A DNA stretch of 51,776 nucleotides, taken from the IMG/VR virus record IMGVR_UViG_3300028835_000931, positions 1-51,776 of that record. One strand, written 5' to 3'. Positions 1 to 51,776 of this stretch are shown here, piece by piece; within the stretch, counting starts at the first letter, position 1; each line of letters begins with the position of its first letter. The DNA comes from a virus. Below the pieces are notes generated by a model. It was not told where the DNA came from. It saw only the letters and a list, made by a program, of their open reading frames with translations, and searched no databases. The position numbers were made by a program, and so were the translations under genes.

Positions 1-63
1 GGGCAGTGCTGGCCTACGATCCCATCGAGGAGGGGGTGCTCATCACGATCTCGCCGATCGACT
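1..63. repeat. Terminal direct repeat (assembly overlap), left copy
   Basis: Bases 1-63 are identical to 51714-51776. The tail-protein reading frame that runs off the right end continues in the same frame through the left copy, so the two ends join. This is what a circular or circularly permuted genome gives after assembly. It is too short to be taken as a packaged terminal repeat. Confidence 0.97.
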
Positions 64-590
64 ACGCGGCCAGCACCGTTACGCACTGGTGGTACGACCC
101 GCGGCGGGAAGCGTTCTGGCGGGACGAGCTGCCACGCGACATCGACCCTGTCTGCCCGCTCCGGGGTGCTTTTGGCAAGCTGAGCCCGCCTGGGCTACCC
201 TACGGTGGTCGGGACGGCTACGTGTACCACCGGGCTCAGCACCGGATTTCGGACGCAGATACAGCTATTGCGACCAACGTGCTGTATGGCCCACTGCGGC
301 TGGGCGGCTCACCAGTGAACGACGGCATCCTGAACCAGATTGAAGCTCGTCTGGGGACGGAGAGCGACGATCTCACCTGGGCGGTCCAGAAGGGCGTGAC
401 GGCTCAGGCGGCCGTTGCGGCTGGCGCATTTGCGACTGGGACGTTCGTTGGCGGCGAGAACTACGCGGCCCATGTACGAGCACGCGCCCACGCGGCCTGC
501 ATCAAACTCTCTACGACGGCCTCGGCCAAGTGGGCGTTGGAGAACCTGGCGATCATCGTGGCGCCGGGCGGGAGGCACCGGAAGGCATGA
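1..590 (+). CDS. Podovirus-type tail protein, C-terminal part (split across ends)
   Basis: This is the last part of an 845-aa protein that begins at 49766 and crosses the assembly junction; the frame matches exactly when base 51714 is set equal to base 1. The window-internal part ends in ...GGRHRKA. It follows a beta-rich stretch, and the whole resembles tail stabilisation or tubular proteins of podoviruses. The stop overlaps the next start by ATGA, so the two are probably translationally coupled. Family assignment is inference. Confidence 0.85.
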   Translation, partial: AVLAYDPIEEGVLITISPIDYAASTVTHWWYDPRREAFWRDELPRDIDPVCPLRGAFGKLSPPGLPYGGRDGYVYHRAQHRISDADTAIATNVLYGPLRLGGSPVNDGILNQIEARLGTESDDLTWAVQKGVTAQAAVAAGAFATGTFVGGENYAAHVRARAHAACIKLSTTASAKWALENLAIIVAPGGRHRKA

Positions 591-820
591 TTAAGTCGCG
601 CGCACCAGGCGCCGCTGGGGCTGAGGTTCGCCAGGCGTTCCAGCAGCTTGAGAAGCGCATCCGCGATTTGGAGACCGCAATGGACGAGGTCGGCGAGTTC
701 GTCTTCAGTAGGTTCGAGGGCAACGCAGGCTTCTGGGACTTGCTGACGCTCACGGGCGTTACGATCGGTGGCAAGGGCTCTGAAGTGAGGTATCCGACGT
801 TGGCGGGTTTGGGGGCTTGA
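587..820 (+). CDS. Small coiled-coil structural-block protein
   Basis: A 77-aa protein starting at an ATG that overlaps the stop of the upstream tail gene (ATGA). Residues 12-40 (EVRQAFQQLEKRIRDLETAMDEV) have clear heptad spacing for a short coiled coil. The C-terminal half is small and Gly-rich. No family is recognised. Its place between the tail protein and a LamG-like protein suggests a virion or tail-associated role, perhaps as an oligomerisation segment. Confidence 0.7.
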   Translation: MIKSRAPGAAGAEVRQAFQQLEKRIRDLETAMDEVGEFVFSRFEGNAGFWDLLTLTGVTIGGKGSEVRYPTLAGLGA

Positions 821-830
821 AGGACCAGCA

Positions 831-1526
831 ATGACTTGGCGTTTTGACGAAAGCGATGACGACGTACAGATCGACGATCACGCGGCCCTGACGCTGCCGG
901 ACAGCGACTGGGCTATTGCGGGTTGGATAAAGCTGACGGACAGCACTGGTGCGGGGGCTCAATGCTTTTTGTCCTGGGGCGCGGCCGGTGCCGACCCGAG
1001 CCTGAGTTGGCGCTTCTACGAGGAGGATCACGCGTCATTAGCCAATAAGCTGGTCCTCCGGCTGGATGATGCTGATGGCGATATCGCCTATCGTGCTTCG
1101 GCGGGAACGCCGGGGACGAGCACGGTCTGGATGCACCTAATACTACAGCGGTCCGGCAACACCTATACACAGTATGTCAATGGCGTAGCTGACGGTGCGG
1201 ATACCGAGGTGGCTGTTGACGCCATCAATGTCGCGACCAACCTGTTCTTTGGTTCGTTCCCTAACGGGGTGGACCGACTCGGCGGCGATATGGCCGAGTG
1301 GGCCAAATGGGACCGGGCGCTGGATGCTACAGAGCGCGGCCAGCTTAAGGACGGCGTCTGCCCTATTGCCATTGCTGGTCTGGTGTGGTGGTGCCCAATG
1401 ATTAGCGGGGAGTACAGCGAGATCATTGTCCCACTCACTGTGACAAACGATGGAACTGTGGCCGCAACCCACCCGCCGATTGCCCGTAACACCATTAGGC
1501 AGCAGCGCCGACGGAGGGCCGCATAA
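831..1526 (+). CDS. Concanavalin/LamG-like beta-sandwich protein
   Basis: A 231-aa protein. It opens with a DDDVQIDDHAALTLPDSDWAIAGWIK segment, and around residues 90-150 has the typical series of jelly-roll strands (VWMHLILQRSG, YTQYVNGV, LFFGSFPN). This is the laminin-G/concanavalin-like lectin layout that phages use for carbohydrate binding. It ends in a basic QQRRRRAA tail. The stop overlaps the next start (ATAATG). It probably decorates the virion or tail, and is one of three LamG-like proteins here. Confidence 0.75.
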   Translation: MTWRFDESDDDVQIDDHAALTLPDSDWAIAGWIKLTDSTGAGAQCFLSWGAAGADPSLSWRFYEEDHASLANKLVLRLDDADGDIAYRASAGTPGTSTVWMHLILQRSGNTYTQYVNGVADGADTEVAVDAINVATNLFFGSFPNGVDRLGGDMAEWAKWDRALDATERGQLKDGVCPIAIAGLVWWCPMISGEYSEIIVPLTVTNDGTVAATHPPIARNTIRQQRRRRAA

Positions 1527-2761
1527 TGCCTTATCCACTGAGACAGTCTACTGCCCACATTATGCGGATGGGACAGTTCGTCGATGACATCGACGGCAAG
1601 ACGGCCGAGACGGGGCTATCTATCGCCCAGGCCGACATCCAGATTGCCAAGTTTGAGAGCGCCTTCGCTCAGACCAGTGAAGGCAGTCCGACCACCACGC
1701 ACGATGCGGACGGCTGGTATCAGATTCCGGTCACCGTGACGGATACGGACACGCTTGGGCCGCTCATAGTGCAAATCACCAAGGCGGGTGCATTGCAGGT
1801 CTCGCGTGAATGTCACGTTCTGCCCGTCAACGTCTACGACAGTCTCTATAGCACGGATAAGCTTCAAGTAGACGTAACGCAAATTGAGGGCTCGGACGCT
1901 ACCAATCAGATTCGGGACGCAGTAGTGGATGACTCCACGCGGATCGACGCCTCGGAACTCAACACGCTTTCCGGGCACGATCCTGGCGCTACGCTTGGAA
2001 CTGGCACCGCACCTGCCGGTGAGTACGACACCGAGATGGGCCGGATCACGGGCAATGTGGCGCTCGCGTCGGGCGTTGACCTGGTCGCAATCCACGGAAC
2101 CGCACTGACGGAAACGTCTGGTCAACTTGCGGCGGCGTTCAAGAAGTTCTTCGACGTGGCAACGCCGACCGGCACGATCAACAGCCTGCCGGACGCCGTG
2201 GCTGGTGCAGCGGGCGGCGTGTTCATCGCCGGCACGAATGCTGCTACGTCCATCACGACGGCGCTGACAGCGAACATCATTGGCAACATCACGGGCAACC
2301 TCAGCGGCTCGGTCGGGAGTCTCACCGGGCACACGGTCCAGACAGGTGACAGCTTTGGTCGGATCGGCGCGACGGGTTCGGGCCTAACAAGCCTGGCACC
2401 AGCGGCCGGGGTGGCGCTTGCCGATGGGGCCATTACGGCAGCGAAGATCGCCACGGACGCCATCACGGCGACGAAGATTGCGACGGGCGCGATTGCGGCA
2501 GACGAGATTGCGGGGGCGGCCTGCAACAAGATCGCGGACCACATTATCCGACGCAGTTTCGTGAATGCTTGTGACAGTGCCAACGGTGACACCAAGAGCT
2601 TCCGCTCGCTGCTCGGTGTGGTTGCGAAGCTGGTGAACAAACTTGCCATCAGCGGCTCGACACTCACCATTTACGAAGAGGACGACATAACCGCATTGGG
2701 CACGCAGGCCATAACGACGAGCGAGACTGCGGAGCCCATCACGGTGCTGGATACGGTATAG
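1526..2761 (+). CDS. Fibre-like structural protein with TAAKIATDAI repeats
   Basis: A 411-aa protein. The N-terminal 130 residues form a beta-rich domain (YPLRQSTAHIMRMGQFVDD..., VYDSLYSTD). Residues about 290-330 contain tandem degenerate repeats of the form ITAAKIATDAI / ITATKIATGAI / IAADEIAGAA, typical of trimeric phage fibre shafts. The C-terminus (ISGSTLTIYEEDDITALGTQAITTSE) resembles the end of collar or fibre proteins. It lies among adhesin-like genes, so a receptor-binding or baseplate-fibre role is likely but inferred. Confidence 0.7.
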   Translation: MPYPLRQSTAHIMRMGQFVDDIDGKTAETGLSIAQADIQIAKFESAFAQTSEGSPTTTHDADGWYQIPVTVTDTDTLGPLIVQITKAGALQVSRECHVLPVNVYDSLYSTDKLQVDVTQIEGSDATNQIRDAVVDDSTRIDASELNTLSGHDPGATLGTGTAPAGEYDTEMGRITGNVALASGVDLVAIHGTALTETSGQLAAAFKKFFDVATPTGTINSLPDAVAGAAGGVFIAGTNAATSITTALTANIIGNITGNLSGSVGSLTGHTVQTGDSFGRIGATGSGLTSLAPAAGVALADGAITAAKIATDAITATKIATGAIAADEIAGAACNKIADHIIRRSFVNACDSANGDTKSFRSLLGVVAKLVNKLAISGSTLTIYEEDDITALGTQAITTSETAEPITVLDTV

Positions 2762-2771
2762 GAGACCTGAT

Positions 2772-3644
2772 ATGTCGCAGTGGCTAAACTTCGGCTTAGG
2801 TGCACTCAACATTGCGGGCCAAGGTATTGGCTGGTTGGGTGCGCGGGGGGCGAACGAACAACGCTATCAGGAAGCGATGGAGCTGGCTCAGGGTCGTTTC
2901 GGCGGCGGCATGGAGATGTACGGGCAGGGAGCTGGCAACATCATGGGTGGCTACGGTCAGTTGGGCCAAAACCTGTTGCAAGGCCCGGCAGGCTACGGAC
3001 AAATGCGCCGCGGCATGAGCGAACTCTGGCAGCAGCGCTCACGTGGCCTGGGTGGCGAGTACGGGGCGCGGGCTGCCGGATTGGGCGGAGAGTACACGGC
3101 CCGTACCGAAAAGGCCATCGGGCAACTAAAGGGGTTAGGTGAACAGGCGCGCAAGGACCTGGAGCGCCGGTATGGGGAGCTTGGCGCCCAGCAACGCCAG
3201 CAACTCAGACGTACTGGCATGGGGGGCACGACCGTCCAGGCTGCCCAAGCAGCAGGGCTGGAACGCGGGAGAGGTGCTGAATCCCGACGACTTGAAGCAG
3301 ACCTCCGGCGTGAACGCATCGGCGTGGAATCCGGACTGCGTGGTGAGGAGCTGGGGGCTCGGGCTGGCCTGACGGGCCAAGCGCTCGGAGCGCGTGGCCA
3401 GCTAAGCGCCCAGGAATACCAGATGCGTCAGCAGCTAGGGCAAATGCACCTGGGTGCCTACGGCCAGATCGGCGGTGCGGCGCTCGGCGCTGGTGAACGG
3501 CTGTTGCAGCAGGGAATGGGCTGGGGTGGGCAACTATCGGGCGACATACTGGGCCTGATGGGAAGTCGGTCCGATGTGTACCCGCCGCCGAATCCGTACT
3601 TGCAACAACTGGGTCAGTACAGCTACCCGCAGCCTTGGCAGTAG
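2772..3644 (+). CDS. Gly/Gln-rich candidate internal virion (ejection) protein
   Basis: A 290-aa protein with GGAGACCTGAT before its ATG. The composition is striking: Gly, Gln, Arg and Leu dominate, with repeated GLGGEYGARAAGLGGEYTAR-like and ARAGLTGQALGARGQLS segments that predict a long amphipathic helix, then YPPPNPYLQQLGQYSYPQPW. The first of three consecutive genes that look like the internal/ejection proteins of podoviruses. No specific homologue is claimed. Confidence 0.65.
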   Translation: MSQWLNFGLGALNIAGQGIGWLGARGANEQRYQEAMELAQGRFGGGMEMYGQGAGNIMGGYGQLGQNLLQGPAGYGQMRRGMSELWQQRSRGLGGEYGARAAGLGGEYTARTEKAIGQLKGLGEQARKDLERRYGELGAQQRQQLRRTGMGGTTVQAAQAAGLERGRGAESRRLEADLRRERIGVESGLRGEELGARAGLTGQALGARGQLSAQEYQMRQQLGQMHLGAYGQIGGAALGAGERLLQQGMGWGGQLSGDILGLMGSRSDVYPPPNPYLQQLGQYSYPQPWQ

Positions 3645-3662
3645 GTAGCTTGAGGATACACG

Positions 3663-5276
3663 ATGCCGTATGAGATACGCTGGGGACCGCCGCCCGTTCT
3701 GGAGGGCTTCACGCAGTTCATGCTGGGCCGCATGGGGGCCAAGCGTGAGGCGGAACGGTGGGAGTACGAGCACCAGACGCCGTGGGGGCGCATAGGGGGG
3801 ATGGGCGCAGGGGGTGCGGGCGGAGCTACTGTGGGTGCGATGGTCGGGTCTGCGTTTGGACCACTTGGCGCCGTAGCTGGGGGTCTACTCGGCGGCGGAA
3901 TGGGAGCCTACGGCGGTGGCGAGATGGGGGGTGCTATCTTTGACCCGCAAACAACTGCTGAAAGTATCCAGGGTCTACGTGGAGCAGCCAGCCAAGTGAC
4001 GGACGTGGGCACTCGCCTCTACATGCAGGAGCGGGGGATAGCGGCGCAGCAGCAGGCGGCGACGCAGCACCAGGATGCTCTTTATAGCCGTATGCACCTT
4101 CGCGACTTCGGCATGACCGAGGCCGAGATGGCTGGCGAAAAAGCACGTGAGATTCAGGCGGGCAGTATACCAGCGGACACCACCGATGCCGGATACCGTC
4201 AGGTTCTCGCCAAGCGCCGACTGCAAATGACAGGCGACGAGTACATCCGGCGAGACCGAGAGCGGTATTTCTTTGGCCGGACTGGCGGGCGGATGGGTTA
4301 TGCCCAAGCACTAGAGCAGAACCCGGATGACCCGATGGCGGTGTTGGCGCCTGCCATAATGGAGTATCAAGAGCAGCAGCAGGCGGAGCGGCAACAGCAA
4401 GCCCAGGCGGTTCAATATGCCCAGCAGGTTCAACAAGCTTCCGATAGCCTTCCACAGAATTCGGATGTAAACAGGGAACTTAGTAGAGCACGGTATGCAC
4501 TTGTAGGCGCAAACGCCGGCTTTTATCCAGGGAACCCTCCAGAGCAAGCCAAGCAGGGGCTCCGCCGACAAATGATGCAGGATCTTCGCACTGCCGAGCG
4601 AAAGGTGATAGAGGAAGCCGAAGCCTCAAAGATGACCCCGGAGAGGCGGCAGCAGCAAGTCGATAACAGCGTTGGTTACGTTCGTCACCCAGACACAAAC
4701 GAAATCATCATCACAGAAGTCTTTGACGAACAGGGGAATCTCAAGTACGCGATACCGTATCGGCCACCGACCGTCAAGGAACCCCCGATCCGAACGCCGG
4801 ATGACGTGCTCAGATTGCCGCTCGATGACTCGTTCCGCTCGAAAGTCATAGGTGAGGCGCGTCGCCTTGCTCGTGAGGAGATCGGCGAGCCGCTGGAGGG
4901 ACCGCCGGGGCCGGTAAGCGAATCTCATCTACGTCGGAAAATGTGGCAGGTCTTAGACGAGTTGACGATGGTTGACCAGGTCGGGCGCGACGTGGGCGAC
5001 TACAAACGCGAGATGATGCGCGAGGCGGACGGCCAGCCTGCGCCGCCGACTGCTCCGTCACCTCCGGCGGCTGACCCACAAGCCGCGCAGCAGCTACAGG
5101 AAGCCGCTCAACAGTTGCAGGACACGAACATGAAGATTCGTGAGATCATGGCTGAGATCAAGAGCAAGGGAGCGGAACTGTCACCAGACGCAAAGCGGGC
5201 GCTCATCCAAGAGTACATTCAGCTTGCTCAGACGAAAACGCAACTTGAGCAAGCAAGTGGGGCAGCGGCACCATGA
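3663..5276 (+). CDS. Gly-rich, helical candidate internal virion protein
   Basis: A 537-aa protein. After a basic N-terminus, residues about 45-95 form a hydrophobic Gly/Ala-rich stretch (GGMGAGGAGGATVGAMVGSA..., GAVAGGLLGGGMGAYGGG) that could insert into membrane. The remainder is mostly charged helix, with Gln-rich runs (QEQQQAERQQQAQA) and a C-terminal coiled coil (QAAQQLQEAAQQLQ). A membrane-active segment followed by long helices is typical of podovirus DNA-ejection proteins. Its stop overlaps the next start (ATGA). Confidence 0.65.
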   Translation: MPYEIRWGPPPVLEGFTQFMLGRMGAKREAERWEYEHQTPWGRIGGMGAGGAGGATVGAMVGSAFGPLGAVAGGLLGGGMGAYGGGEMGGAIFDPQTTAESIQGLRGAASQVTDVGTRLYMQERGIAAQQQAATQHQDALYSRMHLRDFGMTEAEMAGEKAREIQAGSIPADTTDAGYRQVLAKRRLQMTGDEYIRRDRERYFFGRTGGRMGYAQALEQNPDDPMAVLAPAIMEYQEQQQAERQQQAQAVQYAQQVQQASDSLPQNSDVNRELSRARYALVGANAGFYPGNPPEQAKQGLRRQMMQDLRTAERKVIEEAEASKMTPERRQQQVDNSVGYVRHPDTNEIIITEVFDEQGNLKYAIPYRPPTVKEPPIRTPDDVLRLPLDDSFRSKVIGEARRLAREEIGEPLEGPPGPVSESHLRRKMWQVLDELTMVDQVGRDVGDYKREMMREADGQPAPPTAPSPPAADPQAAQQLQEAAQQLQDTNMKIREIMAEIKSKGAELSPDAKRALIQEYIQLAQTKTQLEQASGAAAP

Positions 5277-8200
5277 ATCAGGTTGACGAATACGAACGGG
5301 CACGCCAACAAGCTGCACAAGAAGGGCAGATAACATTTGACGGGTTCGAGCCGGAAATCCTCCCGGACCCAATGCTTGAACGCGACATGCGCCGATTCGA
5401 GCGCGAGCAGGACATCTACCCGCAAGGCGAGCCGCCTATCGAACAACAAATGCGGGAGTTCGAGATCGAACAGGTCACGCGGCCTGCGGCATGGCTGGCA
5501 ACCGAAGCACGCCGCAGGGCCTTGCAGCTTTCACCCGACGATTACCGTGAACTAGAAAGCAGTGAACACTTCAGCGAGAAGTTCTGGGAGGGACTGCGTG
5601 GGGAGTTCGAGGACCGTTTCCCGACGATGGACTTCGAGCAGTTCCGCAACGTGTTCAGCAAGACGTATGAGCTGACACGGCAGGGCTTCCGCTACTTGGC
5701 GACTCGGCAGGTCGCTGGCACTACGCTCGACGAGCCTGCGCGAATGTTGCGCGGGGTTCCCGAGGAAGACAGGCAGGCGTTCGAGTTCATCCTGAATGGA
5801 CTCGCTGCTGACCCACAGGTTCGTGGCCGCCTCGGCGAAGACATCCCAGCTATCGCGGCGCCGGTGCGGGGCCTCAAGGCGGGGATGAATGCCCTAGCAG
5901 AAAACGTCGGTCGCCTTCTAGGTGGGCAACAGGCCAACGAGTTCTTCGATTACACGCGGCGTGCCGGCCGTGTTCGCCGGATGGCTCGTGGTCCCGAAGC
6001 CAAGAGTTTCGTGGGCAAAGCAGCGGTACAGGCCGCCGAGATGGCACCCGAGATGGCGATTAGTGCGGCGCTCACTGGGCCGCGTGCTGCCGGTGTTCTT
6101 ACCAGGCTGGCTGGGCCGTACCTCTACTGGTTCAACCGTATGATCCCCGACGCCTATGAGGAATACCGTAGCTTCGGGATCGACGATACGAGTGCAGCAA
6201 TCGGCGCGGCGATCACCAGTGCGGCTGAGGCTGGCATCGAACTGATGGTCTCGCCCGCTCGAATGCTCGGTATTGGAGTTCGTCGGAAAGCTCTTGCGGC
6301 TGGCCGACAATCGCTGAGTCGCTGGCTGCTCAAGCAGGGAGCGGACTTCGGCAAAGAGTTCAGCGAGGAAATCTTCCAGGATGGCTCCCGCCTGTTCATC
6401 GCCGCCGCGTTAGAGTCGATGGACAAGGACGTGGACATCGACTGGGAGCGCGTCATCGGGCAGCGGCTCAAAGACCTGCCCCAGACGGCGCTGTCTCTGG
6501 CGTTTGTCATGGGACCGGCTCGTGCGGTCGCGGGCGGACGGATGGGGCTGGAGGAGCTGGGCAGGGCTGGGTGGGAGCCGATGGTTCGGCCAGTTCAGCC
6601 GGAGAAGCCCTGGGCGTCAACGGAGTTCGAGAAGCCTGAACGGGCTGCTGAGTTCGCCAGGGAGTACCCTGAACTGACCGCAAAGCTGGCGGAAACCACC
6701 AAGACGCTGTCGCGGCGAGACCCGACGCTACGCCAGGTAGCCAAGTTCGAGAAGAACACGGGGGAGAATCGGCAAGCGGTTGTGGATGCGCTCCGCACCG
6801 CAAAGGAGACCGAAGATGCCCGCCAAGTACAAGAGGTGAGTGAAGAAGGTGCGCGCCTCGTTGAGGCGCCAAGGGAAGAGCGGGAACCCGCACGCGATCT
6901 GTACGGCCGCGAACGTGGGGAACGTGAAGGCGTACCGGAAGCGGAAGGCCGTGAAGCAGCGGAAGAAGCGGTCGTAGAGGAGCCGCCCCCGACCGAGCCT
7001 CCTGAAGCCCGCCCCAGCGCCATGCCCGCAGGCGGGCTTGAACTCCCCGTATCGCTGGAAGCTGCCCCGGCCCAGCCCATCTCGGAGCACGCCATCGTGG
7101 CCGGGCTCGGACGCATCTGGGACGTGACCATCCGTAGCGGCCGGGTGGGGGGCACGGCTGCCGGCATCTACAAGAACGTATTCGGCCGGACGGCACCCGA
7201 GGTCATCCGCACGAAACGCGGGTTCGAGGGCAACCTGGCGGTCGTCGCCCACGAAATCGCCCACCACATCGACCGTCGCACCGGGATTCGCAAGGCCAAG
7301 ATGCCCAAGGCGGTCAAGGACGAAGTCCAGCGTCTCGACTACGAGCCGAACATGCGGCGCACACATGAGGGGTTTGCCGAGTATGCCCGACACGCTCTGA
7401 CGATGGACGATGCCGCCGAGATCGCGCCCGAGTTCCACAAGTGGTTCACCGAGCAGTGGCGACCGGCCAACCCCGAACTGGCCGAGAAGTGGGATCAGAC
7501 CAGAGACCTTATCAGTCGGTGGCGCGCTCAGGGCGCGATGGCACGCGGGCTGGCCAACATCAGCCAGACACGACGGCCGGCACAGCCCGAGGGCATCACG
7601 CGAACTGCATGGTGGGGGGAGCGGCTCGCTTACGCCGGCCACCGCTTCTACGCTGCCATGAAGGACGAGCTTCACTTTGGGCACCTGTTTGACACGTCGG
7701 CTCATGCCCGTGGTGGGGCCGACAAGCCTGGCCGGCGGCTCTGGGACATCCTGATGGCGTTTAGTCAAGCGGGACCGACCTACGCCGATCGGGCGATGAA
7801 GAATGGCCCATTCTTCGTCTCGAACGAACGCTTCGGTCAGCAGGCTGGCCCGGCCTTTGCTGATGTCTTCACCGAGATCGACCCCAACGAACGGGCGGAA
7901 TTCGAGGTTGCAGTCTGGGCGCGGCACGCGAAAGAAGCCTGGGCTAAAGGCGTCAACCCTGGCATGTCGAAAGAGGATGCTGACTGGATTCACGAAAACT
8001 ACTGGAACGACCGCTATGAGCGAGCCGCGAATACGTGGACCGCCTACAACAACGGATTGCTGGACGTGTTGGCGGACTCCGGGGCAATCAGCCAGGAGAC
8101 CGCTGACCACCTGAAGGACTACTGGAAGACCTTTATCCCACTGCGGCGTCTGCTGCCAGCTTCATCCCGGGCCTTGCGCATGGGCAAGCACCAGATGGGG

Positions 8201-10186
8201 AACCTTCCTACCCCCTTGCGTCGCCGGCTCGGTTCGGGGCTCGGGATTATCAGCCCGCTTCAGGTGACCATCGAGCGGAGCATCTGGTACTACCAGCTCG
8301 CCATGCAGCGGGAGGCGGCCAAGCGGGCCGTCGAGCGAGCCGAAGAGGTCGGGCAGATGGGGGCCTGGGTCGAACCAGTAGCTCCGAAGGTCCGACCGAC
8401 CCGTTTCTCGATCGAGGAGATTCTGCCCCAGCTTGAGAAAGCGGGCGTTGACCGCGAGATGTTGGCAGAGGTGGACCCCGAGGACGCTCTGACGATCTGG
8501 CGACCGGACTATCACCCGCGCGGGGTGCCGGTTGAGCGGGTGCGGCGCGGTGACAAGTGGCAGCTCTACCAGTTCCACCCCGACCTGCACCGGGCCATCC
8601 TGGGCATCCAGTATTACCAGTTACCGCCCTGGCTGGATATGACGATCGGGCGCATGACCCGCATGGTCAAGCTGGGGGCCACCACGCTGAGTCCGACCTT
8701 CATGGCCCGGAACCAGGTCCGCGACTTTATGACCTACCTGTTCCAGTCGCCGGAGATTCGGACCATCGGACAGGTCGGGACGCCAGCCGAGATGCTGGCG
8801 GGCTACATCTTCACGATGGCACAGCACCTACGCGGCAAAAAGGGTGACCCGCTCGTCGAACTCGGACTCGATATGGGCATCAGCCTGTCCGCTACGCTCG
8901 GGCTGGACTACCACAGGATCGAGCGCAGTGTTCGCGACATCATGGCCGACAACACGCAGCGTCGAGCCCTGAACATTGTCCGCAGCCCGGTCGATTCCCT
9001 CCGCGACATCATCAGCACGACCGAGCTGTCCAGCCGCATTGCTGAGTTCAAGCACGTCCTGGGCCGGCATGGCTTCACCCGGGGTGACATCGACGCTGGC
9101 AACCTACCCCCACGCGAAGTGCTGATCGAGGCCGTCAACGCCGCCCATGATGTGACGGTCAACTTCAAGCGGCTCGGTTCGGTCGGCAAGCTGCTGAACC
9201 GACTAATCCCGTACTGGAATGCCCCGGTCGAGTCGGCCGACAAGTTCGTCCGAGTCTGGCGGGATCATCCCCAACGGGCCTTTTTCTGGTCGGCTAGCTT
9301 GGCGACCGCAACGTTGATGTACTGGCTGGCCCGGAAAGACGATGACGACTATCAGGAGCAACCCGACTGGCTGAAGTACGGGTACTGGACCGCCACGGAC
9401 GACGACGGCAAGTCGATCGTCCGTGTCCCACGACCGTTCGAGTGGGGCTGGACGATGTCGGCAGGCATCGAGGCCATCCTGAATGCGGCCTACCGCCGGG
9501 AGCCGCATGAGATCGGTCGTTGGGCTTCGGCATTCGTGGAGAGTGCCGCACCACCGATTGCCCCATCGCCGCGACCGATCGTCGAGGCGTACTTCAACTA
9601 CGATACATGGCGTGACCGACCGATCGTACCACCGCACGAGCTTGAGGCCATCGAGCCACGCTATCAGTACCGGCCTTGGACAACCGAACTGATGAAGGCG
9701 TTTGGCGACTACCTAAATGTCTCGCCGGCCAAGCTGGAGCACGTTCTGGAGGGCCAGACAGGCGGGATGTTCACCGCAGTCGTCCGACCGATCGAGCAGA
9801 TTGTACGCGGCGAGCAGCGGCAACCGGCTGAGTGGCCCATCGTGCGGGGCTTCGCCTTCTCGCGGGAGTATTCGGACTCCGTGGACCGATTCTACGAGCG
9901 GGCGAATGAGGTGAACCAGGAGATTGATGCGGCCGAGCGTAAGGGCAAGGTCCCCTACCGGCTCAAGCGTGAGCGTAAGCGGCTCAACCGATACCGTAGC
10001 TGGATTTCCCAGCTTCGCAAGGGGGCTCGGGACTTGCGGACCCGAGAGGAGCGGTTCGAGTACGAGCAGTTCGTCATCGGCCTTGCTCGGAAAGCTCTCA
10101 GGCTGCCCAAGCTTGAACGCTACCCGGTCCCGACCAGGGGGCAAATCAACAGGCTCGTCAGGAAGGCTCGTCGCAGGCAGCAGTAA
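5273..10186 (+). CDS. Giant internal virion protein with HExxH metallopeptidase motif
   Basis: 1637 aa, the largest gene. Helical N-terminal region; Ala/Gly-rich segments near residues 255-330; a Glu/Pro-rich linker near 500-590. A zincin-type motif VVAHEIAHHIDRR follows, with H660, E661 and H664, and a downstream EGFAEYARH that could supply the third ligand. Later segments (LGATTLSPTFMARNQVRDFMTYLF; LNRLIPYWNAPVESADKFVR) resemble polyvalent-protein domains (LPD38-like, from memory) of large phage internal proteins. The protease could remodel the cell wall or process virion proteins. Last gene of the late operon. Confidence 0.8.
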   Translation: MNQVDEYERARQQAAQEGQITFDGFEPEILPDPMLERDMRRFEREQDIYPQGEPPIEQQMREFEIEQVTRPAAWLATEARRRALQLSPDDYRELESSEHFSEKFWEGLRGEFEDRFPTMDFEQFRNVFSKTYELTRQGFRYLATRQVAGTTLDEPARMLRGVPEEDRQAFEFILNGLAADPQVRGRLGEDIPAIAAPVRGLKAGMNALAENVGRLLGGQQANEFFDYTRRAGRVRRMARGPEAKSFVGKAAVQAAEMAPEMAISAALTGPRAAGVLTRLAGPYLYWFNRMIPDAYEEYRSFGIDDTSAAIGAAITSAAEAGIELMVSPARMLGIGVRRKALAAGRQSLSRWLLKQGADFGKEFSEEIFQDGSRLFIAAALESMDKDVDIDWERVIGQRLKDLPQTALSLAFVMGPARAVAGGRMGLEELGRAGWEPMVRPVQPEKPWASTEFEKPERAAEFAREYPELTAKLAETTKTLSRRDPTLRQVAKFEKNTGENRQAVVDALRTAKETEDARQVQEVSEEGARLVEAPREEREPARDLYGRERGEREGVPEAEGREAAEEAVVEEPPPTEPPEARPSAMPAGGLELPVSLEAAPAQPISEHAIVAGLGRIWDVTIRSGRVGGTAAGIYKNVFGRTAPEVIRTKRGFEGNLAVVAHEIAHHIDRRTGIRKAKMPKAVKDEVQRLDYEPNMRRTHEGFAEYARHALTMDDAAEIAPEFHKWFTEQWRPANPELAEKWDQTRDLISRWRAQGAMARGLANISQTRRPAQPEGITRTAWWGERLAYAGHRFYAAMKDELHFGHLFDTSAHARGGADKPGRRLWDILMAFSQAGPTYADRAMKNGPFFVSNERFGQQAGPAFADVFTEIDPNERAEFEVAVWARHAKEAWAKGVNPGMSKEDADWIHENYWNDRYERAANTWTAYNNGLLDVLADSGAISQETADHLKDYWKTFIPLRRLLPASSRALRMGKHQMGNLPTPLRRRLGSGLGIISPLQVTIERSIWYYQLAMQREAAKRAVERAEEVGQMGAWVEPVAPKVRPTRFSIEEILPQLEKAGVDREMLAEVDPEDALTIWRPDYHPRGVPVERVRRGDKWQLYQFHPDLHRAILGIQYYQLPPWLDMTIGRMTRMVKLGATTLSPTFMARNQVRDFMTYLFQSPEIRTIGQVGTPAEMLAGYIFTMAQHLRGKKGDPLVELGLDMGISLSATLGLDYHRIERSVRDIMADNTQRRALNIVRSPVDSLRDIISTTELSSRIAEFKHVLGRHGFTRGDIDAGNLPPREVLIEAVNAAHDVTVNFKRLGSVGKLLNRLIPYWNAPVESADKFVRVWRDHPQRAFFWSASLATATLMYWLARKDDDDYQEQPDWLKYGYWTATDDDGKSIVRVPRPFEWGWTMSAGIEAILNAAYRREPHEIGRWASAFVESAAPPIAPSPRPIVEAYFNYDTWRDRPIVPPHELEAIEPRYQYRPWTTELMKAFGDYLNVSPAKLEHVLEGQTGGMFTAVVRPIEQIVRGEQRQPAEWPIVRGFAFSREYSDSVDRFYERANEVNQEIDAAERKGKVPYRLKRERKRLNRYRSWISQLRKGARDLRTREERFEYEQFVIGLARKALRLPKLERYPVPTRGQINRLVRKARRRQQ

Positions 10187-10220
10187 CCCCGCTGAATCCC
10201 CAATTCCCCCGCACTTCCCC

Positions 10221-10249
10221 TTGACAACGCTTGGCATTCATGCTATTGT
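10221..10249 (+). promoter_or_regulatory. Sigma-70-type promoter for the recombinase unit
   Basis: TTGACA (10221-10226), a 17-nt spacer, then TATTGT (10244-10249). A start near 10256 would put the Shine-Dalgarno (AGGAG, 10256-10260) at the very 5' end of the transcript. The 22 nt at 10212-10233 are identical, in reverse orientation, to 32276-32297 around another promoter, so both may answer to the same factor. Confidence 0.75.
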
Positions 10250-10266
10250 TCTTGCAGGAGAACCCC

Positions 10267-10539
10267 ATGGGCAAGCACACTCCCGATTTCGCCGGCTCGT
10301 TACAGGCTTATACGGATTTCGTTGACCGTGCGATGGGACACTTGGTCGAGGAAAACACCCAGCTTCGCGAGCAACGCGACGAGCTGACAAGAGCGTGCCG
10401 ATCTGCGGGGATTCAGTTAGAAGTATGCGAGTTGATTGTAGTAGATGATGCTGGCTTGAACCCAAATGCAGCGTTCGTCCAGCGACTCCGCGACACGATG
10501 GATAAGTTGAAGGAAGCTCTTGAGAAGGTAAAGCCATGA
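10267..10539 (+). CDS. Small helical protein upstream of recombinase
   Basis: A 90-aa protein (MGKHTPDFAG...). I chose the ATG at 10267 because AGGAG lies 6 nt upstream; the longer frame would begin inside the promoter. Residues 15-50 (QAYTDFVDRAMGHLVEENTQLREQRDEL) and 70-90 look like short coiled coils. It overlaps the recombinase start by ATGA, so the pair is an operon. It could be an accessory or directionality protein for the recombinase, but nothing in the sequence proves that. Confidence 0.75.
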   Translation: MGKHTPDFAGSLQAYTDFVDRAMGHLVEENTQLREQRDELTRACRSAGIQLEVCELIVVDDAGLNPNAAFVQRLRDTMDKLKEALEKVKP

Positions 10540-11276
10540 CCGCCGCCCTCTACGCCCGGTTCAGCCCCCGACCGAAGGACAAACTCAACACCCTGACGCT
10601 GGACGTGCAGCTCGAACGCATGGCGGCCTACTGCGAGCAGCATGGGCTGACGGTCGGGCTGGAGCTGCGCGAGCCAAAGACCAGCGCCAAGACACCGTTG
10701 GAGAAGCGACCCAAGGGAGCCGAGCTGATCGCGGCGATCAAGGCGGGTAAGATTCAGCACGTCGTGGCCTACAGGCTTGACCGGCTGTTCCGCAACATCC
10801 GCGAGGCGCTGAACCGCATTCACGAATGGGACCAGGCGGGCATCAGCATCCACTTCCTCGACTTCATGGGCGGGCAGGTCGATACCAAGAGCCCGATGGG
10901 CCGCTGCATGTTGGCGGTCTGTGCCGCGTTCAAGGAGCTGGAGCGGGAGGAGACTGCGGCACGGACCTCCGAAGCCCTGCGATACCGCCAACGTAACGGC
11001 CTGGCAACGGGCAACCCGCCGTATGGGTGGCGACGCAAAACCATCGACGGCACCACTGTGCTCGTGCCGGATTTGATCGAGCAGGAAGCTGTCGCTTTCA
11101 TTAAACGGTTTGGCGCACTTGGGGAGAGTCACCGCCACATTACGGCACGATTAAACGTACCGCCAATCAAACGGGGGTGCCGCGGCGTCCGCTGGACCCA
11201 CCGCACGGTCGGTCGCATCCTCAAGCGGGCGGAGGCGGGGCTTGAACCTGGAACGTCCCCAGAATTTGCGTGTTGA
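10536..11276 (+). CDS. Serine recombinase (resolvase/invertase family)
   Basis: A 246-aa site-specific recombinase. The N-terminal catalytic domain has ALYARFS with the likely nucleophile S10, the arginine motif YRLDRLFR (R80, R83, R86) and the dimer-helix segment VDTKSPMGRCMLAVCAAFKELERE. The C-terminal 100 residues contain GNPPYGWRR and a basic WTHRTVGRILKR segment, typical DNA-binding parts of these enzymes. It is between small resolvases and large serine integrases in length. It could drive inversion, dimer resolution or integration. The 3' end overlaps a convergent gene by 56 bp. Confidence 0.9.
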   Translation: MTAALYARFSPRPKDKLNTLTLDVQLERMAAYCEQHGLTVGLELREPKTSAKTPLEKRPKGAELIAAIKAGKIQHVVAYRLDRLFRNIREALNRIHEWDQAGISIHFLDFMGGQVDTKSPMGRCMLAVCAAFKELEREETAARTSEALRYRQRNGLATGNPPYGWRRKTIDGTTVLVPDLIEQEAVAFIKRFGALGESHRHITARLNVPPIKRGCRGVRWTHRTVGRILKRAEAGLEPGTSPEFAC

Positions 11277-11487
11277 ACTGGTTGACCAGCTTGAGCAACG
11301 CTACCGGGTGCCCCTTGTGGGCCGTCAGGACCGGCATCTGGCCAGGCTCCAGCGGAATCATCGGGCCGGACCCAGGTGGTAGGCCGGCCAGCAGGATGAC
11401 ACCACCCCCAGCACGGCCCAACAACTCATTGACGAGCTGCTGGGCGCCTACGAGTTCAAGCCCGAGGGCTGTGATGTTCTCGCTCAT
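11221..11487 (-). CDS. Uncharacterised small protein, end of leftward arm
   Basis: An 88-aa protein (MSENITALGLELVGAQQLVNELL...). The start at 11487 lies just after the stop of the upstream gene. The middle is Gly-rich and hydrophobic (LGRAGGGVILLAGLPPGSGP), and the end is Pro-rich (QVQAPPPPA). It is the most distal leftward gene, and its 3' end overlaps the convergent recombinase gene, so transcription of each could affect the other. No family recognised. Confidence 0.65.
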   Translation of the reverse strand: MSENITALGLELVGAQQLVNELLGRAGGGVILLAGLPPGSGPMIPLEPGQMPVLTAHKGHPVALLKLVNQFNTQILGTFQVQAPPPPA

Positions 11488-11489
11488 AG

Positions 11490-11663
11490 CTACTTGCCCT
11501 TGGCCCAAGCACTCCGGAGAGCAACGCCAGTCCAGGCGGTCAGGATCGCGCCGATCGTGCCAGCCATCGTCGTGTCTAGCCAACCTTGGGCATAGGCAAT
11601 CCCGAGCAGGCCCCAGCCGATGGCGCCAAAGTGAACTTTGTAGCCGTCAAGGAACTTCAGCAT
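11490..11663 (-). CDS. Small membrane protein, holin-like candidate
   Basis: A 57-aa protein starting at 11663 with GGGAGACAAAG before ATG. It has two hydrophobic segments (GAIGWGLLGIAYA and GTIGAILTAWTGVAL) and a basic C-terminus (RSAWAKGK). Size and layout fit class II-type holins, and the neighbours are a lipoprotein and other membrane proteins. Function is inferred from topology and context only. Confidence 0.65.
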   Translation of the reverse strand: MLKFLDGYKVHFGAIGWGLLGIAYAQGWLDTTMAGTIGAILTAWTGVALRSAWAKGK

Positions 11664-11862
11664 CTTTGTCTCCCATGTTCAACGGGCGGCTCGTCGGAGC
11701 CGCGAACTCTAAGAAGGTCACCGTTTCGTCGTCCGAGCGGTCGAAGTGGACGTAATGGTGGTGGTCGATCCGCAAAGTGCAGCCCGACAGCAAGATCAGT
11801 GCGGCGACCCCGCCCACGAGCAAAGCCACCGCACCTTTCCGCGACTGTTTCGTTGTCACCAT
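11647..11862 (-). CDS. Small lipoprotein, possible outer-membrane spanin
   Basis: A 71-aa protein (MVTTKQSRKG...). A basic N-terminus and a hydrophobic stretch (AVALLVGGVAALI) lead to the lipobox LLSGC, followed by a short His-rich soluble part (IDHHHYVHF). Small lipoproteins next to holin-like genes are often o-spanins, which help fuse inner and outer membranes at lysis. The upstream 45-aa membrane protein, ending 2 nt before this start, is a candidate partner. Confidence 0.65.
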   Translation of the reverse strand: MVTTKQSRKGAVALLVGGVAALILLSGCTLRIDHHHYVHFDRSDDETVTFLEFAAPTSRPLNMGDKDAEVP

Positions 11863-11864
11863 CA

Positions 11865-12002
11865 CTACAGGCAACCCCACGTCAGCCAGGCGCCAATCGC
11901 AATCACCACGAGGCAAACCACGATGACGAATATCGGCCCGTTGACAGAATCTCGAACCTGCGCGGGCTTACGCGGGTCAGGGATCGGGCGTTGCTTGGTC
12001 AT
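11865..12002 (-). CDS. Small single-span membrane protein
   Basis: A 45-aa protein (MTKQRPIPDPRKPAQVRD...) with one C-terminal membrane segment (PIFVIVVCLVVIAIGAWLTW). The start at 12002 follows GGAAGGGATGACCG and lies inside the 3' end of the 58-aa gene; the stop lies 2 nt from the lipoprotein start. Too short for the ORF threshold, but its RBS and tight packing support it. It may belong to a lysis or envelope group. Confidence 0.6.
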   Translation of the reverse strand: MTKQRPIPDPRKPAQVRDSVNGPIFVIVVCLVVIAIGAWLTWGCL

Positions 12003-12153
12003 CGGTCATCCCTTCCAGTTCTGCAATTATGTCGTCGAGGTCTTGGCCAACTGGTTCCCGTGTCGCCACGGGTGGCAGAACGCCGGGGCGAGCCAGTAGA
12101 ACACGTAAGCTCCGCAGAACCACGATCAGCGTGTCTCGCAACTGGTCATCCAT
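11977..12153 (-). CDS. Uncharacterised 58-aa protein
   Basis: MDDQLRDTLIVVLRSLRVLL... starts at 12153 after GAGGTGACCG, a form of the GGTGACG start-associated sequence seen at several early genes. The N-terminal 20 residues form an amphipathic helix; the C-terminus is acidic (GQDLDDIIAELEGMTDDQA). The 3' end overlaps the next gene's start by 26 nt in another frame. No family recognised. Confidence 0.6.
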   Translation of the reverse strand: MDDQLRDTLIVVLRSLRVLLARPGVLPPVATREPVGQDLDDIIAELEGMTDDQATPDP

Positions 12154-12227
12154 CGGTCACCTCACAAGGTGGCACCGCGCCGACGGTGTGGCGCCGACGC
12201 GATGCCCACAGGAGGAGGAGAGAGAAG

Positions 12228-12524
12228 TCAGTCATCGTCGGCCTTGCTGAAATCCATCTCGCCGTCGAACTCGAATGTCACTTCTGAGCCGAGCGACCAT
12301 CGAGTGCCGGCCGACAGGGGCGCACCGTTGACTCGCACAAGCACCCGACCCTTGGCGTTGCCGTCTTCGAGAAACGCTTGTGCGTCATGCAGTGAGATGT
12401 TCGCGGCCCCCTCACCGCACCCACAAGCGAACGCGAAGATACCGACCAGGATGACGCCCAGCGCGACCTTCATCGCCCAGGCCCAGTGCTCGCCGCGTTG
12501 CGTTTCTCGTTTGGTGAATGGCAT
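12228..12524 (-). CDS. Membrane-anchored or lipoprotein-like protein
   Basis: A 98-aa protein. The start at 12524 has AAAGGA upstream; the longer frame lacks a ribosome site. A hydrophobic stretch (VALGVILVGIFAFACGCG) ends in cysteines that could act as a lipobox, though it is preceded by 18 mostly polar residues. The exported domain is small and beta-rich (RVLVRVNGAPLS, SEVTFEFDGEMDF). Part of the distal cluster of envelope-directed proteins. Confidence 0.65.
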   Translation of the reverse strand: MPFTKRETQRGEHWAWAMKVALGVILVGIFAFACGCGEGAANISLHDAQAFLEDGNAKGRVLVRVNGAPLSAGTRWSLGSEVTFEFDGEMDFSKADDD

Positions 12525-12537
12525 TCCATTTTTCCTT

Positions 12538-12921
12538 TCACATAGCAGCTTCACTCAGAAAAATCAAAAGCGCGTTGTTCTTGCGATGAAGACGATGTTG
12601 CCCAGCCAATGCCTCAACCCGGCCGGGCCGGTCATAACCCATCTTCTTCATCGCGCCTGCCAGCGGCACTATGCGGCGCCCGTAACGGTGGTTGCCATGC
12701 GGCGGGTTCTTCCACACGGCAACTGGAGCCTCACCATCCAGCGGTCGGCGCAGCGCAAGAACCTTCGTCTCCGCGTCGAACAGCAGCGTAGCATGTCCAT
12801 CAAGTCCGGCGTACTTCAAGTCGTCTTCGTGGAAATACGCTCGCCCAGCCTTTGTTAAGGTGACGATACCGGCCGGCACGCGCTCGCTCGTGTTCTTGTT
12901 CCTGTAGACCTGGAGCGCCAC
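12538..12921 (-). CDS. Uncharacterised 127-aa protein, GTG start
   Basis: It starts at a GTG (12921) preceded by GGAAGGATAGACC. The N-terminal half is beta-rich (ALQVYRNKN..., GIVTLTKAGRAYFHEDDL, ATLLFDAETKVLALRRP), and the C-terminal half is basic and helical (RRIVPLAGAMKKMGYDRPGRVEAL). The upstream 28-aa gene's stop lies 3 nt before this start, so they are probably coupled. No family recognised. Confidence 0.7.
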   Translation of the reverse strand: MALQVYRNKNTSERVPAGIVTLTKAGRAYFHEDDLKYAGLDGHATLLFDAETKVLALRRPLDGEAPVAVWKNPPHGNHRYGRRIVPLAGAMKKMGYDRPGRVEALAGQHRLHRKNNALLIFLSEAAM

Positions 12922-12924
12922 GGT

Positions 12925-13011
12925 CTATCCTTCCACCCCCAGAATCACGTAGTCGATGGCCCCCGACAACAGCCGCCAGAGTTCAATGGCCCAGTCCAGA
13001 TAGTAAATCAT
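12925..13011 (-). CDS. 28-aa hydrophobic mini-protein
   Basis: MIYYLDWAIELWRLLSGAIDYVILGVEG starts at 13011 after AAAGGAGCAAGCG, a very good ribosome site. It is mostly hydrophobic with aromatic clusters and could lie in or on the membrane. It sits 3 nt upstream of the GTG start of the 127-aa gene and may couple its translation. Confidence 0.55.
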   Translation of the reverse strand: MIYYLDWAIELWRLLSGAIDYVILGVEG

Positions 13012-13026
13012 CGCTTGCTCCTTTTG

Positions 13027-13056
13027 TAGGTACCCAGAACAAACACACAAAGTCAA
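13027..13056 (-). promoter_or_regulatory. Possible promoter upstream of the 28-aa gene
   Basis: On the minus strand, TTGACT (13051-13056) is followed after 18 nt by TACCTA (13027-13032), just upstream of the AAAGGAG site of the 28-aa gene. The surrounding 12.9-13.15 kb is locally AT-richer than the genome. The -10 box is weak, so this is tentative. Confidence 0.35.
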
Positions 13057-13156
13057 TCGTTTGTCTCCCCTACTCTGTTACTGTAACGTCGAAAATGTCG
13101 TTATGCCGCCAGCACCACCAATTGCGTTGCCACCACCTGATGGCTGTGCCGCCCCC

Positions 13157-13648
13157 TCAGCAACCGCTCCCTTGTGAGAGTAACACCGTAGACTCGCCGT
13201 CGGCAATGCACTGGAACGTGAACCGCACGGGGAAAGGCTCGTCTGAGCACGTCAAGTCCGGCAACCCATTGTGCTGTATGTAGCCACGCCAGTGAAAGTC
13301 GCCGTCGTCGTAATCATAGTCGTTTGGGTCATTCGGGTCAGGATCGATCAGCCAATGCCAAATGTGCCAATCGGCGTCCCAGTCCACGTCCACCCACTCC
13401 ACGCCGGTGCAAACGATGTGCTCGGTGTCATAGTAACACAGCACTTCAACCAAGCGGTACTTGTCGGGGTCTCTGGGGCCACTGGGCTGCACCTTGATGT
13501 CGATATAGAAGTCCTCCCCTTTGGATACCTCGATTACGGCGGGCCAGCCGTACACGTCGATGCCGGGCGGCGGACACTGCGGTATGCGCACGGCCGCGAG
13601 AAGCAAGCCAGCCAGAACAACAGTAATCAGTAACAGCAACTTCCTCAT
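13157..13648 (-). CDS. Secreted protein with signal peptide
   Basis: A 163-aa protein. MRKLLLLITVVLAGLLLAA is a clear signal peptide. The mature part has two beta-rich segments (AVIEVSKGEDFYIDIKVQP and VEVLCYYDTEHIVCTGVEWVDVDWD) and an Asp/Trp-rich middle (DPNDPNDYDYDDGDFHW) that may bind metal. The pattern faintly recalls extracellular Ig- or cohesin-like sandwiches, which is a guess. CAGGAG lies before the start. It may act in the periplasm or at the cell surface. Confidence 0.75.
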   Translation of the reverse strand: MRKLLLLITVVLAGLLLAAVRIPQCPPPGIDVYGWPAVIEVSKGEDFYIDIKVQPSGPRDPDKYRLVEVLCYYDTEHIVCTGVEWVDVDWDADWHIWHWLIDPDPNDPNDYDYDDGDFHWRGYIQHNGLPDLTCSDEPFPVRFTFQCIADGESTVLLSQGSGC

Positions 13649-13667
13649 CGTTCATCTCCTGAAAAGG

Positions 13668-13818
13668 TGCGGCGGGCCGGTGATTTATTGTTGCGGCTGT
13701 CACGGTCAACAGGCGCAATCCTGAGACCTCCTGCCACCAGAGCGACAGTCACTGGCCTCCCTCGTCGCGATACGGCCGCAAGCAGGTCACTGTCCACCCG
13801 CGGTCAGCCGCCGCCGCA
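13668..13818 (-). other. Inverted-repeat-bounded leader element (TGCGGCGG type)
   Basis: Ends are the perfect 8-bp inverted repeats TGCGGCGG (13668-13675) and CCGCCGCA (13811-13818). On the minus strand the 3' arm stops about 14 nt before the CAGGAG site of the secreted-protein gene. The interior has further short inverted repeats and no convincing reading frame. It shares its terminal stem, but not its interior, with elements at 24.57, 28.96 and 29.55 kb. Confidence 0.55.
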
Positions 13819-13831
13819 AGTTCGCTATCTA

Positions 13832-13918
13832 CTACTCTTGAACATAAACAAACGTCTGTCCAACTGACAACGAAGTCATCGGCACCTTTCGCGTGTACGA
13901 GTCGGCTATGGTCGCCAT
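13832..13918 (-). CDS. Possible 28-aa peptide
   Basis: MATIADSYTRKVPMTSLSVGQTFVYVQE starts at 13918. A 9-codon frame (13906-13935) with a stronger ribosome site (AAGGAGTGACC) overlaps its start and could act as an upstream leader. Both fill the gap downstream of the 114-aa gene. Evidence is only local translation signals and a sensible composition. Confidence 0.35.
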   Translation of the reverse strand: MATIADSYTRKVPMTSLSVGQTFVYVQE

Positions 13919-13937
13919 GTTTTTTCACCCAGCATGG

Positions 13938-14282
13938 TCACTCCTTTTTCGCCACTAGTACGTCGAGCCGCTTATGCACTGCCTTGAAACCATCGTGGGT
14001 TTCTTTCCGCATCTCGCGGAGCTGCTCCTTCGTCTCGTTCTGTGACTTGTGGATCGCCTCTTGGTGAGCCCCGAGCCCCGCGATCGCCGCCGTGTTGGCC
14101 GAGATGCCATCCCCGTGGTCGCGGCAGACCTGGCCCAGCCCTGGCTTGCAGTTCGGGCCGTTCTGCCGGTTGTTCCGCCGCCGCTCGACTATACTGCCGA
14201 CAACCCCGCCCGAAAGCAGCACGCCGAGTGCTATACCGATTATCTCGGTCGCGTTGAGGGCCTGGACGGCGAGCATCAGCAT
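13938..14282 (-). CDS. Membrane-anchored coiled-coil protein
   Basis: A 114-aa protein. The N-terminal segment (IIGIALGVLLSGGVVGSIV) spans the membrane, followed by a basic patch (ERRRNNRQNG). The C-terminal 50 residues are a charged coiled coil (HQEAIHKSQNETKEQLREMRKETHDGFKAVHKRLDVL). One span plus a periplasmic coiled coil is the layout of i-spanins and some holin-associated proteins. GGGAGGTGGGGG precedes the start, which is just after the stop of the upstream gene. It may pair with the lipoprotein at 11.7 kb. Confidence 0.7.
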   Translation of the reverse strand: MLMLAVQALNATEIIGIALGVLLSGGVVGSIVERRRNNRQNGPNCKPGLGQVCRDHGDGISANTAAIAGLGAHQEAIHKSQNETKEQLREMRKETHDGFKAVHKRLDVLVAKKE

Positions 14283-14803
14283 CCCCCACCTCCCGGAACC
14301 GCTCCCGAAACGCCTTGGGTAGTATCTTGCCCCGGCTGGTTTGGTTTCGTGCGATCCTGGCGCCAGAGGCCCCCCTGTGTGCAGGATTCCTTGCCAAGTC
14401 GAACACGTGCCATCTCATCAGCAGACGCACCCGGTCCACCAGGCGGGACTCGCGACGGTCGGATAAGTTCCAAGGCCTCAGATATGTTATCGGACGGCAA
14501 CGTAGCCCCGAGCTCAAAATCGCCCTCCTGTTGAATCTCCCCACCCAAGGCTCTGATTTTGGCTAGAGCAGCTTTCACGCCCCGGCCTGATTTGTAGCAC
14601 AGATAGATGCTCAGTCGGTCACCATCCATCGCTACGTAGCCATCGCGACCTACAATCGCGTCCCAGCGGTCTTCGGCTCCGGCAAAAGCCTGGCGCGCAG
14701 CGGGGATACGAGGCTTGCACCGAGCAGGAGGAACAGGGCCGCCATCATGCAGATTTCGCGTGCGAAGACGATGCTGTTTGGCGTAGCCAAGAAGGTCGAA
14801 CAT
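14276..14803 (-). CDS. Uncharacterised 175-aa protein
   Basis: It starts at 14803, directly after the TAG of the upstream gene. The middle (residues about 45-110: DRWDAIVGRDGYVAMDGDRLSIYLCYKSGRGVKAALAKIRALGGEI) looks like an alpha/beta fold; both flanks are low-complexity (Pro, Gly and Arg), and the end is GGGGC. The stop is coupled to the start of the membrane coiled-coil gene. No family recognised. Confidence 0.65.
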   Translation of the reverse strand: MFDLLGYAKQHRLRTRNLHDGGPVPPARCKPRIPAARQAFAGAEDRWDAIVGRDGYVAMDGDRLSIYLCYKSGRGVKAALAKIRALGGEIQQEGDFELGATLPSDNISEALELIRPSRVPPGGPGASADEMARVRLGKESCTQGGLWRQDRTKPNQPGQDTTQGVSGAVPGGGGC

Positions 14804-15052
14804 CTAGCACCTGCCAGCTATATCGCGGTCCGGCCCGTCCTGGCATCTCTGACTACCGGGCTGCCCCGCAGAATCGCCTGACGGGGCTGAGAATCGCTTT
14901 TTGGGGGTGCTGAAGCGTCTCCGGCAGGATGGGCGGTTGTGTTCGATTGCCGCCTTGATACGCGGCCAAACCTCCTCGTCATAGCCCGAGTCATCTGCGG
15001 ACCACTCATCGAGGAGGACAGACAACCGTGCATACCTCTCAAGCCTGCTCAT
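14804..15052 (-). CDS. Uncharacterised 82-aa protein with duplicated end/leader
   Basis: MSRLERYARLSVLLDEWSADD... starts at 15052 after GGTAGGTGGGCC. An acidic N-terminal helix is followed by a basic Ser/Arg-rich end. Its last codons (DRDIAGRC) and stop region repeat, almost exactly, the leader in front of its own start (15057-15079 versus 14810-14830). The repeat therefore supplies a ribosome site for two consecutive genes and looks like a local duplication. Confidence 0.6.
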   Translation of the reverse strand: MSRLERYARLSVLLDEWSADDSGYDEEVWPRIKAAIEHNRPSCRRRFSTPKKRFSAPSGDSAGQPGSQRCQDGPDRDIAGRC

Positions 15053-15118
15053 GGCCCACCTACCAGCTATTTCGCGGTCGAGCCCGTACCGTAGCACAAA
15101 ATCTGGGGGCTGGCAAGG

Positions 15119-15403
15119 TCATTTCTGCTCTCCCTCGACGCGGGCGAGGGTCTCAACGGCGATTGCAGCCCACCACAATCCGCGAGCCCACTCGGCACAG
15201 CCATCTCGAATTTCCTGCAAGCCCTTCACCGCCTCATCCCGCTGTTGTTCGAGTCGGTCAACTTCGGCCTCGAGTTCGTTGATCCGACATTTGTCAAATT
15301 GGTAGGGCTCCCGGCCATGTTTGATTGAACCGCAGAGCCACTCGCCACGGCGCGCTTTCGCATCCCAGCGCTTGGGCTTTGCGCCACACCACGGGCAATT
15401 CAT
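15119..15403 (-). CDS. Zinc-ribbon plus coiled-coil protein
   Basis: A 94-aa protein. The N-terminus has CPWCGAKPKRW (C3, C6), with C24 further on (EWLCGS) and C38 (FDKC) as possible ligands, followed by a coiled coil (INELEAEVDRLEQQRDEAVKGLQEI) and a Trp-rich end. This restoration-Lar/zinc-ribbon-like layout is common among small phage proteins. GAGGGAGACGAGAA precedes the ATG. Its start overlaps the stop of the 311-aa gene. Confidence 0.75.
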   Translation of the reverse strand: MNCPWCGAKPKRWDAKARRGEWLCGSIKHGREPYQFDKCRINELEAEVDRLEQQRDEAVKGLQEIRDGCAEWARGLWWAAIAVETLARVEGEQK

Positions 15404-16335
15404 TTCTCGTCTCCCTCAGCCATCCCCATGCCCTGAGCACCACGCGCGTAGGCAAGGATGTGATCCCAGAAATACCGACTCCGGCCAGGCTCGGGGTAGT
15501 GCCATAGGTGGTCCATCCGATCGGCATCGTTCCGCAGAAACTGCCCGTACAGTTCCGAGAGGTCGGTCGGGTAGACGCAGTGGTTCTGCCACCAGCCCCT
15601 CTGAGGATGGTAGCCCGAACCGAGCGTGATCCACGGGGCCTGGCGCGGGCAACTACGGCCGTCGGGCGCCCAGCGGATGTTGGCCTGGCCCGAGCTTACG
15701 TGGAATCGCGTCGTTGTGTCATCCATGTCGTAGGGGCGGTAGAGTGACGCCGCGTAGTAGTCCATCTCTGGGCCGTACACACCTTGTCCGTGCTTGCGGT
15801 TCGGGGCGGCGTACCAGACGATCGCGGCGTCAGGGTAAACAGCACGGCCGAGGTCATCGAAAACCTGTAGCAGGGCAGCCAGTTGGTCGTTGGAGTCAGC
15901 CAGGATGTCGTTGGGGCCGATCTTGGAGACATACTCCTGGGAGGTGTAGACCTCATGATCGAACATCAGGACGAACAGCTTTTGCCCCGGCCACAGCGCT
16001 TCTATCCGTTCCTTGAATCGGCGGGCCTCTCCCAGAAACCGAGCTTGGTCGGCAAGGTACGCACAGGGATCATTACTATGTCGCGTCGCCCAGTAGGGCG
16101 ACCACTGCACGGCGACCTTGGCGTTTGTCTGTCGGGCCACGCGAATCCCAGCATCCCAATCGGTGTCGTCTTTGAGTGCCAGGCTCACGGCCCTCGTAAC
16201 GCGGGCGAACTCGACCGCGACGGCATGATTTTCTTTGTCCCACCAGTTGCCCCTGAGATTCCAGGTGTAGTGCGTCAACCACAATGGGGGCGTTTCACAC
16301 AGCGCCTTGAACTGTTCAGCCGTTGGGGGATTCAT
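15400..16335 (-). CDS. Uncharacterised alpha/beta protein, possibly a TIM-barrel hydrolase
   Basis: A 311-aa protein starting at 16335 (AAGGAGACACC before ATG). The order of segments suggests a TIM barrel of the glycoside-hydrolase kind: PLWLTHYTWNLRG, RAVSLALKDDTDWDAGIRVARQTNAKVAVQWSPYW, FVLMFDHEVYTSQEYV and DAAIVWYAAPNRK, with conserved-looking Asp and Glu near strand ends. In a phage it could be a cell-wall hydrolase, and no other endolysin was recognised. The family call is inference; it could also be a non-lytic enzyme. Confidence 0.65.
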   Translation of the reverse strand: MNPPTAEQFKALCETPPLWLTHYTWNLRGNWWDKENHAVAVEFARVTRAVSLALKDDTDWDAGIRVARQTNAKVAVQWSPYWATRHSNDPCAYLADQARFLGEARRFKERIEALWPGQKLFVLMFDHEVYTSQEYVSKIGPNDILADSNDQLAALLQVFDDLGRAVYPDAAIVWYAAPNRKHGQGVYGPEMDYYAASLYRPYDMDDTTTRFHVSSGQANIRWAPDGRSCPRQAPWITLGSGYHPQRGWWQNHCVYPTDLSELYGQFLRNDADRMDHLWHYPEPGRSRYFWDHILAYARGAQGMGMAEGDEK

Positions 16336-16394
16336 GGTGTCTCCTTCATTCCGTCCACCGCCAGCACGGCCGCGTGGTATTCCGGCTGGTTCAT
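16332..16394 (-). CDS. 20-aa peptide, fragment related to the 136-aa neighbour
   Basis: MNQPEYHAAVLAVDGMKETP overlaps the 311-aa gene's start by ATGA. Its core HAAVLAVDGMK matches HAAVLAVEGMK at the C-terminus of the protein encoded at 16569-16979, so it is most likely a leftover of a duplicated C-terminus, kept because its end supplies the downstream AAGGAG site. Whether it is translated is unknown. Confidence 0.45.
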   Translation of the reverse strand: MNQPEYHAAVLAVDGMKETP

Positions 16395-16396
16395 GT

Positions 16397-16591
16397 TCAC
16401 AGTTCCCGGATTTCGACGCGGACGATGCGCACTCCCGGCCGATCGCCCCAAATAAACAATTTCGTCCGCCGCGCCTCTCGGCGCGTAGCCCACGTCGCCC
16501 TTTGGTGTTCATCTCGCACAAACAACACGCGCCCCCCGTGGTTCAAAAGTGCGGCCCAGCGTTTTTCGCTATGCTTCTTCGTCTTTTTCAT
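16397..16591 (-). CDS. Small basic protein
   Basis: 64 aa: MKKTKKHSEKRWAALLNHGG, then RVLFVRDEHQRATWATRREARRT and a beta-rich end VRIVRVEIREL. GAGGGAATGAAGA precedes the ATG, which lies inside the 3' end of the 136-aa gene. The strongly basic composition suggests nucleic-acid contact. No family recognised. Confidence 0.6.
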   Translation of the reverse strand: MKKTKKHSEKRWAALLNHGGRVLFVRDEHQRATWATRREARRTKLFIWGDRPGVRIVRVEIREL

Positions 16592-16979
16592 TCTTCATTC
16601 CCTCTACCGCCAGTACGGCAGCGTGGCAGCGTTGGTCGGGGGTTGCCCAGGCATAACACCAAGTCCTGTTGCCCGCAATAAACTCAGCCGTGCTCAACAG
16701 GCCCTCTAGATAGGCAGCCCACGCGGACTCCAAGCCTAGCGACACAATCCGCTCCTGCACCTCCCAAGCCTGGGCGATGTTCTTGGTGGGGCGGTAGGCT
16801 TTGACACAAACACCATTGCTCCATAACTGGAAACCACTCATATCTTCGGCTGCATTGCTCGGCTCTTTAATGTCTGAATAATCGAACGATCGCTCGTCGG
16901 TTAGTTCAAGCCGCATCACCTTCGTCGCCACCTTTTCGTTCCGCTGCTCGACGGTCAGGCTGTCCCAGGTGTTGCTCAT
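16569..16979 (-). CDS. Phage ABA-sandwich domain protein
   Basis: A 136-aa protein. I took the start at 16979 because GGAGCAGCGGCC lies upstream and it overlaps the previous stop. The signature order is visible: EKVATKVMRLEL near the start, RPTKNIAQAWEVQERI in the middle and TPDQRCHAAVLAVEGM at the end, as in the small phage proteins described as the ABA-sandwich family. Role unknown in that family. The end is acidic (KNEKDEEA). Confidence 0.75.
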   Translation of the reverse strand: MSNTWDSLTVEQRNEKVATKVMRLELTDERSFDYSDIKEPSNAAEDMSGFQLWSNGVCVKAYRPTKNIAQAWEVQERIVSLGLESAWAAYLEGLLSTAEFIAGNRTWCYAWATPDQRCHAAVLAVEGMKNEKDEEA

Positions 16980-17455
16980 GGCCGCTGCTCCGTTTCTTTG
17001 GTCGTCAGAACCCAGACCCAATCGTTCACCCGTTCCACCCGCACCTCGACGAGTTCGAGGAAGATGCGCGCCGCCCAACGGGGCATGTAGCGACCAGGCT
17101 TCATCGTATACCAGCAGTTGCCATCAGCCTTGTAACCAAGAACTCCGTGCGGCCCTTGCTTTGGCCACGCCGCAAGGCAAGCATCACAAGCACAGGGGCA
17201 GAATGCTTCCCGCACATACAGCCCATCGCCGGGAACGCCGTAGGGGCAACTATTTCTCAGCAAGTTCTTTAGTGCCCAAAGCTTCATACCACCAACGCCG
17301 TACTGTTCTTTCCACGCCCACGATGGGTATGCCGTATCCGACTGATTTGACTTGTTGAAGGGCTGCGGCTTCACCACCCGCCGCGTCTGAATCTTCGTAC
17401 TAGCCAGATACGCCCGCACGCTCTCGGGGCCACAGATCAAGCCACGCCACTTCAT
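16976..17455 (-). CDS. ASCH/PUA-like phage protein
   Basis: A 159-aa protein starting at 17455 after AGGTGACGCG. It has the familiar layout of phage ASCH-like proteins: KWRGLICGPESVRAYLASTKIQTRRVVKPQP, then PYGVPGDGLYVREAFCP, a YKADGN segment, and MPRWAARIFLELVEVRVERV. These domains bind nucleic acid, and in some cases modified bases. Cysteines in a CPCACDAC cluster near residue 90 could bind zinc, which is unusual for the family. Confidence 0.75.
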   Translation of the reverse strand: MKWRGLICGPESVRAYLASTKIQTRRVVKPQPFNKSNQSDTAYPSWAWKEQYGVGGMKLWALKNLLRNSCPYGVPGDGLYVREAFCPCACDACLAAWPKQGPHGVLGYKADGNCWYTMKPGRYMPRWAARIFLELVEVRVERVNDWVWVLTTKETEQRP

Positions 17456-17463
17456 CGCGTCAC

Positions 17464-17661
17464 CTAGTAGTATCCCTCAAACGGCATCCGCACACGCCCA
17501 TGCTGCTTGCATGTCGCATTCGGCTCCGTGGGATGTAATTGTTCCAGCCCGTTGACTAGAATGGTCTCGTCCGGCTTGACAAAACGGCCGCACACGGGGC
17601 AGGTTCGGTTGAACAACGCCCCGCCCTGGTATGATATCAGCCGTGAACCTTCAGTCATCAT
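17464..17661 (-). CDS. Small zinc-ribbon protein
   Basis: 65 aa. CPVCGRF and a later C-K-Q-H (ATCKQHGR) give a CxxC...CxxH metal site. Start at 17661, or at the second ATG (17658), after GAGGTGACGCG, the recurrent start sequence. Ends 8 nt before the ASCH-like gene. Function unknown; such mini-proteins often act as inhibitors or adaptors of host enzymes. Confidence 0.7.
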   Translation of the reverse strand: MMTEGSRLISYQGGALFNRTCPVCGRFVKPDETILVNGLEQLHPTEPNATCKQHGRVRMPFEGYY

Positions 17662-17670
17662 CGCGTCACC

Positions 17671-17865
17671 TCAAGTTTGCGGGCGTGCCGCCGAACGCTT
17701 GCCCAACGCTTCAAATGCGCGCACGTGAAACTCGTAGATGTTCGTGTCTTGCCACATCCGCGAATCGCCACATAGCAACCAGCCACATACAGACTGCTCG
17801 ACAAGTCTAACGAGCGCTTTGTGCCATGCTGGACCAAGTGATTTCAGTAAGTCCAAATCGGTCAT
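17671..17865 (-). CDS. Uncharacterised 64-aa protein
   Basis: MTDLDLLKSLGPAWHKALVRLVEQSVCGWLLCGDSRMW... starts at 17865 after AGGAGTTGTA. The body is helical. Its last codons (KRSAARPQT) are made by one copy of a 17-bp repeat found three times in front of early genes (17680-17696), so the repeat was read into the C-terminus. No family recognised. Confidence 0.65.
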   Translation of the reverse strand: MTDLDLLKSLGPAWHKALVRLVEQSVCGWLLCGDSRMWQDTNIYEFHVRAFEALGKRSAARPQT

Positions 17866-18148
17866 TACAACTCCTAACTGTACGGGCGTGCCGCCGAACG
17901 TCTCAAGGCCAGTTTTCAAGTTCTTCGGCCGAAGCATTAGTATTTACAATAGCATCCGTTTTGTCGTGGATGGCGTGGCGATGTCCTCGCTTGGCGGCTA
18001 ACCTCTTGGCGCATTGACCGCCACAAGCGTAACCACCGAAGCTGCTACCCAAGCCGCCTTTGTCGAAATCAAACTCTTTGCCACAGTTGTTGCAGGTTTG
18101 CATGTCCACCAGTTACTCCTTTGAAGTTATGCGGGCGTGCCGCCGAAC
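17680..18148 (-). repeat. 17-bp repeat in three copies before small genes
   Basis: On the minus strand, GTTCGGCGGCACGCCCG occurs exactly at 17680-17696, 17883-17899 and 18132-18148, each about 15-20 nt upstream of the next Shine-Dalgarno. Spacing to the start is similar each time although the neighbouring genes are unrelated, which makes it a start-associated sequence and not a coding repeat. Confidence 0.8.
17903..18109 (-). CDS. Zinc-ribbon mini-protein, GTG start
   Basis: 68 aa beginning GTG GAC ATG after AAAGGAGTAACTG. CNNCGKEF and C-GGQC (YACGGQCAKRL) make a clear four-cysteine site; the remainder is basic, then acidic (NASAEELENWP). It resembles the treble-clef or ribbon proteins common in phage early regions. 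Function unknown. Confidence 0.75.
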   Translation of the reverse strand: MDMQTCNNCGKEFDFDKGGLGSSFGGYACGGQCAKRLAAKRGHRHAIHDKTDAIVNTNASAEELENWP

Positions 18149-18169
18149 ATCGACGGTGATGCGAGTCAT
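18113..18169 (-). CDS. Possible 18-aa peptide over the repeat
   Basis: MTRITVDVRRHARITSKE is encoded mostly by one copy of the 17-bp repeat and ends in the AAAGGAG of the next gene (..S K E stop). No good ribosome site lies upstream. It may be a leader peptide that controls the zinc-ribbon gene, or a chance frame. Confidence 0.25.
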   Translation of the reverse strand: MTRITVDVRRHARITSKE

Positions 18170-18204
18170 CCCGAGTAGGTGAATCTGAGGCGTATCGATT
18201 CCTC

Positions 18205-18399
18205 TCAACTCGCATCGTCCTCACGCCCGCTTAGTTTCATCGCTGCCTTCCAGGCGTTGGCCATGTGCTTGCGGCATTCGTCACAGAGGTAGGTTCTCCG
18301 CTTGAACCCGACGAGGTCTATCTCACACAAACACGCCTCGAAGGGGGCGCCCCGCTTGCTGTGACACCGTTCACACTCATTCCAGAGATCGAGCATCAT
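18205..18399 (-). CDS. Zinc-finger mini-protein
   Basis: 64 aa. CERCHSKRG, an inner pair CLCE, and CDECRK form a cysteine-rich metal-binding core, with a helical end (HMANAWKAAMKLSGRE). The start at 18399 or 18396 follows GTGAGGACGG and overlaps the stop of the RuvC-like gene, so the two are coupled. Confidence 0.7.
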   Translation of the reverse strand: MMLDLWNECERCHSKRGAPFEACLCEIDLVGFKRRTYLCDECRKHMANAWKAAMKLSGREDDAS

Positions 18400-18884
18400 C
18401 CGTCCTCACGCCTGGTTTTGATGTAGGCCAGCCCCAAGCCGAGTGCCGACCATACGTCCTTGCCCTTTATACCATAGAGCGGGCCGGGAGCCTTCTTCGT
18501 TCCGACCGCCTTTTCGTTGCCGCCCCAGTGATCCAGCACCGCGGCACGCAGTTGAGGCGGGCCAGCGTGCGTCGTGCCGCACAACTCTCGCAGCACCTCT
18601 CCGCGGCTCATGCGCTCGGTGTCGTGAAACCCGAAGGCTTCCATGAACCTGCCGGTCTGCACGCAAGTCTCGAAGATGGCCGCGTTGACCATGCGACCGT
18701 AGTACACCGTCTTCTCCACCACCAGCCGAGCGTCATCGGTGACTTGGCCATGGCGAGAAACAAGCTCGGCGACATCGTCGTTGCCCTCGCAGCCCCAGTT
18801 GGCTACGTGGATGTCGCGTTCCGAGACCTGCAACATAACGTGACCGCTTACCACTGGGCCGGGATCAATCGCCATGACGTACAT
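18396..18884 (-). CDS. RuvC-like Holliday-junction resolvase
   Basis: A 162-aa RNase H-fold nuclease that would cut branched DNA before packaging. It has the first-strand motif MAIDPG (D7), VVEK (E57), and a C-terminal helix KDVWSALGLGLAY where family members usually carry H-x-x-D-A-L; here the nearby acid is D143 and the usual position holds S146. The altered last motif could shift the active site or mean reduced activity. GAGGAACTACC lies upstream. Confidence 0.8.
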   Translation of the reverse strand: MYVMAIDPGPVVSGHVMLQVSERDIHVANWGCEGNDDVAELVSRHGQVTDDARLVVEKTVYYGRMVNAAIFETCVQTGRFMEAFGFHDTERMSRGEVLRELCGTTHAGPPQLRAAVLDHWGGNEKAVGTKKAPGPLYGIKGKDVWSALGLGLAYIKTRREDG

Positions 18885-18893
18885 GGTAGTTCC

Positions 18894-20105
18894 TCACTTG
18901 GTCATTGCAGCTCTTTGTAGCCGCTTAATCTCAGCCTCCAGCTCAGCGATGTACTCCTCGGGATCGCCCATGCCATCGTGCTCCATCCGTGCGATCTGAG
19001 CCTTCAGCCGCTCGACCTCGGCCTCGACTCGCAACAAATCAGGTGACACGCAAACGTTCGCTACGGCTAAGCCAATGCGCCGGTCCACTTCGCGCTCTGG
19101 CTCGGTCAATTTATCCCACGGCACACACCAGCCTGGCTTCGGATCGCGCTGCTCTTCTGCCCATTCAATCCATGCCTTGCGAACAACTCGTCCTAGAAAT
19201 TCAGGATCACCCCCTTGCACGTGCGCTGCCTTTGTCCGCTTAACCTCAGCTTTCAGCCGCTCAATCTCGGCAATGTACTTTTTCAGCATATCCCTCAGCG
19301 CATGGTCGCTTCGCCGAAAATCAACAAACAGCTCAGGCTCACGCTCAGCCTTGGCGTCGCCCGCCGCGTCGGCACCGGCCTTGTCAGCGGGAATCCCCTT
19401 GCTTTCCATGTCACCAGTTTCGATCAGAGTGCTGTGATAGCCATCGTGCACGCCGTTGTCATAAGCGTTCGCAATTAGTCGCTTCAGCTGCTCGACCTCT
19501 TCCTCCAACCGATTACACGCCTTGTGTGATGTCACGGCGTCGCCCGCCGCGTCGGCACCGGCCTTGCGTAGCTGCTCGATCTCGTGCTCAAATCCGGCTA
19601 CATTGTTTCTGTTCTGCTCCTCCAGCTCGGCGATGCGATCGCCGGCCTCGTCTGTCGTCTCGTCTACTTCTCGGTCAAGCTCATCCTGGACCATGTCGCG
19701 TATCTCGCCAAACACTATCTGAGACGCCTCCCCTGGTTTCCAGTAGCCAATTTTGCTCACCAGGTCTTTCAGGCGCTTGACCTCGGCCTCGGCCTTGTGT
19801 GCCCGATCTAAGGCTTCGTTCTTTTCAAGCGTCAACGTCGTAACCGCCGCCACGACTTCATCGACAACGACACCTTGGCCTCGGGTGACATCGCGACATT
19901 CCCACTTATCGAGCAAGTTGCAGACAGCATAGACGATGGACTGATAGCGAATACGGTGGCCCTTTTCCTGCTTGACCTCGGCCTCCAACTTGGCAATAGG
20001 CCAACCGCGACGGTCATTCATCAGTCCCACGATCTGCGCAGCATCTTCTTTGTGTTTCAAGCGAGCAGTCGCAAGTTCGGCCTCCAGCTCGGTCAGGTCG
20101 CTCAT
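18894..20105 (-). CDS. Long coiled-coil protein with internal repeats
   Basis: A 403-aa protein, almost entirely heptad-patterned helix, in modules that each end in a hinge. The decapeptide KAGADAAGDA occurs twice (near residues 181 and 242) and the EAEVKRLK / EAEVERLK motif several times, which suggests growth by internal duplication. Cysteines and tryptophans sit in the spacers. It resembles variable coiled-coil ORFs of phages used as scaffolds or length-varying linkers; role unknown. Confidence 0.75.
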   Translation of the reverse strand: MSDLTELEAELATARLKHKEDAAQIVGLMNDRRGWPIAKLEAEVKQEKGHRIRYQSIVYAVCNLLDKWECRDVTRGQGVVVDEVVAAVTTLTLEKNEALDRAHKAEAEVKRLKDLVSKIGYWKPGEASQIVFGEIRDMVQDELDREVDETTDEAGDRIAELEEQNRNNVAGFEHEIEQLRKAGADAAGDAVTSHKACNRLEEEVEQLKRLIANAYDNGVHDGYHSTLIETGDMESKGIPADKAGADAAGDAKAEREPELFVDFRRSDHALRDMLKKYIAEIERLKAEVKRTKAAHVQGGDPEFLGRVVRKAWIEWAEEQRDPKPGWCVPWDKLTEPEREVDRRIGLAVANVCVSPDLLRVEAEVERLKAQIARMEHDGMGDPEEYIAELEAEIKRLQRAAMTK

Positions 20106-20377
20106 GGTTTCTTCTCCCGCTGGGCGATCATGGCGTCGGACAAACCATAACAGGCAGCGGCCACTTGCTGTTCAGTCCATTCAGCCCAAGGTCTGTCGCC
20201 TTTCCTGGCCGCCTTTGCACATTCTCGCAAGTTGTCGCCAACATGACGTATCGCCATCCCTGCGAACCAGTCGCGGAGGGACATGCCACCGGCCCCCCAA
20301 GCGTCGACCGAAAACCTGCCTCTGTCGGTCTCAAGCATCTGTTGCGGAAACGCCGGTCCACCGTCGTTCGTGCTCAT
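20102..20377 (-). CDS. Small phage protein, GGPAFP...GMSLRDWFAG family
   Basis: A 91-aa protein. NDGGPAFPQQ, GMSLRDWFAGMAIR and the C-terminal AAACYGLSDAMIAQREKK match, by eye, a small protein found in many phages of enteric and soil bacteria (no function known). Start at 20377 after GGAGAAACC, overlapping the previous stop (ATGA). Its C-terminus resembles that of the upstream neighbour (DALLAQLEKP), so the two may be distant paralogues. Confidence 0.8.
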   Translation of the reverse strand: MSTNDGGPAFPQQMLETDRGRFSVDAWGAGGMSLRDWFAGMAIRHVGDNLRECAKAARKGDRPWAEWTEQQVAAACYGLSDAMIAQREKKP

Positions 20378-20697
20378 GGTTTCTCCAGTTGGGCCAGAAG
20401 GGCGTCGGCGAGATTGCCTGTCCCCGCCACTACGGTGCTGGTATCCCAACCGCCATCTCCCGTAGTAGACATATGAATCATCGTTCCTACTATCATCCCC
20501 GCCAACCGCTGCCGCTGCGCTGTGCGGATCATCGCATCAAGCTCCTCGTCGCCGCTCATCGGCACACAGAGGTGGATGGCGGCGTAGATGCGGGCAGATT
20601 TGCCAGGTTGGGCAGGAAAGTGAACGCCCCCTCCAGTAACCAAGTCTACGCAGTCGGTAGCTCCCCGCGGAAACATCGGTTCATCAAGAATGCTCAT
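20374..20697 (-). CDS. Uncharacterised 107-aa protein, possible paralogue of its neighbour
   Basis: MSILDEPMFPRGATDCVDL... with beta-rich middle (IYAAIHLCVPMSGDEELDAMIRTAQRQRLAGMIVGTMIHMS). The C-terminus (LADALLAQLEKP) parallels that of the 91-aa gene that follows and overlaps it by ATGA. Start at 20697 after AAGGAACAAAAACC. No family recognised. Confidence 0.7.
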   Translation of the reverse strand: MSILDEPMFPRGATDCVDLVTGGGVHFPAQPGKSARIYAAIHLCVPMSGDEELDAMIRTAQRQRLAGMIVGTMIHMSTTGDGGWDTSTVVAGTGNLADALLAQLEKP

Positions 20698-20903
20698 GGT
20701 TTTTGTTCCTTGCGTTGGCAATCCGGGCATTCACCCAAGTAGTTCCAAGCCGGTCCATCATCGCGGTATATCTCTATCCAGCCAAGAAGCACGGCCTGTT
20801 CAAGCGTTTCGATATCCATGCCCGCGTCGCATCCGTCACACTCAAGCGAGAAGGCCACCGCGAGATCGAGCTGCTTGCTGGAAACGATGTACGGCTGGCT
20901 CAT
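20694..20903 (-). CDS. CxxC mini-protein
   Basis: 69 aa (MSQPYIVSSKQLDLAVAFSLECDGC...). Two cysteine pairs, CDGC and CPDC, are separated by about 35 residues and form a plausible zinc site. Start at 20903 after AAGGAACAGCC; the stop overlaps the next start (ATGA). One of at least eight small cysteine-pair proteins in this arm. Confidence 0.7.
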   Translation of the reverse strand: MSQPYIVSSKQLDLAVAFSLECDGCDAGMDIETLEQAVLLGWIEIYRDDGPAWNYLGECPDCQRKEQKP

Positions 20904-21385
20904 GGCTGTTCCTTGTCCCACAGCGCGAGGGCCTGGCGGAGGAGGAAAAGGGATTCGCTCACCATATATGGCGTCGCAAAGTTCTCAGCGGGGAAATTTG
21001 GCGTTCCCGCTTGTGGGATCATCGTCTGGCTCAACGGCGGCAGTGAAATTTGGCTAGCAAGTTCGTGCTGCTTCGCAAGAGGAATGTCATGCCACCGGGC
21101 TAGAAGATCAATGAACGCTGTACGGGCTATGCTCGGCCGCCCCTCCGCCAGCAACTTGCCCCACTGCCCCGCGATCGCCAGCGGGTTGCACGCACAGCCC
21201 TTGTTGCGACGCTTGTAGACCGCGATGGCGGCCCGTAGCTGCTCGGGCGTGGCCCCGGCGTCGCGCAGCTCCTTGAGGCCCTTGTTCCACTTGCCGCGTT
21301 CGGACTGGGTTATCGGGCCTGCGCCGCCGCCGTTGCAGAGTTCTACGGCTACGTCCCATAATGGGTCGGGCTTGCGCTTGGTCAT
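20900..21385 (-). CDS. Replication-associated protein (DnaT/primosome-like)
   Basis: A 161-aa protein. The segment NKGLKELRDAGATPEQLRAAIAVYKRRNKGCACNPLAIAGQWGKL matches the C-terminal domain of phage replication-initiation and helicase-loader proteins (helix, ATPEQL, then a small Cys- or Phe-containing turn and NP-L-I-HW). The usual N-terminal winged helix is missing, and a Leu-rich tail follows. It suggests that replication relies on host helicase and polymerase. Start sequence CGGTGACGAG. Confidence 0.65.
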   Translation of the reverse strand: MTKRKPDPLWDVAVELCNGGGAGPITQSERGKWNKGLKELRDAGATPEQLRAAIAVYKRRNKGCACNPLAIAGQWGKLLAEGRPSIARTAFIDLLARWHDIPLAKQHELASQISLPPLSQTMIPQAGTPNFPAENFATPYMVSESLFLLRQALALWDKEQP

Positions 21386-21762
21386 CTCGTCACCGCACCG
21401 ATAACGTAGCTCCGCTGCAAATAGGCGCGCTTCGAGCTGTCCGGCTCTTCCTGTCGTATGCGTTCCTCTTCGGTCACGAACTCGATGTGCCTGTTGATGT
21501 CCTTGAACTCAGACCGTACACGGCCCCGGCGTTGGCTCACCCAGTACAGGACGCCGCAGTGACCGTAGCGCCAGAACAGTTCCGCGAGCAGGGGCAATTC
21601 CTCATCGGGCACGTATTGGCCGTCCGCACACGCCCATGCCCACGTATCGTTCATGTTCAAGGTTTGAGCCCAGTCCTTGCCCTCGACCCCGTCATCGTCG
21701 TCTTTGCCGAAAAACAGGTCTGCTCGTGTCAGCAATTCGCGGGCTTCTTCTTCTGTGAACAT
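21382..21762 (-). CDS. Uncharacterised 126-aa acidic protein
   Basis: MFTEEEARELLTRADLFFGKDDDD... starts at 21762 after GCGGTGACGAG, identical to the site of the next gene. The middle (DTWAWACADGQYVPDEELPLLAELFWRYGHCGVLYWVSQRRG) has aromatic and Cys/His residues. It is the first gene after the 830-bp gene-free region, and the leader carries a T-arm-like hairpin. Overlaps the next start by ATGA. Confidence 0.7.
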   Translation of the reverse strand: MFTEEEARELLTRADLFFGKDDDDGVEGKDWAQTLNMNDTWAWACADGQYVPDEELPLLAELFWRYGHCGVLYWVSQRRGRVRSEFKDINRHIEFVTEEERIRQEEPDSSKRAYLQRSYVIGAVTR

Positions 21763-22594
21763 CTCGTCACCGCATCCCTTGGCACAAGGGCTACGCCCGT
21801 CGCGGGACTCGAACCCACTGTTCAGCCTCCCGCATCTCGAACTCGCCGTGGCCTTTGGCTATGCGGTTCCAGCGGCTTTGCAACCAGCACGGGCATTGTT
21901 TCTCGTCAAGCGCACCCAGCCCTTTACGACCGACCCTACGGGCAAGTGAAATCCGCATGGTCTTTGCCGCTCTCCCTCCTGGATCTCCGCCCGAACAGCA
22001 AAAAATCGCGGCGGACGATCTCAGAGAGAACGGGGTCGCTTGGCTCGCAAGCAAAAACGCGCACGTCGGCCCCGGGTCGCAAGGGAAAACGTTGCCCGGA
22101 TTTTGGAGAGGAAGCGCGACAACTTTCGCGAGCTGGCACGAGCCCCTGGGGGGTGCTCGCCGACCGTCCCGATCCTGCCAGTTGATTGCCCCACTTTTGG
22201 CACTTGTCGAGTGGCGGGGTAAGTGGTAGCACGGAACCCGCGTGATGCTTGTGGCTCGCCAACAACCGGAGATGCGCGACAAACAACTTTGTGGTGCACC
22301 CGTGAGCCACAAGATGAAGCCCCCTTCGCCCTCAGCGACCCAGCCCGAAGCGTGCGCACGCTTGGCCGTCGCCTCGATCTCCAGCCTTGGTGTTGCCAAA
22401 GCCGGACCCACCGAGCTGAGCCGCTGAGGAAGAAGGGGGAAAAGCAATCGCCCAGAACGACCCGACCCGATGGTCCAATGGCTAACGTTGCTAAGTCGCA
22501 GCCGGCGAATCGGGCCGCCCTGGGCGGTTGCAGAGAGAACGAGATTATTGACCATTGAACCATACCCCGTCTTTACGGGCTGTTTGCGGGCGTG
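21763..22594. other. Gene-free, palindrome-rich region
   Basis: No frame on either strand looks coding (long frames are Arg/Ser/Pro-rich and lack ribosome sites). It contains: T-arm-like hairpin 21802-21818 inside ACCGCAT/ATGCGGT arms (21769-21775, 21861-21867); perfect 10-bp inverted repeat CTTGTGGCTC (22248-22257 with 22304-22313); perfect 16-bp palindrome AAGCGTGCGCACGCTT (22348-22363) flanked by GCGAC/GTCGC; and an 11/12 inverted repeat ATGGTCCAATGG (22471-22482 with 22553-22564). Candidates are an origin, a non-coding RNA or decayed genes. Confidence 0.7.
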
Positions 22595-22599
22595 TCAAG
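22571..22599 (-). promoter_or_regulatory. Possible promoter reading into the gene-free region
   Basis: On the minus strand TTGACA (22594-22599), 17 nt, then TAAAGA (22571-22576). The -35 hexamer overlaps the stop codon of the 147-aa gene, as at 30.18 kb. It would transcribe the 830-bp gene-free region before reaching the gene at 21762. The -10 match is only 3 of 6. Confidence 0.45.
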
Positions 22600-23038
22600 C
22601 CCTTTTTTTGGCTTCGTCAGCCTTTTTAGCCTTTTCCGTGAGGCTCCAGCGGTTGGCTTCATCGTCCCACGTAATGTAGAAGCTCGCCCACAGCGTGTGG
22701 TACACGACGTAAGTTGCGATGGCGCGCCCCGTGGATTGCTTCTTACCGTTCAAAAGCTCCACCACCTCAGCAAACGTCTTCGGCTTGCTTTTCCAGACAC
22801 TTGATACGAATTGCCACGGTGCATGATTCGTTCTCCCGACGACGACCTTTGCACCTGGGTGTTGCTCTTGCAGCATTTCCCGAAACATATCCGCGGCATC
22901 TCCGCAACTGAAGCTGAGCGACTTGCCGTCTTTGTCTAGGCGATGGACGACCATCTCGCCGTGGCAGTTCACGAGAACCAGGAAGGCACGGCTACCATCT
23001 TTTTTGGAAGGTCCACAGAAATCCTTGTAGTAGCTCAT
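22595..23038 (-). CDS. Uncharacterised 147-aa protein
   Basis: MSYYKDFCGPSKKDGSRAFLVLVNCHGEMVVHRLDKDGKSLSF... starts after AAGGAGGTTGAG, one of the best ribosome sites here. The N-terminal part is beta-rich; residues 85-120 are helical (PKTFAEVVELLNGKKQSTGRAIATYVVYHTLW), resembling small wHTH folds; the tail is Lys/Ala-rich (EKAKKADEAKKRA). No family recognised. Confidence 0.7.
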   Translation of the reverse strand: MSYYKDFCGPSKKDGSRAFLVLVNCHGEMVVHRLDKDGKSLSFSCGDAADMFREMLQEQHPGAKVVVGRTNHAPWQFVSSVWKSKPKTFAEVVELLNGKKQSTGRAIATYVVYHTLWASFYITWDDEANRWSLTEKAKKADEAKKRA

Positions 23039-23048
23039 CTCAACCTCC

Positions 23049-23333
23049 TTACTCTTCCTCTTTGGGCAACAGGTCGAGCCCGCGGCAGGCGTCCACGAGC
23101 TTCTGGTCCAGGCCGTAATTCAGCTTGGCCTCCGGGGGGCACTCGACAACTCGACGGGCGAGGTAATGCGAGTTGCTCGTGAACACCAGCTCGAACCAGC
23201 CGCCCTGCCGCGCGTGGTAGTAAAGGCTCAGGCCAGCGGTCGTAAAGATGCGTGGCGGTGGAAGCGGAGACTTGAATTTCCACTCATAGCTTGGACGCTC
23301 AGGGGCGTTCGTAGCATCTGGATCTGAAGCCAT
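23049..23333 (-). CDS. Uncharacterised 94-aa protein
   Basis: MASDPDATNAPERPSYEWKFKSPLPPPRIFTTAGLSLYYHARQ... starts at 23333 after AAGGAGAAAACG. A short disordered N-terminus is followed by a beta-rich core and a helical end (DQKLVDACRGLDLLPKEEE). The frame extends further upstream but through low-complexity sequence without a ribosome site. No family recognised. Confidence 0.65.
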   Translation of the reverse strand: MASDPDATNAPERPSYEWKFKSPLPPPRIFTTAGLSLYYHARQGGWFELVFTSNSHYLARRVVECPPEAKLNYGLDQKLVDACRGLDLLPKEEE

Positions 23334-23370
23334 CGTTTTCTCCTTAGGTTGGGGGCTGTCAAGCTCTTTT

Positions 23371-23613
23371 TCAGGCGTCGCGGATTCGGCTGGCGTCGTC
23401 GAGGTTGAGGCCGAGGCACCTGCTAATGCCACTCCAGCGAATTTGCCCACCGTTGGAGTGAAGCGTCCAGAGAGTGCCGCAACTTAGTGCCTTGCCGCTT
23501 CTGTCACACGCGAAGACTTCGTATGCCCCGTCACCCGTCACCCGCGTGTTCAGTATCAGCGTTGCTGGCTTCTCCGGCTCCGGCTTGTCGAAAATCTCGA
23601 TCTTGAGCGGCAT
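23371..23613 (-). CDS. Uncharacterised 80-aa beta-rich protein
   Basis: MPLKIEIFDKPEPEKPATLILNTRVTGDGAYEVFACDRSGKALSCGTLWTL... starts at 23613 after AGGAGACCGAC. Alternating hydrophobic residues suggest a small beta barrel; two cysteines (ACDRSGKALSC) could pair. Its leader is short and it lies 9 nt after the upstream stop. Function unknown. Confidence 0.7.
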   Translation of the reverse strand: MPLKIEIFDKPEPEKPATLILNTRVTGDGAYEVFACDRSGKALSCGTLWTLHSNGGQIRWSGISRCLGLNLDDASRIRDA

Positions 23614-23622
23614 GTCGGTCTC

Positions 23623-23937
23623 CTACTCCCCCGGATCGTTGACGGTCAGCACGTCCTGGGCGTGGCCGAGGAGAGACCAGTCAGCTAATTCGTCTTCCGT
23701 TAGTTCCTCGGCTTCTTCTCGGGTGATAGCGTCTATGTCCTCGACTGCTACGGGATTACCCCATCGGTAACCGTCTGAGGGATCGACAAGAACCAATGCG
23801 CTTGGGTCATCGTCTGCGACTGCACCAACGATAAGCCCACGGTCGTCGCCGCGTTTCAAAACATCTCCTATCCTAAGCGCCCTCGGTTTGTCTTTGCCGT
23901 GTTCCTCAACTACGTCGTAGTTCTCTTCCAGCTCCAT
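23623..23937 (-). CDS. Uncharacterised acidic 104-aa protein
   Basis: MELEENYDVVEEHGKDKPRALRIGDVLKRGDDRGLIVG... I chose the ATG at 23937, which has AAGGAGACGACG; an in-frame ATG at 23991 adds 18 residues but has a weaker site. A small SH3- or Tudor-like beta core (RGLIVGAVADDDPSALVLVDP) seems possible, then an acidic helix (ITREEAEELTEDELADW). An 11-bp inverted repeat lies in its leader. Confidence 0.7.
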   Translation of the reverse strand: MELEENYDVVEEHGKDKPRALRIGDVLKRGDDRGLIVGAVADDDPSALVLVDPSDGYRWGNPVAVEDIDAITREEAEELTEDELADWSLLGHAQDVLTVNDPGE

Positions 23938-24008
23938 CGTCGTCTCCTTCGTGCTGAGTACCATCGGTAGGATTTCTAGCGTTTCGGTCATGTTCTGTTC
24001 TCAGAATA

Positions 24009-24064
24009 CCCGCCCGCCGGTGCGATCCGTCGCGGCCCTGGAGGAATGGGGCACGGCGGGCGGG
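24009..24064 (-). other. Perfect 11-bp GC inverted repeat in a gene leader
   Basis: CCCGCCCGCCG (24009-24019) and CGGCGGGCGGG (24054-24064) would close a hairpin with a 34-nt loop that contains a CCTCC on the minus strand. It ends about 17 nt before the upstream ATG option (23991) of the next gene. A close relative, with one insertion, occurs at 28877-28926 in the same position relative to a start. Confidence 0.7.
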
Positions 24065-24099
24065 CTCTCACTCAGTCGCCGTCACGCTCGCGAGTTCGC

Positions 24100-24318
24100 T
24101 TAGTTCCGGGGCCGCTTCGCTGGCGGAGTCACGGCGCGTTCCAGCAGCTTGACGGCACGCTTCACCGCCCGGTCGGATAGGTCCACCGTCACGTTGAAGT
24201 TAGAATCGAACGGGCCGCCGCCTGGGCCGTCGCCTGTGCGACACAGCGCAAACGTGTATTCGTGCACGCCCTTTTCAAGACCAAATACATCACAGAGTCT
24301 CACTTCCTTCGTTGCCAT
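24100..24318 (-). CDS. Uncharacterised 72-aa protein
   Basis: MATKEVRLCDVFGLEKGVHEYTFALCRTGDGPGGGPFDSNF... starts at 24318 after AAGGAGAATCCG. Beta-rich first half, then a basic helix (DRAVKRAVKLLERAVTPPAKRPRN). The ribosome site follows directly on a GC-rich inverted-repeat leader. No family recognised. Confidence 0.7.
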   Translation of the reverse strand: MATKEVRLCDVFGLEKGVHEYTFALCRTGDGPGGGPFDSNFNVTVDLSDRAVKRAVKLLERAVTPPAKRPRN

Positions 24319-24340
24319 CGGATTCTCCTTCCAGTTAGGA

Positions 24341-24481
24341 TGCGGCGGGCAGGTACGCGTTCAGTTATGCGGGCGTGACGGGCCGGATTCCCCACCCGGC
24401 TCCATGCGGTTGTAAGCCCTGACAGTTGGCCTACGGTACGCAACACCCTACCCGGCGCTGCCACGCTGCCGCCACGCCCGC
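24341..24481 (-). other. Structured leader element before the 72-aa gene
   Basis: On the minus strand it ends CCCGCCGCA, like the other elements of this type, directly before AAGGAG. A perfect 9-bp inverted repeat, GCGGGCGTG (24369-24377) with CACGCCCGC (24473-24481), closes the core. Inside, GCCGG and CCGGC close a hairpin, and TGCGGTTGTAAGCC pairs with a GC-rich partner near 24430-24443. The minus-strand motif GGCTTACAACCGCA recurs as GGCTTATAACCGCA in the next element. Confidence 0.55.
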
Positions 24482-24484
24482 GAG

Positions 24485-24547
24485 TCACATTCGCACGAAC
24501 ATTTGGCATTGCTCGCATTGGCAATCAGTTCCGTGCGTCATTTCCAT
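24485..24547 (-). CDS. Possible 20-aa Cys-rich peptide
   Basis: MEMTHGTDCQCEQCQMFVRM starts at 24547 after AAGGTGGTG and lies between two structured leader elements. C-x-C-x2-C is a minimal metal-binding pattern, in keeping with the many CxxC mini-proteins in this arm. Evidence is only composition and a fair ribosome site. Confidence 0.4.
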   Translation of the reverse strand: MEMTHGTDCQCEQCQMFVRM

Positions 24548-24572
24548 CACCACCTTTTCGATCGCAAGAGAA

Positions 24573-24648
24573 GATGCGGCGGGCCAAGTTTGCCCACCTT
24601 GGTGCGGTTATAAGCCACATCGCCGCGAGGCAGCGCCGCCGCCGCATC
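24573..24648 (-). other. tRNA-like cloverleaf element
   Basis: 76 bp closed by a perfect 10-bp inverted repeat, GATGCGGCGG (24573-24582) and CCGCCGCATC (24639-24648). Read on the minus strand it gives a D-arm-like CGCT/GGCG stem, an anticodon-like stem TGTGG/CCGCA around the 7-nt loop CTTATAA (T33 present; 'anticodon' TAT), and a third stem CCAAG/CTTGG. The third loop (GTGGGCAAA) is not a canonical TTCRANY T-loop, so this is tRNA-like but probably not a working tRNA. It precedes the 20-aa frame. Confidence 0.5.
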
Positions 24649-24847
24649 ACCAGTCCTGCTTTCTGCGACTTCTTTCCATAGCTGTGTATCCACGGTCTTC
24701 GCGCTGTTCCTCTCTCTCCGCATCTACGAGCGCCGTTATCTGCGACGCCGCGTTAGGCGCCCAAACCAGCACGACGGGCTCCTGGCCCCGGGTGGTGACC
24801 AGCCGTCCCGCTACAATTGAGTCGATGATGCGTTCACCGATGGTCAC
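24647..24847 (-). CDS. Uncharacterised 66-aa protein
   Basis: The GTG at 24847 overlaps the stop of the upstream gene (GTGA) and has GAGGAAG upstream, so I prefer it to a longer GTG frame. VTIGERIIDSIVAGRLVTTRGQEPVVLVWAPNAASQI is followed by a highly charged tail (AEREEQREDRGYTAMERSRRKQDW). No family recognised. Confidence 0.65.
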   Translation of the reverse strand: MTIGERIIDSIVAGRLVTTRGQEPVVLVWAPNAASQITALVDAEREEQREDRGYTAMERSRRKQDW

Positions 24848-25008
24848 CGTTTCTTCTTCCTCGTTGCCAGGCACCGCTTGCAGGTGATGTTGGGCCAGTG
24901 CACCGATGCGTTGTCAGAACGAACGACACAGCCACACGCCGCTGTAGTCCAAACCCAGTGATGGGTAGGCAGACTCACTCGCTTGTGTATGACCGGTTTC
25001 TTCTTCAT
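24844..25008 (-). CDS. Basic zinc-ribbon mini-protein
   Basis: 54 aa (MKKKPVIHKRVSLPTHHWVWTTAACGC...). CGC and CKRC provide three to four cysteines; both ends are Lys/Arg-rich, suggesting nucleic-acid binding. GAGGAATGACG precedes the ATG. Below the usual length cut-off but well supported by its ribosome site and by coupling to the next gene. Confidence 0.65.
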   Translation of the reverse strand: MKKKPVIHKRVSLPTHHWVWTTAACGCVVRSDNASVHWPNITCKRCLATRKKKR

Positions 25009-25010
25009 CG

Positions 25011-25349
25011 TCATTCCTCATACAGCAGCCCCAGGTACAGCGGGCCGCTGGTCAGGCGGGGGCCGAAGTGGTCGAAGGTGGCGTACTTGAATGCGCTGTA
25101 TGTTAATTCCCACAACTGCCTACCCCGTTCTCGACCAAGAATACCGGAAGCCCCATAATCCTTGAATTCCACCGCCACGCGGTCCGCCGACGCTTGTATG
25201 CCCAGTGTAAGCCACAAGGCTTTTACCGTGCTTGGCCACTTGAAATGCTGACGCAACCAGGAAGAACAGAACCACCACTCGCTGCTATCGTCCGCGCCTA
25301 CAAGCGTGTCGAAACTTTCAACCAACTTCGGACTCGTCCACATCTTCAT
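25011..25349 (-). CDS. Uncharacterised 112-aa protein
   Basis: MKMWTSPKLVESFDTLVGADDSSEWWFCSSWLRQHFKWPSTVKALWLTLGIQ... starts at 25349 after GGGGATGAGACG. Aromatic-rich, probably alpha/beta; residues 55-75 (ADRVAVEFKDYGASGILG) are beta-like. The start lies in the last codons of the upstream gene. No family recognised. Confidence 0.7.
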   Translation of the reverse strand: MKMWTSPKLVESFDTLVGADDSSEWWFCSSWLRQHFKWPSTVKALWLTLGIQASADRVAVEFKDYGASGILGRERGRQLWELTYSAFKYATFDHFGPRLTSGPLYLGLLYEE

Positions 25350-25765
25350 CGTCTCATCCCCACTTTCCGCGGCTTCGCGTCGCCCTTCTCCGGCAAGATC
25401 GTCATATACTTGGCGACAACGCAGAGTCCTTTCTCTCTGCGACGCTGGACTCCTAAGGCAAGTTGATGAGACCATCGGACTCGGCGCACTACTTTGCCTG
25501 AGCTTCCATAGGCATTTTCAGCGTCAACCCGTCTGCGGTAGATATGAAACCCAGATGGGTATCTCATCCCCAGCTCACGTATAACGGCTTCGTGCGTAGT
25601 GCCAGGCTTATAACGGTTGCACGCCCGCATATTGTAACCCGTTGCGCCGCAAGGCCCGTATAGAACCCCGTACAGGTTGCCTGCCCGAGTTCGACAAAAC
25701 ATCTTCCACCCATGCCCGTGGGCTTTCGGTTTTTCAGCCTTGTCAGTCACGTTGCTAAGACACAT
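25346..25765 (-). CDS. Uncharacterised 139-aa basic protein
   Basis: MCLSNVTDKAEKPKAHGHGWKMFCRTRAGNLYGVLYG... starts at 25765 after AAAGGAAAACG. The core (GFHIYRRRVDAENAYGSSGKVVRRVRW) recalls small phage beta proteins of the kind 'GxHvf...A..y'. Cysteines and a basic tail (ILPEKGDAKPRKVGMRR). The short region upstream carries the amber-interrupted gene, whose end overlaps this start. Confidence 0.7.
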   Translation of the reverse strand: MCLSNVTDKAEKPKAHGHGWKMFCRTRAGNLYGVLYGPCGATGYNMRACNRYKPGTTHEAVIRELGMRYPSGFHIYRRRVDAENAYGSSGKVVRRVRWSHQLALGVQRRREKGLCVVAKYMTILPEKGDAKPRKVGMRR

Positions 25766-25970
25766 CGTTTTCCTTTCTCATCCCCACTTTCCGCCGAATC
25801 CGCTCGGCCTCTTCGGGGTTGTTGTCCACTAACCGCCAGTAGTATGCCATGTGCTTGTCACATAGCCCCACCTACCGAGCGTCGCCGAGCGTCTCGGTCG
25901 CGTACTGGGGGCATGACGTATTGCTCATGCCCAGCTTTTTCGCTTGGCACTTGTCGGGTTCATCAGGCAT
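25755..25970 (-). pseudogene. Zinc-ribbon mini-gene interrupted by an in-frame amber codon
   Basis: From ATG 25970 (AGGAGCCCGCCTG upstream) the frame reads MPDEPDKCQAKKLGMSNTSC...GDAR and then TAG (25872-25874). It continues in the same frame as VGLCDKHMAYYWRLVDNNPEEAERIRRKVGMRKENDVS to a second TAG. C8, C20 and the CDKH after the stop together make a sensible C...C...CxxH ribbon. It is either a point-mutated pseudogene, an amber site that is suppressed, or a sequencing error. Confidence 0.6.
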
Positions 25971-26173
25971 CAGGCGGGCTCCTGCGTCTCAAGCAGGGCA
26001 ACGTACTTGTCGCACAATTCCCCTATTATCTTTACTTGCCCCACGAACACGTCAAAGTCGTTCGTCATCTTGGCGTTACACCAGGCTAATTCTACCAAGC
26101 CGATAAACTGCACGGTTTCATGCTTTTCGCCCACGAATTCGGCAAAGCTGGCGTCGGTTATAACCTTGGACAT
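25970..26173 (-). CDS. Uncharacterised 67-aa helical protein
   Basis: MSKVITDASFAEFVGEKHETVQFIGLVELAWCNAKMTNDFDVFVGQVKIIGEL... Start at 26173 after AGGAGCCCGCCTG; the same 13-nt leader is repeated at its own end for the next gene, so the leader has been duplicated. All-helical appearance. No family recognised. Confidence 0.7.
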   Translation of the reverse strand: MSKVITDASFAEFVGEKHETVQFIGLVELAWCNAKMTNDFDVFVGQVKIIGELCDKYVALLETQEPA

Positions 26174-26184
26174 CAGGCGGGCTC

Positions 26185-27333
26185 CTAGAACAATCCATCC
26201 TGCGATGGCGCATCGGGTGCGTTTTGCGCATCCATCCGTGCCTGCAATGCCGCGATCGCCCGTTCGTATATGCCAGGATCCATCGGCATGTCCTTGACGT
26301 GCGCATATGAGCCCGTCGCCTCACGCAAGATACCCTCAGCGATTCCCCGATCGACGTTGCTGACGCGACCCTTGTGGTCCTTCAGCCCAGCAGCCTCCTT
26401 CACCAGCTCGGCGATCGTCCGGGCGCTGAGGTTGAAGTCGTAATCGACAGTTGGCTTGTCAGCGGCGGCGTTCTTCCCCAACGCCGCTTCGACCACGGCC
26501 TTGCTTTCCTCGGGCGTGCGGGGAGGCTCTTCAGGCTCGCCTTGGATTCGCTTGAGCGTGGCATCCGTACCCAGCTTCTCCAGCCTCACGGCTGGCGGGA
26601 ACGCCTGGTCAACCGTCGTATCCCCATCTTTGATCGCCGTGCGTAGTCCCGTCAGGACTGCCAAGTCCTTCAGCGTAACGTCCTCCCGATCGGCCCTGTT
26701 CAGGACGAGCAGCACGCGCTCTTCCGTCACGCCCAACTTACCGAACCACTCGAAAGCGATGCGGCGGCGCCCGCCGAGGGTCTCGGCTTTGCCAATTGCG
26801 GTCTGGATGGCAGCCTCATAGATGGGCTTGACGAACGCAAAGGGCACGATCTTGAAGATAGCTTGGCGAAGCGCAATCGAGATAGCGGCGTTCCCCGTGA
26901 CCTGAATCATGTCCGGGTTGTACCGTTTTCCGTGTCGGTTCACGATCCGCCGCCTGATCTCGACGGACGCAGCGTTGTTCGTCTCAAGGTCGTGGCACAT
27001 TCCTTGAGCGGTGATGAACTCCTGACCTTCCTCGACGATGCGTGCCCCGTAGCGGAGGTTGCCCCAGCAGGAACCCACGATTTCGGCCAGTCGGACGGAC
27101 GGGCCTTGGATCGTCTCGCCCGCTCTAGGCACCGCATAGAACATGCTGGCGGCCGTCTCCTCATCGAGCGTCGCCAAGGCGAGCGCCCGAGCCTTGAACT
27201 CGCTAGTCTTGCGCGGATAGCGGTGGGCCGTCGCAACCTGGATGTCAATCTCCGACCGATTCAGGGCTTCCAAGGCGGTTGGTATCACCTCGACTATCTC
27301 CGCTGTCGGCTGGGGCTGGGAGTTGCTTTGCAC
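26185..27333 (-). CDS. Candidate single-strand annealing (recombinase) protein
   Basis: 382 aa from the GTG at 27333 (GGAGAAAATACC upstream). The core FKARALALATLDEETAASMFYAVPRAGETIQGPSVRLAEIVGSCWGNLRYGARI..., VTGNAAISIALRQAIFKIVPFAFVKPIYEAA matches, by eye, a phage protein regularly found beside YqaJ exonucleases. It therefore probably anneals resected DNA ends. The C-terminal part is a separate domain ending in DAPSQDGLF, and this acidic end may bind a partner such as host SSB or clamp. The start overlaps the exonuclease gene by 89 nt. Confidence 0.75.
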   Translation of the reverse strand: MQSNSQPQPTAEIVEVIPTALEALNRSEIDIQVATAHRYPRKTSEFKARALALATLDEETAASMFYAVPRAGETIQGPSVRLAEIVGSCWGNLRYGARIVEEGQEFITAQGMCHDLETNNAASVEIRRRIVNRHGKRYNPDMIQVTGNAAISIALRQAIFKIVPFAFVKPIYEAAIQTAIGKAETLGGRRRIAFEWFGKLGVTEERVLLVLNRADREDVTLKDLAVLTGLRTAIKDGDTTVDQAFPPAVRLEKLGTDATLKRIQGEPEEPPRTPEESKAVVEAALGKNAAADKPTVDYDFNLSARTIAELVKEAAGLKDHKGRVSNVDRGIAEGILREATGSYAHVKDMPMDPGIYERAIAALQARMDAQNAPDAPSQDGLF

Positions 27334-28222
27334 GGTATTTTCTCCATGCTTCGGGTTTGCGGTACAGCATTTTGCGTTTTGTATGGGCCTTGACTTCGTA
27401 TCCCTTCGTGAACTGTTCCAGGTACGTGACGCCGCCGCCATCGTATATCTGGCCCCCCTCGGCATCGCCCATCGCGCTGAGCACGGCGGCCTTCATCTTC
27501 TCGGCGGTCGCCTTGGCGCTCTTCAACGTCATCTCAGCGGCCTGCCACTGCTCCACGAGCGGTCGGTCAAGGCTGACGATCTTGTTTGGCTGGCGATGAA
27601 CACGGCGGAGGTAGTTCATCGATGGCACGATGCCACTAGGTGACTCGCGGCGGACAACGCGCTCCCAAAATGCCACCCCACGTTCGATAATCTCGCCGAT
27701 GATGGTTTCGTTCCGCTCGACGTGAAACAGGCAACGACAAGGGCTGCGGCCCGCGATCAGCACGGGCACCCAGACGCGCTTGAGGTTGCCGACCAGCATT
27801 TGGTGGTGTGTCTGGATGACGACATAGTCGCTCACCTCGTCCGTGCCGTCCTCACCCCATAGTTCCTGCACCGCGAGGGGCCAGCCGATGCCAGCGGTCT
27901 TGGCCTCAATCGCTTCGTATACTCGTTCCCGGATGAGCGCATCAAAACTTGCCGCGAAAATGGGGTGCGGCTTGCAAACACGCTGCTGATTCTTGATGAC
28001 TGTGACGCCTAACCTCTCGGCGCACCCGTCGATCAGCCACGGCTCAGTCAGCTTGCCGATCTCAGCGATTTCGCTTTCGCGTTCTGGCGCTAATCCAGCT
28101 TCGGTTTTCTCAAGGTACAGGTCACCCGCGTTCTTGAACGGATGCAGGCCAAACAGCGCCGGGCTATCGCTGCTGCCGAGATGGTTCCGCCGCCATTCTC
28201 TTTGCTTGTCGGTGATCGGCAT
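27245..28222 (-). CDS. YqaJ-type exonuclease (lambda-exonuclease superfamily)
   Basis: 325 aa from ATG 28222. PD-(D/E)xK features are visible: GSSDSPALFG near residue 16, EIGKLTEPWL with E60, FAASFDALI with D94, EAIEAKTAG with E106 and K108, and QTHHQMLVG at 137-145. It would resect double-stranded ends 5' to 3' and hand the strand to the annealing protein encoded just downstream. The C-terminal 120 residues form helices and a basic tail beyond the nuclease core. Confidence 0.85.
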   Translation of the reverse strand: MPITDKQREWRRNHLGSSDSPALFGLHPFKNAGDLYLEKTEAGLAPERESEIAEIGKLTEPWLIDGCAERLGVTVIKNQQRVCKPHPIFAASFDALIRERVYEAIEAKTAGIGWPLAVQELWGEDGTDEVSDYVVIQTHHQMLVGNLKRVWVPVLIAGRSPCRCLFHVERNETIIGEIIERGVAFWERVVRRESPSGIVPSMNYLRRVHRQPNKIVSLDRPLVEQWQAAEMTLKSAKATAEKMKAAVLSAMGDAEGGQIYDGGGVTYLEQFTKGYEVKAHTKRKMLYRKPEAWRKYRAKQLPAPADSGDSRGDTNRLGSPESVGD

Positions 28223-28452
28223 TACTTGACCTGCTCCACCCGAATGCGAATCGGGCCACCGCCGGGCTTGAGGTGGAGGGAACGGGGCATAACTGCCTCC
28301 CACAGCGACGGGCAAAAATCATAATAGGGACCAAGCGTGGAATCCCAGTAACCGTCGCCGTCACGCTCTGGGTTGTCTCTGTAGAGTCCATAGAAGCTAT
28401 TCTTCCGCGGACGCACCAACCAAAACTCCCCCTTGCGTGCTCGCTTGGCCAT
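28222..28452 (-). CDS. Small basic, aromatic-rich protein
   Basis: 76 aa: MAKRARKGEFWLVRPRKNSFYGLYRDNPERDGDGYWDSTLGPYYDFCPSLWEAVMP... Start at 28452 after GGAGAGGATACAGTA; the stop overlaps the exonuclease start (GTAATG). A compact beta fold is plausible. Being coupled to the exonuclease, it may be an accessory recombination protein, but this is context only. Confidence 0.65.
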   Translation of the reverse strand: MAKRARKGEFWLVRPRKNSFYGLYRDNPERDGDGYWDSTLGPYYDFCPSLWEAVMPRSLHLKPGGGPIRIRVEQVK

Positions 28453-28643
28453 TACTGTATCCTCTCCACGTCCTCGACCTTGATGTCCTTGATGTTGCCT
28501 TCGGTAAAGTCATCGAGTGAACCGAAATGAGTAACCAGGCTCTTCAGGTGTTTAGCGGCGTCGTCTTCGCTTTCAGCTTGGCATAGCATTGTTCTCTTCA
28601 GCGTCACCGTCACGTCGCCGCTGTACTCGTGCATCTTGCTCAT
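28452..28643 (-). CDS. Uncharacterised 63-aa protein
   Basis: MSKMHEYSGDVTVTLKRTMLCQAESEDDAAKHLKSLVTHFGSLDDFTEGNIKDIKVEDVERIQ. Beta-alpha-beta layout, as in ferredoxin-like small folds. Start at 28643 after GGAGCTGAGC; the stop touches the next start. No family recognised. Confidence 0.65.
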   Translation of the reverse strand: MSKMHEYSGDVTVTLKRTMLCQAESEDDAAKHLKSLVTHFGSLDDFTEGNIKDIKVEDVERIQ

Positions 28644-28645
28644 GC

Positions 28646-28816
28646 TCAGCTCCAAACCTGTTTCGCCAGGAACCAGATCACCAGCCCGACCGCGACCGCT
28701 ATCACGCCGAGCTTGCCGAGTAGCTTCATGCCGCAATACCATTCCCAGGTCGCACGCGAGCAGCCGTGGGTGTCCTCCCGGCTGTCGTCGAGGAGGATGC
28801 GTTCGTCGTTGGTCAT
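28646..28816 (-). CDS. Small C-terminally anchored membrane protein
   Basis: 56 aa (MTNDERILLDDSREDTHGCSRATWEWYCGMKLLGK...). The C-terminal half has one membrane helix (LGVIAVAVGLVIWFLAKQVW). GGTGGTAGCT precedes the ATG at 28816; a longer frame would need a GTG or TTG start. Ends 2 nt before the next gene's start. Function unknown. Confidence 0.6.
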   Translation of the reverse strand: MTNDERILLDDSREDTHGCSRATWEWYCGMKLLGKLGVIAVAVGLVIWFLAKQVWS

Positions 28817-28818
28817 AG

Positions 28819-28860
28819 CTACCACCAATCGGGATGGTCGTCGTCGCCGCCGATGTTCAT
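28819..28860 (-). CDS. Possible 13-aa leader peptide
   Basis: MNIGGDDDHPDWW has a perfect recurrent start sequence (TTGAGGTGACGCC) and ends 2 nt before the ATG of the 56-aa membrane protein, inside its ribosome site. It could regulate that gene by coupling. Very short, so only translation signals support it. Confidence 0.4.
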   Translation of the reverse strand: MNIGGDDDHPDWW

Positions 28861-28876
28861 GGCGTCACCTCAAGCG

Positions 28877-28926
28877 CCCGCCCGCCGGCCGTGAAAGGCG
28901 GCAACCAGACTGACCGGCGGGACGGG
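28877..28926 (-). other. GC inverted repeat in a leader (second copy)
   Basis: CCCGCCCGCCGG (28877-28888) pairs with CCGGCGGG-A-CGGG (28914-28926) around a 25-nt loop. It ends 7 nt before the GAGG ribosome site of the 13-aa frame, mirroring 24009-24064. A T-loop-like GTTCGAGCC lies at its upstream side on the minus strand (28924-28936). Confidence 0.65.
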
Positions 28927-28955
28927 CTCGAACACGAGGAGGAGAGAGAGAAGGA

Positions 28956-29079
28956 TGCGGCGGGCAGCGCACGCTAACGGCATTGCGTGCGCTATTCGGC
29001 TGTAAGCTCCCACGGGTTGCGGACCCGCTTAGCCGTAGACCTCCTTGACCGAACGTGTTACCGACACGCGCCCGCCGCA
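28956..29079 (-). other. Branched structured element (TGCGGCGG type)
   Basis: TGCGGCGGGC (28956-28965) pairs perfectly with GCCCGCCGCA (29070-29079). Within it are: a perfect 9-bp stem, AGCGCACGC/GCGTGCGCT (28966-28974, 28985-28993); a longer arm, CGGCT..AAGC with CTTAGCCG, capped by CGGGT/ACCCG (28997-29035); and CGTGT/ACACG (29054-29068). This is a closed multi-branch fold. It is adjacent to the next unit with only 2 nt between. Confidence 0.65.
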
Positions 29080-29081
29080 AA

Positions 29082-29194
29082 TGCACCAGGCCGGTCCTGC
29101 CCCGGCTCCGCGCCTCTTTGGTATAGTCGTTGGCCGCTAAGCCCCGTTGCTGTACGCGTTCCTTGCGTGTCATCTTCGCCACGCCGCTGGTGCA
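29082..29194 (-). other. Branched structured element (TGCACCAG type), copy A
   Basis: Ends TGCACCAG (29082-29089) and CTGGTGCA (29187-29194) are perfectly complementary. Next to one arm is GCCGG-7 nt-CCGGC (29090-29106), positioned like a T-arm next to an acceptor stem, but the loop is not TTCRANY; near the other arm is GCGTG/CACGC (29165-29184), positioned like a D-arm. A 103-aa minus frame (from 29174) runs through it and the adjacent elements but becomes low-complexity; I do not call it. Confidence 0.6.
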
Positions 29195-29198
29195 CCAT

Positions 29199-29486
29199 CT
29201 ACTGATACCGTTTACCGGTTTCAGCAGCATCGTATCTTTTACGCCAATTACAATTGGCACAGAGAACTTGTAGTCGTTTGAAGTCCGGCTTTTTCGCGAT
29301 TTCCAAGTATTTCGTAATCGTGCCCGTGTTGCGTGCATCACGCCGTTCTTTTGATCCACCTCCTCTGATGTGGTCAATCTGAAGCACGCGCCAGTCTGTC
29401 TCGCCGCAATGTGCACAATGTCCACCAAGAGCAGTAAGCGCTGCTTGCCGTGTCCGTATCCGATATGTCTGTGTCTGTTTTGCCAT
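29199..29486 (-). CDS. HNH endonuclease, likely homing type
   Basis: 95 aa. CAHCGE (C24, C27), LQIDHIRGGG (D38, H39) and LQVLCANCNWRKR (C76, C79, N80) give the full zinc-linked HNH core, with a short N-terminal basic arm. It would nick or cut DNA. It sits alone inside an array of structured elements and is flanked by 19-bp direct repeats (29176-29194 and 29523-29541), as a self-inserting homing gene might be. It has its own promoter. Confidence 0.85.
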   Translation of the reverse strand: MAKQTQTYRIRTRQAALTALGGHCAHCGETDWRVLQIDHIRGGGSKERRDARNTGTITKYLEIAKKPDFKRLQVLCANCNWRKRYDAAETGKRYQ

Positions 29487-29492
29487 GCCCTA

Positions 29493-29520
29493 ACTGTAGC
29501 GTGTCGCCGCGACACGTCAA
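29493..29520 (-). promoter_or_regulatory. HNH promoter with overlapping palindrome
   Basis: Minus strand: TTGACG (29515-29520), 16 nt, TACAGT (29493-29498). The spacer is a perfect palindromic stem, GTGTCG-CGG-CGACAC (29501-29515), a good operator candidate. The expected start is about at the HNH ATG, so the mRNA would have almost no leader. Confidence 0.55.
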
Positions 29521-29533
29521 GCTCGCCACGCCG

Positions 29534-29659
29534 CTGGTGCAAAGAAGATGCGGTGGACCAACCGGACGCAGTTGCCAGGGGCGACCTGACAGCCCGGCTC
29601 GGCGCGGTCGGCCAGCAGGAGCCTTCACCGCTACGTTTCCGCCACCGCAACCGCACCAG
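29534..29659 (-). other. Nested structured element (TGCGGTGG type), copy B
   Basis: Outer arms CTGGTGC (29534-29540) and GCACCAG (29653-29659) enclose inner arms TGCGGTGG (29549-29556) and CCACCGCA (29642-29649), all perfect. The interior holds GCGGT/ACCGC and other short stems. Both arm types are those of the neighbouring units, so the array alternates the two kinds of closing stem. Confidence 0.6.
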
Positions 29660-29798
29660 GCCGGATTCGAACCGGCATCTCTGCGTCCGGCAGGCAAAGG
29701 CGGGGATGGTTACCCGCTTGCTTCCCTTCATCGGCCGACTCGGTATCGCTCCATTGCGTTGCCTTCCGCAGCGTGATAGGCCGTCACACCGCTGGTGC
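29653..29798 (-). other. Element C: acceptor-like arms plus canonical T-arm
   Basis: On the minus strand GCACCAG begins and CTGGTGC ends a 146-nt unit, and directly before the 3' arm is GCCGG-TTCGAAT-CCGGC (29660-29676), a textbook tRNA T-arm placed as in a tRNA. No standard D-arm or 5-bp/7-nt anticodon arm is found, and the unit is about twice tRNA length. It could be a tRNA enlarged by insertion, a decayed tRNA, or a tRNA mimic. Confidence 0.55.
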
Positions 29799-29809
29799 AA
29801 AGAAGAGAC

Positions 29810-29885
29810 GCCCGGCACGGCACGTTGGGTTCGAACATCAGGAGGGGTGCTAGGCTGGGTAGGCCACAGCAAAGCCGTGCCGGGC
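29810..29885 (-). other. Element D: perfect 12-bp stem
   Basis: GCCCGGCACGGC (29810-29821) and GCCGTGCCGGGC (29874-29885) pair without a mismatch, closing a 76-bp unit with a GTTCGAAC core. A further 7-bp stem, GAGAATG/CATTCTC (29898-29918), follows the stop of the upstream 68-aa gene. Together they could end transcription from the 30.15-kb promoter or start the structured array; no T-run is present. Confidence 0.6.
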
Positions 29886-29929
29886 GAGGGATTGCTCAGA
29901 GAATGGCGAATCATTCTCGATTCCTCGGT

Positions 29930-30136
29930 TCAGGTCGTCGATGGGCTTGTATAGCCAGTGCCCTTGTCGCCCCCTACAACCTTGCCCTGCTGGGCGATGA
30001 AGGCCCGCAGGATGAACTCGAACATCACCGGCTGTGTCCATTTGTACTGGCGGCATAGTTCGTCGAACGCCTGCTTGTCCGCCTCCTCGGCCATTACGAC
30101 CTTGGTAGGCCGTGGCTCACCTTTTTCGCGTCCCAT
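29930..30136 (-). CDS. Small basic, possibly DNA-binding protein
   Basis: 68 aa: MGREKGEPRPTKVVMAEEADKQAFDELCRQYKWTQPVMFEFILRAFIAQQGK... The start at 30136 has AGGAG 7 nt upstream. A basic beta-like strand (TKVVMA) followed by two helices (DKQAFDEL, TQPVMFEFILRAF) is the ribbon-helix-helix layout of small repressors. It has its own good promoter and lies at the head of the structured array, so it may be a local regulator. Confidence 0.65.
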   Translation of the reverse strand: MGREKGEPRPTKVVMAEEADKQAFDELCRQYKWTQPVMFEFILRAFIAQQGKVVGGDKGTGYTSPSTT

Positions 30137-30153
30137 GTTACACTCCTGCAAAG

Positions 30154-30182
30154 ACCTTATCACGCGTTGCTAGCGGTGTCAA
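30154..30182 (-). promoter_or_regulatory. Promoter for the ribbon-helix-helix-like gene
   Basis: TTGACA (30177-30182), 17 nt, TAAGGT (30154-30159), minus strand. The -35 overlaps the stop of the upstream gene. The -10 context CGTGATAAGGT is identical over 11 nt to the rightward promoter at 39.71 kb, suggesting that the two are used together. Confidence 0.7.
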
Positions 30183-30454
30183 GGGCGTTCGGGAATCTTT
30201 TTTGCTTCTGCCTTGGCGAGAATACGTGCGACGGCTTGTTTGCCGATTGCGGCTTCGCTGATCCTCAGGAGGCTGTCGTAGTTGAGCTGCTCGGGCGCGA
30301 ACCGCCAGCGGGCAACGCAGAGCGGGCAGGCGCCATAACTGGTGACACAGTCGCAGAAGTCCAGGTCCGCGTCTAGGAGCATCCGGTACATCGCGTCGGC
30401 GACTTTCCAGAGCTGCTCGTATTCGGCCGCTAGCTCGATCATCGTGGTCGGCAC
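30179..30454 (-). CDS. Uncharacterised 91-aa protein with CxxC
   Basis: GTG start at 30454 (an in-frame ATG lies 12 nt inside). MIELAAEYEQLWKVADAMYRMLLDADLDFCDC...GACPLCVARW contains CDC and CPLC as a likely zinc site between two helical parts; the end is basic (RILAKAEAKKIPERP). Its GAGTAGCC leader is the same as that of the preceding gene. Confidence 0.65.
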   Translation of the reverse strand: MPTTMIELAAEYEQLWKVADAMYRMLLDADLDFCDCVTSYGACPLCVARWRFAPEQLNYDSLLRISEAAIGKQAVARILAKAEAKKIPERP

Positions 30455-30456
30455 GG

Positions 30457-30570
30457 CTACTCGTCCCCCACTCCCAACATAGCTAATATGAGCATAAACG
30501 CGATTATTAGGATGATCCAGCCGACAAAATCTAAGGGCGCGTTAGTAGTTGACCTTCCAGGTTTGGGCAC
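30457..30570 (-). CDS. 37-aa single-span membrane protein, GTG start
   Basis: VPKPGRSTTNAPLDF followed by GWIILIIAFMLILAMLGVGDE: a basic N-terminus and one membrane helix. GAGGAGTAGCC precedes the GTG at 30570, and the stop lies 2 nt before the next GTG. Short but with a clean topology and ribosome site. Confidence 0.55.
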   Translation of the reverse strand: MPKPGRSTTNAPLDFVGWIILIIAFMLILAMLGVGDE

Positions 30571-30572
30571 GG

Positions 30573-30806
30573 CTACTCCTCCAGCAAGGCCAGGGCGGCG
30601 CGGGCGGCTTCTAGGCAGACGTGACTATGGGGAGGTCCGGGAGAGTGCTCAGCTTCCTGTAGCAGGTCTCTGCACGCATCCGCCAACTTCGGCGCCGCCT
30701 TGAACAGGCGGGCGAGGTCGCAGGGTAGGTGATCTATATGAATCATGCCGCATTCATCCGAGGAACCGGACCCCCATAGCTGCTCGGGTATCGGCGTGTG
30801 TTTCAC
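30573..30806 (-). CDS. Uncharacterised 77-aa protein, MKHTP start
   Basis: GTG start at 30806 after CTGGAGGTGAAACC, overlapping the upstream stop (GTGA). The first residues (MKHTPIP) repeat the start of the upstream protein (MKHTPRK). LARLFKAAPKLADACRDLLQEAEHS and EAARAALALLEE form the helical 'APKL..AC..LL' pattern common in small phage proteins. Function unknown. Confidence 0.7.
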   Translation of the reverse strand: MKHTPIPEQLWGSGSSDECGMIHIDHLPCDLARLFKAAPKLADACRDLLQEAEHSPGPPHSHVCLEAARAALALLEE

Positions 30807-30967
30807 GGTTTCACCTCCAGGCGTAGCTTGAGTTCCACGCTAGCCAGTACGGCCCTGGTGCGATTCATTCCGGCGTACTCAGCCAGTAAACCCTCTGCAC
30901 TCATATTCTTGAACTCTTCGTAGGCGTTGGGTATCTTCGTCGCTTGCTTCCGCGGCGTGTGTTTCAT
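30803..30967 (-). CDS. Uncharacterised 54-aa protein, MKHTP start
   Basis: MKHTPRKQATKIPNAYEEFKNMSAEGLLAEYAGMNRTRAVLASVELKLRLEVKP. All-helical, basic start. ACACAGGAGCTAGACCA precedes the ATG at 30967; this ACACAGGAG belongs to a leader family shared by several genes up to 32.2 kb. Shares its first five residues with the downstream protein, probably by duplication of the start region. Confidence 0.65.
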   Translation of the reverse strand: MKHTPRKQATKIPNAYEEFKNMSAEGLLAEYAGMNRTRAVLASVELKLRLEVKP

Positions 30968-31039
30968 TGGTCTAGCTCCTGTGTTCGCGGCCGGACTGCC
31001 CGGCGGCTCCCACGACCAGGCGCTCCCGCGGGGGTCGGA

Positions 31040-31246
31040 TCAGTCTTTTGGTCTACGGCCAGTCACCCAAACGCGGCCGATCTTGTTTCCGTTCGCGTCG
31101 AACAGATAGTTGCTTACGCCCGGACTCGGCATGTTGCCGTAGTCTAGGTCGGCAGCAACCTTGGCGAGGATACGGCCTACTTCCGTACACTCGGTTCGAC
31201 TAAATGCAGCGTTCACCATTTCGATTTCAACGTGTAGCTTTCGCAT
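31040..31246 (-). CDS. Uncharacterised 68-aa protein
   Basis: MRKLHVEIEMVNAAFSRTECTEVGRILAKVAADLDYGNMPSPGVSNYLFDANGNKIGRVWVTGRRPKD. A helix followed by a beta hairpin (SNYLFDANGNKIGRVWVTG), a pattern known in many small phage proteins. ACACAGGAGACGAGCT precedes the ATG. A canonical T-arm hairpin lies in the leader at 31287-31305. Confidence 0.7.
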   Translation of the reverse strand: MRKLHVEIEMVNAAFSRTECTEVGRILAKVAADLDYGNMPSPGVSNYLFDANGNKIGRVWVTGRRPKD

Positions 31247-31286
31247 AGCTCGTCTCCTGTGTTCGGTTATCAGACTCTAAGGCGTC

Positions 31287-31305
31287 GGCGGGAATCGAAC
31301 CCGCC
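31287..31305 (-). other. tRNA T-arm-like hairpin in leader
   Basis: Minus strand GGCGGG-TTCGATT-CCCGCC, a 6-bp stem and exact TTCRANY loop, placed between the stop of the 72-aa gene and the leader of the 68-aa gene. The sequence 3' of it (GACGCCT) could be an acceptor strand, but no matching 5' half exists upstream. It is either a tRNA 3'-end fragment, which could be an attachment core, or part of the T-arm-like leader series. Confidence 0.5.
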
Positions 31306-31314
31306 TGGGGCCGG

Positions 31315-31533
31315 CTAGGCGGCGGCTTTGGCGATTGCGGCACGAGCCTGGGCTTTGGTGCGGAAAACGCAGCCTAGAGGATCGCCACCATACGCACGGC
31401 CGTACACGATGTAGCCTCGCTCTGTGCGACCCTGCAACGTGGTAACTGTCTGCGGTTCGGGCTCGACCGCGAGCGTGTCGCCGTAGACCTCGACGGCTCG
31501 TGTCAACGCTCGATTCTGAGCGGCGGTTACCAT
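31315..31533 (-). CDS. Uncharacterised 72-aa protein
   Basis: MVTAAQNRALTRAVEVYGDTLAVEPEPQTVTTLQGRTERGYIVYGRAYGGDPLGCVFRTKAQARAAIAKAAA. Start at 31533 after GAGGGAGAACAGCT. Beta-rich centre and an Ala-rich basic helix at the end. Its leader carries GTCTGATAACAC, a relative of the repeats at 31.8-32.25 kb. No family recognised. Confidence 0.7.
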   Translation of the reverse strand: MVTAAQNRALTRAVEVYGDTLAVEPEPQTVTTLQGRTERGYIVYGRAYGGDPLGCVFRTKAQARAAIAKAAA

Positions 31534-31565
31534 AGCTGTTCTCCCTCGCCCCCGTGTTATCAGAC

Positions 31566-31808
31566 CTAGGCTAACACGTCTTGGGCGATACGTTGCAGCT
31601 TGCCCGGCCACGTGCCGCCAGCGAATTCCTTACTGCGAGCGATGGTTCGCAACGCTTGTTTCAGGTCGTGTTCCCGCTTGCAACACTCGCGGTACAGCCG
31701 TTCGATCGTGGCCGCCTTATCTACTAGGTCGTCGTCCGAGATGTCCGGCGGCACGTTGAGCGTGTCGCACAGCCGATACCACGCTTGCTCATTTATTGGC
31801 CTTGCCAT
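31566..31808 (-). CDS. Uncharacterised 80-aa protein
   Basis: MARPINEQAWYRLCDTLNVPPDISDDDLVDKAATIERLYRECCKREHDLKQALRTIARSKEFAGGT... Start at 31808 after AGGAGAAGGGATT, downstream of one copy of the 19-nt leader repeat. Long heptad helix in the middle with a CC pair. No family recognised. Confidence 0.7.
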   Translation of the reverse strand: MARPINEQAWYRLCDTLNVPPDISDDDLVDKAATIERLYRECCKREHDLKQALRTIARSKEFAGGTWPGKLQRIAQDVLA

Positions 31809-31839
31809 AATCCCTTCTCCTGTGTCAGAACCCTGATAC

Positions 31840-32007
31840 CTATGACTCGAGCAAGGAACGTGCCAGCCCAACACGGTACGGTTCAAGCCCCGCACGCTCC
31901 GCCTTGCTGCGTGCTTCGAGTCTCGAGATCGCCCAGGTGTAGTAAGGCCGAGATCGGCCGTGGCAGTAAACCCGCCAGCGCTTCAAGCTGTGACCCTGCC
32001 ATTCCAT
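31840..32007 (-). CDS. Basic 55-aa protein
   Basis: MEWQGHSLKRWRVYCHGRSRPYYTWAISRLEARSKAERAGLEPYRVGLARSLLES. Start at 32007 after ACACGGAAGTAGCACG, behind one 19-nt leader repeat; its stop abuts the next copy. Highly basic with aromatic residues, as in small host-interaction proteins. No family recognised. Confidence 0.6.
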   Translation of the reverse strand: MEWQGHSLKRWRVYCHGRSRPYYTWAISRLEARSKAERAGLEPYRVGLARSLLES

Positions 32008-32038
32008 CGTGCTACTTCCGTGTCAGAACCCTGATACC

Positions 32039-32221
32039 CTATGCCAAGCCGACGCCCCGCAGCCACACTCGGCGGGACTGCCGGCGATTCTCGCGGATTG
32101 CCCAAGCCAACGCGCGACGTTGAGTGCTGTGGATCGCACCGATCGGTGGACGCGGAACGCTCTTGCCGATGCAAACCAGCGCCCAGCGAATTCGGGCAAG
32201 ACTGAATAGTTCGTTGACCAT
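32039..32221 (-). CDS. Basic 60-aa protein
   Basis: MVNELFSLARIRWALVCIGKSVPRPPIGAIHSTQRRALAWAIRENRRQSRRVWLRGVGLA. Start at 32221 after ACGGGAGTATCATC. Strongly basic helices; similar in character to the next gene product. It is the first gene behind the promoter at 32.26-32.29 kb. Confidence 0.6.
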   Translation of the reverse strand: MVNELFSLARIRWALVCIGKSVPRPPIGAIHSTQRRALAWAIRENRRQSRRVWLRGVGLA

Positions 32222-32260
32222 GATGATACTCCCGTGAGAACCCTGAAACCTTACACGTGG

Positions 32261-32288
32261 AGCATAACACACCTGCAAGCGTTGTCAA
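32261..32288 (-). promoter_or_regulatory. Early leftward promoter
   Basis: TTGACA (32283-32288), 16 nt, TATGCT (32261-32266) with an extended TGn just before the -10, minus strand. The surrounding 22 nt (32276-32297) match 10212-10233 exactly in inverse orientation. It would drive the run of small early genes. Confidence 0.75.
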
Positions 32289-32405
32289 GGGGAAGTGAGA
32301 ATTATCTTGCAGACCCATACATACTATATTGGCATGGCTCGAGCCGGTGACGTCGGGCTCGGTGACCGATACTTGCCGGCGCTGGAAAGCGTCAGCAAAG
32401 CGGGG

Positions 32406-32762
32406 TCAATCGGCCATGATAGCTCGCCAGCGCTTCTCACGCTCGTGCTCCGATGTCCGTGGTCGCTCAGGCAGCTTGTTGTTGAAGCGCCTGATGTAGC
32501 TGCGTGCTCGAGGCTTGTCGCTCGGCGGCCGTTTCTTCGCGGGTAGAGCTCCGTGGGCTACTCTGTGGCAACGTCGACAGAGCAATCGCAGGTCGCCGAG
32601 CTCCTCCTGGAATATCCGCTCGTAGGTCACGTGGTGGACGTTCATGCGCCTCAAGCGTCGATGACAGGCCTCGCAGAAGCCGCCAGCACGCTTGACGACC
32701 CGCTGGCACAGCCTACGCCACTGGGGCGAGCGTAGGTACATCTTGTAGCTTGAAGAGATCAT
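32406..32762 (-). CDS. HNH endonuclease
   Basis: 118 aa (or from the ATG at 32741). CEACHRR (C30, C33), NVHHVTYERI (H43, H44), then LCRRCHRVAH (C62, C65, H66, H70) make a complete zinc-bound HNH nuclease. HNH proteins near terminase genes can assist packaging; others are homing enzymes. This one is the first gene of the leftward arm and faces away from terminase, so either role is open. Confidence 0.85.
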   Translation of the reverse strand: MISSSYKMYLRSPQWRRLCQRVVKRAGGFCEACHRRLRRMNVHHVTYERIFQEELGDLRLLCRRCHRVAHGALPAKKRPPSDKPRARSYIRRFNNKLPERPRTSEHEREKRWRAIMAD

Positions 32763-32783
32763 AGAACGAACTCGAACGCATAG

Positions 32784-32812
32784 GCGCTAGCGGTTGAATC
32801 GCGGTTTGTCAA
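32784..32812 (-). promoter_or_regulatory. Leftward promoter before the HNH gene
   Basis: Minus strand TTGACA (32807-32812), 17 nt, TAGCGC (32784-32789). The -35 matches fully and the -10 poorly. It adjoins the first GGGTAA-type repeat of the control region, so it may be regulated. Confidence 0.5.
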
Positions 32813-33217
32813 GTGGGTAAAGATTGCCCACCCCATTGCAGAATGCACGACCGATAACATGGTAGGTGGGCACTCAGTCCCCACCCGCACAATGGGTAAG
32901 ATGAAATCAATGTCGACGTGGTACAATGGGTAAGATGGGATATCACCCCATGTCGTGGCACGGGCTTGATTCTGGGCTCGAGCAGCCCCCAGCGAGGCAG
33001 GGTGGGACGATCGGCACCTATCGCCCCACTGTGCACGTGCTTTAACGTGCGTTTACAGCAGCATTTACAGCAGTCTACGGCCGTATGGGACCCAATCGTG
33101 CACCGATTCCCGAAAGGCCCCCCGGGCCTCGAGGCCGCCGTACCCTACGTATATCCCCTCCCCGCCTCTGTTGCAACCAAGGGGATTTCGTGGTAGGGTG
33201 GGGCGTAGGAGCTTCTC
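32813..33217. promoter_or_regulatory. Divergent control region with direct repeats
   Basis: A gene-free stretch between the two arms. GGGTAA(A)GAT occurs three times: near 32815, and within the identical ACAATGGGTAAGATG at about 32890 and 32924. The stem GGTGGG/CCCACC lies near 32873-32886. TGGTACAAT (extended -10, TACAAT at 32922-32927) may start rightward transcription. Further right are GCACGT/ACGTGC (33033-33050) and two TTTACAGCAG copies (33052-33061, 33064-33073). It looks like an operator array for the early/late choice. Confidence 0.6.
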
Positions 33218-33919
33218 ATGCCCTTTGGCCGTCGAGATCCTGGCGACTTTCGGATACAGAGCAAGACGGCGATACGGTTTTTGCGTGAGGGTCGGCTGGA
33301 GGAGTATGAGGAGGCACGTCGGGGGCTGGCGTGTGAGGGGATCACGAGCGGGGCTCAGTTGAAGAAGCGCATCGACGAGATGCTCCCGCCCTTGACGGAG
33401 GAGGAGATTCTGGAGCGTCAGTTGGCGGGTACGGCTCCGAGCGAGGCGGAGGTTGAGGAGCGGGTGGGCCGTGACGTACAGGCGAACATAGAGGCACGGT
33501 CGAAGCCGGCGGAGGGTCGGCAACAGCCGAAGCCTGCGGAGCCCGCGGCATTTCGGCTTTACCGTCGGGAGCGGTTCAAGACGGCCGCGCAGCAGCTCAG
33601 TGCTGCCAAGGAGGTTGAGTGGGTGAAGAACCACTTGGCGATCAGCGATGTGGGGCCTGAGGATGCCCCGAGCCCCGGTGCGTGGGCGATGCTCGAGAGT
33701 TACCGGCGGACCCCGCACGCCCGGCAGTACTTCTGGGAGAAGATTTACGCGGGGATGCTGCCCCGCCGGCAGGAAATAGAGGCTCAGGAGCGGTTCCGGG
33801 ATGACGGGCGCAAGCTGGACGACATGGCAGACGGGGTGAAGAAGATGGCGGACTTGGCGGTCGAACGGGCGAAGGAGCAGTGGGAACGGCTGGAGGCTCA
33901 GGCAAGGGGAAAACCATGA
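33218..33919 (+). CDS. Possible small terminase or packaging-block protein
   Basis: 233 aa from ATG 33218 (TAGGAGCTTCTC upstream). N-terminal helices (TAIRFLREGRLEEYEEARRGLACEGITSGAQLKKRIDEML), a Glu/Pro-rich linker, a core (EVEWVKNHLAISDVGPEDAPSPGAWAMLESYRRTPHARQYFWEKIYAGMLP) and a C-terminal coiled coil. Its place as first gene before the large terminase and its size suggest a small terminase subunit, but no helix-turn-helix is obvious. Confidence 0.65.
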   Translation: MPFGRRDPGDFRIQSKTAIRFLREGRLEEYEEARRGLACEGITSGAQLKKRIDEMLPPLTEEEILERQLAGTAPSEAEVEERVGRDVQANIEARSKPAEGRQQPKPAEPAAFRLYRRERFKTAAQQLSAAKEVEWVKNHLAISDVGPEDAPSPGAWAMLESYRRTPHARQYFWEKIYAGMLPRRQEIEAQERFRDDGRKLDDMADGVKKMADLAVERAKEQWERLEAQARGKP

Positions 33920-34296
33920 TTGACACGGCCGTGGCGTTCCCGGAGGCCCACGAGTCCGACAATCCTGCGCGGCGGGCCCAACTCGCGTTAGCGATAAGGC
34001 GCTGGTGTCAGGCACGAGTTCCAAAACATATCAGCATGGTGGGCGGGTTCCCGCCAGACCCCGATATTGAGGACGGCTGGGACCTGGAGACGTTTTGGGG
34101 CTGTTTGGACGACGAGCGCATCGTGGATGGCGGTTCCTATTGCACGGCCTTCGTCGTTTCGTACCGGGAACTATGCCGTGCTGATGCTGCCCGGATTGTT
34201 GCCATCAGGATGGCAGAAGCGCTTCGGGATCTTGAGGAGCATTACGACCAAGAAACGAAGCGGCCGCTGGAGACTCAGGCGAAAGGAAAGGCGTGA
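33916..34296 (+). CDS. Uncharacterised protein, first of a tandem paralogue pair
   Basis: 126 aa. Start at 33916, overlapping the previous stop by ATGA. It shares with the next gene: MI[D/E][T/A]AVAFPE..ESD at the start, RRW/GAWCQ[A/G]RVP in the first third, a G-WD acid segment, [C/S]CT[A/G]F[V]xSYRELC in the middle and YxxETKR near the end. Single-domain alpha/beta look, unknown family. Retained side by side with the terminase genes. Confidence 0.7.
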   Translation: MIDTAVAFPEAHESDNPARRAQLALAIRRWCQARVPKHISMVGGFPPDPDIEDGWDLETFWGCLDDERIVDGGSYCTAFVVSYRELCRADAARIVAIRMAEALRDLEEHYDQETKRPLETQAKGKA

Positions 34297-34679
34297 TTGA
34301 GGCGGCTGTAGCGTTCCCGGAGATTCAGGAGTCCGATGATATTCGCCGGCGGTCGGCAGTTGGCCGCGAGATAGGGGCTTGGTGTCAAGGGCGGGTTCCT
34401 GGGCACGTCACGGCGAACGGGTTCTTGGGCACGATGCCGGCTAAGGGGGACTGGGATTCTGGCGGGTTGACAGTCTGGCTGGACGATGGCCAGGGGTTGC
34501 CGGGTGGCGAGGAGTTCAGTTGCACCGGGTTCGTGCTTTCGTACAGGGAACTCTGCTCCGCTCGCAGTCCCGCCGAGCTTGTGGCGACCAGGCTGAAGGG
34601 TGCCTTGGCGGAACTCGCGTTGTACCAGTATGAGGAGACGAAGCGGCGTCTAGCTCAGGCGAAAGGCGGTGGGGCATGA
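34293..34679 (+). CDS. Uncharacterised protein, second of the tandem pair
   Basis: 128 aa from a GTG at 34293 (GTGA overlap with the previous stop; AAAGGAAAGGC upstream). Same landmarks as its neighbour (IEAAVAFPEIQESD, WCQGRVPGH, CTGFVLSYRELC, EETKRRLAQA), with maybe 40 per cent identical residues by eye. Tandem duplication followed by divergence is likely. Function unknown. Confidence 0.7.
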   Translation: MIEAAVAFPEIQESDDIRRRSAVGREIGAWCQGRVPGHVTANGFLGTMPAKGDWDSGGLTVWLDDGQGLPGGEEFSCTGFVLSYRELCSARSPAELVATRLKGALAELALYQYEETKRRLAQAKGGGA

Positions 34680-34717
34680 CCCGCGAATACTGGCGGCTGA
34701 ATGATCTGGACCCGTGA
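34676..34717 (+). CDS. Possible 13-aa coupling peptide before terminase
   Basis: MTREYWRLNDLDP begins in an ATGA overlap and ends 17 nt inside the terminase frame. The terminase ATG at 34701 has no good Shine-Dalgarno, so ribosomes finishing this frame may be what start terminase. A +1/-1 slip joining the two frames is also conceivable. Confidence 0.35.
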   Translation: MTREYWRLNDLDP

Positions 34718-36575
34718 GACATTCCGGTCCGACTACGCCCAGCAGCACGACCTGCCCCACTACAGCATCGTGCCCAAGGACCCGCTGGCGAACCTGGAGT
34801 TCCGGCGGACGATCTGGGCACGGGCCAAGAGCGACCCGGGCTTCCAGCATGAGCAGATGCTCCGCTGCGCCCGCGACCTGCTGTATTTCGTGAACACGTA
34901 CTGCGTGCTGTTTGAGCCGCGGAAGCCTCTGGGGCCGGCGGTATTCCCGTTCCTGACGTACGACTTTCAGGACGACACGCTGCTGGAGGTTGATCGGAAG
35001 CTGGGCAGAGAGGACATTCCGATCGAGAAGAGCCGCGACATGGGCGCGAGCTTCATGGTCATTTCGGGCAATCTCTTCCGTCAGTGGCTTTTCGTGCCGC
35101 GCTCGAGCTTTCTGCTGGTTAGCCGAAATGAAGGTCTCGTGGACAGCGCTACGGAACCAGATACGCTGTTCTACAAGCTCGATCTGCAACTCAGTCACCT
35201 GCCCCATTGGATGATCCCGCCGTTCACGCGGACGTTCTGCCATCTGGCCAACCCGGTGATGCACTCGGTCTTCCACGGCGAGACCACGACCGAAGACCTG
35301 AGTGCGGGCGGGCGTTGGCTCGTGATCGTGATGGACGAGTACGCTCGGTTCAAGCCGGCCCCATCGTTCGAGGCGTGGTCGGCTACGATGCCCAGCACGA
35401 ACTGCCGCATCCCGATCAGCAGTGCCAAGGGAGCGATCGGCAAGTTCTACGAACTGATGAACCCAGGCCCGGGCGAGCCCCCGGTAGACAAGATCAGGCT
35501 CTTCTGGGACCTGCACCCGGAGCACCGGCGGGGGTTGTATCAGTATCAGGTGGGCAAACTGGAAATCCTGGATCGGGAATACGTTTTCGCGGCGGATTAC
35601 CCGTTCAAGCTCGACGGAAAGCTGCGGTCGGTCGCCTACGACTTCCAGGAGGCACGGCAACGCGATCCCCGCTTCATGGCGCAGGAGTGGGACATCGACT
35701 ACATCGGGGCCGGTGCGCAGGCGTTCGACCGTGCCCGCGTGGAGGAGGCCCAAGCGGAGTATGCCCAACCCGCGACCGAGCGGGGCGACCTGCTGCTGGT
35801 CGGGGATGAACTTGCCGAGGTGGAGAAGTTCAGCCGGAACGAGAACGGGCACCTGTCGCTCTGGGTGCCGCTGACGGCAGCCGGACGGCCGCCCGAGGCC
35901 AAGTACATCGTGGGGGCGGACATTTCGCTGGGGGTCGGGGCGACCAACTCGACTGCGTTTGTCATCGACAAGGACCGGTCCGAGCAGGTCGCCGAGCTGG
36001 TGACGAACAAGCTGAATCCAGGCGACTTCGCGATCCTGGTCGTGGCCCTGTGCGAGTGGTTCCACGGTGCGCTGCTGAATTGGGAGACCAACGGGGTTGG
36101 GAGCTGGTTCGGCAAGAAGGTGGGGGAGCTGGGCTACACGCGGCTGTGGTATCGGCGGTCGAGCGAGGAAGCACTGGATGCCAAGATCGTGTTCAAGCCC
36201 GGCTGGAAGAGCAGCCCGACCACCAAGGACTCGGCCATCGGGCAGTTCGTGACGGCGGCGCTGAACGGGGACATCATTTGCCGAAGTCGGCCGCTGTTCG
36301 AGGAGATTATCTTCTACCGCCACACCAAGGGCGGGATGGTTTCTGGTAGCATGGGCCGGTCGAGCTCTTCTGATGAGGCTAGCAAGGAGAATTTGAGTGA
36401 CCGGGTGACGGGCGGCGCGGTATGCTACCGGGCACTGGGCACGAGCCGGCGGCGCGTGGCCGCGTTGGCGAAGAAGCGTCAGGAGCCGGCGGTCCCAGTC
36501 GGCAGTTTGGCGCATCGGCGGAAATACCGGGGAGAATTGGCCGAAGGGCAGGAACAGAGAGACAGGTGGTACTGA
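34701..36575 (+). CDS. Large terminase subunit
   Basis: 624 aa, the ATP-driven DNA packaging motor and nuclease. The ATPase part has a deviant P-loop-type segment EKSRDMGAS (109-117) and Walker B LVIVMDE (D212, E213). The nuclease part has IVGADISLG (D407), WETNGVG (E462) and SDRVTGGA (D567), the expected acidic triad of an RNase H fold. The basic tail (KRQEPAV...HRRKYRG) may contact portal or DNA. Start may be coupled to a 13-aa frame. Confidence 0.9.
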   Translation: MIWTRETFRSDYAQQHDLPHYSIVPKDPLANLEFRRTIWARAKSDPGFQHEQMLRCARDLLYFVNTYCVLFEPRKPLGPAVFPFLTYDFQDDTLLEVDRKLGREDIPIEKSRDMGASFMVISGNLFRQWLFVPRSSFLLVSRNEGLVDSATEPDTLFYKLDLQLSHLPHWMIPPFTRTFCHLANPVMHSVFHGETTTEDLSAGGRWLVIVMDEYARFKPAPSFEAWSATMPSTNCRIPISSAKGAIGKFYELMNPGPGEPPVDKIRLFWDLHPEHRRGLYQYQVGKLEILDREYVFAADYPFKLDGKLRSVAYDFQEARQRDPRFMAQEWDIDYIGAGAQAFDRARVEEAQAEYAQPATERGDLLLVGDELAEVEKFSRNENGHLSLWVPLTAAGRPPEAKYIVGADISLGVGATNSTAFVIDKDRSEQVAELVTNKLNPGDFAILVVALCEWFHGALLNWETNGVGSWFGKKVGELGYTRLWYRRSSEEALDAKIVFKPGWKSSPTTKDSAIGQFVTAALNGDIICRSRPLFEEIIFYRHTKGGMVSGSMGRSSSSDEASKENLSDRVTGGAVCYRALGTSRRRVAALAKKRQEPAVPVGSLAHRRKYRGELAEGQEQRDRWY

Positions 36576-36576
36576 G

Positions 36577-36909
36577 ATGTTGAGCAGACGTAGTTTCTTC
36601 GGGGCGATTCTTGCAGCCGGTGCCGCTATGGTCGGGCTTGTGTGGCCGAAACGCAAGCCGGAAGTGCCGTGGCGGCGTGTCAGCGCCTCCTGGGAAGTGC
36701 AGGACACGAAAGAGGCCAGGCTTTTTTTGCAGAAGGCGCGTCGAGCTGATCAGCAGTATCGTGACAAGTTGGTAGCGCAACTTGAGAAAAACCTTTGGGC
36801 GCCGGCTGAGAGAACTGAGTACGGAATCAAGCTTTTCCTGACGGGCAAGTGCGAGAAGGGCCTCCCGGCGCCTTCCAACATCGAGATCGACTGGATCAAA
36901 CTCGCATAA
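36577..36909 (+). CDS. Protein with twin-arginine signal
   Basis: 110 aa. MLSRRSFFGAILAAGAAMVGLVWP matches the Tat signal rule (S-R-R-x-F-F/L plus hydrophobic stretch). The mature part is basic and helical (KEARLFLQKARRADQQYRDKLVAQLEKNLWAP) with no known fold. A Tat signal is unusual for a phage gene, and more so between terminase and portal; the protein should be exported folded across the host inner membrane, or merely anchored. Perhaps superinfection-related. Confidence 0.75.
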   Translation: MLSRRSFFGAILAAGAAMVGLVWPKRKPEVPWRRVSASWEVQDTKEARLFLQKARRADQQYRDKLVAQLEKNLWAPAERTEYGIKLFLTGKCEKGLPAPSNIEIDWIKLA

Positions 36910-36920
36910 CGGAGCACACA

Positions 36921-37583
36921 ATGCCAACAGCAATGGTTGAAGTGAAGTGCGCAACGGCTGAACTGAAGATGATGAAACGGGGCGACCTGATTTGCGAGGC
37001 CAAGCGGCTCGGCGTCAAGCTGCGCAAGTACGGCGAGTCCGGGATGACGAATACTTGGCTACGTGAGCAGATTGCGGCGAAGCACCTGGCCCCTTGCCCT
37101 GCTGCCAACGTTATCTCAGCCGACAAGCCTAGGCCTGCCAGCATGGTGGTCAAGCCCCCGATGCTGAACGCACCACCGCCGCGCGTCTCCGATGATCCCG
37201 ATCTGCCGTTGCTGGAAGTTGCCAATCAGGTCTTGACCCAGATGGAGATTCAACCGCCGCTGTCCGAGTACATCATCGAAGAGCAGTTGGATGAGAGCGG
37301 CAAGAGCCTCACGCTGGAACTGAGTTGCCGCGTCGGCGGCGTATCAGCCCACGTCAATGCCGATGAGACGCCGAAACGACTGGTCGGCAGGATCGAGGGG
37401 CTGACACGCGAAGATTTCGCACCTGCAAAGCTGCGGGGGCTGAGGGGCCGGATCAATGTGGAGAATCGAGCGTTGCGGCTACAGTTGGCCCAAGTGCTAG
37501 GCCATGCTGGTTCTGGCGGCGAATCGATTCCGCTGAAGCCCGACCTCATCAATGACCCGGCCAAGAATCCGCTGCGACGCTAG
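36921..37583 (+). CDS. Uncharacterised protein with SAP/HeH-like segment
   Basis: 220 aa from ATG 36921 (GGAGCACACA upstream). Residues about 17-52 (LKMMKRGDLICEAKRLGVKLRKYGESGMTNTWLREQIAAK) look like a helix-extension-helix DNA-binding motif of the SAP/HeH kind. A linker with Pro follows, then a helical acidic C-terminal part. Next to portal, so maybe a head-completion or packaging protein. Family not confirmed. Confidence 0.65.
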   Translation: MPTAMVEVKCATAELKMMKRGDLICEAKRLGVKLRKYGESGMTNTWLREQIAAKHLAPCPAANVISADKPRPASMVVKPPMLNAPPPRVSDDPDLPLLEVANQVLTQMEIQPPLSEYIIEEQLDESGKSLTLELSCRVGGVSAHVNADETPKRLVGRIEGLTREDFAPAKLRGLRGRINVENRALRLQLAQVLGHAGSGGESIPLKPDLINDPAKNPLRR

Positions 37584-37592
37584 GAGCCCGTT

Positions 37593-39308
37593 ATGGCACT
37601 GGAGTACGAAAAAATAGGGAAGGCGATCGAGCATTCGCAGAATGTGCTGCTGAAGGGCTGGAAGAAATTGCGTCGCCTGAAGCGCACCTATATGGGCGAT
37701 CAGCATCCGAGCGGCGACGACGACAAGACTACGCCGATGAATCTCACCAAGATTGCGGCCCATGTGTACCTGCAGCAAATTCTTCCCGGCGAGTTGCGTT
37801 CGCTCATCACGGCGCGCTTCCCCGAGGTCGAGGCGATTTCCGAGGGGCTGGAGCGGGGGACGAACGAGCGGATCAAGGAAACCCACACGGGCCGGGAAAC
37901 GGCGGGGGCCACGCATGAGGCCCTGCTGGCAGCCATCGGTGGAATTGTGCGGGTCGGCGAGGAAACGACTGGGATCGTGAACTTCCCCGGTGTGGGGGAC
38001 GTGCCGACCAGCGCGACCGCGGTGCGACACATCGCGACCGAGCGGTTCTTTTTCGATGTCCAAGCCGAGCAATGGCCCTACATCACGTTCGCGGGTGACA
38101 TCTTCACCGTCCCTCTGGATTGGGCCAAGAGCTTCAAGGGCTTTAGTTCAAAGGCCCGTGCAAAGCTCACTTCCATGCGGCTGCGCGATGTGATACCTGG
38201 GTCCGGTCCGGCGCGACAGGTCGAGCAGCAACCCAGCGACCAGGAGTACCAGGCCCAGACGCAGATTATGGCAGTCTGGCTGCCGCTGGAGGGGTCGGCC
38301 GGCAAGACGGCGATGCTGGTGCCGAAGAGTTTTGACTTGCTGCACAAGACCGGCTGGGATGGCCCAGAGGACGGTCCGTACCATCGGCTGACGTTCAACG
38401 ACATCCCGGGCGAGATCGAGCAAATCGCACCGCTTGAGCTGCTGCGCCACCTGCACGCGGTCAGCAACACGATCCTGGTCAAGATGATGAACCGGATCGA
38501 GGCCAGTAAGGAAATCGGGATTGTGGAGGATGGCGACTCGGAGCTTGCCGAGGCCATCATCAAGGCCAAGGATATGACCTGGCTGAGAGGAAAACGGGGG
38601 CCGGAACCTGTCCAGTTCGCCCGCATGGGCAGCATCGGAGGCGACTTGGCCGCGATGCTGATCCACATGCGGCGGCTGTTCAGTTGGCAAGGCGGGAATA
38701 TCGACCTAGCGGGTGGCATGCAGGCCCAAAGCGAAACGCTCGGCCAGGACCGCATCCTCGCGGCGGCGGCCAACCGGACCATCCAGGCGATGGGCAAGCG
38801 GGTTGAGGAGTTTGCACGCGGCATTGTGCGGTCGCTGGCTTGGTACGAGTGGACCGACCCGATTCGCGAGCGTGTCTTCATGCGGACCGTGGAGGATGGC
38901 GGCCATCAATACAGGTTCCCCAGCGAGTGGACGCCCGCGACCCGGAGTGGGGATTTCCTGGACCATGACGTGCAGGTGGACGTGTACGCGCTCCAGCACC
39001 GGAGCCCGGAGGAGCGGCTGGCAGCGCTACGGCAGAGCCTCGGTGACATCATGCCGCTCTACCCGCTGTTGCAGGCCCAGAAGGGCACGCTGGACGTGCG
39101 GGAGCTGGTGGACCTGATCGCCAAGCTGCGTGACCTGCCCGAGTTGCGGCGGATTATTCGCGGCACGACCCAACGGCAGCCGCCGGAGCTGAGCGAGCCG
39201 CCCCAGAAGACGCAGTCGCAAGAGGACCGGCGTGCGGTGCCACAGCGGGACGAGGAGTTGGAGATGGCGGGCCAGTTGGCCGCGATGGGCAGTAAGGAGG
39301 GATCGTGA
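37593..39308 (+). CDS. Portal protein
   Basis: 571 aa. The pattern is that of podovirus portals: N-terminal helices, a wing with beta segments (FFFDVQAEQWPYITFAGDIFTVPLDWAKSF), a stem segment (LELLRHLHAVSNTILVKMMNRIEASK), then GGDLAAMLIHMRRLFSWQGGNIDLAGGMQAQSETLGQDRILAAAANRTIQAMGKRVEEFARGIVRSL, the long helix region, and a Gln-rich tail. It forms the ring at the packaging vertex. Order terminase-portal-scaffold-capsid agrees. Confidence 0.85.
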   Translation: MALEYEKIGKAIEHSQNVLLKGWKKLRRLKRTYMGDQHPSGDDDKTTPMNLTKIAAHVYLQQILPGELRSLITARFPEVEAISEGLERGTNERIKETHTGRETAGATHEALLAAIGGIVRVGEETTGIVNFPGVGDVPTSATAVRHIATERFFFDVQAEQWPYITFAGDIFTVPLDWAKSFKGFSSKARAKLTSMRLRDVIPGSGPARQVEQQPSDQEYQAQTQIMAVWLPLEGSAGKTAMLVPKSFDLLHKTGWDGPEDGPYHRLTFNDIPGEIEQIAPLELLRHLHAVSNTILVKMMNRIEASKEIGIVEDGDSELAEAIIKAKDMTWLRGKRGPEPVQFARMGSIGGDLAAMLIHMRRLFSWQGGNIDLAGGMQAQSETLGQDRILAAAANRTIQAMGKRVEEFARGIVRSLAWYEWTDPIRERVFMRTVEDGGHQYRFPSEWTPATRSGDFLDHDVQVDVYALQHRSPEERLAALRQSLGDIMPLYPLLQAQKGTLDVRELVDLIAKLRDLPELRRIIRGTTQRQPPELSEPPQKTQSQEDRRAVPQRDEELEMAGQLAAMGSKEGS

Positions 39309-39688
39309 TGCCCGTCTACTGCTACCGCTGTGGATCTTGCGGCCGAACGATGGAGGAGTTCTTTCACCGCACCAAACATGCTCGGAGCCCGCGTTGTCCT
39401 GGCTGCGAGAAGAGAATGCAGCGAGATATTCACGCTGAGTTCGGTGGACCGCGGGCTCAGGGCCAGTGGCCCATCTACTCGGACGCGATGGCGGTCCATC
39501 CGAGCCAGATCGCCGATGCCAAGCACCAGGCGGACGTATTGGGCGTTCCGACCGAGTTTGTCGAGCAGGACTGCCCAGAGGCGGACAAATGGGCAGGTCA
39601 GCCCATCTTCACATCCCAACGGCACCAAGATGAGTATCTGCGTAAGGTTACAGGGGGCAAAATTGTTAATCTGGATAAGTACGGCTGA
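39308..39688 (+). CDS. FmdB-like zinc-ribbon protein
   Basis: 126 aa. MPVYCYRCGSCGRTMEEFFHRTKHARSPRCPGCEKRM is a four-cysteine FmdB-type ribbon (C5, C8 and a second pair). The rest is polar. The ATG at 39308 has AAGGAGGGATCGTG upstream; a GTG one codon earlier is possible. FmdB-type ribbons occur in some phage head modules with unknown role. Its start overlaps the portal's stop. Confidence 0.75.
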   Translation: MPVYCYRCGSCGRTMEEFFHRTKHARSPRCPGCEKRMQRDIHAEFGGPRAQGQWPIYSDAMAVHPSQIADAKHQADVLGVPTEFVEQDCPEADKWAGQPIFTSQRHQDEYLRKVTGGKIVNLDKYG

Positions 39689-39709
39689 GTGGAAAGCCGT
39701 ATATTGGGG

Positions 39710-39738
39710 TAGACAGCCCCAAAGTGACGTGATAAGGT
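39710..39738 (+). promoter_or_regulatory. Rightward promoter for scaffold/capsid
   Basis: TAGACA (39710-39715), 17 nt, TAAGGT (39733-39738). The sequence CGTGATAAGGT around the -10 is identical to the leftward promoter at 30.15 kb. The leader of about 145 nt to the scaffold ATG (39889) includes a GGGCCGC/GCGGCCC hairpin. An extra promoter here would raise capsid and scaffold levels. Confidence 0.6.
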
Positions 39739-39888
39739 ACGGGGGTACAACATGGGGTGGGCCGCAACACTCGCGGCCCGCCACTGAGGGTGATAGGCGG
39801 GAGATCGCGACCCGCTAGATGACCCGAATCATCGCTGCCCTTTCGGGAGGGCCGCCAGTGGTGCGGCTCGTCCCGACAAGGGAAAGCG

Positions 39889-40845
39889 ATGAGCGCAGAA
39901 CCGCAAACCGCAGAGAAAGAAGAGGCTGAGGCCGAGGTCCAACCCGCGCCTGAGCCCGAAACCGTAACCGAGGCGCCCGAACCGACGACCGAGCCCGAAG
40001 CGGCCGTTGTCGAGGTTGAGGCACCCGCGGTCGAACCGTCCGAGCCCGAATGGCCGGATGAGCTGCTGGAACGTGGCAAGAGCATCGGGCTCGCCGATCC
40101 CAAACTTGTGGGGTCGCCTGAGGAGCTTCTCGCCGTTCTGGGCAGGTACGACGCCAACCTGGCCGAAGTCGGTCGGCAGGCGATGGCGGCGGCTACGGGC
40201 CAACCGGCTACTCAGCCCGCCGCAACACCTCCACAGCCCGCACCTGGTCCGCCCGAAGCGGCTGTCGAGGTCCCCGCTTTCAAATCCACGCTGTCTGACG
40301 AACGGCGCAAAACTCTTACCGAAGAGTACGGCACCGACATTCTCGGCGAACTGACGGCCATGACGGACCATTACGGTGCCGTTCACGGCAATCAGGCCCG
40401 CGAACTGGCTGCCGTCCAGCAGCGACTCGAGGGCATCAGCACGATGCTGAACATCCAGTGGCTCGATGCGGAATTTAAGGGCCTTGGGGCCGATTGGGAG
40501 TCGTTCATCGGCACAGGCCCCAGCATGGAGCTGGACGAGAAGGGCGAGCACTTTGGTGCGCGCCTCGCCATCAAGGACATGGCGCTCGCGTTGCAGCAAA
40601 CGGAAGCGCTCACCTCGGGCGGAGCCCCCCGTATGACCAGTGCCCTACTCAGGCGTGCTGCTCGTGCCGTGGCGGGTGGAAAAGGTTTCAACCCCGAACT
40701 CAAGAAGGCCGCCAAGGCGGTCGCGAAGCGTGCTGCTTCGGCTATGCCGCGTCCGACTCGGGCCAAACAGGTTTCAGAGAAGGAAACCGGTGAGGCCGCT
40801 CAAATAGAAGCGGCGGAACGCTGGGCCAAGGAGCACGGCGTCTAG
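39889..40845 (+). CDS. Scaffolding protein
   Basis: 318 aa. The first 55 residues are almost only Glu, Pro, Ala, Val and Thr; the centre is helical (TLTEEYGTDILGELTAMTDHYGAVHGNQARELAAVQQRLEGISTML); the end is basic (LKKAAKAVAKRAASAMPRPTRAKQ). Disordered acidic start, coiled middle and basic capsid-binding end are the marks of scaffolds, and it is just ahead of the major capsid gene. AAGGGAAAGCG precedes the ATG. Confidence 0.85.
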   Translation: MSAEPQTAEKEEAEAEVQPAPEPETVTEAPEPTTEPEAAVVEVEAPAVEPSEPEWPDELLERGKSIGLADPKLVGSPEELLAVLGRYDANLAEVGRQAMAAATGQPATQPAATPPQPAPGPPEAAVEVPAFKSTLSDERRKTLTEEYGTDILGELTAMTDHYGAVHGNQARELAAVQQRLEGISTMLNIQWLDAEFKGLGADWESFIGTGPSMELDEKGEHFGARLAIKDMALALQQTEALTSGGAPRMTSALLRRAARAVAGGKGFNPELKKAAKAVAKRAASAMPRPTRAKQVSEKETGEAAQIEAAERWAKEHGV

Positions 40846-40864
40846 GGTTCGCGGAGGATAACGA

Positions 40865-41899
40865 ATGGCAATGCAAGTAAGCGACCATGCGGACCTGGTG
40901 GAGACGATCCGCGATCATGCTCCCAAGGACGTGTGGGAAGACATCAGCTTCGATCGGCAGAGGTATATCGCCCTGCCCGAGCTGATGCGCCAAGCCCGGG
41001 ACAATATCCAGGGTGGCGAGAAATTAACGTGGCCCGTCAAGGTTGAGAAGACCGATACGGCACAGCCGGTCGGGCTCTTTACCAAGCGGACCGTTGACGT
41101 GCCGATGCTGATGACGACCGCCGAAGTGCCGTGGCGACACGTTACGGCCTACTGGGTGAGTAACGAGCTTGAGGATTCGCTCGCCAAGGGACCGGAGCGG
41201 CTGGTCAAGATCGTCAACGTCCGGCGCAACGGCGCTTTTCAGGACCTATGTGCTCAGTTCGAGTCGGGTTTCTGGTCAACCGGTGGTGCCGGCGATGATT
41301 ACTACGGGCTGTTCTACTATCTGGTCCACAACAATACGGTGGGTCAGACGGGTGGAAACCCGACGGTCGGCGGCTCAACCGTATCGGTCGCGGGTATCAG
41401 CCGCGACGACTACGCCAACTGGAAGAACTGGTCGGGCTCGTACACCGACATCACGCGTACAGACTTCGTGCGCAAGATGCGGGAGCTGGCCAACAAATCC
41501 AAGTTCCTGAACCCGTACCCCAACCCGACGCCGAGCGACAAGGGCCGCCGGATGGGCTACTACACGGACTACGCCGTGTGGGAAATCCTGGTCGAACTGG
41601 CCCAGAACCAGAACGACCGACTGGGGCCGGACCTGACCGCCCTGGAGGGTCGCGTGACCTTTCACGGCCAGCAGATCGTTTGGGTGCCGGAACTCGACAG
41701 TCACGGCTACGACCCGATGATCGGGATCAACTGGTCGGTCGTGAAGTTCAAGTTCCTTACCGGGGAATTTATGAACGAGCTAGGGGCCAAGCAATCGGCT
41801 GAGCAGCCCCGCACCTGGGTTCACTGGATTGACACGACCCTGAACCTGGAATGCACGAATCCCCGCAATGCGGGGTTCGAGATGAGTACGGAAGTTTAG
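40865..41899 (+). CDS. Major capsid protein
   Basis: 344 aa, following scaffold. Sequence order suggests an HK97-type coat: N-terminal arm (MQVSDHADLVETIRDHAPKDVWEDIS), beta-rich region (GEKLTWPVKVEKTDTAQPVGLF), peripheral part (VPWRHVTAYWVSNELEDSLAKGPERLVKIVNVRRNGAF), and C-terminal FHGQQIVWVPELD...YDPMIGINWSVVKFKFLTGEFM, typical for coat proteins near the end. GGAGGATAACG precedes the ATG. A strong hairpin follows the gene. Confidence 0.85.
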   Translation: MAMQVSDHADLVETIRDHAPKDVWEDISFDRQRYIALPELMRQARDNIQGGEKLTWPVKVEKTDTAQPVGLFTKRTVDVPMLMTTAEVPWRHVTAYWVSNELEDSLAKGPERLVKIVNVRRNGAFQDLCAQFESGFWSTGGAGDDYYGLFYYLVHNNTVGQTGGNPTVGGSTVSVAGISRDDYANWKNWSGSYTDITRTDFVRKMRELANKSKFLNPYPNPTPSDKGRRMGYYTDYAVWEILVELAQNQNDRLGPDLTALEGRVTFHGQQIVWVPELDSHGYDPMIGINWSVVKFKFLTGEFMNELGAKQSAEQPRTWVHWIDTTLNLECTNPRNAGFEMSTEV

Positions 41900-41912
41900 T
41901 AACTCACACAGC

Positions 41913-41941
41913 GGCAACGGCGGGCCTGCCCCGCTGTTGCC
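41913..41941 (+). terminator. 12-bp hairpin after the capsid gene
   Basis: GGCAACGGCGGG (41913-41924) pairs with CCCGCTGTTGCC (41930-41941) over 12 positions, including one G-U, around a 5-nt loop. It has no T-run, so it is better read as a partial terminator or an mRNA 3'-end stabiliser than as a full intrinsic terminator. It ends 2 nt before the ribosome site of the next gene (GGAGTACAAGAA). Confidence 0.65.
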
Positions 41942-41954
41942 CGGAGTACAAGAA

Positions 41955-43193
41955 ATGGATACGCAAGTAATCAGCACGGTCGCCGATGAAGGCGACATGC
42001 CGTCCGAGAAGCACAGCTACAAGACGGTGTATTACGCCGGCACTGAAACGCTCTACAACGGCTACGCCCTTTGCTACGATCGTGTCGGCACTACTGCAAC
42101 AGTCGCCGACTGGAACCGGGCTAGTTGGGTCCTACGGCCGGCAAGTGGCAACCTCGACAACTTTGCGGGTTTTGTCATGGGACTTTCGGGAAATGGCAGA
42201 GCCGGTCCATGCAAGGTCAAGATCGTGGACAAACGTGTTCGCCAACTTGGCATCGGCTACGGCGGTGAGGCTATTGGCATTGGCGTGTCGGTTTACCTCG
42301 ACGTTGATAGTTTCTATGTCTGGACGACCGGGGGAACTGCGGTTGGCACGGCACGCCAAACCATCTCGGCCGCGGGCGAACTTCTGGTCGAAAACGAGTC
42401 TTCGCCCGTGACGCCCGTTATGAAGGCGTATGGTGCGCTCGCCGGCGAGGGACCTTCCTACGCCCTGTGGGAAGATTGCCCCTGGCTGGAGATGCTGCTC
42501 AACCCGACGTTGGGTACGACGTACTTCAACGACTTTGTCGGCGGCTTCCAGCCCGTTACCGGGACCTCGACCACCGAGGTCGAGGACTGGATTCAGACCG
42601 AGATAAACTCGGGCCTGACGCAGTATCTTGCCGATGGCGGATCGGTGCTGCGGGTGAGTTCCGAGGCGTATAACGCCGAGGATGACGGCATTACCGTCAT
42701 GTGGCGTGCTACGCCGTGGGTCACGGAAGACGAGAAGACGCTCTGGTTCGAGGCGCGTGTCAAGATGACCGACATCGACACGACCCCGGACCAGTTCTTC
42801 ATCGGCCTCTGCAACACGCTCACGGACATGCACCCCAGTGGCGTCATCGACGACACGGTGGACAAGATCGGGTTCTTCAGCCACGACGGCACGACGGCTG
42901 CCACATTGGTGTTCATCACGTCCAAGGCAGCCATACAGGCCATCACGGCTGCGGCTGCAAGTAGCCTCGCCGATGGCACCTGGGTCAAGCTCGGCTTCAA
43001 GGTGACGTGGTCGGGTTCGGTTCAGACCGTCACGCCTTATGTGAACGGTGTGGCTGGCACGGCGCACGCCACGGCCCTGAGTGTCCCGACGGCCGGGGTT
43101 GGCCTGGGCATCTGCCTGGCGGCCCACGTTGACCAGACTTCGGCTCTGGCGGCGCTGGACGTGGACTGGATCAGGATTGCGCAACTGAGGTAG
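41955..43193 (+). CDS. LamG-like virion protein (decoration or head fibre)
   Basis: 412 aa from ATG 41955. The first 130 residues are a beta-barrel-like part (YYAGTETLYNGYALCYDRVGTTA, GRAGPCKVKIVDKRVRQLGIG, ISAAGELLVENES), as in phage decoration proteins. Residues about 190-410 are a concanavalin-like domain (FNDFVGGFQPVTGTS..., WFEARVKMTDIDTTPDQFFIGLC, WVKLGFKVTWSG, LDVDWIRIAQL). Placed after the coat gene, it probably decorates the head and binds surface glycans. Confidence 0.7.
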   Translation: MDTQVISTVADEGDMPSEKHSYKTVYYAGTETLYNGYALCYDRVGTTATVADWNRASWVLRPASGNLDNFAGFVMGLSGNGRAGPCKVKIVDKRVRQLGIGYGGEAIGIGVSVYLDVDSFYVWTTGGTAVGTARQTISAAGELLVENESSPVTPVMKAYGALAGEGPSYALWEDCPWLEMLLNPTLGTTYFNDFVGGFQPVTGTSTTEVEDWIQTEINSGLTQYLADGGSVLRVSSEAYNAEDDGITVMWRATPWVTEDEKTLWFEARVKMTDIDTTPDQFFIGLCNTLTDMHPSGVIDDTVDKIGFFSHDGTTAATLVFITSKAAIQAITAAAASSLADGTWVKLGFKVTWSGSVQTVTPYVNGVAGTAHATALSVPTAGVGLGICLAAHVDQTSALAALDVDWIRIAQLR

Positions 43194-43196
43194 ACG

Positions 43197-44180
43197 ATGG
43201 AGTACCAGTTCGGCGACCTAGTCGAGCACATCGCGAACAAGCTGGGCGAGGGCTGGACGGCATACGCCGATCTAGCCACCGCCCAGCAGACGCGCGTAGG
43301 CTCCGTCATCAACTCGGGCTACAACCAGTTCCTTCGGCCACCGATACTGCCGGGTGAGCGCAAGCACCACGAATGGGGCTTCCTGCGTCCGATCCACACG
43401 CTGACGGCGTGGGCGAGCACCGAAAGCACGCTCGATGGCGCTCCAACCAGTGACGATGGCGGCACGACCAGCATCGTGACGGTCGATGACGCTATGTTCT
43501 ACGACAACATGACGGATTCGGCTGAGAGCCTGACGATCGGGGACAACACGTACCCGATTGCCAGCGTTACCAGCACGACCGTCTGTGTCGTGACTGGGGA
43601 TGCGCAAGCCGAGACCGATGAAACCGAGTGCAGCGTCACGGCTGACGGCGACTACCGCCTGCCGGCCGACTACGGCGCTATCGCAGGTCCGCTCACGTTT
43701 GCCGTCAGCAGCGGCTACTCGCCGATCAAGATCGTCAGCGAGACAGCAATTCGGCGGGTGCGGCGCCACAACAGCGGAACCGGCACCCCAGTCATGGCGG
43801 GTATTCGGGCACTGGCGATTGACCAGACGGCGTTGCAAGAGTTCGATCTCCTGCTCTACCCGATTCCGAATACGGCCTACGAACTGACCTACCGCTACCA
43901 CGTCCGGTTGAGCGAGATCGACGATACAAACTGTCGGCTCCCCGGGGCCGCGGATCATAGCGAGATCATTTTGCAAGCGTGCCTGGCCGCGGCCGAGCAG
44001 CGGATGTTCGATCAGCGTGGCGACGAGTATGCCAACTTCCTGCAAATGCTTCCGGCGGCGATTTCATTTGACCGCATGGCCCACAGTGCCGAGCACTTCG
44101 GCACGCCGGGCGATGCGGCGCACTACGGGATTCTCCACGCGACGGATGAATTCGTGACGGTCGGGGGCACGTTGAGATAG
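43197..44180 (+). CDS. Head-tail connector/adaptor-like protein
   Basis: 327 aa (GAGGTAGACG before the ATG). N-terminal helices (FGDLVEHIANKLGEGWTAYADLATAQQTRVGSVINSGYNQFLRPP), a beta-rich insert with MFYDNMTDSAESLTIGDNTYPIASV, and a C-terminal helical part (ADHSEIILQACLAAAEQRMFDQRGDEYANFLQMLPAAI). Helix-beta-helix with a closing 'L..CLA.AE...' helix resembles tubular/adaptor proteins of podoviruses. Assignment is moderate. Confidence 0.65.
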   Translation: MEYQFGDLVEHIANKLGEGWTAYADLATAQQTRVGSVINSGYNQFLRPPILPGERKHHEWGFLRPIHTLTAWASTESTLDGAPTSDDGGTTSIVTVDDAMFYDNMTDSAESLTIGDNTYPIASVTSTTVCVVTGDAQAETDETECSVTADGDYRLPADYGAIAGPLTFAVSSGYSPIKIVSETAIRRVRRHNSGTGTPVMAGIRALAIDQTALQEFDLLLYPIPNTAYELTYRYHVRLSEIDDTNCRLPGAADHSEIILQACLAAAEQRMFDQRGDEYANFLQMLPAAISFDRMAHSAEHFGTPGDAAHYGILHATDEFVTVGGTLR

Positions 44181-44189
44181 GAGCCAACG

Positions 44190-44525
44190 ATGGCGGATGC
44201 AGACTGGAGCGACACGGACCTGAACAGCCACCTGGTCACGACGACGGCCGAGACGCTGACGCTTGACCCTGACAAGGCGTATTCCATCGCGCACACGGGC
44301 ATGGACGACAGCGGAGCTGATTCGATCCTGACGGTCTTTATGGCGGTGGATTCTGACCCGGCTGCCGTGGACTATTCGGTCGCGACCAACCTGTTCTTCC
44401 TGACGGACGGCATGACGGTCGTGGTCGGCCCGGGCGTGAGCGCGCTGCACGTAGATCGTGCGACGGGCAGTACGGACGTGGTCATTACGTCGGTTGCCGG
44501 ACCGCCCCATTTTGGCAACGTGTAA
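44190..44525 (+). CDS. Small beta-rich virion-block protein
   Basis: 111 aa (MADADWSDTDLNSHLVTTTAETLTLDPDKAYSIAHTGMDDSGADSILTVFMAVDSD...). Regular alternating strands, ending VVITSVAGPPHFGNV. Seems a single beta-sandwich or barrel, as in decoration or adaptor proteins. Lies between connector and LamG proteins. No family recognised. Confidence 0.7.
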   Translation: MADADWSDTDLNSHLVTTTAETLTLDPDKAYSIAHTGMDDSGADSILTVFMAVDSDPAAVDYSVATNLFFLTDGMTVVVGPGVSALHVDRATGSTDVVITSVAGPPHFGNV

Positions 44526-44529
44526 GAAC

Positions 44530-45900
44530 ATGATTATGCGTATTCTGATGAACGATCATCCGCGCGTGCTACAGGGCCACGGCCTGCGCCGTCGCATCAG
44601 CCGTGTCGGCTGGAAACCCCAGATCGGCCCGGAGGTGTTCGGCCTGGAGGGTCTTTACAAGGGAATCGACGATTGGGACCCGACCAGCAGCCGAGGTGGA
44701 TACACAGCGCCGACGGTTGAATCGGTTGACGCCGACGGCACGTACTGGAACGCAGCCGGTGTAATCGTCGGTGCAACTGCCAACACGGGTCGAAGCGGCG
44801 GGTTTTCCTACGGTACTCGCGGCCTTGGGGCCGTGCTGGAAAGCCAGCGGACGAACCTGGTGTATCCGTCGGCCGCACTCGATAGTTGGACAACCGGGGC
44901 GTGCAGCGTGACGGCCGATCAGTCAGCGGCACCGGACGGCAATATGGCGGGCGATCTCCTGACGGAAAGCGGCCTAACAGTCGGTTACGTCAAGAAACAG
45001 ACGGATAGTCTGACGAACAACCTGGTCTACGCCGTGTCGGCTTGGGTCAAGAAAGGAACGCACACCAGCTTCTCTGTCGGCCTGTATGACTCCTCGGCCT
45101 CGGCTTATCGTGGCCGGGTCGATTTCGTGTGGACCGCCGGAGTTTTGTCCGTCCAGGCCGAGGACGTTGGCACGGGCTACGTTGAGGTCGGGACGGGTGG
45201 CTGGTATCGGGCCGTGGTGCTTGTGCCAATCAACACCGTCGTCGGTGCTAATAACAACGAAGTTCGGTTGTTCGCGTCCGAGCATGACATGTCCGGCGGC
45301 CCCTACACTGCGACTTTCTGGGGTGCTCAGATCGAGGCCGGCACCTATGCCACGACCTACATTCCCACGACTGACGCAGCGGTCCAGCGCGATGCGGACG
45401 GCTGGGAAGTCAACGTCGGCGATATGAGTATCGGCGCCCACACGATCTACGCGACCATCGTGCCGAACTGGAATGGAGCCGATAAAGATGACGATCACTA
45501 CGTTTTCGACAGTCGAACCGGCACCGATCCAGGCTGCTGTATCTATCACGACGGAAGTTCGAACGTCTTACTCGCTGGGACCTTGCCCGCCGCTGGGGCA
45601 GCAGGACTCGGAACCAGCACTACGGCGGTCGTGCGCGGGAGCGCCTACGTGGTCGCGCTCGCGTTCGACACAAACGACTTGATCTTCCGCGTCCGGGACG
45701 TGGGAGCTGAAACCGATGATGACGCGACCGACAGCACTGTGGCGCTGCCCAGCAGTCATCAAGCGATAGCGATTGGACGGGACAAAGCAGACGCCAACCA
45801 GTGGGACGGCGTCATTCGGGACGTTCTGATTTACCAGTGGCGCCACAGCGCTGCACAGCTAGCAAGGAATATCGCCTGGCTCGCGGCGCGGGCCGCGTAG
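44530..45900 (+). CDS. LamG/CBM-like tail or head-fibre protein
   Basis: 456 aa from ATG 44530. Two beta-sandwich parts: residues about 100-270 (LVYPSAALDSWTTGACSVTAD..., YAVSAWVKKGTHTSFSVGLYD, TFWGAQIEAGTYATTYIPT, a CBM-like close) and about 285-455 (WEVNVGDMSIGAHTIYATIVPNWNG, YHDGSSNVLLAGTLP, VIRDVLIYQWRHSAAQL, concanavalin-like). TTYIPTT followed by R is a known ending of such domains in phage receptor-binding proteins. Third LamG-like protein. Confidence 0.7.
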   Translation: MIMRILMNDHPRVLQGHGLRRRISRVGWKPQIGPEVFGLEGLYKGIDDWDPTSSRGGYTAPTVESVDADGTYWNAAGVIVGATANTGRSGGFSYGTRGLGAVLESQRTNLVYPSAALDSWTTGACSVTADQSAAPDGNMAGDLLTESGLTVGYVKKQTDSLTNNLVYAVSAWVKKGTHTSFSVGLYDSSASAYRGRVDFVWTAGVLSVQAEDVGTGYVEVGTGGWYRAVVLVPINTVVGANNNEVRLFASEHDMSGGPYTATFWGAQIEAGTYATTYIPTTDAAVQRDADGWEVNVGDMSIGAHTIYATIVPNWNGADKDDDHYVFDSRTGTDPGCCIYHDGSSNVLLAGTLPAAGAAGLGTSTTAVVRGSAYVVALAFDTNDLIFRVRDVGAETDDDATDSTVALPSSHQAIAIGRDKADANQWDGVIRDVLIYQWRHSAAQLARNIAWLAARAA

Positions 45901-45918
45901 GCGCGTAAGGAGACCGAA

Positions 45919-48900
45919 ATGTCAAGACATCAAACACAGGATCATATGCAGAGCGCCCATATGTACCTGCCGATTCAGGCGTTCTACTCAGAGGACGTGG
46001 ACGGCCACCTGTTCGCGGCTGCCGAGTCACTGCCGACCGATGCCGGCTACGCCAAGTCGTGTGTACTTCATCTGGTAGCCGACGACGGCGTGGACCAAGC
46101 CGGCATCTATGTGAATGTTGGCACGGCCACGACTCCCATTTGGAGTTTCATCGACCCCAGTGGAGCCGCAGGCCAGACGGGCTATTCGGCTGGCGGCGTT
46201 ACCAAGGGTGATCTGGTCTACATCTCAGGCTGGAACACGGCCAATGATATTCCGGCTATCACGAAGGCAGACGCCAGCGACTTCGCCAAGTTTGCGACGC
46301 ACGTTGCGTGTGAGACCATTGCAGCTCTCGGCACAGGGCGAATCGACGATTCGGTGCTGCTGACCGCCCTTGACACCAGCAGCTACAGCGTCGGCGACAC
46401 CCTCTATGCTGGCAACGCGGCTGGGAGCGTGACCGCTACAGGCCCGACCGGTAACAAGTTTCAGCAGCGGGTCGGCGTGGTCGTTACGGCCCATGCCACG
46501 ACCGGCAGCATCTTCTTCTCCCCGACCATGTTCGCCCGAGTGACCAAGTTCGGGCCGGGCATGCTCCAGGGCGCTGACGATGTGGCTTACCCCATCGGGG
46601 GTGGGCCGGACATCAACTTGGCCTGGGACAACAGCAACGGCGTTGCCGAGTTCAAGAACCAGACGGCCGGTGGTGTCGGCTACGTCGCGATCGGCGAGTA
46701 CAGCAACTCGGCGACCGGCGGCATCTCGCTGGAGCACCAAACCGCGGCCCTCAAGGTCTACGCCGACGATGACGGCAGCACGGGCATCACGGCAGCCAGC
46801 CGAGCCATCTGGGGTCGCACGCTCCTGACGGTCAACGCGGGCGATTGCACGATGGACGGTGTTCTGGGGCAGGTGAAGATCAACGTGAACGTCACCTGTA
46901 GTGCCGATTTCAGCTCGGGTGTCCGGGGCTACCTGGAACTCAAGGGTGCCAACACGGTCTTCACCGGCGGTGCGAATGCGAACATCGGTGCCGGTGGGGC
47001 AGCCTTGCGCGGCAACATCAGCGTGGACACCAGCCTGACGATCGAGACGGGACACTACCTCTGCGGCCTGCACGTCGGCCTCAATACCGCTTCCGGCGTG
47101 ACTATCACGCAGACCGGCAAGCTGGTCGGCGTTGGCGTCTTTGCGGACGATCAAGCCGGCGGCGCTACCCCGACGGACAAGTGGGGCATCGGCGTCTTTA
47201 TTCACCAGGGCGTGACCGACACCGCCATTCAGATTGGTGAGCAGTCGAACACCGCCGGTAGCGGCCACCTGGTGAACAACACCTTCAAGCGCGCCGTCGC
47301 CATCTTTTGCGACGACAACGGCGTCGGCACAGGCGGCGCGGAGTTCATCAGCACGTTCCGCGGTCGCCTGCTGGTGACCGGCACGACCTGCGTAGGCGAG
47401 CAGTACGCCGTCCACGGAACGACGAAGTACATCAGTTCCAACGCGGGTGGGTGGAGCGGCGGCATCCTCGGCACGATGGAGTGGGCCACGGCCCTGACCG
47501 TTAGTGGTGGATACCACGGTGCTATCTTTGCTCGTGTGGGCGGCGGAGCTGTTGGACCCGCGATCAGTGCCGGGGCTTACCTTGCCGGCGTGATTTCGGC
47601 GAGCAGCTTGGCCGCGGCCGCGACCGGCAGTGGCAGCACGGCTGCCTTCCTTGCCGGTGCCACGAATGTCGGCACGACGGACTGGGACTTCGGGTTGGAG
47701 ATCGTGAGCGATACCTGTGCGACGGGCATCCACGTCGGAACTTGCTCAAGTGCGGCCCTGACGCTTGGTGTGGCTGGGACTGACGGTGGAGACGTGCTTG
47801 TCTACACGGATGATACTGGAAGTTATCTCCAGTACGATACGGGTACCGGCAAGTTCTACCTGAGAGGCACAGTCAGCGACTTTCAGTTGGCAGCTTCAGG
47901 AAGCGCTTCTGGTAGCGGCGTCACGCTCAGTGCGACGAAGACGAAAGCGATGGGTGTGTACGCTGACGATGGTGCGGCTGCTATTAGTTCTGCGACGTTC
48001 ATACGGGCTGGCAGGTTTCGCACGTTGATGAGCTACCTCGGGAATCGCGAGGACGAAGCGGCTGGCCTTGAGGGACAGTTGGTAAGCATTGGTGGCGGCA
48101 CCAACCGACACAACAAGTGCGGCCTGATGGGTACTTACGAGTATTCTGGATCAGCCAGCTTTATCATTGACGGCCAGATCGCAAGTACCGATGCCTGGAT
48201 TCAAGCCGGCGTGATTGGCCGGGTTGATATGGGCACCAGCAAAACCACTGTTAATCAGTATGGTGTGTTGGCTGGTGTGGCAGCGATGTCTATCACGCCC
48301 TCCTTCAGTACCAACAATGGCACCTACGCGGCGTTCTATGCTGGTGCTTGGGACAGCGCAACTGACTGGACCCACGGACTCTACATTGAGGGCGGCAAGT
48401 GCACGACCGGCATCGACATCGGCACCTGCACGTCGGGTATCGTGTTCACTGGCACGATGACGACCGGCATCGACTTTACGGCTGCAACGATAGCTCCGGC
48501 TTCTGCCAGGACGAACGCTGCGATCATCATCGGAGACCGCGCAGGTGCGAAGACTGTAACGATGGCTGGAGGTGCTGCCAACATGTACCTCGATCTCGTG
48601 CAGTTCAACATCCTGATTGCCGGGGCCAGCCCGGATGCCGGCAGTACGGTCAACGGCTTCTACCAGCTCATCACACACTCTACCGCCATGGCGAACATCA
48701 GGCTGAAGTGTGCGGACTGGAACATCGCGGTATCCGCGAACATCAAGGACGCCTACATCTACCAAGGCCAAATGGACTTCAGCAGCTCTGGCGTTACGGT
48801 TGGCGGTGAAGCCGCAGTGATGGGTTTGGTGATGAACGCCGGTACAAGTGCTGTTAGCGGTCTGCTCCGAGGTTTGATTATCTCCATGGAAGGATTGGGC

Positions 48901-49191
48901 TTCCCGGCCGCTGGCATTGGACTTGAAATCAGAAGCACGGCGACAACCCTGGCGGAAGGCATCAGGATTAAAAGCACGCCGCTGATTACAGTCGGAATTG
49001 TGATGTGTGACCCGGTGAGCGACAACTGCGGTCCCACCCATGCGTTCCAGTTCCCGAGTGGAGGCGGGGTTTACGGTGCTGATATTGGTCCTGTCGTGGA
49101 CACTGTCGATAGCGGCGATGGTCTAGGCTCGATCAAGATCAAGATCGGCTCGACGACCAGGTACCTGAAATACTGGGAGGATCCATCATAG
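45919..49191 (+). CDS. Large repetitive fibre/adhesin protein
   Basis: 1090 aa. The N-terminal about 210 residues (QAFYSEDVDGHLFAAAESLP..., KGDLVYISGWNTANDIPAIT, GNKFQQRVGVVVTAHATTGSIFFSPT) resemble decoration or head-fibre domains. The remainder is Gly/Thr/Ala-rich with returning motifs such as WDFGLEIVSDTCATGIHVGTCSSA and WTHGLYIEGGKCTTGIDIGTCTSG, suggesting a beta-helical or pseudo-repeat shaft. The repeats carry Cys pairs. Likely trimeric surface fibre. Confidence 0.75.
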   Translation: MSRHQTQDHMQSAHMYLPIQAFYSEDVDGHLFAAAESLPTDAGYAKSCVLHLVADDGVDQAGIYVNVGTATTPIWSFIDPSGAAGQTGYSAGGVTKGDLVYISGWNTANDIPAITKADASDFAKFATHVACETIAALGTGRIDDSVLLTALDTSSYSVGDTLYAGNAAGSVTATGPTGNKFQQRVGVVVTAHATTGSIFFSPTMFARVTKFGPGMLQGADDVAYPIGGGPDINLAWDNSNGVAEFKNQTAGGVGYVAIGEYSNSATGGISLEHQTAALKVYADDDGSTGITAASRAIWGRTLLTVNAGDCTMDGVLGQVKINVNVTCSADFSSGVRGYLELKGANTVFTGGANANIGAGGAALRGNISVDTSLTIETGHYLCGLHVGLNTASGVTITQTGKLVGVGVFADDQAGGATPTDKWGIGVFIHQGVTDTAIQIGEQSNTAGSGHLVNNTFKRAVAIFCDDNGVGTGGAEFISTFRGRLLVTGTTCVGEQYAVHGTTKYISSNAGGWSGGILGTMEWATALTVSGGYHGAIFARVGGGAVGPAISAGAYLAGVISASSLAAAATGSGSTAAFLAGATNVGTTDWDFGLEIVSDTCATGIHVGTCSSAALTLGVAGTDGGDVLVYTDDTGSYLQYDTGTGKFYLRGTVSDFQLAASGSASGSGVTLSATKTKAMGVYADDGAAAISSATFIRAGRFRTLMSYLGNREDEAAGLEGQLVSIGGGTNRHNKCGLMGTYEYSGSASFIIDGQIASTDAWIQAGVIGRVDMGTSKTTVNQYGVLAGVAAMSITPSFSTNNGTYAAFYAGAWDSATDWTHGLYIEGGKCTTGIDIGTCTSGIVFTGTMTTGIDFTAATIAPASARTNAAIIIGDRAGAKTVTMAGGAANMYLDLVQFNILIAGASPDAGSTVNGFYQLITHSTAMANIRLKCADWNIAVSANIKDAYIYQGQMDFSSSGVTVGGEAAVMGLVMNAGTSAVSGLLRGLIISMEGLGFPAAGIGLEIRSTATTLAEGIRIKSTPLITVGIVMCDPVSDNCGPTHAFQFPSGGGVYGADIGPVVDTVDSGDGLGSIKIKIGSTTRYLKYWEDPS

Positions 49192-49198
49192 GTGACTT

Positions 49199-49381
49199 AT
49201 GGAACTCACAACGACCGAAACGCCCGCCAAGGTGACGAAACACCTTGAGCGCAACGAAGTTCTCACGGCTGGCCAGGTTCTCAAGGCCGAACTCGGACCA
49301 GACGAACTGAGTACGGCAGTCCCGGCCGGCAAGAAGTGGATTGTGCGGTTGGAGGTTCACGTTACAGAGACCGATGCGTAG
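49199..49381 (+). CDS. Small beta-rich 60-aa protein
   Basis: MELTTTETPAKVTKHLERNEVLTAGQVLKAELGPDELSTAVPAGKKWIVRLEVHVTETDA. AGGTGACTT precedes the ATG. The end (PAGKKWIVRLEVHVTETDA) is a typical strand pair of small phage structural proteins. May cap or accompany the large fibre. Confidence 0.65.
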   Translation: MELTTTETPAKVTKHLERNEVLTAGQVLKAELGPDELSTAVPAGKKWIVRLEVHVTETDA

Positions 49382-49414
49382 TCGGCCTCAGCAACACACA
49401 CAGAAAGGTGCTTT

Positions 49415-49765
49415 ATGCTACTGACCATCCCCGAGCGCTACGCAGTCAACAGTGTCCTGCCCGAAGCGGGCAACTTCGGCACGCTGAAGACCATGCGGAA
49501 GCTACGCGAGGCCCTTGAGCCCACGGAGAAAGAAGTCGCGGAGTTCGGCATCGTGGCCGAGGGAAACCAGATCCGCTGGGACCCTGAGAAGATGACCGAT
49601 GCCGAGGGCAAGCTGCGTGAGGTCGAGATCGAGATCGGCAAGAAGGCGACCACGATCATCGAGGAAGCGCTCGAAAAGCTCGACGCGACGAAGAAGCTGA
49701 CGCCTCAGCAGTTCTCGATCTACGAGAAGTTCATCGAGCCGGATGGTGAGCATACCGAGGAATAA
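49415..49765 (+). CDS. Helical structural-block protein
   Basis: 116 aa (MLLTIPERYAVNSVLPEAGNFGTLKTMRKLREALEPTEKEVAEFGIVAEGNQIRWDPEKM...). Helical charged C-terminus (EVEIEIGKKATTIIEEALEKLDATKKLTPQQFSIYEKFI). Similar small proteins 'RY.v..LLP..G...TL' accompany tail genes in phages, possibly as tail-assembly factors. AAAGGTG precedes the ATG; stop abuts the tail gene start. Confidence 0.7.
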   Translation: MLLTIPERYAVNSVLPEAGNFGTLKTMRKLREALEPTEKEVAEFGIVAEGNQIRWDPEKMTDAEGKLREVEIEIGKKATTIIEEALEKLDATKKLTPQQFSIYEKFIEPDGEHTEE

Positions 49766-51776
49766 ATGCCGCAGCGGGCTGTTGAACTGCAATTTCCGCT
49801 CGCGGGGATCAATCGGCAGTTCGCGTATCAAAGCCAACCGCCGTACACGACCCCCGATGCACTGAATGTACGCCCGTGGGACCCCATACTCAGACGAGAG
49901 CGTGGGGGCTCGCGGGTGGGCGTGGAGCGGATGCTGCGGACCAAGTTCGGCAGCAGCTCGGGGGGCTTGCGGGCACTGGATTCGCTTCGGTATGCCCGCA
50001 CGGACGGCTTCACCATCTTCTCGGATGACTTCTCTCAGGGGCTCAGCAGCAATTGGACTGCTGAGTTCGGCAGCACCTTGCCGACCGTGACAGACGGTGT
50101 TGCGGAATGCGCTGACGGCGACACCGTCACGGCCGTCCATGCGGCGATGAGTTTTACCTATAGCGGCGCGATACCCGATGCGGGCCTGACGGTCGAGGCC
50201 TTGATCCTGCCCGATGCGGGGAAGTACCAGGGGACCTACCGGCTGTTCCTGTACCTAGACGACACCTCGCCTGCCAAGGCGACGGACTGCTTCGAGTTGG
50301 AGATTACCACGGCCAACGGCACGACACTGACCGGGCACATCCGGTGCCTGGACAGTGGTGTTGAGACCTGGAAGGAAACATTCTCTTGGACGCCGACCAT
50401 CGTTGACGCGGGCTGGCTCAGACTGAGTCACCTGCCGGGTCGCTATCCGACACCCACGGACGGATACGTGCTGGCGACGTTTCGGGGCCGGACCCTCAAG
50501 CTGACTGGCGCCAAGGTTCCACCAGTGGCAAACAATAACGGGCACCGCTGGGGATTCGAGATGGAAGCGGACCAAGGCGGGACCGGCAAGATTGAGCGGG
50601 TGCAGTTCCACTACGGGCACGAAGACGGTCACCGCTCTTATCGTCACGCTCTCGTGGGAATTGCCGATGGTCAGGTCTGGTTTGAGCACACACACCATGA
50701 GCTTGAGCAAGCTAGAAACCCGGTTGCAGATGAGATCTTTCGGATCGACCGGACGGTCTTTCCCACAACCACGCCAGTCAGCGATCGTGTCTACATTGCT
50801 GACCACGGTGGACCGCAGGCGCGTGAAACCGATACTGACACGGCCGTGGTGCAAGTCTATTCGCCATCCGGCAAAAACTTTACCTCGCTTCGCTGGGATC
50901 GTGGTGACGGCTGGGTCAACTGGTCAGATGACATTTTGGGTGGCGGTGAACCAAGAGATTTCGGTGTTTTCTTGTCGAGCACTCCGAGTTGGCTTCCTAG
51001 TGGTTGCTATCGGATCGTCGGCGTCATTGCAACGGGCACCAAACTCATCCTTCACACAAACTTCGACGAGACAGATGAACACGCGATTGCTGGCTGCAAG
51101 TTTTTCCTAGCCCGGACCGCCAAAGTTGTCAACTACCTCGATGACGAAGATCGCTTACGCCTGACGCCTTGGGGTTGCGAGAGTAACCCTGGAACAGATT
51201 ATGACCCGGACGACTGGGACGATCCCGGGGCGGTCTATCCGCTCTACCTGCCGATCGGGTTCAGCATCGTCAGCAAGTACGGCAATCGCATGGTCGTAGC
51301 AGGCGATCCGCTGGCACCCTGGATTGTCTACTACTCTCGTGTGAACGATGAGGACGACTTCGACACAGGCCAAACCGATGCCGAGGCGGCTGTTGCGATT
51401 TCCTTGCTCGCGTTCGGCAATTTGGAAGTCACCGCCGCACTTGCGTTCAGCGATGATTACCACGTCATCGGCTGCCCCACGAGCCTGTGGGTTCTGCGGG
51501 GCGACCCCGCCTACGACCCGAACTTCAACAACCTGGCCCAGAACATCGGCATTGTGGCTCCCGACGCCTGGACCTGGCTGCCGGATGGCCGCCTGATCTT
51601 CCTCTCGCACGCCGGCCTGTATGAATTGGCTCCTGGAGCTGGTCAGTATCCGCGTGCGTTGTCGCTGGACCGGCTGCCGGCCGAACTCCGCGGCATCAAC
51701 AAAGAGACCGACCGGGCAGTGCTGGCCTACGATCCCATCGAGGAGGGGGTGCTCATCACGATCTCGCCGATCGACT
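49766..51776 (+). CDS. Podovirus-type tail protein, N-terminal part (split across ends)
   Basis: First 670 codons of an 845-aa protein, continuing in 1-590. It is an open frame without stop from ATG 49766, which abuts the previous TAA. PRAVELQFPLAGINRQFAYQSQPPYTTPDALNVRPWDP is followed by beta-rich blades; segments such as KYGNRMVVAGDPLAPWIVYYSRVNDEDDF and VIGCPTSLWVLRGDPAYD...RLIFLSHAGLYEL are beta-propeller-like, as in tail hub or stabilisation proteins of podoviruses. Also has a LamG-like insert about residues 90-230. Confidence 0.8.
   Translation, partial: MPQRAVELQFPLAGINRQFAYQSQPPYTTPDALNVRPWDPILRRERGGSRVGVERMLRTKFGSSSGGLRALDSLRYARTDGFTIFSDDFSQGLSSNWTAEFGSTLPTVTDGVAECADGDTVTAVHAAMSFTYSGAIPDAGLTVEALILPDAGKYQGTYRLFLYLDDTSPAKATDCFELEITTANGTTLTGHIRCLDSGVETWKETFSWTPTIVDAGWLRLSHLPGRYPTPTDGYVLATFRGRTLKLTGAKVPPVANNNGHRWGFEMEADQGGTGKIERVQFHYGHEDGHRSYRHALVGIADGQVWFEHTHHELEQARNPVADEIFRIDRTVFPTTTPVSDRVYIADHGGPQARETDTDTAVVQVYSPSGKNFTSLRWDRGDGWVNWSDDILGGGEPRDFGVFLSSTPSWLPSGCYRIVGVIATGTKLILHTNFDETDEHAIAGCKFFLARTAKVVNYLDDEDRLRLTPWGCESNPGTDYDPDDWDDPGAVYPLYLPIGFSIVSKYGNRMVVAGDPLAPWIVYYSRVNDEDDFDTGQTDAEAAVAISLLAFGNLEVTAALAFSDDYHVIGCPTSLWVLRGDPAYDPNFNNLAQNIGIVAPDAWTWLPDGRLIFLSHAGLYELAPGAGQYPRALSLDRLPAELRGINKETDRAVLAYDPIEEGVLITISPID
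51714..51776. repeat. Terminal direct repeat (assembly overlap), right copy
   Basis: Identical to bases 1-63. Joining the copies restores the 845-aa tail gene and gives a unique length of 51,713 bp. Confidence 0.97.

Follow-up and report, generated by a model that had tools for sequence, protein, structure and literature searches.

Location and coding state of the array

What kind of sequence is the array of closed inverted-repeat units that fills a gap between genes of this phage, and how did an HNH gene come to lie within it? The window, by which we mean the whole 51,776-base stretch of DNA analysed here, is the record of a tailed phage in which profile search identifies a terminase, a capsid protein, a RecE-like exonuclease and a serine-type integrase. 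The minus strand holds most genes between about 11.5 and 32.8 kb, and the array region is the gap reaching from the gene that ends at 29930 to the gene that starts near 28816, minus the HNH gene. With the HNH gene excluded, all six frames of this DNA score non-coding, including a 349-aa ORF on the minus strand and a 194-aa ORF on the plus strand that run through the array. The 349-aa ORF also lacks a Pfam or PHROG family match, and its reading as a protein was rejected. Because every frame outside the HNH gene scores non-coding, the array shows no protein conservation across it in one frame, the observation that the preliminary description had named as speaking against its proposal.

Architecture of the array

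Six units make up the array, all on the minus strand, and the closing stems previously proposed for them are found and exceed chance. At the upstream end, unit U1 (29809-29886) is closed by a perfect stem of 13 bp, and its last arm ATGTT[CGAACCC]AACGT abuts the 3' arm of that stem. Unit A (29653-29798) has the closing stem GCACCAG/CTGGTGC and resembles a tRNA-Arg(ccg). Unit B is closed by TGCGGTGG/CCACCGCA and contains a weak 3' hairpin (P 0.11); the closed unit is present as described earlier, with its borders at 29549-29649 rather than at 29534-29659. A duplicated A-type 5' end lies upstream of the HNH gene (29523-29541, minus strand) and copies 29176-29194 exactly over 19 nt. On the other side of the HNH gene, unit A2 (29082-29194) combines the closing stem TGCACCAG/CTGGTGCA with a D-like arm, a cloverleaf fold and, in the T-arm position, the last arm GCCGG[GGCAGGA]CCGGC. 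It is followed by unit B2 (28956-29079), which has a 10-bp stem TGCGGCGGGC/GCCCGCCGCA and a 9-bp last arm, and by unit C (28877-28926), whose stem is GC-rich and bulged. Just downstream of unit C and directly 3' of it lies a possible 13-codon ORF ending in HPDWW (28816-28862, minus strand), and then the next gene.

The closing stems measure 7-13 bp and, with few exceptions, pair perfectly, and the unit interiors diverge. The alternation of two stem types reported before holds as A-B-A-B in four of the six units, while U1 and C are each closed by a different stem. In addition to the exact 19-mer, the junctions between units contain repeats of 25 nt at 92% (29524-29548 vs 29782-29806) and of 23 nt at 87% (29072-29094 vs 29642-29664). 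Three inverted repeats have arms of 10 bp or longer, compared with 0.18 per shuffle, and none of 300 shuffles reaches three; exact direct repeats of 16 nt or more likewise have no counterpart in 300 shuffles, and arms of 7-9 bp are in modest excess only (P 0.01-0.04, shuffles). Relative to shuffled sequences, the folds of U1 (z -5.3), B2 (z -4.4) and C (z -3.4) are unusually stable; unit B is at most weakly more stable than shuffles, and A and A2 are no more stable than these. A sliding fold scan made without the unit register does not single out units A, A2 and B.

The HNH gene within the array

The gene inside the array (29199-29486, minus strand) encodes an HNH endonuclease of 95 aa that matches PHROG 2255 (E 1.7e-9) and PHROG 4234 (E 7.5e-9); its Pfam HNH score of 18.6 bits is under the 21.4 cut-off. 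Because its GC content is 49%, compared with 66% around it, and a duplicated A-type 5' end lies alongside, the gene looks like a late arrival in the array. A homing-type HNH gene may have entered at an A-type 5' end, and the roughly 19-26 nt duplicated there would be a trace of that event. Homing endonuclease genes, SegB among them, are located beside phage tRNA genes (PMC13096335), and the array is similar in holding an endonuclease gene within a tRNA-type cluster together with a local duplication; the nuclease here, however, is a small HNH protein of a different family, and its homing is putative. A second, different HNH endonuclease gene is found at 32406-32762, close to where the early operon begins.

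Repeated junctions with an HNH gene among them could also belong to small palindromic mobile elements carrying their own mobilising nuclease, as the preliminary description had considered, or to an integration site with the 3' end of a tRNA, to which an exact 24-nt match between the T-arm and acceptor of unit A and a bacterial tRNA-Thr would correspond. We regard this origin as very improbable. The exact patterns tried recover no copies of the units from IMG/VR, where matches to exact junction patterns lie outside any array context and were set aside as chance. Moreover, the neighbourhoods of the HNH relatives contain no tRNAs or array-like units, the HNH gene differs from its surroundings in base composition, and the divergent interiors are unlike those of copies of one element. 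The integration site was rejected on the grounds that the host-type tRNA match is short, hardly reaching past the T-arm and acceptor, and that the integrase is a serine recombinase.

Hairpins in the T-arm position

Eleven units were tested for a hairpin immediately adjoining the 3' arm of the closing stem, the place of the T-arm in a tRNA: the six array units, the units B3, B4, C24 and D18 from elsewhere in the window, and one unit of a sister phage (all described below). On the gene strand, ten of the eleven carry such a hairpin, which is the acceptor/T-arm geometry of a tRNA-like processing element on the transcribed strand; half of these ten hairpins (five) have 5 bp and a 7-nt loop. Over the units, Fisher P is 5.7e-7, compared with 0.44 antisense, the former value being somewhat optimistic because the test was devised and its loop range fixed after some units had been seen, and because a T-arm had served to find the sister unit. 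With the same P values, the six array units alone give about 5e-6.

Comparisons between units contain hints of a structure under constraint. The closing stems of B and B2 differ by the exchange of a T-A for a C-G pair. The last arms of B3 and B4, CCAAG[GTGGGCAAA]CTTGG and GCCGG[GTGGGGAAT]CCGGC, keep the loop and have three pairs changed on both sides, and units A and A2 have identical acceptor and T-stems with most bases of the T-loop different.

Resemblance of unit A to a tRNA

With introns allowed, ARAGORN calls exactly one tRNA in the window, a tRNA-Arg(ccg) at c[29651,29799] that equals unit A to within two bases and has a 74-nt insertion in the anticodon loop; since the intron mode also returns 17 false hits in 200 shuffled windows, this call alone is not proof. 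The unit has a perfect 7-bp acceptor, a D-like arm and an anticodon-type stem CTGCG/CGCAG that brackets the insertion. Its canonical T-arm GCCGG[TTCGAAT]CCGGC (29660-29676, minus strand) scores 17.9 bits with a covariance model built from 21 tRNAs of a Planctomycetaceae array. Inspection of the ARAGORN fold finds no U33 under any insertion point considered, and positions 8 and 14 carry other than the usual bases. Among the array units, only unit A combines a 7-bp acceptor with a 5-bp T-arm and a TTCRANY loop; the others have non-consensus loops.

Standard searches return little for this DNA. In the window, ARAGORN calls no ordinary tRNA in its default mode and no tmRNA in its tmRNA mode, and Rfam gives no match at the gathering score and nothing relevant at a weak threshold. 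The insertion of unit A, just 74 nt long, matches no group I intron in Rfam at either the gathering or the weak threshold. The array also does not contain the two or more called tRNAs per kb that define a phage tRNA cluster. The preliminary statement that no known family fits all of the array is thus correct for the Rfam, ARAGORN and tmRNA searches.

Related units and leader repeats elsewhere in the window

Related units are present in other gaps between minus-strand genes, and some units stand singly before genes; the preliminary description included neither feature. Unit B3 (24573-24648, minus strand) is a 76-nt cloverleaf with the closing stem GATGCGGCGG/CCGCCGCATC, a 7-nt loop CTTATAA and a non-consensus T-loop in its last arm. 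Unit B4 (24369-24481, minus strand) folds with several arms (z -3.4) inside the closing stem GCGGGCGTG/CACGCCCGC, and the same stem closes unit D18 (18131-18230, minus strand; z -4.4), which overlaps the end of the preceding gene and lies upstream of a gene start. Unit C24 (24009-24064, minus strand) is an 11-bp closed unit between two genes, without a T-arm-like hairpin.

A tRNA-like match at 31279-31348 (minus strand; 21.1 bits, E 2.7e-4) contains a canonical T-arm at 31288-31304, overlaps the end of one gene and is located 41 nt ahead of the next start. A tRNA with a 703-nt 'intron' at 31.3-32.1 kb was set aside in favour of this better local match, since such a tRNA would extend across several genes. 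The canonical T-arm GTGGG[TTCGAGT]CCCGC at 21802-21818 (minus strand) scores weakly, at 12.5 bits, and a start codon lies 39 nt downstream of it, at 21762. Together with unit A, these two account for all three tRNA-consensus T-arms with G53:C61 in the whole window; each of the three belongs to the early region and lies on its minus strand. Single units are located just ahead of genes, a placement that suggests a possible part in mRNA processing.

Other repeats before genes differ from these units and bear on an alternative. The cassette GTTCGGCGGCACGCCCG is repeated at 17.7, 17.9 and 18.15 kb (17670-17699, 17873-17902 and 18122-18151), before three successive genes, and is followed by an A-rich ribosome-binding stretch; a second motif, TATCAGGGTTCTGACAC, precedes gene starts at 31814-31840 and 32012-32038. 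Leader cassettes are also present in a distant relative, and some of the hairpins are not T-arms. These repeats would agree with a reading of the units as intercistronic hairpin leader cassettes of the cluster K start-associated-sequence type, which would act on translation or mRNA stability, the tRNA likeness of the units being partly coincidental. For the simpler units, SAS/ESAS-type leader hairpins are a possibility; as an account of the array we find them improbable, since its six units follow one another instead of being spread singly over the genes, loops of the T-arm consensus recur, and neither the joining of a canonical T-arm to a 7-bp acceptor in unit A nor the covariance-model scores would be expected of plain hairpins. 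The cluster K SAS/ESAS elements are 17-bp imperfect inverted repeats with 4-13-bp spacers beside a conserved 13-bp start sequence (PMC3203893). They share with the present units the repeated placement of inverted-repeat elements just 5' of phage start codons, whereas here stems of 7-13 bp surround about 30-130 nt with further arms, and the array units also follow one another without genes.

Relatives of the phage and its probable host

The nearest relative in the searched collections is a sister phage (L129; IMG/VR 3300037246_001819, 51,289 bases), whose portal is 51% and capsid 68% identical. It was turned up by a portal scan of IMG/VR, and the capsid scan gave the same sister only; single-protein scans of IMG/VR with terminase and YqaJ returned nothing, and neither did a gapped IMG/VR pattern for the sister-type unit or a whole-region nucleotide search of 50,697 phages. 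The sister phage has no called tRNA. Its 130-nt unit (L129:3181-3310, minus strand) resembles the B units in its 8-bp ATGCGGCG/CGCCGCAT stem, possesses a D-like hairpin, a branched middle and a canonical T-arm, and lies 34 nt ahead of the start of a 504-codon ORF. In a distant relative (L122; portal 27%), two leaders contain the acceptor/T-arm minihelix CCCCCG...CCCGG[TTCGAGT]CCGGG..CGGGGG, 34 and 52 nt ahead of start codons; further tRNA-like units, all degenerate, are grouped at 6558-6833. Some relatives do carry real tRNAs.

T-arms of this kind outside called tRNAs number only 8 in 902 kb of other IMG/VR contigs. The covariance model gives 21.3 bits in L122 and 22.2 bits in the sister phage, where it chooses a different 5' partner for the T-arm; this makes the exact fold of the sister unit uncertain. 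Controls reach at most 10.6 bits in the late region of the window and at most 16.5 bits in 86 kb of other phage contigs.

The 24-nt T-arm and acceptor of unit A has one exact match in 84,980 bacterial and archaeal genomes, which lies in the tRNA-Thr(cgt) of a 32-tRNA array in a Planctomycetaceae genome. In the same array, the acceptors of tRNA-Asn (TGCGGTG/CACCGCA) and tRNA-Gln (TGCGGGG/CCCCGCA) are close to the B-type stem. A scan restricted to Planctomycetota finds homologues of the window terminase in 6 of 392 genomes (best 32% identity, E 5e-74), and because of these homologues, together with the exact match to a tRNA 3' end, the host of the phage probably belongs to Planctomycetota.

A proposed origin and role of the units

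The computational results establish the anatomy of the units as predicted structures, their strand specificity, their resemblance to tRNA and their recurrence in relatives. Two of the earlier suggestions, a cluster of non-coding RNAs and a tRNA array that has decayed and recombined, give the best fit when taken together and are supported in part, on the basis of the strand-specific T-arm geometry, the canonical T-arm of unit A, the sister unit and the Planctomycetota-like acceptors. Our preferred reading, to which we assign slightly less than an even chance, is that the array consists of tRNA-derived, non-decoding units in the leftward early operon that may be processed, and that the HNH gene invaded them.

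Transcription, processing, function and the order of events are what we infer in this reading. On the gene strand, each unit would preserve a tRNA 'top half', namely an acceptor-like closing stem with a T-arm-like hairpin stacked 3', and its anticodon half would have been lost, expanded or replaced. The acceptor/T-arm half of a tRNA is the minimal substrate of bacterial RNase P. The units would be transcribed together with the early mRNA, and RNase P and/or RNase Z of the host may cleave those that retain the acceptor/T-arm minihelix, without decoding, which would yield trimmed mRNA ends and small tRNA-like RNAs. As a lead only, the tRNA cluster of phage T4 contains RNAs C and D, stable non-tRNA RNAs of similar size; the likeness is one of description.

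A serious rival is the decay of an ordinary tRNA array like those of phages and Planctomycetota, in which genes broken by insertions, duplications and HNH invasion have left fragments without function. The exact 24-nt match to tRNA-Thr of the 32-tRNA array and the similarity to the acceptors of its tRNA-Asn and tRNA-Gln agree with such a history, as do the lost U33, the non-canonical T-loops of most units and the real tRNAs of some relatives. Nevertheless, we consider simple decay somewhat unlikely: the closing stems are perfect in nearly all units, hairpins are retained in the T-position though their loops have changed, B-type ends are common to a sister phage with only a 51% identical portal, and units are placed ahead of gene starts.

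Comparison with known systems points both ways. Phage and bacterial genomes contain tRNA gene clusters (PMC6409571, PMC5966550), with 15 or more genes in clusters of PMC6409571. The array is similar in its tandem tRNA-type units on one strand with short spacers, and in its Planctomycetaceae-like acceptor and T-arm sequences, but none of its units is called as an ordinary tRNA, anticodon arms are absent or carry insertions, and units also stand singly ahead of genes. In mitochondria, real tRNAs punctuate the genes of a polycistronic transcript (PMC5474008). Here as well, tRNA-like structures lie between genes and adjoin gene starts; in contrast to the mitochondrial tRNAs, they are unlikely to decode, and their processing is putative.

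Processing of the proposed tRNA-derived units, if it occurs, would make them the phage equivalent of tRNA punctuation in mitochondria or, alternatively, a source of tRNA mimics, which might engage the tRNA enzymes of the host or its defences that cut tRNAs. A wider and quite doubtful extension is that a lineage of Planctomycetota phages punctuates its early genes with non-decoding tRNA-like elements that have replaceable interiors and serve as cutting sites for the RNase P and RNase Z of the host, much as real tRNAs do in animal mitochondria, the array being a stockpile of them. A word search of the open-licence literature found no papers on non-decoding tRNA-like units before phage genes. If the units are relics instead, they would show how phage tRNA arrays erode; since standard tRNA finders miss such remains, the tRNA content of phages would then be undercounted.

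Additional features of the window and other contigs

A 636-nt gap between minus-strand genes (21960-22595) contains no clear gene and includes a strongly folding RNA, with z about -5 at 22301-22430. An identical 22-mer, CACTTCCCCTTGACAACGCTTG, which contains TTGACA, is found at 10212-10233 (plus strand), upstream of the integrase operon, and at 32276-32297 (minus strand), upstream of the leftward early operon; it is probably a promoter or operator common to both. The Planctomycetaceae array of 32 called tRNAs (L104:663-3957) lies on a contig of 4.1 kb from a metagenome-assembled genome, and the gaps between its tRNAs contain further tRNA-like stretches. In L122, near-identical leader cassettes of about 56-78 nt precede successive genes (3313-5258), and the third copy of one cassette has an altered hairpin that is still paired.
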